A DNA stretch of 35,484 bases, taken from contig NZ_CAMBTS010000018.1 in NCBI RefSeq assembly GCF_945870625.1, forward strand, positions 1-35,484. The letters run 5' to 3'. A model generated the notes under the pieces. That model had not been told where the DNA came from, ran no database searches, and worked only from the letters and a program-made list of their open reading frames with translations. Below, piece after piece: positions 1 through 35,484 of this stretch (position 1 is its first letter; the number at the start of each line of letters is the position of its first letter). Both the position numbers and the translations under genes were made by a program. This stretch comes from Novosphingobium sp. Chol11. Its GTDB lineage: Bacteria; Pseudomonadota; Alphaproteobacteria; Sphingomonadales; Sphingomonadaceae.

Positions 1-72
1 AAACAACGTGAAAGGATCAAGCGACAAACCATCGAGCATCGGCGCTTGCAACACCGCAAGCTCGCCGCCTAA
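1..72 (+). CDS. C-terminal tail of an unidentified gene (partial)
   Basis: Frame 1 is open from the window edge to a TAA at 70-72 and gives a very basic tail ending HRRLQHRKLAA. Only 23 residues are visible, so the protein cannot be identified. The basic, Arg/Gln/His-rich character would fit a DNA- or RNA-binding protein or a transposase tail, but this is a guess. The frame could also be open by chance. Confidence 0.25.
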   Translation, partial: KQRERIKRQTIEHRRLQHRKLAA

Positions 73-317
73 AACCCAACCCCAGACGAGGCCCGCACTC
101 CGCTAATTTACGCCGCGAGTTGTGCCAAATGTTCTGACGACGGACAGTCGCAGCTGCCGCGCAGGGCAGGCAGCTCCTCGTGGCTGATTCCCGTCGGTGG
201 AAGAACGATCGGTGTGAGCGTGTTCGCACCGAGCACCAGCGTGCCATGCCCGCCGTTAACGTTTTGGGCGACCTCGCAATTAACCACCCTGTGCTATAGT
301 AATTTATATATCTGCGT
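73..317. other. Left intergenic region before the coiled-coil gene
   Basis: No convincing gene is visible here. On the minus strand a frame of about 60 codons runs down to a stop at 108-110 and ends SSEHLAQLAA. It has no recognisable family and could be a remnant or chance. The last 30 bases before the coiled-coil gene are markedly AT-rich (TATAGT at 295-300, then a TA-rich run) and are the likely promoter area, although no good -35 element sits at the usual spacing. Confidence 0.3.
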
Positions 318-338
318 TTGAGAGGGCGACGGGCGATA

Positions 339-1658
339 ATGGGCCGCATTGCGACATTGTTTGGGTTTAACGCACTTGGCCAGGCGGTCAGCGGCGATTC
401 CCACAAACGGGGTGGCTTCATGCTGGGGGATGATCTTCAGCCCGCTTCGGAAGACCGCACAGAATTTCATTTTTTGGGCGAATCTCAGAAGCTTATCGAA
501 AAAAGCCTGGTGGATGTGAATTCCGGGCTCTCATTCTTGCAGTCGCTGACCGGCATCGTGGCTTCCATCGAGAAAGAAGTGGCCGGAGCGTTCGAGCGGC
601 ACCGGAAGTTGGCCGTCGACTATTCAGGTTTGAATTATGACTATCAGTTCATAAAAGTAAAATATGACGAAGAATTTACGAAGAATTTAGAAATAAGCAC
701 CGACCTAGGACAGAGTCTAGGTCAGGTTAAGGCGCTAACTCAAGAGATTGATGGCCTGCAAGCTGAATTCGATATCTTGATTCAAAGAGAGCAACTGCTC
801 AATATTTCAAAAAAAGAAGCTGAAGACAGTCTATCTGAGAATTTAATTACAATCTCTTCGATGCAGAGTGAGATTGAGAATCTCGAACTGAACAACAAGT
901 CGCTCCTGTTTCAGGTCGAATCTGACGCCAATCGCATTCTCGAATTGTCGTCCAGCCTGTTGGAGGCAACTCAGACTGCGGTGTTGCTGGCAAAGCGCTG
1001 TGAGAATTTCGAAGACGTTATCAGCAGCAACACGGAAGCTCTTTCGTTGGCGCGTGATTTAAACGAGAAGCTATCGCGCGATAATGAAGAGTTTACGCAA
1101 AAGTTGCTAAAGAGAGAGCAGGAAGTTGCGCAATTGCGAAGCGACTTGACGCAGCGATTTGAAAAAAATCAGCACGACTCCAAGCTCAAAGACCGCGAGC
1201 TGCACGAGTACCGCAATACGATTGATTCACTCAATTCGCGGGTGCAGATGTTTGAGCAGGTGAATGCAAGCGTAAGAGCCGAGAATGAAAAAATTCTCGC
1301 TGAATTGATCAGCCAGAAAGAGGCCAACAAGCAATTGGAGATCACTGCCGGTACGCTTGACCGTAAGCTTTCCCGTTTGAACGCGAACCTCGATTCCGTG
1401 AGAACGGCCAAGGCGCAGGTCGAGCAATCAAGAACGGCGGTAACCAGCCGGCTTGAGAACACCCTCCAGGCTCTGCGCGGTCGTGAAATAGATGTGAAGC
1501 GTCTCGAAAATGAATTGGCTCAGCAATCGGCCGATTTAAATGACCAGAATGCCTCGCAGGATGAAAAGCTGCTGCAGGCAAATTCCCAGATCCACGAATT
1601 GAGGCGGATGCTGGTATTGAAGCAGGATCAAATCAATTTCATGGAATCGAATCTGTGA
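339..1658 (+). CDS. Crescentin-like coiled-coil (intermediate-filament-like) protein
   Basis: The protein has 439 residues. A short head of about 45 residues (MGRIATLFGF...) precedes a nearly unbroken coiled coil to the C-terminus, rich in Leu, Glu, Lys, Gln, Asn and Ser and with almost no Pro after the head. There is no signal peptide and no membrane segment. The opening helix (IEKSLVDVNSGLSFLQSL, then IEKEVAGAFERHRKL) and the total length resemble the layout of crescentin, the Caulobacter curvature filament of about 430-460 residues. This is similarity of design recalled from memory, not an alignment. ATG 339 is preferred over TTG 318 because GAGAGGG lies about 12 bases before it. The gene is AT-richer than its surroundings, especially around 640-860. 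The next gene, a truncated bactofilin, starts 10 bp later, which supports a cytoskeletal role. An SMC-like or other structural coiled-coil protein remains possible. Confidence 0.6.
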   Translation: MGRIATLFGFNALGQAVSGDSHKRGGFMLGDDLQPASEDRTEFHFLGESQKLIEKSLVDVNSGLSFLQSLTGIVASIEKEVAGAFERHRKLAVDYSGLNYDYQFIKVKYDEEFTKNLEISTDLGQSLGQVKALTQEIDGLQAEFDILIQREQLLNISKKEAEDSLSENLITISSMQSEIENLELNNKSLLFQVESDANRILELSSSLLEATQTAVLLAKRCENFEDVISSNTEALSLARDLNEKLSRDNEEFTQKLLKREQEVAQLRSDLTQRFEKNQHDSKLKDRELHEYRNTIDSLNSRVQMFEQVNASVRAENEKILAELISQKEANKQLEITAGTLDRKLSRLNANLDSVRTAKAQVEQSRTAVTSRLENTLQALRGREIDVKRLENELAQQSADLNDQNASQDEKLLQANSQIHELRRMLVLKQDQINFMESNL

Positions 1659-1668
1659 CAGTGCCGAC

Positions 1669-1803
1669 ATGTTTAATTTGGAAGAACTGCGAAATTACTT
1701 GAAATCTCTTGGCTCATTTTTTGGAGTTTCCGAGGATAGAAACTCAAGGCGGGTTTCATTCATCCAAAGCGATGTTGTCATAAATGGGTCGGTGTCTTCT
1801 GAG
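1669..1803 (+). pseudogene. Bactofilin gene, 5' remnant cut by IS21 element
   Basis: The frame opens at ATG 1669, 10 bp after the coiled-coil gene, and gives 45 host residues before the IS end. It then reads four codons into the element and stops at 1816-1818. The remnant ends VSFIQSDVVINGSVSSE, which matches the first strand of the bactofilin (DUF583) beta-helix, typically S-x-I-G-x-D-x-x-I-x-G-N-I-x-S. The preceding 28 residues would be the usual short unstructured tail. Bactofilins are membrane-associated polymers that scaffold cell-wall and shape machinery. More than half of a normal protein of about 110-180 residues is missing, so it cannot fold as a filament subunit. The assignment rests on a short motif. 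Confidence 0.5.
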
Positions 1804-1830
1804 TGTGCACGGCGGTGACAAACCAGGCCA
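1804..1830 (+). repeat. Left terminal inverted repeat of IS21 element
   Basis: This is the outermost left end, starting TGTGCACGG and ending in CCAGGCCA. It pairs with the right end at 4382-4408, with about 20 of 27 positions matching. By analogy with IS21 it is the site bound and cut by IstA. Confidence 0.75.
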
Positions 1831-1857
1831 TTGGATCGTCGGCAGAGTGCCGATGAG

Positions 1858-1881
1858 GGCGGTGTAAAACCCGGCCATTGG
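1858..1881 (+). repeat. Subterminal repeat at the left end of the IS21 element
   Basis: This 24-base copy (GGCGGTGTAAAACCCGGCCA and four more bases) repeats 1811-1834 with 21 of 24 matches. A related inverted copy sits at 4351-4377. It is probably a second transposase binding site. Confidence 0.7.
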
Positions 1882-1911
1882 TTAGGCTGGTCCTTTTGGG
1901 GGCGGCCGGGG

Positions 1912-3411
1912 ATGTTTGGCGTGGACAACTATGCCGCGGTACGGCGTTTCGTTTTTGTCGAGGGCCACAGCCGGCGTGAGGCGGCGCGGGTTTTCGGGTT
2001 GAGCCGGGAGACGGTGCTGAAGATGTGCCGGTTCTCGTTGCCGCCGGGCTACACGCGGACGGCGCCGGTGGCGAAGCCCAAGCTGGGCACGCTGCTACCG
2101 GTGATCGTTACGATCCTGGAGGCAGACCGGACTGGGCCGGTGAAGCAGCGGCACACGGCGAAGCGGATATTCGAGCGGCTGCGCGACGAGCATGACTTCA
2201 GCGGCGGCTACACGGTGGTGAAGGACTATGTCCGCATCTGCCGGGCGCGCGGCCGCGAGACATTCGTGCCGCTGGCGCACCCACCCGGGCATGGCCAAGT
2301 GGATTTTGGCGAGGCGGTCGCGGTGATCGGGGGCGTCCGGCAGAAGATCCACTTCTTCTGCATGGACCTGCCGCAATCGGACGCGTGCTTTGTAAAGGCG
2401 TATCCGCGCGAGACAACCGAGGCGTTCCTCGACGGCCATGTGTCGGCGTTCGCGTTCTTCGGCGGCGTGCCGCTGTCGCTGCTCTACGACAACACCACGA
2501 TCGCGGTCGCCAAGATATGCGGCGACGGCAAACGCGAGCGGACGCGGGCGTTCACCGAGTTGGTCAGCCATTATCTGTTCGCCGACCGCTTTGGTCGTCC
2601 TGGCAAGGGTAACGACAAGGGCAAGGTCGAGGGCCTGGTGAAGTACTCGCGGTTGAACTTCATGGTGCCGATTCCGGAGGCGGCAAGCTTCGATGATCTA
2701 AATGCGATGCTGGCGATGCGCTGCCGCGCCCGCCAGACCGAGCACGCCGGCCGTCATGCCGAGACGATCGGCGAACGACTGGTGGCTGACACAGCGGCGC
2801 TGCGCACACTGCCGGCAGTGCCGCTGGAGCCCTGCGAGAAGCGCAGCGGCCGCGTATCGTCGACGGCGCTCGTGCGCTATCGCTGCAACGATTACTCGGT
2901 CCCGACGCGCTATGGCTTCCAGGAGGTCATGGTAAAAGGCTTCGTCGATGAAGTCGTGATCTTGTGCGCCGGCAAGATCGTGGCCCGGCATCTGCGCTCC
3001 TATGCCGAGGGCGCCTTCATCGCCGACCCGCTGCATTACCTGGCGCTGATCGAGATGAAGCCGAATGCGCTCGACCAGGCGGCCGCCCTGCAGAACTGGG
3101 ACCTGCCGGAGGTGTTCCAGCATCTGCGCCATCTGCTCGAGGCGCGGATGGGGAACAAGGGCAAGCGCGAGTTCATCCAGGTGCTGCGGCTGCTCGAGGC
3201 GATGCCAAAGGAGGTTGTCACCTATGCCGTCACCGAGGCCATCCATCTGGGCGCCATCGGCTTTGACGCGGTCAAGCTGATCGCGCTGGCGCGCACTGAG
3301 CGGCGGCCGGTGCGGCTCGACCTGGCGGCGTATCCGCATCTGCCAAGGCTTACGGTGCAGACGACGCGCGCTGCGGATTATGCGGCGCTGGTGCCGGGGA
3401 TAGCGGCATGA
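1912..3411 (+). CDS. istA: IS21-family transposase IstA
   Basis: The protein has 499 residues and is the DDE transposase that cuts and joins the IS21 ends. An N-terminal helix-turn-helix (HSRREAARVFGLSRETVLKM) is followed by an RNase-H-like catalytic core. The acidic triad is visible as the Asp in GQVDFGEA, the Asp in LLYDNTT and the Glu in KGKVEGLVKYSR. The C-terminal part contains the SVPTRYGF segment common in IstA proteins. ATG 1912 is preferred because GGGGGCGGCCGGGG lies just before it and the product then starts MFGVDNYAAVRRF, a normal IstA opening. The frame is open further upstream but that part runs through the terminal repeats. The stop overlaps the istB start (ATGA at 3408-3411), so the two are translationally coupled. 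Confidence 0.93.
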   Translation: MFGVDNYAAVRRFVFVEGHSRREAARVFGLSRETVLKMCRFSLPPGYTRTAPVAKPKLGTLLPVIVTILEADRTGPVKQRHTAKRIFERLRDEHDFSGGYTVVKDYVRICRARGRETFVPLAHPPGHGQVDFGEAVAVIGGVRQKIHFFCMDLPQSDACFVKAYPRETTEAFLDGHVSAFAFFGGVPLSLLYDNTTIAVAKICGDGKRERTRAFTELVSHYLFADRFGRPGKGNDKGKVEGLVKYSRLNFMVPIPEAASFDDLNAMLAMRCRARQTEHAGRHAETIGERLVADTAALRTLPAVPLEPCEKRSGRVSSTALVRYRCNDYSVPTRYGFQEVMVKGFVDEVVILCAGKIVARHLRSYAEGAFIADPLHYLALIEMKPNALDQAAALQNWDLPEVFQHLRHLLEARMGNKGKREFIQVLRLLEAMPKEVVTYAVTEAIHLGAIGFDAVKLIALARTERRPVRLDLAAYPHLPRLTVQTTRAADYAALVPGIAA

Positions 3412-4280
3412 CCGGCAAGACGGCACCCGACACGCTGCCTGCGGGCACGACAAGCGGCACCCCGCAGGTACTGCTGGCCCATCACCTCAAGCAACTGAAG
3501 CTGCCGACGGTGTTGCGCGAATACGACAAGGTCGCGCGCGAATGCGCCCGCGATGGCGTCGATCATCCGCGTTATCTGCTGCGGCTGATCGAGCTCGAAC
3601 TGATCGACCGCGAACGCCGGACGGTGGAGCGACGCATCCGCGCCGCGCGGTTCCCGGCCACGAAGAGCTTCGACACCTTCGACTTAGCCGCCATCCCCGG
3701 GCTCAACAAGATGCTCGTCCTTGAGCTGGCCCGCTGCGAATATATCCTGCGCCGCGAGAACATCATTGCGCTGGGCAACAGCGGCACCGGCAAGACCCAC
3801 GTCGCCCTCGCTCTCGGCCTGGCTGCCTGCCAGAAGGGGTTTACCGTCGCGTTCACCACCGCCGCCGCGCTGGTCAGCCAGTTGCTGGAAGCCCGCGACG
3901 AACGGCGGCTGCTTAAGCTCCAGCGCGACCTGGCATCGGTCAAGCTGCTGATCATCGACGAACTCGGCTACGTCCCGTTGTCACCGACCGGCGCCGAGCT
4001 GCTGTTCGAGACCTTCTCCCAGCGCTACGAACGCGGCTCGACGATCGTCACATCGAACCTGCCGTTCGAGGACTGGACCTCGGTGCTGGGCTCCGAACGA
4101 CTGACTGGCGCGCTGCTGGACCGGCTCACCCACCACGTCAGCATCCTCGCCATGAACGGCGACAGCTATCGTCTCAAGGAATCCACCGGCCGCCGCCGCG
4201 CCGCCGCCACCCAAGCCGGAGCGGTCCAAAACCAGGCCACCGCCGTCGACCCCGATACGGGCGAAATTACCCAAGCCTGA
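3408..4280 (+). CDS. istB: IS21-family helper ATPase IstB
   Basis: The protein has 290 residues and is the DnaA/DnaC-like AAA+ ATPase that selects the target and activates IstA. Walker A is GNSGTGKT (residues 123-130) and Walker B is LLIIDELGY (about 180-188). An N-terminal helical segment (HHLKQLKLPTVLREYD) is typical of IstB. A likely sensor region (STIVTSNLPFEDW) and an arginine-containing segment (LLDRLTHHVSIL) follow. The start codon overlaps the istA stop by 4 bp. The C-terminal tail (RRRAAATQAGAVQNQ and onwards) is low in complexity and varies among IstB proteins. No frameshift or loss of key residues is visible. Confidence 0.93.
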   Translation: MTGKTAPDTLPAGTTSGTPQVLLAHHLKQLKLPTVLREYDKVARECARDGVDHPRYLLRLIELELIDRERRTVERRIRAARFPATKSFDTFDLAAIPGLNKMLVLELARCEYILRRENIIALGNSGTGKTHVALALGLAACQKGFTVAFTTAAALVSQLLEARDERRLLKLQRDLASVKLLIIDELGYVPLSPTGAELLFETFSQRYERGSTIVTSNLPFEDWTSVLGSERLTGALLDRLTHHVSILAMNGDSYRLKESTGRRRAAATQAGAVQNQATAVDPDTGEITQA

Positions 4281-4299
4281 CCCCCATCGCCGAAGACGC

Positions 4300-4337
4300 T
4301 TTACAAAAAGGCCCCCGATCGGGGGCCTTTTTGTAAA
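4300..4337 (+). terminator. Palindromic terminator after istB
   Basis: A perfect 38-base palindrome with A-tracts on the left arm, a GGCCCCCGATCGGGGGCC core and a T-tract on the right arm. The symmetry means it can act as an intrinsic terminator on both strands. It lies 19 bases after the istB stop, inside the IS, so it would also stop transcription entering from the right. Confidence 0.85.
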
Positions 4338-4350
4338 CAACCCCGCCGCG

Positions 4351-4377
4351 CCATGAGTGGCCTGCTTTTACACCGCC
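4351..4377 (-). repeat. Subterminal inverted repeat at the right end of the IS21 element
   Basis: The reverse complement reads GGCGGTGTAAAAGCAGGCCA and onwards, matching the left subterminal copy at 1858-1881 closely in its first 20 bases. It is a likely inner IstA binding site. Confidence 0.7.
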
Positions 4378-4381
4378 ACGC

Positions 4382-4408
4382 TGGCCTGGAATCTGACCGG
4401 CGTTGACA
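4382..4408 (-). repeat. Right terminal inverted repeat of IS21 element
   Basis: Its reverse complement begins TGTCAACGCCGGTCAGATTC and ends in CCAGGCCA, matching the left end at 1804-1830 in about 20 of 27 positions. Confidence 0.75.
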
Positions 4409-4736
4409 GCTTTCGCAGTGAGTCTGTTGCGAGACCATAAGCTGGCAATTACATCGTCCAATGATAGTGACACCTGTCCCAACCGCGCCGCGCCTAACCC
4501 TCGCAAACGGGAAATGTGAGCCCGCCGATAGCCTCAAGGCCTGTAAATTGCAGTGCTCTTTCAGAACCCAAGCGAGCGCGGATGGGACGTGGAGTTACTG
4601 ATGTGGCTAATTGTTAGATAGAGATCCTTTGCGGTCCGACGAGTTTGGCCGCAGGGGAAGCAGGAGCCACGTTTCTGGATCCGCCATGATTCCGGATCAC
4701 CAAAGCCTCAGCGTCATTACCAATCGAGCGCCGATT
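4409..4736. other. Right flank of the IS21 element, no gene recognised
   Basis: These 328 bases lie between the IS right end and the ftsH stop. No forward frame gives the rest of the bactofilin gene cut on the left side. A minus-strand frame covering roughly 4409-4540 reads LGQVSLSLDDVIASLWSR and runs into the IS end. It has no recognised family or convincing start and may be a remnant or chance. No clear ftsH terminator is visible. Confidence 0.4.
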
Positions 4737-6677
4737 TCAAGCACCGAGCGGTTGAGAGCCAGATGGGCCGGTCAAGCGTCGTCCGGCCCGAGGAACTGCC
4801 GAGCCCAGAGTCACCGCAGGTCGCGTGGGGCCAATCGGCGCGTCTGGCCGGTCAAGCTTGCCATGCTCCATCAAAGAGCGAATGTCTTCACCGGTCAAAG
4901 TCTCATATTCAAGCAACGCCTCTGCCAGCAGATGGAGTTTGTCCTGATTGGTTTTAAGAATGTCTGTTGCACGCGTATGAGCGCCGTCTACTAGCCCGCG
5001 AATTTCGCTGTCGATCAACTTGTTGGTCTCGTCAGACATCATGGTGCGGTGCGAACCGCCCATGCCAAGATAGCCTTCCTGCGAATCTTCATACTGCAAG
5101 GGTCCAAGCTTGTCGGACATGCCCCACTTGGTCACCATGTTCCGCGCCAGACTGGTAGCGTATTGGATATCCGAAGAAGCGCCGGATGATACTTTATCGT
5201 AGCCAAAAATAAGCTCTTCAGCGACTCGACCGCCCATGCTGACAGAGAGATTCGCATGCATCTTGTCACGGTGATACGAATAGCTGTCACGTTCGGGCAG
5301 CCTCATGACCATGCCCAGCGCCCGACCGCGCGGTATGATCGTGGCCTTGTGGATGGGATCAGAGGCGGGTTCATTGACAGAGACAATTGCGTGACCAGCC
5401 TCGTGATAGGCGGTCATTTTTTTCTCATCCTCGGTCATCACCATCGAACGGCGTTCCGCTCCCATCATGACCTTGTCTTTGGCGTCTTCGAACTCCTGCA
5501 TAGCCACAAGACGTTTGTTTCGCTTGGCAGCCAGCAGCGCCGCTTCGTTGACCAAATTGGCTAGGTCCGCACCTGAAAAGCCCGGCGTGCCGCGCGCGAT
5601 GACTCGCGGCTTCACATCAGGAGCAAGCGGAACCTTCTTCATGTGGACGGCTAGGATCTTTTCACGCCCTTCAATGTCAGGGATCGGTACGACCACTTGG
5701 CGATCAAAGCGGCCCGGGCGGAGCAAAGCCGGATCGAGCACATCGGGGCGATTGGTTGCAGCGATGATAATGATGCCTTCATTAGCTTCAAATCCGTCCA
5801 TCTCGACGAGCAGCTGGTTCAAAGTCTGCTCGCGCTCATCGTTCGAATTACCAAGCCCGTTGCCACGATGACGACCGACAGCGTCGATCTCATCGATGAA
5901 CACGATGCATGGAGCGTTCTTTTTTGCTTGCTCAAACATGTCGCGCACCCGGCTCGCACCCACACCGACGAACATCTCGACAAAATCCGAGCCCGAGATG
6001 GTGAAGAACGGCACGCCAGCCTCGCCAGCGATCGCACGTGCGAGAAGGGTTTTGCCGGTGCCAGGGGAACCCACTAACAGCGCACCTTTAGGGATCTGCC
6101 CGCCGAGTTTTGAAAAGCGGGTAGGGTCCCGAAGAAATTCTACGATCTCCTCGAGCTCCTCGCGCGCTTCATCGATGCCCGCAACGTCGTTGAAGGTCAC
6201 CCTGCCTGATCGTTCGGTGAGCAACTTAGCCTTGGATTTGCCAAAGCCCATCGCTCCTGATCCGCCGCCCCTTTGCATTTGCCGCATTGCGAAGAACGCC
6301 ACGCCGAGGATGAGCAAGAAGGGGAGAGAATTGGCGAGGACGTAAAGCAGCAGATTGCCCTCTTCTTTCGCCTTGCCCGCGTATCTAACCCCATTGTCCT
6401 GAAGCAGCTTGGCCAACTCGGTGTCTCCGGGAACCGGAATCGTTGCAAACGCCTGATCGCTCTTCAGCATGCCGGTAATGCGATCTTGCCCAACCTGCAC
6501 CTCGCGAACCTTTCCGGCGGCGACGCTGGAGCGAAAATCGGAATAAGGGATCAGTGTGCCTGAGGCATCAGGGCGCGCATTGAATAAGGAAACAACGAGA
6601 AGCAAAGCCAAGAAGATGCCGCCCCAAATGAGCAGGGTTTTAATCCAGGGATTGCTCGGCTGCTGGTCGTCGTTCAT
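4737..6677 (-). CDS. ftsH: ATP-dependent zinc metalloprotease FtsH
   Basis: The protein has 646 residues and is the membrane-anchored AAA+ protease that degrades misfolded membrane proteins and regulatory proteins. Two membrane segments are seen (about 12-33 and 108-131) with a periplasmic domain between them. The AAA module has Walker A GSPGTGKT (203-210), Walker [12 protein letters not shown] (about 258-268) and the SRH region around [20 protein letters not shown]. The zinc site HEAGH is at about 425-429. Length and order are normal for the family, and all key residues are present. It is transcribed leftward, behind the CsgG-like gene and tilS. tilS-ftsH adjacency is common in alphaproteobacteria, but here another gene lies between them. 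Confidence 0.97.
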
Positions 6678-6725
6678 GGCAGGGCTTTCGGTCGTTAAGC
6701 TGAGGTTTCGCCTCGGTCTGATGCC

Positions 6726-6753
6726 AATGTAGGGCGCAGAAACTAAATCGCAA
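6726..6753 (-). promoter_or_regulatory. Possible sigma-70-type promoter for ftsH
   Basis: On the minus strand TTGCGA and TACATT are separated by 16 bases, about 50 bases before the ftsH start. Each matches the consensus at four of six positions, which is weak. A 205-base gap separates ftsH from the upstream gene, so a promoter here is expected. No heat-shock-type element was clear. Confidence 0.3.
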
Positions 6754-6848
6754 TATAACCGAACGTGTGAAAATCACGGCGACACCAGCCCTTTGAGGCT
6801 TAATTCAACGGAAACGGGGTTTGCCCCACGTGCCATGCCGAACGGTGC

Positions 6849-6873
6849 GGTCAGCTAAGCGCCAAGGCTGACC
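6849..6873 (-). terminator. Hairpin just after the CsgG-like gene
   Basis: A perfect 7-bp stem (GGTCAGC / GCTGACC) with an 11-base loop begins 10 bases downstream of the CsgG-like stop. There is no T-tract, so intrinsic termination is uncertain. Transcript-end protection is another option. Confidence 0.35.
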
Positions 6874-6882
6874 AACACTGTC

Positions 6883-7860
6883 CTACCTCGCAGGTTCAAG
6901 CCTTGTGTTCAGCACCCAGCCGACGTTGTCGTTTTCATCAGCCACTTCCCACCAAATGCCCTCTTTGTTGCCGGTCGGATATACCGTCGAGCCCGGAGTC
7001 AATGCGCGAACAACCCGGCCTGCAGCCGCTGGCGTTTTGCGCATAGTGACCGGGCCCAACGCAACATAGCTTTTCGTTGGCGCCGCTTCTGCCGTCCCAG
7101 CGCTTCCTTCCTCAATACCGCCAAGGTCGGCAACCAATTTGCTGTAGGCATCAATGAAGGCAAGTGTCACGATACGCCCAATATCAGTATTGTCATAGCC
7201 GCCACCGACAGCACCGACACCAACACCTCCAAAGAAGCCGCCACCGGCACCAAAGCTAACGTCGTTTTTCGCGGCATACCCCTCTACGGTAGCAATCGTC
7301 TCGGTTGTGCGCACGTTAGTTACTGAAAGAACGGTGTTCGCCTCGAGCTTGCGACTTCGAATCCCACCAAGCAAGCCTCCGATCGGTCCGCCGACTATCC
7401 CGCCGATGGCACCTCCGGCACCGCTACCCTGAGCATTGCCATTGGAAGCCTGAACCTCGGCGACGAGGACATAGTCGGCAGCCTTGATTTGATTTTGACC
7501 CACATTCGAGCGGCGCTGCAAACCCAATGAGCCGCCAATGTCACGCTCGCGTTGCGCGGCGCTCAGACCGCTTCCGCGGTCAACAAGACTGAAGCACCCC
7601 GAACGCTGCACGATCACCTTCAACAACTTTTGGGGGGGAGCGAGGTTGAATTGGGTCCATCCATATGGATCATCGCCATCCATGATCGAAATCGTACCCA
7701 ACTTTCGGGCGCAATGAGGCACATCGGTTACCGCCTTACGCTGCAATCTTTCGGCATTGGAGGGTTTTGCTTGCTTGGGCTCGGCGCTGACCGGCGCAGC
7801 GAGCATCGCTTGGGCGGCAACAATCAAAACAATCAAGCTTGCAAGTGGCGATCTTTTCAC
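6883..7860 (-). CDS. Exported CsgG-like protein with C-terminal SH3-type domain
   Basis: The protein has 325 residues and starts at GTG 7860. The start was chosen because GGAG lies five bases upstream (7866-7869) and the product opens with a clean signal peptide (MKRSPLASLIVLIVAAQ, cleavage near VSA/EPKQ). Residues about 50-250 look like the CsgG family: an initial strand (KLGTISIMD), the VIVQRSGCFSLVDRG segment, a Gly-rich linker (GAGGAIGGIVGGPIGGLLGG) and a conserved IVTLAFIDAYSKLVADLG helix. The last 65 residues (YVALGPVTMRKTPAAAGRVV...) resemble a bacterial SH3 domain, with GIWWEVADENDNVGWV as its hallmark. There is no lipobox Cys, unlike curli CsgG, and no csgA/B/E/F genes are nearby, so a curli secretion role is unlikely. 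An envelope or peptidoglycan-associated role is inferred. Confidence 0.75.
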   Translation of the reverse strand: MKRSPLASLIVLIVAAQAMLAAPVSAEPKQAKPSNAERLQRKAVTDVPHCARKLGTISIMDGDDPYGWTQFNLAPPQKLLKVIVQRSGCFSLVDRGSGLSAAQRERDIGGSLGLQRRSNVGQNQIKAADYVLVAEVQASNGNAQGSGAGGAIGGIVGGPIGGLLGGIRSRKLEANTVLSVTNVRTTETIATVEGYAAKNDVSFGAGGGFFGGVGVGAVGGGYDNTDIGRIVTLAFIDAYSKLVADLGGIEEGSAGTAEAAPTKSYVALGPVTMRKTPAAAGRVVRALTPGSTVYPTGNKEGIWWEVADENDNVGWVLNTRLEPAR

Positions 7861-8013
7861 CGTGACTCCAATCAAAAAACGGTCCCACGTCCATGGATAC
7901 CCATAATCTACTTTCTTGGGCAATAGGCAACCCGAACAGGTCAATAATGAACTCGTCATTTGCATGTCAGTTTGACGACGGACAGCCGCGCAATGCCATG
8001 GGTGATCAAGCTG

Positions 8014-8964
8014 TTAGCGGCGAGGCCGCAAATTTGGCGGCCGAGCTTTGCTGAAAATCCAGACCCGATCGGTGCCATCTCCACGCACGCCGGCGAGAGT
8101 CGCGATCTTGCCAAGAGACAGCACATCAAACCAGCGCGCTAGATCAGCGCCGCGCGGCTCAGCTTGGCCATAGCTGACCAAAATCCGTTGCATCACGCGC
8201 ATGCCGAGTGCGCGGGGAATGGTGCCGGGCTCCCATAGCAGAGCATCGCGATCGCTAAATACTTCGGCAAAAGCCCGATTAGCGGCCCAATCAAGCGCAA
8301 CATCTGCGTCAGCAAGGTGTGAAGTGCTCCTCACTATCGCGGAAACATCAAGCCAATCCAACTCAGCCATCGCGGCCCGCATCCGCGCCCTTTCAAATCG
8401 GGGGTCTCCGTTAGACGGGTCGAGGGCAGGCGCTATCCCCGCTGCGGTGACAATCTCGCCTAACTCGAAACGCCGCCACTTAAGCAAAGGGCGCAGGAGC
8501 GGGAAATCGGGGCGATTTGGCACTGTTGAAACCGGGCGCATCGAAGCAAGGCCCCGTACCCCGGCGCCGCGCATCAATCGCATCAGCAATGTCTCGGCTT
8601 GGTCGTCTGCATGATGCGCAGTGACCAGCGCTCCTAGTCTTTTGGCACTTAGCCAATCACCAAGCGCCGCATAGCGGGCGTCGCGCGCGCGCTCCTGAAC
8701 CGCAGAACCCGCACTCAACCCAAGCTCTATTAAACTATGTGGAATGCCGATGCGCGAACAGATTGTCCCCACGATGGCGGCGTCGATTGCACTTTGAGCG
8801 CGCAGACCGTGATCAACAGTCGCCACGGCGAAGCGCCCTGGCAAAGCAGCCTGCGCCAGCAGCAACAAGGCGAGGCTATCCGGGCCACCTGAGACCGCGA
8901 GACCTACCGACCTTTCGTTAGGCCATATTGCCGACCAATCAGCAGCGAAGCGGGCGCTATCAAT
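8014..8964 (-). CDS. tilS: tRNA(Ile)-lysidine synthase TilS
   Basis: About 316 residues. TilS attaches lysine to C34 of the CAU-anticodon isoleucine tRNA so that it reads AUA. The PP-loop motif SGGPDS is seen at residues 25-30, followed by VATVDHGLR and a VTAHHADDQAETLLMRL segment, both typical of TilS. The start is unusual. Going upstream from the PP-loop there is no ATG, GTG or TTG before an in-frame TGA, and the only reasonable initiator is ATT at 8962-8964. It overlaps the stop of cpoB (AATTGA) and has a GGTGA six bases upstream. A start at the TTG around 8868 would remove the PP-loop. The short C-terminal part lacks the second substrate-binding domain of longer TilS proteins, which is common in this group. 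Confidence 0.88.
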   Translation of the reverse strand: MDSARFAADWSAIWPNERSVGLAVSGGPDSLALLLLAQAALPGRFAVATVDHGLRAQSAIDAAIVGTICSRIGIPHSLIELGLSAGSAVQERARDARYAALGDWLSAKRLGALVTAHHADDQAETLLMRLMRGAGVRGLASMRPVSTVPNRPDFPLLRPLLKWRRFELGEIVTAAGIAPALDPSNGDPRFERARMRAAMAELDWLDVSAIVRSTSHLADADVALDWAANRAFAEVFSDRDALLWEPGTIPRALGMRVMQRILVSYGQAEPRGADLARWFDVLSLGKIATLAGVRGDGTDRVWIFSKARPPNLRPRR

Positions 8965-9919
8965 TGCAGGTCACCGCTTTGCTGGCGGCTTCAAATTGGG
9001 TTTTTAGTCTGCCAATCGCGTCAAGGGGATAAACCTGCTTAAACTCTCCAAGAGCCACACAAGCGCGCTTGGTCTCTTTCAGCCTTGTCATCGCCACTCC
9101 GAGGTAAAGGAGGCTGTCGGCGGCGCGTTCGCCTTTGGGATTGGCTTGATAATTTTGAACGAAGTAAGGCGCGGCCGTTCCCGGCTTGCCGTCATCAAGG
9201 TAAGCGCGCCCGAGCAAATTGCGGGCATAACTGATCCGCTTGTGCTTTGGAAACTGCTGTATGAGACGGATCAATTGCTGCTGCGCCTCTGGAAAAAACT
9301 TGGCTTCCCATAGACGGTAACCGTAACCGTATTCATCCTCACCTTTATCATCACTAGCGGGCTTTTCTATCGCACGAACAGCAGCCACTCGATCAGGCGA
9401 GGGCTGCAATTGGGTGGATGCGGCCGGCTTTGTTAGAGTCATCGCCGGAACCGGTCCTGTGGGCACAAGTTTTACCGGGGCTGATGATGTACTTGCACTC
9501 GGCCCCACGGTAGAAGCAGATCGCAAACTCGATTCAAGCGCCGTGATACGCCCGCCCAGCTTGGTCAGTTGATTCTGCAACTCCTCGTTCGCGGCTGTCA
9601 TACGCTGCAACTGCGCCTCAACGGTTTCCATTCGAGCCAGGAGGTCACTGACTGCCGTGTCGGCAGGTCGCTGCGCCGCGGCAGTCGTAGCGTTTGACGG
9701 GGCGATTTCAGGACCAAAACTTTTGCCAGCACCATCGGGAAAAACCTGGCGCTGCACTGCTCGCAACTCTGTCTCCAGCCGGCGCATCCTTGCTTCCGGG
9801 CTTTCAGCGGTTTGGGCCTGCGCGGAGTTGGGCATACAGGTCAGCAACATTGGGCACGCCGATGTTAGGGCAAGTTGAAGCACCAGCCGAGTCGAGCCAA
9901 GGCTAACCTTATGAATCAT
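8960..9919 (-). CDS. cpoB: Cell division coordinator CpoB / YbgF-like Tol-Pal protein
   Basis: The protein has 319 residues and is exported to the periplasm, where CpoB links Tol-Pal outer-membrane constriction to septal peptidoglycan synthesis. A signal peptide (MIHKVSLGSTRLVLQLALTS, cleavage around SAQA/QT) is followed by a coiled-coil trimerisation segment (about 45-60 and 85-125), a Pro/Ser/Thr/Ala-rich linker and C-terminal TPR repeats (GYRLWEAKFFPEAQQQLI and onwards). ATG 9919 is preferred over the adjacent ATG 9922 because AGGAG (9925-9929) then sits 5 bases away rather than 2. Its stop overlaps the presumed tilS start, which suggests coupling. tolQRAB and pal are not in this window. 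Confidence 0.88.
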   Translation of the reverse strand: MIHKVSLGSTRLVLQLALTSACPMLLTCMPNSAQAQTAESPEARMRRLETELRAVQRQVFPDGAGKSFGPEIAPSNATTAAAQRPADTAVSDLLARMETVEAQLQRMTAANEELQNQLTKLGGRITALESSLRSASTVGPSASTSSAPVKLVPTGPVPAMTLTKPAASTQLQPSPDRVAAVRAIEKPASDDKGEDEYGYGYRLWEAKFFPEAQQQLIRLIQQFPKHKRISYARNLLGRAYLDDGKPGTAAPYFVQNYQANPKGERAADSLLYLGVAMTRLKETKRACVALGEFKQVYPLDAIGRLKTQFEAASKAVTCN

Positions 9920-10055
9920 CATCGCTCCTTTACCGTATCTGGTCCATTGCTTGTCCGGTGCGCGATCACCTGTTTTGGCCGAACGCATCGCCGCCAGATT
10001 GATCGTTTATCAACGCGAATGATTGCCGCAGGCGACATGACAAGTCGAGATGGCA

Positions 10056-11096
10056 CTAATTCGAAGCGGTGGATGACGATTCTGAAATTACCGGTGTGCG
10101 CGCTTCCTCAAATGAGGATGACTCAGAGGGTAAGGCTGCCCGAGGCCGAGGACGGGATGTCCGCGCGGCACGAGGATACGGCGCTGTGGGTGTGGAAGTC
10201 GAGGCAGCCGTTGGTCTCAAATCCAATGATCCCAAGCGCGTCCGCAACGATGCAGCATCGATCGGAACATCTTTCATGATCTTCTGTTCGGTAGCCAATC
10301 GGGGAACAGGTTGTCCGCCAATCGTGATCGCTAGCGCGTCGGGCCTGCCGGTCCAGAGCTTCGGGCCTCGCGCCAACTCCGGCAAAGTATAACTCTCCCC
10401 TTGCGCAAGCTGCTTTTGCAGGAGCTGCGTGCCCGTGCTGTCATAAAACTTGACCCATACTCCTGATTCAAGCGCAGTAAAAACCACGGGTTCAAAGGGC
10501 GCCGTCCCAGAGGGTGCCGACGGAGTGGGTTGTGCTGCTGCAAGAGGCGCTACTGGCCGCTGATCTTCGAGACTTACCAAGGCGGGCAGCTCGGCTGATG
10601 GCCAATAATAGCCCTGCCAGAAGACCAGCCCCATCGCCGCAATGCCAAAAACCAGCGCCAGCGCCAGCCAAGTCACAAGCCGGGAAGGTGTCTTGGCAGG
10701 ATCACCAACCTCAAATTGCTGGAATACCCGCGGTTCAGCGCGCGGTGTTGCCGTTTCGAGTTCGCGACGCACGGCATCGGCAATCTCGCTTTCGTCAAGG
10801 CCGACAACCCGCGCATAGCCGCGCGCGAAGCCCAACGCATACGGTCGCCCCGGAAGGCTGGCATAGTCTCCGGCCTCAATCGCTTCGACATACCGAAACG
10901 TAATGCGCGTTCGGGCCGCTATTTCGCGAAGCGACAGCCCCAATGCCTCGCGCGCCGCCCGCAGCCGGATAGGCACGGGTGCATTGGCGGCGTATGATAA
11001 TGCCGCGTCATCCCTTGCGACTGGTGTGGCCGCAAGATCGCTTGCTGCGATTTCATGCCCGTCGGCAGGGCCAGCGGCCTTTGGTTCGTCGCTCAT
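10056..11096 (-). CDS. RodZ-like helix-turn-helix membrane protein
   Basis: The protein has 346 residues. The N-terminal cytoplasmic HTH_25-type domain (about 42-105, LRAAREALGLSLREIAARTR, then YVEAIEAGDYASLPGRPYAL) is the RodZ hallmark that binds MreB. One membrane segment follows (about 139-160). The periplasmic DUF4115-like domain contains GVWVKFYDSTGTQLLQKQLA and LWTGRPDALAITIGGQPVP. The tail is Pro/Thr/Ser/Arg-rich and probably disordered. RodZ anchors the MreB cytoskeleton for rod-shape growth. In alphaproteobacteria this family is often annotated only as a HTH-domain protein. It is upstream of cpoB in the same direction, with a gap of about 135 bp. Confidence 0.85.
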   Translation of the reverse strand: MSDEPKAAGPADGHEIAASDLAATPVARDDAALSYAANAPVPIRLRAAREALGLSLREIAARTRITFRYVEAIEAGDYASLPGRPYALGFARGYARVVGLDESEIADAVRRELETATPRAEPRVFQQFEVGDPAKTPSRLVTWLALALVFGIAAMGLVFWQGYYWPSAELPALVSLEDQRPVAPLAAAQPTPSAPSGTAPFEPVVFTALESGVWVKFYDSTGTQLLQKQLAQGESYTLPELARGPKLWTGRPDALAITIGGQPVPRLATEQKIMKDVPIDAASLRTRLGSLDLRPTAASTSTPTAPYPRAARTSRPRPRAALPSESSSFEEARTPVISESSSTASN

Positions 11097-11159
11097 GTCT
11101 TATTGTTGCAACCCTTGGAAAGCGCGAGAACCCCAGACGAGGGGAGCGTTGCAAACACG

Positions 11160-11178
11160 CGAAAGTCAACGACTTTCG
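11160..11178 (-). terminator. Small perfect hairpin between ptsP and the RodZ-like gene
   Basis: An 8-bp perfect stem (CGAAAGTC / GACTTTCG) with a 3-base loop lies about 55 bases after the ptsP stop and 64 bases before the next gene. It has no T-tract on either side. It may end or attenuate the ptsP message, but the evidence is structural only. Confidence 0.35.
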
Positions 11179-11232
11179 GGTCAATGCGAGCCTCACACGC
11201 GATAACCGATCAAGCAGACGAAAACTACTTAA

Positions 11233-13506
11233 TCAATCGGATTCGATGTCATGTTCTGCGGCCCAAACTGCCAAAGTAGCACGCATATCGTGTGGCGGGT
11301 CAGCCAGCCAGCCAGCCATGGCAGCCCGAATCGCGACAAGATCAACTTTTCTTACAAGCTCCTTGATTGGCCCGATTGCCGCCGGTGTTATCGAAAGCCT
11401 GGTTATGCCGAGCCCCAATAGCGCAAGCGCCTCGAGTCTGCGCCCGCCCATTTCTCCGCAAACGGTTATGTCGGTACCAAACGGGCGAACAGCTTCAACC
11501 GCGCGCCGCAGAAATCGGAGGATGGCAGGCGAAAGCCAGTCATAACGTTCAGCAAGTTTCGGATTAGACCTATCCGCTGCGAATAGGAACTGGGTGAGAT
11601 CGTTGGTACCAATCGAAAGAAACGAAAGCCGCGGTGCCAAAATATCGAGACACTCGGCTAGCGCTGGTACTTCCAGCATCGCGCCGTAGCGGATTGCTTC
11701 GGGAAGAAGCCTTTTTCGCAGTCTTAGGAAGGTCAATTGCCTTTCAAATACAGCTTTTGCGGCGTCAAACTCCCAAGGCTCCGTAACCATCGGGAACATC
11801 ACGTTTAGAGTGCGTCCTCCCGCCGCTTCAATCAGAGCGCGCGCTTGAACCTTGAGCAACCCGTCGCGCTCAAGCGCAACCCGCAGGGCACGCCACCCCA
11901 TCGCGGGGTTTTCTTCCGCCTCACCCTCATTGTGCCTCAGATAAGGAAGGACCTTATCGCCGCCGATATCCACCGTGCGGAACACCACGGGCCGATCACC
12001 TGCTGCTTCGAGCACGTCGCGATATAGCCGTGTCTGTCGCTCACGCGCTGGCAGAGTGGCCGAAACAAGGAACTGGAATTCGGTACGAAAGAGACCGATT
12101 CCATCAGCACCGGCAAGACTAAGCATCGGCAGGTCGTCACGCAGGCCAGCATTCATGAGGACCGCAATTCGCTGACCGTCACGAGAGATCGGCTCAACAT
12201 CGCGCATTGCGGTGTAGTGCGCTTGACGCTCGCGGTTTTTGGCAAAACGCGCTTCGAATGCTTCGATCAAGCTGGGAGCGGGGCGCACATCCACCACACC
12301 TTGATCGCCATCGATCAGCAACTGGTCGCCTTCGCGCACCCGCCCGCGCAACGCGCGCATACGGCCAATCACAGGCACTCCCATAGCTCGCGCTACAATT
12401 ACGACGTGAGCGGTGAGCGAGCCTTCTTCAAGGATTACACCTTTGAGCCGACGCCGATCGTACTCGAGCAGCTCCGCTGGACCAAGATTGCGCGCGATCA
12501 GAATGGCATCACCCTTCAAACCCGACGTCGCTGCGGTGCCCAGTTGGCCCGAAACAATCCGCAGCAGCCGGTTTGATAGATCCTCAAGATCGTGCATCCG
12601 ATCCGCCAGAAGCGGATCGTCAATCTGCCTCATGCGCATCCGAGTGCGCTGCTGCACGCGCTCAATCGCTGCTTCCGCAGTCAGGCCAGAATCAATTGCT
12701 TCGTTGATCCGCCTACTCCAGCCTTCGTCATAAGCAAACATTCGATAGGTCTGCAGCACTTCCTCGTGCTCACCCCCCGAACCGAACTCAGCTTGACTGG
12801 CCATACGGTCGATCTGCTCGCGCATCTTGTCAAAGGCGAGATAAACACGCTGGCGTTCCGCTTCGGTATCTTCTGCAACGACGTGTTCAATAGTGATACG
12901 CGGTTGGTGAAAGACGGCTACTCCGCTAGCGAGCCCCTTTACCAGTGTCAGCCCTGTAATGCGGGCATGGCCGGTCATTTGGGGGCCGCCGCCAAGGGCG
13001 TCTTCTGCGTCGATCAGTTCAGCGTTAGCAATAAGTTCAGAAAGCACCATCGCGACCGTTTGCAGCGCCTCGATCTCCACTTCATCATAGCGCCGAGGTT
13101 CCGCATGTTGAACACATAGCACGCCGACAGATCGGGCCCGCCGAACGATCGGAACGCCCGCAAAAGAATGAAACCGCTCCTCGCCGGTTTCAGGGAAAAA
13201 AGCGAAATCGGGATGTGCTGCGGCCTCAGCCAGATTAAGCGTCTCAACATTGGCGGCTATGGTCCCGACCAGGCCCTCTCCCACCGCCATGCGGGTAACA
13301 TGGACCGCAGTTTGATTAAGGCCGCGGGTGGCAAACAATTCCAGCATGCCTTCACGGAGAAGGTAAATCGAGCAGACTTCACTATCAAGCTTGGCCCCGA
13401 TCACATCAACAATCTGATTGAGCTTGGCTTGTGCTCCGGCGCGAGAAGCCATCACCTCATGGAGTGAGGTCAGGATCGCGCGGGCAGCGGCAACAGCGGT
13501 AATCAT
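11233..13506 (-). CDS. ptsP: PTS-Ntr enzyme I (phosphoenolpyruvate-protein phosphotransferase PtsP)
   Basis: The protein has 757 residues. It takes phosphate from PEP and passes it through NPr to EIIA-Ntr, a regulatory rather than transport system. An N-terminal GAF domain (about 15-165) senses small molecules. The enzyme I part includes the swivelling His domain (GSLTAHVVIVARAMGVPVIG, phosphorylated His), the PEP-binding TIM barrel (GIGLFRTEFQFL, SIGTNDLTQFLF) and the catalytic Cys in TVCGEMGG. ATG 13506 is preferred, although its ribosome binding site is weak. The open frame extends further upstream, but that part looks non-coding. The length agrees with other PtsP proteins. The partner ptsN is in this window at 28854-29315. 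Confidence 0.95.
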   Translation of the reverse strand: MITAVAAARAILTSLHEVMASRAGAQAKLNQIVDVIGAKLDSEVCSIYLLREGMLELFATRGLNQTAVHVTRMAVGEGLVGTIAANVETLNLAEAAAHPDFAFFPETGEERFHSFAGVPIVRRARSVGVLCVQHAEPRRYDEVEIEALQTVAMVLSELIANAELIDAEDALGGGPQMTGHARITGLTLVKGLASGVAVFHQPRITIEHVVAEDTEAERQRVYLAFDKMREQIDRMASQAEFGSGGEHEEVLQTYRMFAYDEGWSRRINEAIDSGLTAEAAIERVQQRTRMRMRQIDDPLLADRMHDLEDLSNRLLRIVSGQLGTAATSGLKGDAILIARNLGPAELLEYDRRRLKGVILEEGSLTAHVVIVARAMGVPVIGRMRALRGRVREGDQLLIDGDQGVVDVRPAPSLIEAFEARFAKNRERQAHYTAMRDVEPISRDGQRIAVLMNAGLRDDLPMLSLAGADGIGLFRTEFQFLVSATLPARERQTRLYRDVLEAAGDRPVVFRTVDIGGDKVLPYLRHNEGEAEENPAMGWRALRVALERDGLLKVQARALIEAAGGRTLNVMFPMVTEPWEFDAAKAVFERQLTFLRLRKRLLPEAIRYGAMLEVPALAECLDILAPRLSFLSIGTNDLTQFLFAADRSNPKLAERYDWLSPAILRFLRRAVEAVRPFGTDITVCGEMGGRRLEALALLGLGITRLSITPAAIGPIKELVRKVDLVAIRAAMAGWLADPPHDMRATLAVWAAEHDIESD

Positions 13507-13704
13507 ACCAAAGGGACTAGCGCACAGCGTTTGCTTTGCAAACTTTACCGAACCGAACCGTCTTGAAAATTCGTAATCTGCCAGAATGCAACGCAGGGGC
13601 GGCTTCCTTTGTACCACCCCTGCTTTGTGATCTCCCGCCCATCCGACCATCGAACGGAGCGCTGCTGCGAGTCGCGATCGTGCGCGGCATTGAACACCAG
13701 CGGA

Positions 13705-13863
13705 TCAGTGGCTCCGGGCCAACTCTTCCTTGATTCGGAGTTTTCGCTTTTTAAGATCCATGAGCAGGGCGGCGTCCGGGATCGGCCTAGAAAGCTCTTC
13801 GGCGATCTTCTGTTCAAGTCCCGCGTGCTTGGTTTGCAGCGAGTTGGCGTGCGAAACATCCAT
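13705..13863 (-). CDS. Small DUF465 (YdcH-like) protein
   Basis: The protein has 52 residues, mostly two helices rich in Lys, Glu and Leu. Features are HANSLQTKHAGLEQKIAEEL, the Pro-containing turn (RPIPDAALLMDLKKRKLRIK) and the ending EELARSH. This is the DUF465/YdcH pattern: a helix starting near HxxLxxKHxxLExxI, then LKKxKLxxKDEI. An excellent GGAGG sits 6 bases before ATG 13863. The function of the family is unknown. It lies between ptsP and a second DUF465 gene in the opposite direction. Confidence 0.88.
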   Translation of the reverse strand: MDVSHANSLQTKHAGLEQKIAEELSRPIPDAALLMDLKKRKLRIKEELARSH

Positions 13864-14106
13864 TCGTTTGCCTCCTTCAGGGATTTTCCCCTGTTACGCT
13901 CCGGCGGCAGGATGTCCGCAGGAGGAAAGTGCGTGCCACCCGGTTGTCTTGGGCTTGCGCATCGTCATGCTGTCACATTCAGCGAACGTTGCAAGTGCAT
14001 CTGCGCCAGAGCGCCGCCGATGCGGGTTTGAACCTATCCTCGCGGCCAACCATGTTTTAGGGTATGGTGCCCAGATAAGGTTCACTTGCCCTTGGGAGTG
14101 TCGGGG

Positions 14107-14304
14107 TTGACAGAAGACGAGATGCGCAAGCGACTGAAAACGTTGCAGCTGGAACATCGTGATCTTGATGCGGCGATCGAGGCTCTGTCGGGTACAGGTG
14201 CCCACGATCAGTTACAGGTGGCACGGCTCAAAAAGCGCAAACTGCTGCTCAAGGACCAAATCGCCATTCTTGAGGACTATCTCATCCCCGACATTATAGC
14301 TTGA
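14107..14304 (+). CDS. Second DUF465 (YdcH-like) protein
   Basis: The protein has 65 residues and starts at TTG 14107, chosen because GGGAG lies eight bases upstream; GTG 14098 and TTG 14086 are alternatives. The sequence has MRKRLKTLQLEHRDLDAAIE and ends in VARLKKRKLLLKDQIAILED, the DUF465 core of two helices with a conserved LKKxKLxLKDxI. It diverges from the first DUF465 gene with about 240 bp between them. The paralogues differ enough that they are not a recent duplication. Function is unknown. Confidence 0.85.
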   Translation: MTEDEMRKRLKTLQLEHRDLDAAIEALSGTGAHDQLQVARLKKRKLLLKDQIAILEDYLIPDIIA

Positions 14305-14475
14305 TAAACATTGCGTTGCGATTGCTTTGTTCGGTACCTGAAAGCGCCCTCACGGCCTTTGAAGGCGCGCAGCGATCCGGGAAATGCGTGCCGTTCCGGC
14401 ACAGTGCAGAATACTATGCAGGCTAATCGCCCACGCCTGTTGAGCCAAGAGCCAAGGACGGCTTAAGCCTGCGCG

Positions 14476-14982
14476 ATGGCCATCATGCCCAGTCTTAACC
14501 CGCGCATTATCGAAGCGCTGTATGTCGACGCGCTCAAGTTGGCGAACCAGGTGCGCGCATGCTTTGAGCAACTTCGGCTCGCTACTAGCGCGACAGGACC
14601 GCGCGGCGCAAACGACGATCATCAGGCGGAGCTCAAAGAGGATCTTGCAAGAGTCCAACTCAGTTGCGAAGCTTTGCGTGCCACCACCCGGGTAATGCAC
14701 TGTCTGGCCTGGTTGCTCAATCATCGCGCTTTTTTTGCGGGCGAACTGAGCGAGTTGCAGTTGCGCCGCCACGGCTGATTGATCGCCAACTTCCCAATAA
14801 GTGATCCATTGATCGTTGCCGACCTGCCGCTCGAGGCGCAAATCTGCGTCCACGAAAGCGAACGGCTCTACGAGCGGATTCAGCGCCTCGAGCATAATTG
14901 GCGCGGCTCGCCATCGCCAAATGTCAGCGCGATCCAACTGCTGCGCGAGAGGCTTGCACTAGAAGCGGCGGGCGCACATTGA
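14476..14982 (+). pseudogene. DUF1465 / RcdA-family gene with an in-frame TGA
   Basis: The frame runs ATG 14476 to TGA 14776-14778 (100 codons), continues in the same frame for 67 more codons, and stops at 14980-14982. Both halves resemble one DUF1465 protein. The first half has RIIEALYVDALKLANQV and SCEALRATTRVMHCLAWLLN followed by HRAFFAGELS. The second has LPLEAQICVHESERLYERIQ then RLE. Caulobacter RcdA, the adaptor for CtrA degradation by ClpXP, belongs to this family. The coding quality on both sides of the TGA is good and there is no frameshift, so a single nonsense change or sequencing error is the simplest explanation. A minus-strand frame over the same bases was judged a shadow. Confidence 0.75.
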
Positions 14983-15042
14983 TTTCCCGCTTCGTCGCAT
15001 AGCCCCGTTGCGCGCAAGCGCAGGATTCCGCATACTAGCGCA

Positions 15043-16005
15043 ATGGTAGATACTGGAACATCGTCAAGCGCTAACATTCCGGAACAATCGGAATGGAAAA
15101 CCGGCATGAGCGTCGAACTTGAGCCGCTGGTGCGCCGGGTGCTCGCGCCCAATGCATCACCTTTTACGTTCACCGGAACCCAAACGTATCTGGTCGGCTA
15201 TGGAGCGGATGTCGCGGTGATTGATCCCGGCCCTGCCGATACAGGTGCCCCGGGCCATGCCGATACGAACGGATCGGGCCATATAGACGCGATCCTTGCG
15301 GCAATTGGCAGCCAGCGCGTGGTTGCGATCATGTGCACCCACACCCACCGGGATCATAGCCCCGCCGCCCGGCCGCTCCAAGCAGCTACTGGTGCGCCGA
15401 TTATCGGCTGCGCTCCGCTTGCACTTGCTGATAATGGGCCGCGCGCCGACAGCGAGTTCGATCCGCTATACGAGCCGATCCGCGTGCTTGCCGATGGCGA
15501 GCAACTGTCCGGCGACGGCTGGACCATTGAGGCGGTGCACACACCAGGACACACCAGCAATCACCTGTGCTACGCGTTGGTTGAAAGCGGCGCATTGTTC
15601 ACCGGTGATCATGTTATGGGCTGGTCGACCAGCGTGGTCTCCCCCCCCGATGGCGACATGGCCGCTTATATGGCGTCGCTGCAGAAGCTCTATGAGCGCC
15701 CGCAGGACAAGGTGTATTATCCAGCGCACGGTCCGGCAGTAACCAACCCGCATCAACTTGTCCGCGGAATGATCGGCCATCGTCGACAGCGCGAGGCGCA
15801 GATTCTCCGCCTATTAGGCGATGCTCCGCATGCCATCCCGGCGATGGTTGCCGCAATGTATAAAGGACTTGACCCCCGGCTGAACGGCGCGGCCGGGCGT
15901 TCGGTGCTGGCGCATCTGGTTGATCTTGAGCGCCAGGGACGCGTGGTTCAATCTCGGGCCTTAACCGACAGTCTCGCGGAGCCGATATGGGCGATGCAAA
16001 CCTGA
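15043..16005 (+). CDS. MBL-fold metallo-hydrolase (LACTB2/glyoxalase-II-like)
   Basis: The protein has 320 residues and is predicted to be cytoplasmic. The metal-binding signature THTHRDH is at 99-105, with further ligands likely in HTPGHTSNHL and in FTGDHVMG, and a final His in YPAHGP. A C-terminal winged-helix extension (ILRLLGDAPHAIPAMVAAMY... then VLAHLVDLERQGRV) is of the kind found in LACTB2-like members. Substrate is unknown; hydrolysis of a thioester, lactone or nucleic acid is possible. Start 15043 has no clear ribosome binding site, and ATG 15106 is an alternative. Its last 19 bp overlap the next gene. Confidence 0.85.
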   Translation: MVDTGTSSSANIPEQSEWKTGMSVELEPLVRRVLAPNASPFTFTGTQTYLVGYGADVAVIDPGPADTGAPGHADTNGSGHIDAILAAIGSQRVVAIMCTHTHRDHSPAARPLQAATGAPIIGCAPLALADNGPRADSEFDPLYEPIRVLADGEQLSGDGWTIEAVHTPGHTSNHLCYALVESGALFTGDHVMGWSTSVVSPPDGDMAAYMASLQKLYERPQDKVYYPAHGPAVTNPHQLVRGMIGHRRQREAQILRLLGDAPHAIPAMVAAMYKGLDPRLNGAAGRSVLAHLVDLERQGRVVQSRALTDSLAEPIWAMQT

Positions 16006-16634
16006 TCTCACCGCAAGCGGTTCGCAAGCTTGCGGTCCTGCCTTGGCTGCTGTTTATCGGCTCGCTGGCCTTGACCGCATTCCTAGGCTGGCAGTTGACG
16101 CACCCTACCTCGATCGGTGATCCGCGAGCGGTAAGCCTAACGGCCTTCGAAAAACAGAACCGCCTCTTGGTGTTCAGCGCGCAACTCGCACCTGTTGTCG
16201 CAAGCGACGACACGCGTCTGTTCGGCCTTGTCAAATCGCATCAGGTTGCGGTGATTCCGGCGCGGGTCGATTATACTGTCGAGCTTTCATTGATGAGAGC
16301 GGACAGCGTTCGTTGGGATGCGGCTTCAAGCACATTGTCGGTTAGGCTACCTCCGGTTAGAACCAGTCGGCCGAATCTGGATGAGGCGCGGGCGCAGTAT
16401 TTGCGGGAGGGGGTTTGGATTACCCGCGACGCGCAGGACAAACTGACGCGCGATAACACTCGTCTCGCTGAACGGTTGGCGGTGGAACAAGCGGGCAATC
16501 CTGTGCTGATGGACCTTGCCCGCGACGCTGCAACAAACGCGATCCGGCAGAATCTCGAGATACCGCTTAAAGTGGCTGGCTTCGGCAACGTGAAAGTAGA
16601 CGTATCGTTCGATGGTGCCCCTACCGGGCAATGA
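15987..16634 (+). CDS. DUF4230 membrane-anchored protein
   Basis: The protein has 215 residues. One N-terminal membrane helix (about 16-37, LAVLPWLLFIGSLALTAFLG) precedes an extracytoplasmic domain. The body (LVVFSAQLAPVVAS-like strand, VDYTVELSLMRADSVRWDAA, then STLSVRLPP) and the C-terminal FGNVKVDVSFD strand fit DUF4230. The start is supported by GGAG six bases upstream. It overlaps the MBL gene by 19 bp in another frame, suggesting coupled translation. Function is unknown. Confidence 0.75.
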   Translation: MGDANLISPQAVRKLAVLPWLLFIGSLALTAFLGWQLTHPTSIGDPRAVSLTAFEKQNRLLVFSAQLAPVVASDDTRLFGLVKSHQVAVIPARVDYTVELSLMRADSVRWDAASSTLSVRLPPVRTSRPNLDEARAQYLREGVWITRDAQDKLTRDNTRLAERLAVEQAGNPVLMDLARDAATNAIRQNLEIPLKVAGFGNVKVDVSFDGAPTGQ

Positions 16635-16698
16635 CCCGCGGGCGCTTGCGACGCACTTACCAAATCCCTAAGTCATAAGCTCGGAACCGGAGCCGTAT

Positions 16699-16722
16699 CT
16701 CGGTCCCGACACGAGGACCGAG
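16699..16722 (+). promoter_or_regulatory. Hairpin covering the nadA ribosome binding site
   Basis: A perfect 8-bp stem (CTCGGTCC / GGACCGAG) with an 8-base loop ends one base before the nadA ATG. The ribosome binding site GAGGA (16713-16717) spans the loop and the 3' arm, so the folded form would block translation. A second partner, GCTCGG at 16679-16684, could pair with CCGAGC at 16718-16723, allowing two alternative folds. Confidence 0.5.
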
Positions 16723-16723
16723 C

Positions 16724-17728
16724 ATGAACGCATTGACAAAGACCCTCTCCGGCCTGGACTTGCGCACTGAGATCGACCGCCTGCGCAAAGAGCGCAACGC
16801 GGTGATCCTTGCGCATTATTACCAGCGTCCGGAGTTGCAGGATCTGGCAGATTTTGTTGGTGACAGCCTTGAGCTTTCCCGGAAAGCTGCGGCAGCCGAT
16901 GCCGAAGTGATCGCCTTTTGTGGTGTGAAATTTATGGCGGACACGGCCAAGATACTCAGCCCCGAGAAGATCGTCGTGCTCCCCGATATGAACGCGGGAT
17001 GCAGCCTCGAAGACTCATGCCCTCCTGAAAAATTTAAAGCTTTTCGAGAAGCGCATCCCGACCATATTGCGCTCACCTATATCAATTGCTCAACCGAGGT
17101 TAAGGCGCTGTCTGACGTCATCGTCACCTCATCAAGCGCTGAGACAATTCTGGCCCAAATACCGCCAGAGCAGAAAATCATCTTCGGGCCGGACCGCCAT
17201 CTCGGCGGATATCTCAACCGCAAGTTTGGGCGAGAAATGCTGCTTTGGCCGGGCGTGTGCATTGTCCACGAGGCGTTTTCCGAGACCGAACTGCTCAAGC
17301 TGATGGCACAAAATCCGGGAGCGCCCGTTGCCGCACACCCAGAATGCCCGCCGCATATCATTGATCATGCCAATTATGTCGGCTCGACCAGTGGAATTTT
17401 GTCGTACGCGAAAAATTTCCAAGGTCAGACGATGATCGTCGCGACAGAACCGCATATCATTCACCAGATGAGTTTGGCGATCCCGGATAAAACCTTCATC
17501 GGAGCGCCGGGTGCGGATGGCAACTGCAATTGCAACATCTGTCCGTATATGGCGCTGAATACCATGGAGAAGCTCTATGTATCATTACGCGATCTCGAGC
17601 CCCGGATCGAAATCGCAGAACCATTGCGACTTGCGGCCAAAAAAAGCCTCGATGCGATGCTGGCAATGGCCAGCGGGACCGTTGGGCTCGGCGATTTGGG
17701 AGCTAGGCCGTTCAAAGCAATGATCTGA
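16724..17728 (+). CDS. nadA: Quinolinate synthase NadA
   Basis: The protein has 334 residues. It condenses iminoaspartate with dihydroxyacetone phosphate to form quinolinate in de novo NAD synthesis and carries a [4Fe-4S] cluster. Candidate ligands are Cys93 (NAGCSLEDSCPP), Cys179 (WPGVCIVHE) and one of Cys268/270/273 (GNCNCNICPYMALN). Other hallmarks are ILAHYYQRPELQDLADFVGD and TYINCSTEVKA. Length and motifs are normal. nadB and nadC are not seen nearby. The leader hairpin suggests translational control. Confidence 0.97.
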   Translation: MNALTKTLSGLDLRTEIDRLRKERNAVILAHYYQRPELQDLADFVGDSLELSRKAAAADAEVIAFCGVKFMADTAKILSPEKIVVLPDMNAGCSLEDSCPPEKFKAFREAHPDHIALTYINCSTEVKALSDVIVTSSSAETILAQIPPEQKIIFGPDRHLGGYLNRKFGREMLLWPGVCIVHEAFSETELLKLMAQNPGAPVAAHPECPPHIIDHANYVGSTSGILSYAKNFQGQTMIVATEPHIIHQMSLAIPDKTFIGAPGADGNCNCNICPYMALNTMEKLYVSLRDLEPRIEIAEPLRLAAKKSLDAMLAMASGTVGLGDLGARPFKAMI

Positions 17729-17741
17729 CCAATCAGATGCT

Positions 17742-19091
17742 CTAATCCTGCACATCCCGACGGATCGCCATCAGGCAGATCAGCCAGACACCCAGGCATA
17801 TTGCTTCTACGGTTGCCCAGACTAACCAACTTGAGTTGTTATAGAGCCACACCCCGATGGCTGGCGAGACGATGTAGGCCGAGCCGTTGACTGCCGCGAC
17901 AATCCCTGCCGACTGGCCTTGCTCGGCTGGGCTAACGGCAAGGCTCGCGCCGGAAGTGAAACCTGGACGGAACAAGCCAAAACCGAGCGAGGCAATCGCA
18001 AAGCCGGTCGCAATAGTATGCAGATCGGTGCCCCAACCGATTGCCAGAGTGCCGGCGCAGCACAAGCCCATGCCCCAGATCGTAGACGTGCGCGGACCAA
18101 GCCCCATCATTGGGATCAGCCCCCATTGTGCCAGCAAAGTGGCGATAGCGCCGCACATCAGCACCAACCCGATTGGCCCTGCCGCCAAATCTGGCTGATG
18201 CCGCAGTCCCAAGCGGTCGAGCAGCAAAAAACCGACGACACCAAGCAAGATCGACTGCGCTTGCCCGCCCAGCGCGCCAACGGCTAGCCATGCACGCATG
18301 CGCGGATCGGTCCAGCGCAGTCGGTCTGCGCCATCGTGTAGCGGCTCGGCTTCAGCCAATTCATCAGGTGATCCGTCGGGATATTCTTCGACCATGCGCG
18401 GGTTAGACGCGGGGCTGAATGGCTCGGACATGATCTCCCCTCGCCCGGCATAGCGCGGATCATCATTAGGCAAGCGTAGGCGCAGCAGCGCCAGCACAAC
18501 CAGCGAGGCGAAGGTAAATGCTGCAAAAGGGCCGATCAGCCCAACGCCCGGCAAAATCAACAGCGGCGCAAGCGCCGGGCCAAGCACGGTACCTAACCCA
18601 AAGCTAGACGCCACCATTGATAAGGCTTTGGTCCGCTCGGCGCGGCTGGTGCGGCTGGCAACATAAGCCTGCACAGCCGGAGGCGCGGCTGAGCCGAAAC
18701 CGCCATACAGCGAGCGCGCCGCCGCAAACAGCAATATGGCCGAAAGCCCGCTGATCATGCCGCGCAACCCTGCATATAGCGCAAGCCCGCAAAGCCCAAA
18801 CGAAATGGCGAATCCGGTCAATCCCAGCGCCATCATTGCCTTGCGCCCCCGCCGGTCCGACCGCCGCGCCCAGAATGGTGCAAGTAGCATCCAAAGTAGA
18901 GCTGACCAGCTATAGGCAAGGCTGACCCACACATCGGCTATGCCAAGATGTGTGCCAATTGAGGGCATGACCGACTGCATCGCCGTATTGCCCGCGGCCG
19001 TCACCAGCATGACCGCAAACAGCAGCGCCAGCCGCCCCGGTGGCAGTTCGACGATCTGGGGCTTAATCACCACGCGCCGCCTCTCATTCAA
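17742..19091 (-). CDS. MFS transporter
   Basis: The protein has 449 residues with about 12 membrane helices. The loop between helices 2 and 3 carries the MFS signature as FWARRSDRRGRKAMMALG. An acidic cytoplasmic loop (EEYPDGSPDELAEAEPLHDG) divides the two halves. The layout matches the drug-efflux DHA1-type group, but the substrate cannot be told. ATG 19091 overlaps the stop of the preceding membrane protein gene by 4 bp (ATGA), so they form a coupled pair transcribed leftward. It converges with nadA, with 13 bp between the stops. Confidence 0.88.
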   Translation of the reverse strand: MNERRRVVIKPQIVELPPGRLALLFAVMLVTAAGNTAMQSVMPSIGTHLGIADVWVSLAYSWSALLWMLLAPFWARRSDRRGRKAMMALGLTGFAISFGLCGLALYAGLRGMISGLSAILLFAAARSLYGGFGSAAPPAVQAYVASRTSRAERTKALSMVASSFGLGTVLGPALAPLLILPGVGLIGPFAAFTFASLVVLALLRLRLPNDDPRYAGRGEIMSEPFSPASNPRMVEEYPDGSPDELAEAEPLHDGADRLRWTDPRMRAWLAVGALGGQAQSILLGVVGFLLLDRLGLRHQPDLAAGPIGLVLMCGAIATLLAQWGLIPMMGLGPRTSTIWGMGLCCAGTLAIGWGTDLHTIATGFAIASLGFGLFRPGFTSGASLAVSPAEQGQSAGIVAAVNGSAYIVSPAIGVWLYNNSSWLVWATVEAICLGVWLICLMAIRRDVQD

Positions 19092-19894
19092 TCAAACGTC
19101 GAGCGCATTTCGCGATCCTGTGCAGATAACTGGCCATACACCGCCGCGAGAATAGCCACAAAGTAAGTGTAACCGATGGCTTGCAGCACCCCGGCGATTG
19201 CTTCGCCGATGAGGCGTTGGGGCTCACCAGCCGTAGCCAAGACCAGCACAAAGCCGACAAGCATCATGATCAAGCCATAGACCACCAGGAATACAAACGT
19301 CGCCAGCCCGATAAATGTGAGTAACCGCCCTGCATTACCGCGCGTAAGCCGAAAGCTCGCGCGAATGGCTGAAATTGGACTGTGCTCCCGCATATGCGCC
19401 ATCACAGGCCCCACCAGCATCGTGCGCATAATCGGATAGAGCCCGGCTGCAAATACGATTGCTGCAGCGAAGCGTTCGGCGATACCTTGGGCGAGCACGG
19501 CAACGAGAATCATGGCGAATGGCAACACGGCAAGCGCAATCATCAATTGCGCTCCAATGTACGATGGGATGGCCCGAAGGCCTCGCCCGATCGCTTGCCC
19601 GATCGTAGGCCGGGCCGTATCGAGCATGGCGACGAGCATCGTCAACATGCCTGCCATCGATACAATTGAAAGCACAACCAGCACCGGAAGCGAACTGGCA
19701 TAGTACCTCTGCAGCGCCTCCAGCATTTGTCGCTCACTCATCCCGGTGACGAAGACCGGTGCTGGTACAAACACCGCAGCAGCAAGGCTTGGAAGCAGAA
19801 AAAAAACGCCCGCGATTGCCAGCAAAACATCGCGGTTAGCCGCGACCATCCCTGCGGCGCTGGCCCAGGCGGCGCTGCTGTCGAGTTTTGTCAC
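19088..19894 (-). CDS. Multi-pass membrane protein of unknown function
   Basis: The protein has 268 residues with about six hydrophobic helices (residues about 22-45, 70-92, 115-140, 145-160, 185-230, 235-258). The AFRLTRGN-like stretch appears here as IRASFRLTRGNAGRLLTF, a motif seen in YciC/UPF0259 and glycerophosphodiester phosphodiesterase-associated membrane proteins. No catalytic motif is visible. It is coupled to the downstream MFS gene by a 4-bp overlap and diverges from lipB with a 149-bp gap that should hold both promoters; no consensus element stood out there. Confidence 0.7.
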   Translation of the reverse strand: MTKLDSSAAWASAAGMVAANRDVLLAIAGVFFLLPSLAAAVFVPAPVFVTGMSERQMLEALQRYYASSLPVLVVLSIVSMAGMLTMLVAMLDTARPTIGQAIGRGLRAIPSYIGAQLMIALAVLPFAMILVAVLAQGIAERFAAAIVFAAGLYPIMRTMLVGPVMAHMREHSPISAIRASFRLTRGNAGRLLTFIGLATFVFLVVYGLIMMLVGFVLVLATAGEPQRLIGEAIAGVLQAIGYTYFVAILAAVYGQLSAQDREMRSTFD

Positions 19895-20043
19895 GGCTTT
19901 AGATCCTTTGCATGGAGAGTGGCTTTAGCAGGGCCAACGGCGTTGCGCACCCCCCAAGCCTTTCTCGCTCTTTTCAGACTTGCCATTGCTTTATGGTGGA
20001 TCTCGCTTGCAAGTGACACGGGGGCGGGCCATGCGCCAAAATC

Positions 20044-20706
20044 ATGGCGTCACGATCACAGATTGAAGTGTGGCGGGAATTGAACCCGATACCATTCAGG
20101 GATGCGCTGACCATTATGAACGCGCGCAACGCCGCGATTGCTAATGGCGGAGAGCGTGAGCTGCTGTGGCTGCTCGAGCATCCCGCAGTTTACACTGCCG
20201 GGACCAGCGCGGTGGCGACCGAACTGCTGGATCCACGCTTCGAAGTGGTCGAGGCTGGGCGCGGTGGACGCTACACCTATCATGGGCCCGGCCAGCGTAT
20301 TGGCTATGTTTTGCTCAATCTGGCGCTTCGCAAGCGGGACGTACGCGGCTTTGTCAAAGCGCTGGAAGAATGGATGATCGGCACGCTGAGCGATTTCGGG
20401 GTGGCGGCGTGGCGCGCCGAAGGGCGCATCGGCATCTGGACTGAAGGCAAAGACGGACGCGAGGCGAAAATCGGCGCGATCGGCGTCCGCATCCGCCGCT
20501 GGGTGACCATGCATGGTTTTTCAGTGAACTTGACACCCGATCTGGATCATTTCAGCGGGATTATCCCATGCGGGATCGCAGCATTCGGCGTGACCAGTCT
20601 TGCCGACCTTGGCCATGATGTTGCGACGGAAGCATGGGATCAGGCGTTGCTTGCCCGAGCAGATGCATTTCTCGCCCAGATCGGCGGACCTGAGAGCTTT
20701 ACCTAA
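20044..20706 (+). CDS. lipB: Octanoyltransferase LipB
   Basis: The protein has 220 residues. It moves the octanoyl group from acyl carrier protein to lipoyl domains, the first step of lipoate synthesis. The signature [20 protein letters not shown] is intact. The catalytic Lys142 ([11 protein letters not shown]) and Cys176 ([15 protein letters not shown]) are both present, with [13 protein letters not shown] between them. Length is typical. It is followed after 14 bp by a small lipoprotein gene. lipA is not in the window. Confidence 0.96.
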
Positions 20707-20720
20707 ACCGCACGGGATTT

Positions 20721-21059
20721 ATGATGATTCGTACAATCGCGCTGATCGTCTTTGCGCTGGCCTTAGGCGGCTGTGAGAGAAGAGCAACGAACCTGTCAGC
20801 GGGCGCTGCGGGCAGCGAAGTTTTGCCCGGCAGCACCAGCGACGCGATGCTGGATACGAATCAGTCACGCGCGCAGGCCCCGCTCGTTGTGGTCAGACCT
20901 GTTGTCAATTCCTCAAGCCGAGGGGCAGAGTTCCCGATTTCAGACGACAGTGAGCCCTCAGACGCAAACACCAAGACCGAGCCAAACATCTCTGCCTCTA
21001 AGCCAGCCACCCCATCGAGCACGGCAGTTCCGCCAAAACCCAAACCGGCGGCACGATAA
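20721..21059 (+). CDS. Small predicted lipoprotein
   Basis: The protein has 112 residues. The first 18 residues form a lipoprotein signal peptide (MMIRTIALIVFALALGGC) ending in the lipobox LGGC, with Cys18 the acylation site. The mature part is low in complexity, rich in Ser, Pro, Ala, Thr and Lys, and probably disordered. No domain is recognised. It begins 14 bp after lipB and is likely in the same transcript. It is convergent with the ene-reductase gene. Confidence 0.65.
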   Translation: MMIRTIALIVFALALGGCERRATNLSAGAAGSEVLPGSTSDAMLDTNQSRAQAPLVVVRPVVNSSSRGAEFPISDDSEPSDANTKTEPNISASKPATPSSTAVPPKPKPAAR

Positions 21060-21071
21060 GGTAGCCGTCCT

Positions 21072-22181
21072 TCAGGCGGGAGTTTTCCCCGACTCTTCAG
21101 CCAAGGTCGGATAGTCGATGTAACCCGCTTCACCCGGAAAGTACCACGTTTGCGGCACACCCTTATTGGGCGCGAAATCTGCCCCAACTCTAATGCGCTC
21201 AACCAGATCAGGGTTTGAGATGAAAGGACGGCCAAAAGCGATCGCATCTGCGCGACCAGAGCTTACGTCTGCTTTTGCGCTTGCAGCGGTGTAATCGCTA
21301 TTGAGCACCAGCGGTCCTGTGTAGATGTTGCGGATAAGCTGATCCTGCGCAGGAACATCGGTCGCGCCGAATGTGCCTACCGGTCCTGGCTGACGAAGCT
21401 CAACAAAGCCTACTTCCAGCTCCTGTAATACGCGCGCTGCTGCGGCGAAGAGAGTGGCTGGATCGCTGTCGTCCACTCCTTGCGAATCGCCATTGGGCGA
21501 AAGCCGGATCGAAACTCTGTCCGCACCCCAAATAGAAATGAGCCGTTCCATCACTTCGCGCATCAGACGCACTCGGTTTTCCGGGATGCCGCCATACTCG
21601 TCGTTGCGCAAGTTGGATGAATTGCGCAAGAATTGATCGATGAGATAGCCGTTTGCCCCGTGGAGCTGCACTCCGTCGAACCCTGCGCGTTTAGCATTTT
21701 CGCCGGCAAGGCCGTAGTCATCGATCAGACGGGGCATCTCATCGAGCCTCAAGGGACGCGCGATCGCAAATTCCTTTTTGCCTTCCGGCGTATGCGCTTC
21801 GCCCGGCGTCCGGGTAGCAGAGGCAGACACCGGCAATTCTCCGCCGAGATAATAGGGGTGCACAACACGGCCCATATGCCACAATTGCAGCACAATGCGG
21901 CCACCCGCTTCGTGCACCGCTTCGGTCACGGGCTTCCAAGCTTCGGTTTGTTCATCTGACCATATTCCCGGCGCGCTTGGCCATCCCGAACCTTCCGGAC
22001 TGATGCCAGTCGCTTCGCTGATAATGAGCCCGGCGCTGGCCCGCTGCTGGTAATAGGTCTGCATGATCGCTGTAGGTACACCGCCCGGTGAGGCGCGTCC
22101 GCGCGTTAGCGGCGCCATCAGAATGCGATTGGGCGCTTTGATTGCGCCTAGATGGATTGGGGTAAATAGCGCATCGGACAT
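21072..22181 (-). CDS. Old-yellow-enzyme family alkene reductase
   Basis: The protein has 369 residues. It is a FMN-dependent, NAD(P)H-using ene-reductase of the NemA/OYE group that reduces alpha,beta-unsaturated carbonyls, maleimides or nitro-esters. It starts MSDALFTPIHLGAIKAPNRI; the ATG 22181 start has GGAAAC upstream, and the 34 codons before it look non-coding. The substrate/flavin motifs include LMAPLTRGRAS, IVLQLWHMGRV, FDGVQLHGANGYLIDQF and the conserved RNDEYGG. The active-site HGANGYL and the RADAIAFGRPFISNPDL phosphate-binding region are intact. It is cytoplasmic. Confidence 0.93.
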   Translation of the reverse strand: MSDALFTPIHLGAIKAPNRILMAPLTRGRASPGGVPTAIMQTYYQQRASAGLIISEATGISPEGSGWPSAPGIWSDEQTEAWKPVTEAVHEAGGRIVLQLWHMGRVVHPYYLGGELPVSASATRTPGEAHTPEGKKEFAIARPLRLDEMPRLIDDYGLAGENAKRAGFDGVQLHGANGYLIDQFLRNSSNLRNDEYGGIPENRVRLMREVMERLISIWGADRVSIRLSPNGDSQGVDDSDPATLFAAAARVLQELEVGFVELRQPGPVGTFGATDVPAQDQLIRNIYTGPLVLNSDYTAASAKADVSSGRADAIAFGRPFISNPDLVERIRVGADFAPNKGVPQTWYFPGEAGYIDYPTLAEESGKTPA

Positions 22182-22318
22182 GGACAAGTTTCCCGTTGGA
22201 TGAAATTGACGATCAAACAAAGCACGCCCTATTGCCGGGTTGCCCTTTGAAACCGGACTAGGATGCCAGCTTAACGATGACAAGCATCCGCAACCGGGAG
22301 GCGCCCCGAGGCCCTACC

Positions 22319-23170
22319 ATGCTTCATTTAGCCGGCTTGCTCGCTGGCAATTTTGCGCTCGCCATTGGGCCGTGGTTTGTCCGTCTGGCGGATAGCGGCC
22401 CAGTCTCGGCTGCGTTCTGGCGGCTGCTCTTGCCGCTGCCGCTGCTGGGCTGGCTAGCTTGGCGGGAACGCGAGCCACTGGCGGGCTTTGGGCGCGGCAC
22501 TTGGGCGGCATTGGCGATTGCAGGGGCGGTCTTTGCGTTCGATTTAGCGAGCTGGCATTTGGGCATCGAACGCACCCGGCTGGGCAATGCCACAATGTTC
22601 GGCAATTCGGGCAGCCTGTTGCTGATGATCTGGGGCCTTTTTGTTGCGCGCCGGTCGCCGCGCTTGGCCGAATTGGCCGCAGTTCTGTTTGCCTTGACCG
22701 GGGCCTCGATCATGCTGGGACGTTCGCTTGAAATCGATCGCGCCACGCTGACCGGAGACTTGCTTTGCATTCTGGCGGGGCTGTTTTATGTCGCCTATCT
22801 GCTGCTCATAAAGCGCGCGCGGGAACAATTTGGAAGCTGGTCGCTGCTTTTTTACTCAACTGGCGCTGGAATTCCCGTGATGCTCGGGATCGCCATTCTG
22901 CTCGGTGAGCCGGTCTGGCCACATAATTGGGGACCGTTGATTGCGCTTGCGCTGGGTAGCCAAGTGATCGGCCAGGGCCTGCTGGTCTTCACATTGCGCC
23001 ACTTTTCGGCGCTCGTTCTGGGAGTGGTGCTGCTCACCCAGCCAATCGTGGGTGTCATAGTCGGCTGGCTGGCATTTGGCGAGACAATGAGCGAGCTCGA
23101 CTGGCTGGGCATGATCCTCGTCGCCGCAGCGCTTGTCCTGACGCGGCTTGGCGAGGGGCAAAAGGCCTAA
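22319..23170 (+). CDS. EamA-family (DMT) transporter
   Basis: The protein has 283 residues with about ten membrane helices in two EamA repeats (first about 1-135, second about 145-280). ATG 22319 is chosen because GAGG lies 7 bases upstream; an ATG at 22277 would add 14 polar residues. The second repeat ends LGVVLLTQPIVGVIVGWLAF, GETMSELDWLGMILVAAALV, typical of the family. The substrate is unknown; amino acids or metabolites are common. Confidence 0.88.
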   Translation: MLHLAGLLAGNFALAIGPWFVRLADSGPVSAAFWRLLLPLPLLGWLAWREREPLAGFGRGTWAALAIAGAVFAFDLASWHLGIERTRLGNATMFGNSGSLLLMIWGLFVARRSPRLAELAAVLFALTGASIMLGRSLEIDRATLTGDLLCILAGLFYVAYLLLIKRAREQFGSWSLLFYSTGAGIPVMLGIAILLGEPVWPHNWGPLIALALGSQVIGQGLLVFTLRHFSALVLGVVLLTQPIVGVIVGWLAFGETMSELDWLGMILVAAALVLTRLGEGQKA

Positions 23171-23373
23171 TCACGCAGGCTGATCGATCAGCTCGTTTCG
23201 GAGCTATCTCGGCTGATTGCAACGAGTTTCGACATTGCGTGTGGAAAAGCGGCAAATGACTGCTTGTTCAGCAGAATCCACACCGGTAATCGCTTAAGTT
23301 ACACAGAGGCCGCAGTGAACGCGTTGCGACCTCGCTCCTTGCCCGACTTTCTGCCGTTCGAGTTTTCCCCACC
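23171..23373. promoter_or_regulatory. Intergenic region before rpe
   Basis: A 14-base perfect palindrome (GCTGATCGATCAGC, 23179-23192) lies nine bases after the EamA stop, followed by a hairpin AGCTC/GAGCT at 23190-23205. No clear promoter is seen. They could form a terminator or an operator. No small gene was found. Confidence 0.35.
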
Positions 23374-24039
23374 ATGGCCGCCTTTCCGCTCATTTCTCCC
23401 TCAATCCTCTCAGCAGACTTTGCGCGGCTGGGTGAGGAGGTTCGCGCGATTGATGCTGCTGGCGCGGATTGGATCCACCTTGACGTCATGGATGGCCACT
23501 TTGTTCCCAACATCACCATCGGCCCGGCCGTGGTCAAGGCGCTTCGACCACATTCAGCCAAGCCTTTTGATGTTCACCTTATGATTGCGCCGGTCGATCT
23601 TTACCTTCAGGCTTTCGCCGAGGCTGGGGCTGATGTGATTACCGTTCATCCCGAAGCCGGGCCGCACATCCACCGCACCCTGCAAGCGATCCGCGCGTTG
23701 GGTAAGAAGGCTGGTGTTGCGCTCAATCCGGGCACACCAGCCAAGATGCTGGACTACCTGATCGACGAGATCGACCTCGTTTTGGTAATGAGCGTGAACC
23801 CGGGCTTTGGCGGGCAAAGCTTCATCACCAGCCAGCTTCGCAAGATCGAGGCGATCCGGAAAGCAATAGAGAAAAGCGGGCGCGCAATTTACCTCGAAGT
23901 TGACGGCGGAGTCGATGCTTTAACGGCACGCCAGTGCGTCAACGCTGGCGCCGATGTGCTGGTGGCGGGCAGCGCGAGCTTTAAAGGCGGGCCCGAGCAA
24001 TACCGCGCAAATATCACCGCGCTTAAAGGAGCTGTTTGA
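23374..24039 (+). CDS. rpe: Ribulose-phosphate 3-epimerase
   Basis: The protein has 221 residues and a TIM-barrel fold. It interconverts ribulose 5-phosphate and xylulose 5-phosphate in the pentose phosphate pathway. Metal and catalytic residues are in [14 protein letters not shown] (His35, Asp37), FDVHLMI (His67) and YLEVDGGV (Asp176). [12 protein letters not shown] and the phosphate-binding [12 protein letters not shown] are intact. The next gene starts 4 bp after the stop, so the two are probably co-transcribed and translationally coupled. Confidence 0.97.
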
Positions 24040-24043
24040 GCCG

Positions 24044-25984
24044 ATGGAGCAACCCGGCCTCTTTCTCGCCAGCGGCAAGGCAAAATCTGGGCATAAGCCA
24101 GACAGCAAATCCCTCGCGTTTCGCAATCTTGGGGCAGAAACCGATCCTGAAACCACGCGCGCCATCCCGCTGGGCTCCGCCGCTGAGCCATTGGTTACAT
24201 CTGGCCCCACCGCGCTCGCGTTAACGCCCAGCAAGAGCGGCACACTCCCCGAACCGCCTATGCTCGAAGCCGGGGTTATCGAGCCGGGAAGGGCGCTTGC
24301 CTTGGCGGATTTTTCGCCACCTGCTCTGGACGCGGGCGCGCGGTTGATCCGCTTGGCATATCAGTTGGGCCTGCCCGCCGCAGCATTTAATCCATTCCGC
24401 AAGCGTGCGCGTCCGCGCCTAACGGCGACAGTGACCAATCCGATCGCCGGAGATCCATCTTCTGGGATCGCTCTGCGCGCCGGGCACTTCCTGCTTCACG
24501 GGGCCAAGTCGCCGATCGCCGACACCGAGTTTTCCGGGCCCCGCCTTGCTCCGCAGTTTGAACGCCTCATTCATGGCTTCGGCTGGCTCGCCGATCTTGA
24601 GGCCTGCGCCCCACGAAATCAGGGCGCCTCAGTGGCAGAGCGCATTCTGGGTTTGTGGCTTGCGGCAAACAGTGCTCCCAACTCGACACCGGCATGGAAT
24701 GTAGGCCATGTCGGCCACCGCTTGCTTGCGTGGCTGATCCACGCGCCTCTCTTGCTTTCCACGCCTGACCGGAAGGCGCGCAGTCAAACGCTCCACACCT
24801 ATGAGGATACCGCCCGTTGGCTCGATCGCCACATCGGCAAGGCAGAAGACAAGCTTGCCGAAGTAGCGGGATGGAGCGCAATTATCGCAGCCGGATTATT
24901 GCTGGCGGATGGGCGCGCCCGGCAGCTTTACGGGGAAGCCGGGCTCATTCGTGCGCTTGGCGATCTCGTCGGCGATGATGGGGGGGTGCTCTCACGCAGT
25001 CCGCTGGGCCAGATGGAAGCGATAGCGCTGATTGTGCGCCTGAAGGCCTGCTATGCTGCTGTGCGGGCTCCTCTGCCTGTCCAACTTGAGACCATCCTCA
25101 CCTTGCTTGTTCCACCACTTCTTGCGTTGCTCCACAGCGACGGCGGTCTTGGTTCCTGGCAAGGTACGGGTGCTGTTTCAGCAGACCGGGTCGAAGCTCT
25201 GATCAAGGCCAGCGGTGTTCGCACCCGGCCGCTGCGCGATGCGCGCCAATGGGGCTATCAGCGCGTCACGGCGGGCAAGGCAGTGCTTCAGATCGATGCG
25301 GCGCCGCCGCCGTTGTCGCGCCATGCAAGGGACGGCTGCGCATCAACCCTGGCTTTCGAATTTAGCCACGCGGCAGATCGAATCATCGTCAATTGTGGCG
25401 GCGCTGCGTTTGCAGGCGGCCTCATTCCGCTAAGGCTCGCGCAAGGTCTAAGAGCGACAGCCGCGCATTCGGCACTCGCCATCGACGATTTCAATTCGAC
25501 CGCAGTTCTGATCAACGGCAAGCTAGGTTCGGGCGTATCGGAGGTAGAGGTCGATCGCCGGGCACTTGGCTCCGATGGAGGCGCGACGCGCGTGGAAGCC
25601 AGCCACAATGGCTACGTTGCGCGTTATGGACTTACACACCGCCGCATTCTGATTCTGCGCGATGACGGAGCTGAACTGCGGGGCGAGGATTTGCTTTTGC
25701 CTACCTCCCGGCGTGGGAAGCGCGGCATGATCGCTGTCGCCTTGCGCTTCCATCTGGGCCCGCATATCGAATTGGCGCAGGGGCACGATGGTTTGGGCGT
25801 TACGCTTGCGCTACCCGATGGCAGCCTGTGGCAGTTTCGCTCAGGCCGCGATCCAGTATCAGTCGAGGAAAGCCTTTGGGCCGACGGTCAGGGCAAGCCG
25901 CTCGGTACGCGCCAACTTGTCATTGCCTCCAAGATACCGCGCAGCGGCGAGAGTTTCTCGTGGTTGCTGAAGAAAATGCGATAG
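24044..25984 (+). CDS. Heparinase II/III-like protein
   Basis: The protein has 646 residues. ATG 24044 follows the rpe stop by 4 bases. The first ~70 residues are Pro/Ala-rich and low in structure. The middle part (about 180-400) is a helical toroid, with segments such as [20 protein letters not shown] and [20 protein letters not shown]. The C-terminal part (about 430-646) resembles the Hepar_II_III beta-sheet domain ([37 protein letters not shown]). This family cleaves acidic polysaccharides by elimination, but the substrate and active site cannot be confirmed. No signal peptide was seen. It lies between rpe and purH, an arrangement I recall in other sphingomonads. Confidence 0.72.
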
Positions 25985-25994
25985 GATCAGAACC

Positions 25995-27584
25995 TTGGCG
26001 AATGTCCCCATCAAGCGGGCGCTGCTTTCAGTGTCCGAGAAGTCTGGCTTGGTCGATCTCGGCCAAGCGCTTTCGGCTCTGAACGTCGAGCTGATCTCGA
26101 CCGGTGGCACCGCCAAAGCACTGCGCGACACGGGGCTCCAAGTGATCGACATCGCCGAATTGACCGGCTTTCCTGAGATGATGGACGGACGGGTTAAGAC
26201 ATTGCATCCCAAAGTGCACGGCGGGCTGCTCGCCGTGCGCGACGACCCGACGCACGCCGCAGCAATGGCCGAGCACGCAATTGGCCCTATCGATCTGGTT
26301 GTGGTCAATCTCTATCCGTTCGAGGCAACCGTGGCCAAGGGCGCGAGCCGCAATGAAGTGATCGAGAATATCGATATCGGCGGCCCATCGATGGTGCGCT
26401 CAGCGGCCAAGAATCATCGGTACGTGACAGTTTTAACTGATCCTGACGATTATCCGGCGCTGCTCGCAGAGCTCGAAGCTGGCGCAGGCGCGACAACTCT
26501 TGCATTTCGTCGCGGTATGGCTGCGAAGGCCTATGCTACCACCGCCGCTTATGACGCCGCGATCGCCCAGTGGTTCGCACGCGTCGACCAGCCCGAAAAG
26601 TTTCCGGCCTTGAGAACGATGCCCAGCCGCTTGGTTACCACGCTACGTTATGGCGAGAATCCGCATCAGCAGGCGGCGCTCTATGTGCCAACTGGGCCCG
26701 CAGTGCGCGGCATAGCGCAAGCATCTCAGGTTCAGGGCAGAGAACTTTCCTACAACAATTACAATGACGCCAATGCGGCTCTAGAGCTAGTTGCTGAAAT
26801 TGGCACGGCTCAGCCCACGGTTGTGATTGTGAAGCACGCCAATCCGTGCGGCGTTGCAACTGCAGGCTCGCTGCTTGAAGCTTGGCAAGCTGCTTTGGCA
26901 TGTGACCCGGTATCCGCATTTGGCGGCATCGTCGCGGTCAGCCACCCACTCGACGGCCCAACCGCCGGCGCTATCACAGAGATTTTCACCGAGGTGGTCG
27001 TCGCGCTAGGCGCAGATGCAGCTGCGCGCGAGATTTTTGCACGCAAAAAGAACTTGCGCCTAATGCTGGTCGAAGCGCTTCCCGATCCGCATCGCAGCGG
27101 CCAAACGGTTACAGTGATGGCCGGCGGCATGTTGGTGCAAGACCGCGACAATGGGCACGTTATGCCCGACATGCTCGCCTGTGTGACTCAGCGTCAGCCG
27201 ACGGCGCAAGAGCTTAAGGATTGTATGTTTGCCTGGACCGTTGCTAAGCATGTCAAATCGAATGCCATTGTCTACGTCAAAGACGGTTGCACTGCAGGCA
27301 TCGGCGCAGGACAGATGAACCGTCGCGATAGCGCGCGTATTGCAGGGGCAAAGGCACGCGAGGCGGCTGAAACCAACGGCTGGCCGCAACCGCGAACCAT
27401 CGGGGCGGCTGTCGCGTCGGACGCCTTCTTTCCATTTGCCGATGGACTGATGGCGACGGTTGACGCGGGTGCAACTGCTGTGATTCAGCCGGGTGGCTCT
27501 ATCCGCGATGACGAAGTCATCAAGGCCGCGAATGATGCGGGTCTTGCCATGCTCTTTACCGGAATGCGCCACTTTCGGCATTGA
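25995..27584 (+). CDS. purH: Bifunctional AICAR transformylase/IMP cyclohydrolase PurH
   Basis: The protein has 529 residues. It carries out the last two steps of purine synthesis (AICAR to FAICAR to IMP). The N-terminal IMP cyclohydrolase region ([40 protein letters not shown]) and the transformylase half ([12 protein letters not shown], the catalytic Lys-His, and [10 protein letters not shown]) are complete. TTG 25995 is used as the start, with AGGA eight bases upstream. It follows the heparinase gene by 10 bases. The C-terminal TGMRHFRH is normal. Confidence 0.97.
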
Positions 27585-27614
27585 CCCGAGGCTCAAACAC
27601 CCCGGGTCAATGCC
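27577..27614. terminator. Hairpin at the purH / sleB convergence
   Basis: A perfect 12-bp stem (GGCATTGACCCG / CGGGTCAATGCC) with a 14-base loop begins inside the last codons of purH and ends 18 bases before the sleB stop. It lacks a T-tract, but its place between convergent genes fits a two-way terminator. Confidence 0.55.
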
Positions 27615-27632
27615 AAAGCCTGATGCAGAACT

Positions 27633-28283
27633 TCAACGATAAAAAACGTGATTGTCGACTTGCGCCATGCGAGCCTTGCCCCAGGAAGGGGACACGCGCG
27701 CAGCATGAAAGAACAATGCCCCTTCGACAGGGCTCTGCCACGCACCTTTATCGGCGATCAATGCGATCTTCACGGCGCGTTGCCATGCGGCACTGGCACG
27801 GTTGATCACCGGAATTGTCCCCCCGCGAACGAACGAGAACTGTGACCGTTGCAGCACGACGCCGCAGTAGGAAGCCGGAAAGCGGCCGGATCGCGCACGA
27901 GCCGCGATTACCCGGCCAACAGCAAGCTGGCCTGCAAGCGTCTCGCTCTTTGCTTCGAAGTAAATGGCGCTGGCCATGCATTGGATTTCGCGCGGCAACT
28001 TCACGGGTGCCTCAAATGCTGCAGCCATAGCTTCGAGCGAAGCGGCGCTTTCGGGCAAAGCTACGCCCTCAGGCTGAGACATTTCTGGCTGAGGAAGGGG
28101 CGTCTCTACCGCAGGGATTGCGCTGGTATCGCTGTGCGCGGTTACTACGGAAGCACCCGGGGCTTCCAAAACAGCAATCTGAAGGTCTTGTGCATGAGCA
28201 CCGGAACCTCCGGCGCTTATCAGTGTTGTAACAATCGTGGCGAGCACGCAGACCGTGCTAGCAATTCGAAATTTTCGGCTCAT
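27633..28283 (-). CDS. Cell wall hydrolase, SleB/Hydrolase_2 family
   Basis: The protein has 216 residues. It is exported by a signal peptide (MSRKFRIASTVCVLATIVTT, cleavage near AHAQ/D). A Pro/Ala/Glu-rich linker leads to a C-terminal Hydrolase_2 domain (about 105-216) with MASAIYFEAKSETLAGQLAV, the GRFPASYCGVVLQRSQFSF region and FFHAARVSPSW. The family includes the spore cortex enzyme SleB and vegetative lytic transglycosylase-like enzymes. The conserved Glu in YFEAKSE is the likely catalytic acid. It is the last gene of the leftward run and converges with purH. Confidence 0.85.
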   Translation of the reverse strand: MSRKFRIASTVCVLATIVTTLISAGGSGAHAQDLQIAVLEAPGASVVTAHSDTSAIPAVETPLPQPEMSQPEGVALPESAASLEAMAAAFEAPVKLPREIQCMASAIYFEAKSETLAGQLAVGRVIAARARSGRFPASYCGVVLQRSQFSFVRGGTIPVINRASAAWQRAVKIALIADKGAWQSPVEGALFFHAARVSPSWGKARMAQVDNHVFYR

Positions 28284-28501
28284 TCATCTTCATCATTGGG
28301 CGGTGGTCGTCGGGTCAAGGCGCGATCGGGACCTCTAGACGCAGGCCTCGCCTACGTAAGTGTCCTGATCGAAGGCCCTGCCGTGTGCCCCCGTCTGCGT
28401 GCTAACGAAATCGGCTCCTTGCCCATTTACGCTGCCATCGCATGTTTGAGATTTTCGCGTTGATAGAGCACGCCAATTAAGTCAACCTATGGCCAGCTTG
28501 G
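28284..28501. other. Intergenic region between the DUF1491 gene and the SleB-type gene
   Basis: A 218-base gap between two leftward genes. It contains no gene that can be supported. It should carry the promoter of the SleB-type gene, but no clear -35/-10 pair was identified. Confidence 0.3.
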
Positions 28502-28837
28502 TCAGCTCTGGTTCAAGATGAGCCGTTCGCCATCCGCGATGGTTAGTTCGACAATCCACAAGTCAGGATCCTGGGCGGCTCTTCTTTGCAGGTATAACTC
28601 AAATTCGCTGGCGTTGTCTGCATCTTGTTGCTTGGCTAGGGTCCAGCATCTGCTGCCATCTAGCTGAGGCATGCGCTCAAACACGCTTCCAACACTCTGA
28701 TTATTCAGCAGAACCACGAGAATTGTGCCAACGTCGGTCTCGCCCTTCTTAAGCACCATGCCAAAGCCGCCCGCCGATTCGGTAAGGCGCAAAAGGCCCG
28801 AAACCTCGAGCTTAACCGGCAGGCGCGCCTCGCTCAT
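28502..28837 (-). CDS. DUF1491 family protein
   Basis: The protein has 111 residues, MSEARLPVKLEVSGLLRLTE and onwards, and ATG 28837 was chosen because the homologous product begins there. The open frame continues upstream into ptsN. Motifs include GGFGMVLKKGETDVGTILVV and DPDLWIVELTIADGERLIL, the DUF1491 pattern. Function is unknown. It lies 16 bp after the ptsN stop and is probably in the same transcript. Confidence 0.8.
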   Translation of the reverse strand: MSEARLPVKLEVSGLLRLTESAGGFGMVLKKGETDVGTILVVLLNNQSVGSVFERMPQLDGSRCWTLAKQQDADNASEFELYLQRRAAQDPDLWIVELTIADGERLILNQS

Positions 28838-28853
28838 CGGCAAACTGGCGCGG

Positions 28854-29315
28854 TCAGGCGGCGTCTCGGTCAATAACATTGACCAGCAAAGCATAAATCG
28901 CATCGGTATCGGGTGCTGAGACCAGCTTTTCGTGCATCCGTTCATCGCGCATCAAGCGCGAGATCGAAGCCAATGCTTGGAGGTGGGTGGCTCCGGCCTG
29001 TTCGGGCGAAAGCAAGCCGAACACGCAGTCCACCGGCATGCCATCGGCGGATGCGAAATCAACCGGCTGGGCTAGCCGGAAAAACACGGCCACTGGCCGA
29101 GCGATCCCATCGAGCCGAGCGTGGGGGATGGCAACACCGCGGCCGAAGCCTGTGCTGCCCAGCCGCTCACGGTCCTCGATCCGTTCAAGGACATGGCTTG
29201 CCTCCAGCATATAAACGGCCCCGAAACAATCTGCGAGCGCGGTGAGTATCTGCTGCTTGGTTTCCGCACGAATGATTCGCACAGCCAAAGGATCGATGGA
29301 AAAAAGAGCGGTCAT
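28854..29315 (-). CDS. ptsN: PTS-Ntr EIIA component PtsN
   Basis: The protein has 153 residues. It accepts phosphate through NPr from PtsP and regulates potassium transport, stress responses and other targets. The phospho-acceptor His65 lies in GVAIPHARLDG. The fold elements (LERIEDRERLGSTGFGRG, then VDCVFGLLSPEQAGATHLQA) fit EIIA-Ntr. ATG 29315 is selected, although its ribosome binding site is weak. The hpf-ptsN order is common, but rpoN, which usually stands upstream in other proteobacteria, is not here. Confidence 0.92.
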   Translation of the reverse strand: MTALFSIDPLAVRIIRAETKQQILTALADCFGAVYMLEASHVLERIEDRERLGSTGFGRGVAIPHARLDGIARPVAVFFRLAQPVDFASADGMPVDCVFGLLSPEQAGATHLQALASISRLMRDERMHEKLVSAPDTDAIYALLVNVIDRDAA

Positions 29316-29456
29316 GGAGCAAAAAACGCCGAAGTATGGGGAGCGGCAGAATTGTAGCTCGCGCAATGCGCTTGAATAGCTCGTCGCGCAAGCTTGGATT
29401 GTTTGTCTATGCCGGTGACAGCGCGATTCTCGGCCCAAAGGCAAAGGAGCAGTGGC
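29316..29456. other. Gap between hpf and ptsN
   Basis: A 141-base gap within the leftward run, between the hpf stop and the ptsN start. It probably holds the ptsN promoter or leader. No distinct structure or small gene was recognised. Confidence 0.25.
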
Positions 29457-30023
29457 TCACGATGCGGGCTCCACCCAACCGATCGAACCATCCCCGCGCC
29501 TATAGACCATGTTGTGAACCTCGGTTCGCGCATTTTTGAATAACAGCGCGTTAGTGTTGCGCAAATCGAGCATCATCACGGCGTCAGACACCGTAGCCGT
29601 AGGCACATCCACCCGGGTCTCTGCAATCACCAGCGGCGCTTCGGCGGGTTCTTCGGATTCGGCGTCTTCGATAACAAAGACGGTATATGCTGCCTCCTCT
29701 TCGCGCCGGGCATGGTCTGCCTGATCATGCCGCGCCGTTAGCCGACGCTTGTACCGGCGCAACTGCTTTTCGATTTTCTCTGCGGCCTGATCGAGCGCTA
29801 TATGAGCATCCTGAGCTTCCCCGCTCCCCTTGAGGATCAGTCCTTGTGCAACATGGGTCACGATGTCGCAGCGAAACCCGCCATGAGGGGCTTTGCCCAG
29901 AGTGATATGCGAGGAAATTGCGCGCGAGAAGTACTTGTCCGCAATCGTCATCAAGCGTCCTTCGGCTTTGGCTTCGAAGGCTTCGCCGGTCTCGACCTGG
30001 TGGCCTGATACGCGAATTTCCAT
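29457..30023 (-). CDS. hpf: Ribosome hibernation promoting factor, long form
   Basis: The protein has 188 residues. The N-terminal S30AE/YfiA domain (1-105, MEIRVSGHQVETGEAFEAKA) binds the 30S decoding site. A middle linker is acidic. The C-terminal dimerisation domain (about 130-185, MMLDLRNTNALLFKNARTEV, then GDGSIGWVEP) makes 100S ribosome dimers. An AGGAG lies nine bases before ATG 30023. It lies just downstream of dnaQ in the same direction and precedes ptsN. Confidence 0.95.
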   Translation of the reverse strand: MEIRVSGHQVETGEAFEAKAEGRLMTIADKYFSRAISSHITLGKAPHGGFRCDIVTHVAQGLILKGSGEAQDAHIALDQAAEKIEKQLRRYKRRLTARHDQADHARREEEAAYTVFVIEDAESEEPAEAPLVIAETRVDVPTATVSDAVMMLDLRNTNALLFKNARTEVHNMVYRRGDGSIGWVEPAS

Positions 30024-30090
30024 GGGATCAATCTCCTGCGCTAGGTAACGTAGTGGGCATCATCAGGGTCCGCATCAGCGCACAATTTGG

Positions 30091-30789
30091 TCAACGCGAC
30101 CACAAGGCATTGCCAATCCCGGCCACGAATTCTGCATGCCGGGCTAGTTCAGAGGCATTTGCTGCATGTGGTCGCGGCGCCCGGTTCAGTTGGCTGGCGG
30201 GCCGCGCCGCGGATTGAGCCACGTTATCATGCTCGCCCGCTTGTTCCTCTGGCTCCGCGGCCAGTTCAAGTCCGATCTGCCGCCCGCCTGTCAGCTCAAC
30301 ATAAAGTTGTGCCAACAGTTCGGCATCGAGCAGAGCGCCGTGGCGAGTCCTATGACTGCGGTCAATTCCGTATCGAGAGCATAGGGCATCAAGGCTCAGC
30401 TTGGCACCGGGATGCTTGCGCCGCGCAAGAGCGACCGTGTCGACCATCCGGTCCCGGCTAACAGGCGCGAGGGCGCAGCGGGCCAATTCAGCATTTAGAA
30501 ATCCGAAATCAAAACCGGCATTGTGTGCCACAAGCGGCGCATCACCCAGAAACTCGATCAATTCCGACGCGCGAGTGCGGAATAGCGGTTTGTCCGCAAG
30601 GAAGGCGATGGAAAGGCCGTGCACCGCTTCAGCGCCCGCCGGCATATCGCGCTCTGGATTGAAATAGGCATGAAAGGTGGCTCCGGTTGCTACCCGGTTG
30701 ACCATTTCGATACAGCCGATTTCAACAACCCTATCGCCGCTTTGAGGGTCGAGCCCCGTTGTTTCAGTATCAAACACGATTTCGCGCAT
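30091..30789 (-). CDS. dnaQ: DNA polymerase III epsilon subunit (3'-5' exonuclease)
   Basis: The protein has 232 residues and is the proofreading subunit of the replicative polymerase. The three exonuclease motifs are seen: Exo I VFDTETTGLDP (Asp7, Glu9), Exo II HNAGFDFGFLN and Exo III HGALLDAELLAQLY. The C-terminal part (about 175-232) is the variable region that binds the alpha subunit. It follows coaE by 40 bp in the same direction. Confidence 0.95.
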   Translation of the reverse strand: MREIVFDTETTGLDPQSGDRVVEIGCIEMVNRVATGATFHAYFNPERDMPAGAEAVHGLSIAFLADKPLFRTRASELIEFLGDAPLVAHNAGFDFGFLNAELARCALAPVSRDRMVDTVALARRKHPGAKLSLDALCSRYGIDRSHRTRHGALLDAELLAQLYVELTGGRQIGLELAAEPEEQAGEHDNVAQSAARPASQLNRAPRPHAANASELARHAEFVAGIGNALWSR

Positions 30790-30829
30790 TCGCCATTATC
30801 TGGACCTGCGCGTCAGGCCTTGCAAGGTT

Positions 30830-31432
30830 TTAGCGTGCGTTTTCTTGCCTTATCGCACGGACAAGCGCGGCCACCGTCGCTCGAGTTTGGTCAATCGCTA
30901 CACCGGTATCGATGACATAGTCCGCACGGGCGCGCTTTTCAGCATCGGGAACCTGAAGCTTGAGGATCTGAGAGAACTTTTCCGTGGTCATTCCGGCCCT
31001 TGCCAGCACACGCGCTTGTTGCATTTCAGGCGGGGCGGAGACGACCGCGACTGCATCCAGCCCTGCAGTATGGCCCTTTTCAAACAAGAGAGGAATATCG
31101 AATACGACCAGCGGCGCTCCGGCGTTTTCGTGCATAAAGGCCTCGCGCAACTTTCCAACGGCAGGATGAACGATGGCTTCAAGCCGCGCCAACGCTGCAG
31201 GGTCTGCGAATACCCGTGTGCCGAGCTCGTGGCGCAGAACGCCGCCGGGACCAGTGGTACCCGGGAATTCTGCCTCTATCATTGGAAGCAGCGCGCCCCC
31301 GGCACCTTGTAGCAGGTGCACGGCCGCATCGGCATCGAACACGGGCACGCTAAGATCGCGCAACATGGCCGCGACAGCGGATTTGCCCATGCCAATCGAA
31401 CCGGTCAGGCCCAGAACGAAAGGACGGCTCAT
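30830..31432 (-). CDS. coaE: Dephospho-CoA kinase
   Basis: The protein has 200 residues. It phosphorylates dephospho-CoA at the ribose 3'-OH, the last step of CoA synthesis. The P-loop GLTGSIGMGKSAVA is at residues 8-21, and the lid and substrate motif DIPLLFEKG and RARADYVIDTG are present. The ATG overlaps the aroE stop by 4 bp (ATGA), so translation is probably coupled. Confidence 0.95.
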   Translation of the reverse strand: MSRPFVLGLTGSIGMGKSAVAAMLRDLSVPVFDADAAVHLLQGAGGALLPMIEAEFPGTTGPGGVLRHELGTRVFADPAALARLEAIVHPAVGKLREAFMHENAGAPLVVFDIPLLFEKGHTAGLDAVAVVSAPPEMQQARVLARAGMTTEKFSQILKLQVPDAEKRARADYVIDTGVAIDQTRATVAALVRAIRQENAR

Positions 31433-32298
31433 CCGCCGAGCATCGCGCGTAGGACGCCATCTTCGCCGCGCGGGGGCTTGACGCCAAAAAAACGTGCGAA
31501 GGCATGATCAGCCTGGCCCAGCAGCATCGCCAGCCCGTCGACGGTGCGAAATCCGGCACGCCGCGCGGTGTGCAGAAACTCTGTCTCAAGCGGCGTGGAT
31601 ACAATGTCATATACCACAGCGCCGGGCGGCGCATGGCTCCAGTCGAAAACCAGCGGCCGCTGACCAAGCATACCCAACGAACTGGCGTTCACGATGAGAT
31701 CAAGGCAATGCTCGCGGTCATCGAACGCGAACTGTGTTTCTTGCGCAAAGTGCGCCAAGTCGATCGCGTGATGCTCGATTGCGCTGCCTTCCCTTAGGGG
31801 AGCAAGTTTATCAAGCAAGTCACGTGCCTTGGCGGAGTCGCGGCCTGCCAACACAATCACCATACCCTGCTCGGCCAGCGCTGCTACGATCGCTCTGGCG
31901 GCACCACCCGTGCCAAGAACGCGAGCCATACGAAAAAGATGCTTACGCGCCAACAGAGGTGCCAAAGGCTCCAGAAACCCTGGTGCATCTGTATTGTAAC
32001 CTACGAGCTCGCCGCCCTGAGGTACGATGGTGTTGACCGCGCCAATGCGCGCAGCAAGTGGATCAAGCCTATCCAAATGCGCAATCACCGCTTGTTTGTG
32101 AGGCATGGTAACATTGCAGCCACGCCAACCAGCATCGGTTCGCCTCGACGCCAGATAATCCCCCAAGTCTTGAGGGGCGACATGATGCGCGCGGTAATCG
32201 GCATCAATTTCAAGCTGCTTTAGCCAGAAGCCATGAATCGCTGGCGATTTTGATTGCTGGATAGGATCGCCAATCACCTCGGCATAAGCCCGACTCAT
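31429..32298 (-). CDS. aroE: Shikimate dehydrogenase
   Basis: The protein has 289 residues. It reduces 3-dehydroshikimate to shikimate with NADPH. The substrate site QSKSPAIHG and catalytic Lys68 in [10 protein letters not shown] are intact. GYNTDAPG holds the second catalytic residue, and the nucleotide-binding loop is [14 protein letters not shown]. It overlaps maf upstream and coaE downstream by 4 bp each. Confidence 0.96.
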
Positions 32299-32879
32299 AC
32301 TGCAAGCTCGCCGTGTTCACGCAGCGCTGACAAAACAGCCAGCAATGGCATCCCGAGTACGGTAAAATGGCTGCCTTCGATATCCTCGAAGAGTTGCACG
32401 CCCGCTGCCTCGATCCGAAAAACGCCGACGCAGGCTGACACTGCTGGCCACTCGCTATCCAGATACCGTTCAATGAACGTCTCAGACAATCGACGCACCC
32501 GCAGCTTCGCGAGCGCACAATGACGCCAAAGCGAGATGCCATCGCGGATTAAAACTGCAGCGCTGTGGAGATGCATCATCTGGCCGGAAAAGAACGAAAG
32601 GTGTTCTGCTGCTTGCTCCCGCGATACTGGTTTGTCGAACAGTCGCCCCGCTACTTCGACGAGCGAGTCCCCGCCAAGCACCAGTCTTCCCGGAGCACAT
32701 ATCGAAACACCGAGTGCTTTTGCTTCTGCAAGAATACCGGCAATTTCGCAGGCCGGTATGCCGATCAACTCTCGTTTGATCGCTGCCTCATCAACATCGC
32801 TTGTGCGCGCTTCAAATGACACCCCTGCTGCCAGCAACATTTCACGGCGCGACGCGCTTTGCGAGGCCAAAATAATCAT
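32295..32879 (-). CDS. maf: Maf-like nucleoside triphosphate pyrophosphatase
   Basis: The protein has 194 residues. Maf proteins hydrolyse non-canonical or canonical NTPs and have been linked to septum control. It opens [20 protein letters not shown], the family signature, and has [10 protein letters not shown] and [11 protein letters not shown], where the family normally has a GADT-type segment. The difference at GGDS is modest. It overlaps ppsR and aroE by 4 bp each. Confidence 0.93.
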
Positions 32880-33721
32880 AGAACGCTCAATCCCCCGTTG
32901 ACGTCCAAGCCGGCCGCGACCCGTTCGTTGTAAAGGTTAATCACAGCCGCAGCAGTTTCCTCGATCGAGCGGCGGGTCACATCGATCACTGGCCAACCAT
33001 TGTCGGCAAACATACGCCGCGCATATTGCACTTCGCGGCCAACCTGTTCGCTATCGACATAAGCTGTTTCCGGGGCCTGCATCAAGGAAAGCAATCGGTT
33101 TCGACGAACTTGGATCAGACGCTCGGGGCTGGTAGTCAGGCCTACAACCAAGGGCCGACGCAGATTAAACAACGAGTCTGGTGGCGGACTTTCAACAACA
33201 ATAGGAATGTTGGCAACCTTATAGCCGCGATTTGCGAGGTAGATCGACGTCGGGGTCTTGGAACTGCGCGAGACACCTGCCAGCACGATGTCGGCCGCTT
33301 CCCAGTCTTCCCACGCTACGCCATCATCGTGTGCAATCGTGAAGTGGATAGCGTCGACCCTGCGGAAGTAGGCATCATCCATCGCGTGCTGCCGCCCGGG
33401 ACGACCTTTGGCGGCGCGTCCAAGCTGCTGTTCGAGCGCACTGGTCACTGTGTCGAGCGCCGGCACACTCGGCAGCCCAAGCAAGGCACAACGTTCTTCG
33501 AGACGTTCCCTGGTCTCGGCGTTGACCAGAGTATAAAGCACCAATCCAGGGTTCGCCGCAATTTCGCCCATGATCCGGTCGAGATGTTGCTGTGAACGAA
33601 CCATTGGCCAGAAATGCCGAACAACATCAGCATCATCGAACTGGGCGAGTGCCGCCTTGGCGATCATCTCAAGCGTTTCGCCCGTCGAATCCGACAGGAG
33701 GTGCAAGTGCAATCGTTGCAT
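32876..33721 (-). CDS. ppsR: Pyruvate, phosphate dikinase/PEP synthase regulatory protein (DUF299)
   Basis: The protein has 281 residues. It is a bifunctional kinase/phosphotransferase that switches PEP synthase or pyruvate phosphate dikinase off and on. It starts [20 protein letters not shown], and the P-loop-like [15 protein letters not shown] is at 149-163, with [10 protein letters not shown] after it. ATG 33721 is chosen; the longer open frame upstream is origin DNA. This gene beside hemE is the DUF299 (RP001) neighbour of the replication origin in Caulobacter and Rickettsia. Confidence 0.95.
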
Positions 33722-33863
33722 CAAGGCCTCAAACCTCACCCCGGGATGAGGCTGTGGAGAGGCTGATGATAAACCACGGGAGGAATCCGAGAACAAGTCT
33801 GGATCGGTTTTCTGCCCCCGACATGGTTCATCAAACTGTCTTGTTTCAAACAGGCGCTGAGAG

Positions 33864-33872
33864 TTACCCACA
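33864..33872 (+). promoter_or_regulatory. DnaA-box-like site
   Basis: TTACCCACA differs from the TTATNCACA consensus at one position. It lies in the ppsR-hemE gap. Confidence 0.55.
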
Positions 33873-33982
33873 GGGGACAAAGAGCGGGGACAACTAGATC
33901 TTGCCTCGGCGGTAGGCTGAGTCTCGGCAGCAGTTTTTTGTGGAGAGTACCGGACAAATCAGGCAGATGCGCATCATCCTCG

Positions 33983-33991
33983 CTATCCACA
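33983..33991 (+). promoter_or_regulatory. DnaA-box-like site near the AT-rich stretch
   Basis: CTATCCACA differs from TTATCCACA only at the first base. It is about 20 bases from the AT-rich stretch, the usual place for an unwinding-proximal box. Confidence 0.55.
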
Positions 33992-34009
33992 GGACCATCT
34001 ACCCTCATC

Positions 34010-34036
34010 AATCTTATCTAAAAGAGTCTTATTTAA
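34010..34036. other. AT-rich candidate unwinding element
   Basis: A run with CTTATCTAAAAGAG followed by TCTTATTTAAG, the most AT-rich stretch of the ppsR-hemE gap, next to hemE. It is a candidate DNA unwinding element, but may simply be the hemE promoter. Confidence 0.45.
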
Positions 34037-34057
34037 GTGATTGGAACCGGACGACAC

Positions 34058-35095
34058 ATGACCAGCACCGCCTTCAAGCCTTTGCTCGAAACGCTAAATG
34101 GCGCCAATCTTGAACAGCGGCCAGTCTGGCTGATGCGACAAGCCGGGCGGTATCTGCCGGAGTATCGTGCGCTCCGTGCCGACAAAGGCGGCTTTCTCAA
34201 TCTGGTTTACGACACCGATGCCGCCGCTGAAATCACCATCCAGCCGATCCGTCGATTTGGCTTTGATGGTGCCATCCTGTTCTCCGACATTCTGATCGTG
34301 CCATATGCGATGGGGCAAAATCTTGAATTTCTCGCAGGAGAGGGACCCAGGCTCTCGCCAAGGCTGCTGGATCAGGCGCTGGAGGGCCTGGTGGCGGTCC
34401 CTGAGCGACTTGAACCCATTTATTCAACGGTGGCCAAGGTCAAGGCGGCGCTCGCGCCAGAGACCACCCTAATGGGCTTTGCGGGAAGCCCTTGGACAGT
34501 CGCCACTTACATGGTGGCGGGCGAGGGAAGCCGCGACCATCACGAGACGCGTGCGTTGGCATATCGTGATCCCGGCATGTTCAGTGCAATCGTCGATGCG
34601 ATCGGTGCCGTCACGGTGGAGTATCTGTGCGGGCAGGTGGATGCTGGGGCTGAAGGTTTGCAGCTTTTTGACAGCTGGTCCGGCAGCCTCGCTCCTGCCG
34701 AGTTTGAGCGGTGGGTGATCGAACCCAACGCTTGGATTACGTCCGAAATGAAGCGGCGGCATCCGCATATCCCGGTGATTGGTTTCCCCAAAGGGGCCGG
34801 CGAAAAACTGGTGGCCTATGCCGAGGGGACGGGGGTCGATGCCATCGGCATAGATGAGACCATTGATCCGGTTTGGGCAGCCCGCGCGTTGCCTTCAGGG
34901 TTGCCCGTCCAAGGCAATCTCGACCCGTTGCTTTTGCTGTCAGGCGGCGCTGAACTGGATCAGCAGGCGCGCCGTATCCTCGAAATCTTTGCTGATCGCC
35001 CCCATGTGTTCAATTTGGGGCACGGTATCGGCCAATTCACCCCCATCGCTCATGTCGAGCAGTTGTTGCGAACTGTGCGAGAATGGCGGCCATAG
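34058..35095 (+). CDS. hemE: Uroporphyrinogen decarboxylase
   Basis: The protein has 345 residues. It decarboxylates the four acetate side chains of uroporphyrinogen III to give coproporphyrinogen III for heme and chlorophyll synthesis. The signature RPVWLMRQAGRYLPEYRALR is intact, as are FDGAILFSDILIVPYAMG (key Asp) and GFAGSPWTVATYMVAG. ATG 34058 is preferred; GTG 34037 in the same frame would add seven residues. It is adjacent to the probable origin and followed by hemJ. Confidence 0.96.
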   Translation: MTSTAFKPLLETLNGANLEQRPVWLMRQAGRYLPEYRALRADKGGFLNLVYDTDAAAEITIQPIRRFGFDGAILFSDILIVPYAMGQNLEFLAGEGPRLSPRLLDQALEGLVAVPERLEPIYSTVAKVKAALAPETTLMGFAGSPWTVATYMVAGEGSRDHHETRALAYRDPGMFSAIVDAIGAVTVEYLCGQVDAGAEGLQLFDSWSGSLAPAEFERWVIEPNAWITSEMKRRHPHIPVIGFPKGAGEKLVAYAEGTGVDAIGIDETIDPVWAARALPSGLPVQGNLDPLLLLSGGAELDQQARRILEIFADRPHVFNLGHGIGQFTPIAHVEQLLRTVREWRP

Positions 35096-35121
35096 CAATT
35101 GGCTGGGTCCGCATGAGCTGC

Positions 35122-35142
35122 CGTAGGATGGTTTCTCCTACG
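35122..35142 (+). terminator. Possible hairpin after hemE
   Basis: A perfect 7-bp stem (CGTAGGA / TCCTACG) with a 7-base loop lies 26 bases after the hemE stop. No strong T-tract follows. It may be a weak terminator or a leader structure of hemJ. Confidence 0.35.
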
Positions 35143-35221
35143 CTATCTCTGCAGGTGAATTGGCCATACGGTTTGATTTCAGACGTTTCATATGCGCGAG
35201 TAACGCGTTAATGTGAAATTT

Positions 35222-35484
35222 ATGCTTCAGGTACTCGCAATGATTTATCTTTGGATCAAGGCCGGACACGTTATCTTTGTCGTGTTCTGGATGGCAGGGC
35301 TCTTCATGTTGCCACGATTTTTCGTCTATCATCAAGAAGCTGCTCAGGGCTCTCCTGAGAACGCAGTGTGGATGGATCGTGAAGCTAAGCTCCTGAAAAT
35401 CATCATGTGGCCTGCGCTGGTAGTGGTTTGGGTGCTTGGACTGGCATTGGCTGTCAGCGGCGAATGGGTTGGATCAGGCTGGCT
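35222..35484 (+). CDS. hemJ: Protoporphyrinogen oxidase HemJ (partial, cut by window end)
   Basis: The first 87 residues are visible. HemJ is the integral-membrane protoporphyrinogen IX oxidase used by many alphaproteobacteria. The first membrane helix (YLWIKAGHVIFVVFWMAGLF) has the conserved His and is followed by MLPRFFVYH and, after a loop, a second helix starting IIMWPALVVVWVLGLALAVS. ATG 35222 or ATG 35240 may be the start. It sits 126 bp after hemE, so the pair forms a heme gene cluster beside the origin. Confidence 0.88.
   Translation, partial: MLQVLAMIYLWIKAGHVIFVVFWMAGLFMLPRFFVYHQEAAQGSPENAVWMDREAKLLKIIMWPALVVVWVLGLALAVSGEWVGSGW

Follow-up and report, generated by a model that had tools for sequence, protein, structure and literature searches.

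Caulobacter crescentin (CreS), a protein of about 440 residues, combines a short head with a long, nearly unbroken coiled-coil rod. Charbon 2009 is reportedly the original source for its co-immunoprecipitation with MreB and for the A22 result. As reported in PMC3137890, crescentin co-immunoprecipitates with MreB and its attachment to the envelope is lost on A22 treatment. A 2024 structure paper (PMC10873595) states that membrane attachment of crescentin needs the positively charged first 27 residues and that direct membrane binding could not be shown; MreB is presented there as one candidate anchor, with a complex that could not be predicted and with curved E. coli cells as a counter-argument to this role. 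A second described system is found in deep-branching magnetotactic bacteria, where Mad20, 23, 25 and 26 form a network with MamK and Mad28, and where Mad28 is reported to interact only with the coiled-coil protein Mad25 in a two-hybrid assay (PMC12748827). The pairing of bactofilins with M23 endopeptidases is the topic of PMC10945521.

We analysed a stretch of 35,484 nucleotides from Novosphingobium sp. Chol11, hereafter called the window, which is a contig read from its first base and belongs to a draft assembly of 3.2 Mb (179 contigs, 93.8% complete). It carries the following gene:

339 to 1658, forward strand: long coiled-coil protein P0001, 439 residues (from translation, AlphaFold2 model, period of 3.5 and homologues)
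Layout of P0001: head helix at about residues 2 to 18, a linker, and a rod at about residues 38 to 438

The frame opens with an ATG and closes with a stop codon at 1656-1658. Residues 36 to 439 are free of proline and the hydrophobic residues follow a period of 3.5, at a strength that 0 of 200 shuffles reached. The AlphaFold2 model, obtained from a two-row alignment (mean pLDDT 71.3), comprises a low-confidence helix at residues 2-18, followed by the linker, and rod helices at 38-153, 158-279 and 285-438. Translation, period and model thus bear out the 439-residue coiled coil announced in the preliminary description, and P0001 is the sole rod of at least 100 residues in the six frames of the window. 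Four homologues, 30-35% identical to P0001, share with it a head motif, M-(G/A)-x-(I/L)-x-x-(L/I)-F, together with scattered invariant columns in the rod; all five family members have the period of 3.5 and a proline-free stretch of 404-429 residues. The head motif, whose moment is 0.32-0.54 over 11 residues (computed without a control set), could form an amphipathic membrane helix.

In size and layout the family resembles CreS, since the short head and the long coiled-coil rod recur in the proline-free stretch and period of all five members. The likeness ends at the family test: against the Pfam crescentin rod (PF19220, Rod_CreS), with a cut-off of 100 bits, P0001 scores 10.9 bits and its homologues in genomes G017 and G862 score 8 and 21.2 bits, so that the three members scored lie at 8-21 bits. 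At E up to 1, Rod_CreS matches four of the five members (best E 0.0001) and is, with ATG16, one of the Pfam models that weakly match most of them. Net charge over the first 27 residues is +2 in P0001 and 0, -2, -2 and -2 in the other four members; over residues 1-37, the members carry 0, -1, -1, -4 and -4. A profile search of the PDB returned prefoldin, lamin and further coiled coils but no crescentin-named chain at E up to 1, in a set from which crescentin chains are possibly absent. With scores below the family cut-off and a head of mixed charge, we describe the protein as crescentin-like in layout and not as a crescentin, and the preliminary description, which had called it crescentin-like, holds in that narrower sense. 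The coiled coils are hit as well by models of SMC and Rad50, with E values as low as 1.1e-10 (lower than the 1e-4 that is the best E of the crescentin model); these matches were set aside as the usual coiled-coil noise. Comparison of the predicted structure of P0001 with solved ones retrieved SMC coiled coils and other long helices and was uninformative on kinship.

The family is rare. A search with P0001 among 118 relatives found the window's own genome and G017, at 36% identity in that search; in a collection of genome contigs, the single-sequence query retrieved no relatives and a two-row query a single locus, on what we take to be the contig of G017. With a three-row alignment (E up to 1e-6), three of 195 genomes of the genus carry a member, and a family sample of 397 genomes adds G969 and G1039, which belong to another genus (E near 1e-114). 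Genome G327 also matched (E 9e-6, profile positions 56-217, in a frame of 822 residues), a match that we put down to general coiled-coil likeness and left out of the count. At higher ranks, the window's own genome was the sole match both among 396 genomes of the order (two-row alignment, E up to 1e-10) and among 385 of the class (two-row alignment, E up to 1e-6), samples that were drawn from larger groups and may overlap. Viral contigs contained no relative; on plasmids, P0001 had no match at E up to 1e-3 and the coiled coil of G862 only an archaeal SMC-related one (E 0.3). Because G969 and G1039 are closely related, the four relatives represent three lineages.

We then compared what follows the coiled coil in each of them. 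In G862, a coiled coil of 456 residues is followed, after a gap of 18 bp, by a bactofilin-like gene of 101 residues, and then by an mreB gene of 346 residues that overlaps it by 17 bp. This mini-bactofilin scores 28.7 bits against the Pfam bactofilin family (PF04519, cut-off 27.9) and covers profile positions 1-50 of 98, falling short of a complete bactofilin core. In G969 and G1039, the gene next to the coiled coil is that of an MreB, with 140-147 bp between the longest frames, and tblastn with the mini-bactofilin found no bactofilin (best E 4.8). In G017, whose assembly is 75% complete, the next gene encodes a CHAP-domain protein (52 bits; L011:4843-5508, forward strand), possibly a wall hydrolase, and the 6-kb contig contains no bactofilin by tblastn. 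A linked MreB is thus present in three of the four relatives and a bactofilin in one, and the recurrent pair is therefore the coiled coil and a dedicated MreB; from gene order, the bactofilin would be an optional middle gene of a coiled coil-MreB module. Intact forms are accordingly of two kinds, coiled coil-mini-bactofilin-MreB (G862) and coiled coil-MreB (G969 and G1039, close genomes of another genus), and the module is known from one intact triad, two intact pairs of one genus and two reduced loci. The preliminary description had proposed a two-filament module of coiled coil and bactofilin. Its gene order does exist intact in one relative, G862, while the other three have the coiled coil with no bactofilin neighbour, which goes part of the way to refuting the proposal; it was also incomplete, as the MreB paralogue is a third part and the more constant partner (3/4 against 1/4).

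The locus of G862 came to light through a bactofilin survey of the genus, in which 181 of 195 genomes match a bactofilin and three are listed with two. Only the second place of G862, directly behind a coiled coil of the same family and ahead of the MreB, passes the cut-off, taken with its neighbours in the frame; the second places in the other two genomes fall within frames of 1485 and 2109 residues. A weak bactofilin-like place in G030 lies among unrelated genes and was dropped. At L046 (G012), L047 (G900) and L048 (G030), the best bactofilin match is partial or weak, perhaps reflecting contig ends or decayed copies. None of 36 ordinary bactofilin loci has a rod of at least 100 residues in the stretch covered. 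The genome of the window itself also carries an ordinary bactofilin, preceded by an M23-like gene. Loci joining a bactofilin to an M23 endopeptidase are of the LmdC type; the mini-bactofilin shares its Pfam family with the bactofilins of such loci but, unlike them, corresponds to half the profile and is flanked by the coiled coil and the MreB.

The protein linked to the coiled coil is a bona fide member of the MreB family: in G862 it scores 400 bits against PF06723 (cut-off 27) and 401 bits against TIGR00904 (cut-off 365.75), and four nucleotide-site motifs are intact in all three linked MreBs. It is also an additional copy, since G862, G969 and G1039 each keep an ordinary mreB-mreC locus besides. 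An MreB was found in 76 of the 80 genomes searched, and 17 of them carry at least two. As controls, we used 36 loci centred on mreB genes, canonical or additional, in 19 genomes (20 with mreC, 16 without), covering about 5 kb on each side or up to the contig end; not one of the 36 has a rod of at least 80 residues, a match to the coiled-coil family or a bactofilin. In a tree of 38 MreBs (out of 39 rows; L124, short and at a contig end, was left out), the three linked proteins form one group (93/83), which joins 12 canonical MreBs (97/99) apart from 15 other orphans. The exact place of the G862 MreB is unsure because of long branches (L056 and L115), its own row being long. In the canonical MreBs, 248 columns are conserved in at least 19 of 20 sequences, and the three linked proteins all depart from this at 23 of them; at residue 240 of P0006, these three have a leucine where an arginine is kept in 15 of 15 orphans and at least 19 of 20 canonical proteins. 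Additional MreBs with no mreC beside them occur in 13 other genomes of the family, in a region of the tree separate from the canonical MreBs, at the following loci:

L101, L103, L105, L107, L108, L110, L114, L115: additional MreB loci
L117, L119, L121, L123, L124, L126, L128, L130: additional MreB loci, continued

The linked MreBs resemble these orphans of other Sphingomonadaceae-like genomes in being additional and lacking an adjacent mreC; they differ from them in their place in the tree (15 rows) and in their neighbours, as none of 16 orphan loci has a coiled coil or a bactofilin. The MreB of L115 (G975) is very divergent, with 39% identity to P0006. G1004, from the genus of G969, has a single MreB and is not among the coiled-coil matches, its membership of the sample being deduced.

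The reading that we prefer, and to which we give an even chance, is that these genes may encode a rare accessory filament module, membrane-associated and composed of a coiled coil, an optional mini-bactofilin and an MreB, which would steer wall growth locally and which is broken in the window. The coiled coil would dimerise, and bundles of dimers would make up a filament beneath the inner membrane, held there by the dedicated MreB and by the motif conserved at the N terminus; the MreB would also link the filament to the wall-building machinery, perhaps that of elongation, and the short bactofilin, about half a beta-helix, would help to anchor the filament or to limit it. Wall growth would in this way be biased locally, for curvature or for a polar structure. 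MreB is proposed as an anchor because of the link with crescentin reported in PMC3137890, which stands on co-immunoprecipitation and A22 treatment for CreS and on gene neighbourhood for the present family; the two systems further differ in that the MreB of the module is a dedicated paralogue and that, in one genome, a bactofilin lies in between. The crescentin precedent apart, we counted in favour of this reading the tight spacing of the G862 triad, the MreB of G969 and G1039, the single clade formed by the linked MreBs, their intact motifs, and the absence of comparable arrangements from the control loci (0/36 for mreB and 0/36 for bactofilin). Against it, the full triad is present in one genome only, 140-147 bp separate the longest frames in G969 and G1039, and the three linked MreBs amount to two lineages, with a long branch for G862; to these are added the CHAP neighbour of the G017 coiled coil and the lack of a second MreB both in that genome and in the window's (E up to 1e-60).

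Wall growth need not be the target. The module might instead position something in the cell, such as a compartment, an envelope machine or a chromosome region, an explanation that we find unlikely though it has a precedent: the coiled-coil Mad25 is reported to bind the actin-like Mad28, and such proteins order magnetosome chains (PMC12748827). This network is the nearest precedent that we found, as it joins coiled coils to a second, dedicated actin-like protein. It differs in its partners, which are MamK and Mad28 in the service of magnetosomes there and of the MreB type here. The sequence comparison with that network used the MamK model alone, and the 87.5 bits that the linked MreB of G862 obtains against it (cut-off 400) place the protein with the cell-shape family and not with MamK, which argues against positioning. 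The presence of the coiled-coil family in only 3 of 195 genomes of the genus is what an accessory trait of this sort would give, but no conserved cargo-like gene lies beside the three intact loci, the neighbours in G862 differing from those in G969 and G1039.

It is less likely still that the coiled coil acts by itself, as a scaffold or filament, and that its adjacency to MreB and bactofilin is loose or due to chance. Such a role would suit G017, where neither neighbour is present, as well as the genome of the window, which keeps an open coiled-coil gene with no second MreB; each of these two genomes has one MreB (E up to 1e-60), beside mreC. Chance does not easily account for an MreB placed next to the coiled coil in two lineages whose coiled coils are about 30% identical, nor for the grouping of these MreBs in one clade when 0 of 36 other mreB loci has a coiled coil. 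Downstream of P0001 lies the following gene start:

1669 to 1803, forward strand: probable mini-bactofilin, first 45 codons, truncated by an insertion sequence (from the gene position in G862 and the N-terminal layout)

The gap of 10 bp between the stop codon of P0001 and this ATG is confirmed. The frame has 49 codons before a stop at 1816-1818; of these, the first 45 are original, because the last four and the stop lie in an insertion sequence that starts at 1804. With 45 codons left, the fragment has no match to the Pfam bactofilin family (PF04519) at E up to 10; its sole Pfam match is to an unrelated condensin family (E 0.045), and about 18 of its codons align to a bactofilin model. Aligned to the mini-bactofilin of G862, it obtains a local score of 36; among 5000 shuffles, 61 do as well, and so do 11 of the 2370 other 49-residue peptides that the window yields. 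It starts with MF, and the start of the G862 protein is basic; the two share gene position, similar spacing and N-terminal layout. The bactofilin call is credible because of this same position in G862, and the second gene of the window is probably the start of a bactofilin. The earlier call, which had been made from the fragment, is weak on that ground and has no Pfam match behind it; it gains its standing from the relative. That the fragment is not a bactofilin and that the window never had the triad is, of the explanations considered, the one with the poorest chance, since the missing Pfam match and the 11 equally good window peptides are set against shared position, spacing and layout and against the few shuffles that reach the score. 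Elsewhere in the window, tblastn found neither the rest of the bactofilin nor an MreB (best E 1.3).

The insertion sequence that cuts the gene is composed as follows:

1804 to 4408, forward strand: IS21-family element, ISMdi7-like (from plasmid matches, comparison of ends and single copy in the assembly)
1831 to 3411, forward strand: istA transposase frame, from its longest start
3408 to 4280, forward strand: istB helper ATPase

The true start of istA is probably further in than 1831. A plasmid copy annotated as ISMdi7 is 78.8% identical to the element, whose left end, at 1804, agrees with four of the four plasmid copies read and whose right end, at 4408, agrees with three of them; the element thus has the istA, istB and matching ends of the IS21 family. 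Its flanks, TCTGAG on the left and GCTTTC on the right, contain no target duplication. A duplication of 6 bp is present in the plasmid copy L007, and two others (L009 and L010) have none either, so that the missing duplication in the window is suggestive, and not proof, of a deletion or rearrangement. The assembly contains the element only once, which speaks against a mis-join at a repeat, although an assembly error is conceivable. The IS21 element, probably together with a deletion or rearrangement next to it, took away the remainder of the bactofilin and presumably the MreB as well, so that the coiled-coil gene stands open and without partners; the locus is a remnant, the partners of the coiled coil being gone or unassembled. 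Just after istB, at 4300-4337, a self-complementary stretch of 38 bp precedes T-rich sequence, and G+C-rich palindromes occupy the same place in the four plasmid copies read; by its sequence it looks like a terminator carried by the element.

Some features of the surroundings were also recorded. The G+C content of the P0001 gene is 48.3%, against 58.3% for the window; the module is at 53-57% within surroundings of 62% in G969 and G1039, the coiled-coil gene of G017 at 60.7% against 66.0%, and the whole 17-kb stretch of G862 at about 52%, against 60.3% for its canonical mreB region. The low G+C of the module genes may reflect residue make-up or transfer. RodZ is a known partner of MreB, and a RodZ-like protein (HTH_25 and RodZ_C) is encoded at 10056-11096 of the window (reverse strand), about 5.6 kb from the right end of the IS element; its gene adjoins tilS-like and ftsH genes, in what is probably a normal chromosomal setting. 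Proteins with a CsgG domain are encoded within a few kb of both the window locus (6883-7965, reverse strand) and that of G862 (L056:1808-3229, reverse strand); they are not alike (best E 5.3), and we rejected them as a common part of the module, their presence being probably a coincidence.

The message of the window itself is modest, that of a broken remnant. Taken with its relatives, it raises the possibility, which we put forward tentatively, that some sphingomonads have a dedicated operon of three filament classes, in which a private MreB would anchor a coiled-coil filament to the membrane. The coiled coil would stand for the intermediate-filament-like class, the half-length bactofilin for the second and the MreB-type protein for the actins. 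Among the open-access papers listed by literature searches, none describes such a coiled coil-bactofilin-MreB locus in its title or abstract opening. If true, such an operon would hold, in neighbouring genes, a counterpart of the link between crescentin and MreB, which is as yet unproven in Caulobacter. A crescentin-like coiled coil with a spare MreB of its own would make that link testable without touching the ordinary MreB of the cell, and a half-length bactofilin in the same set would join three filament classes that have mostly been studied apart.
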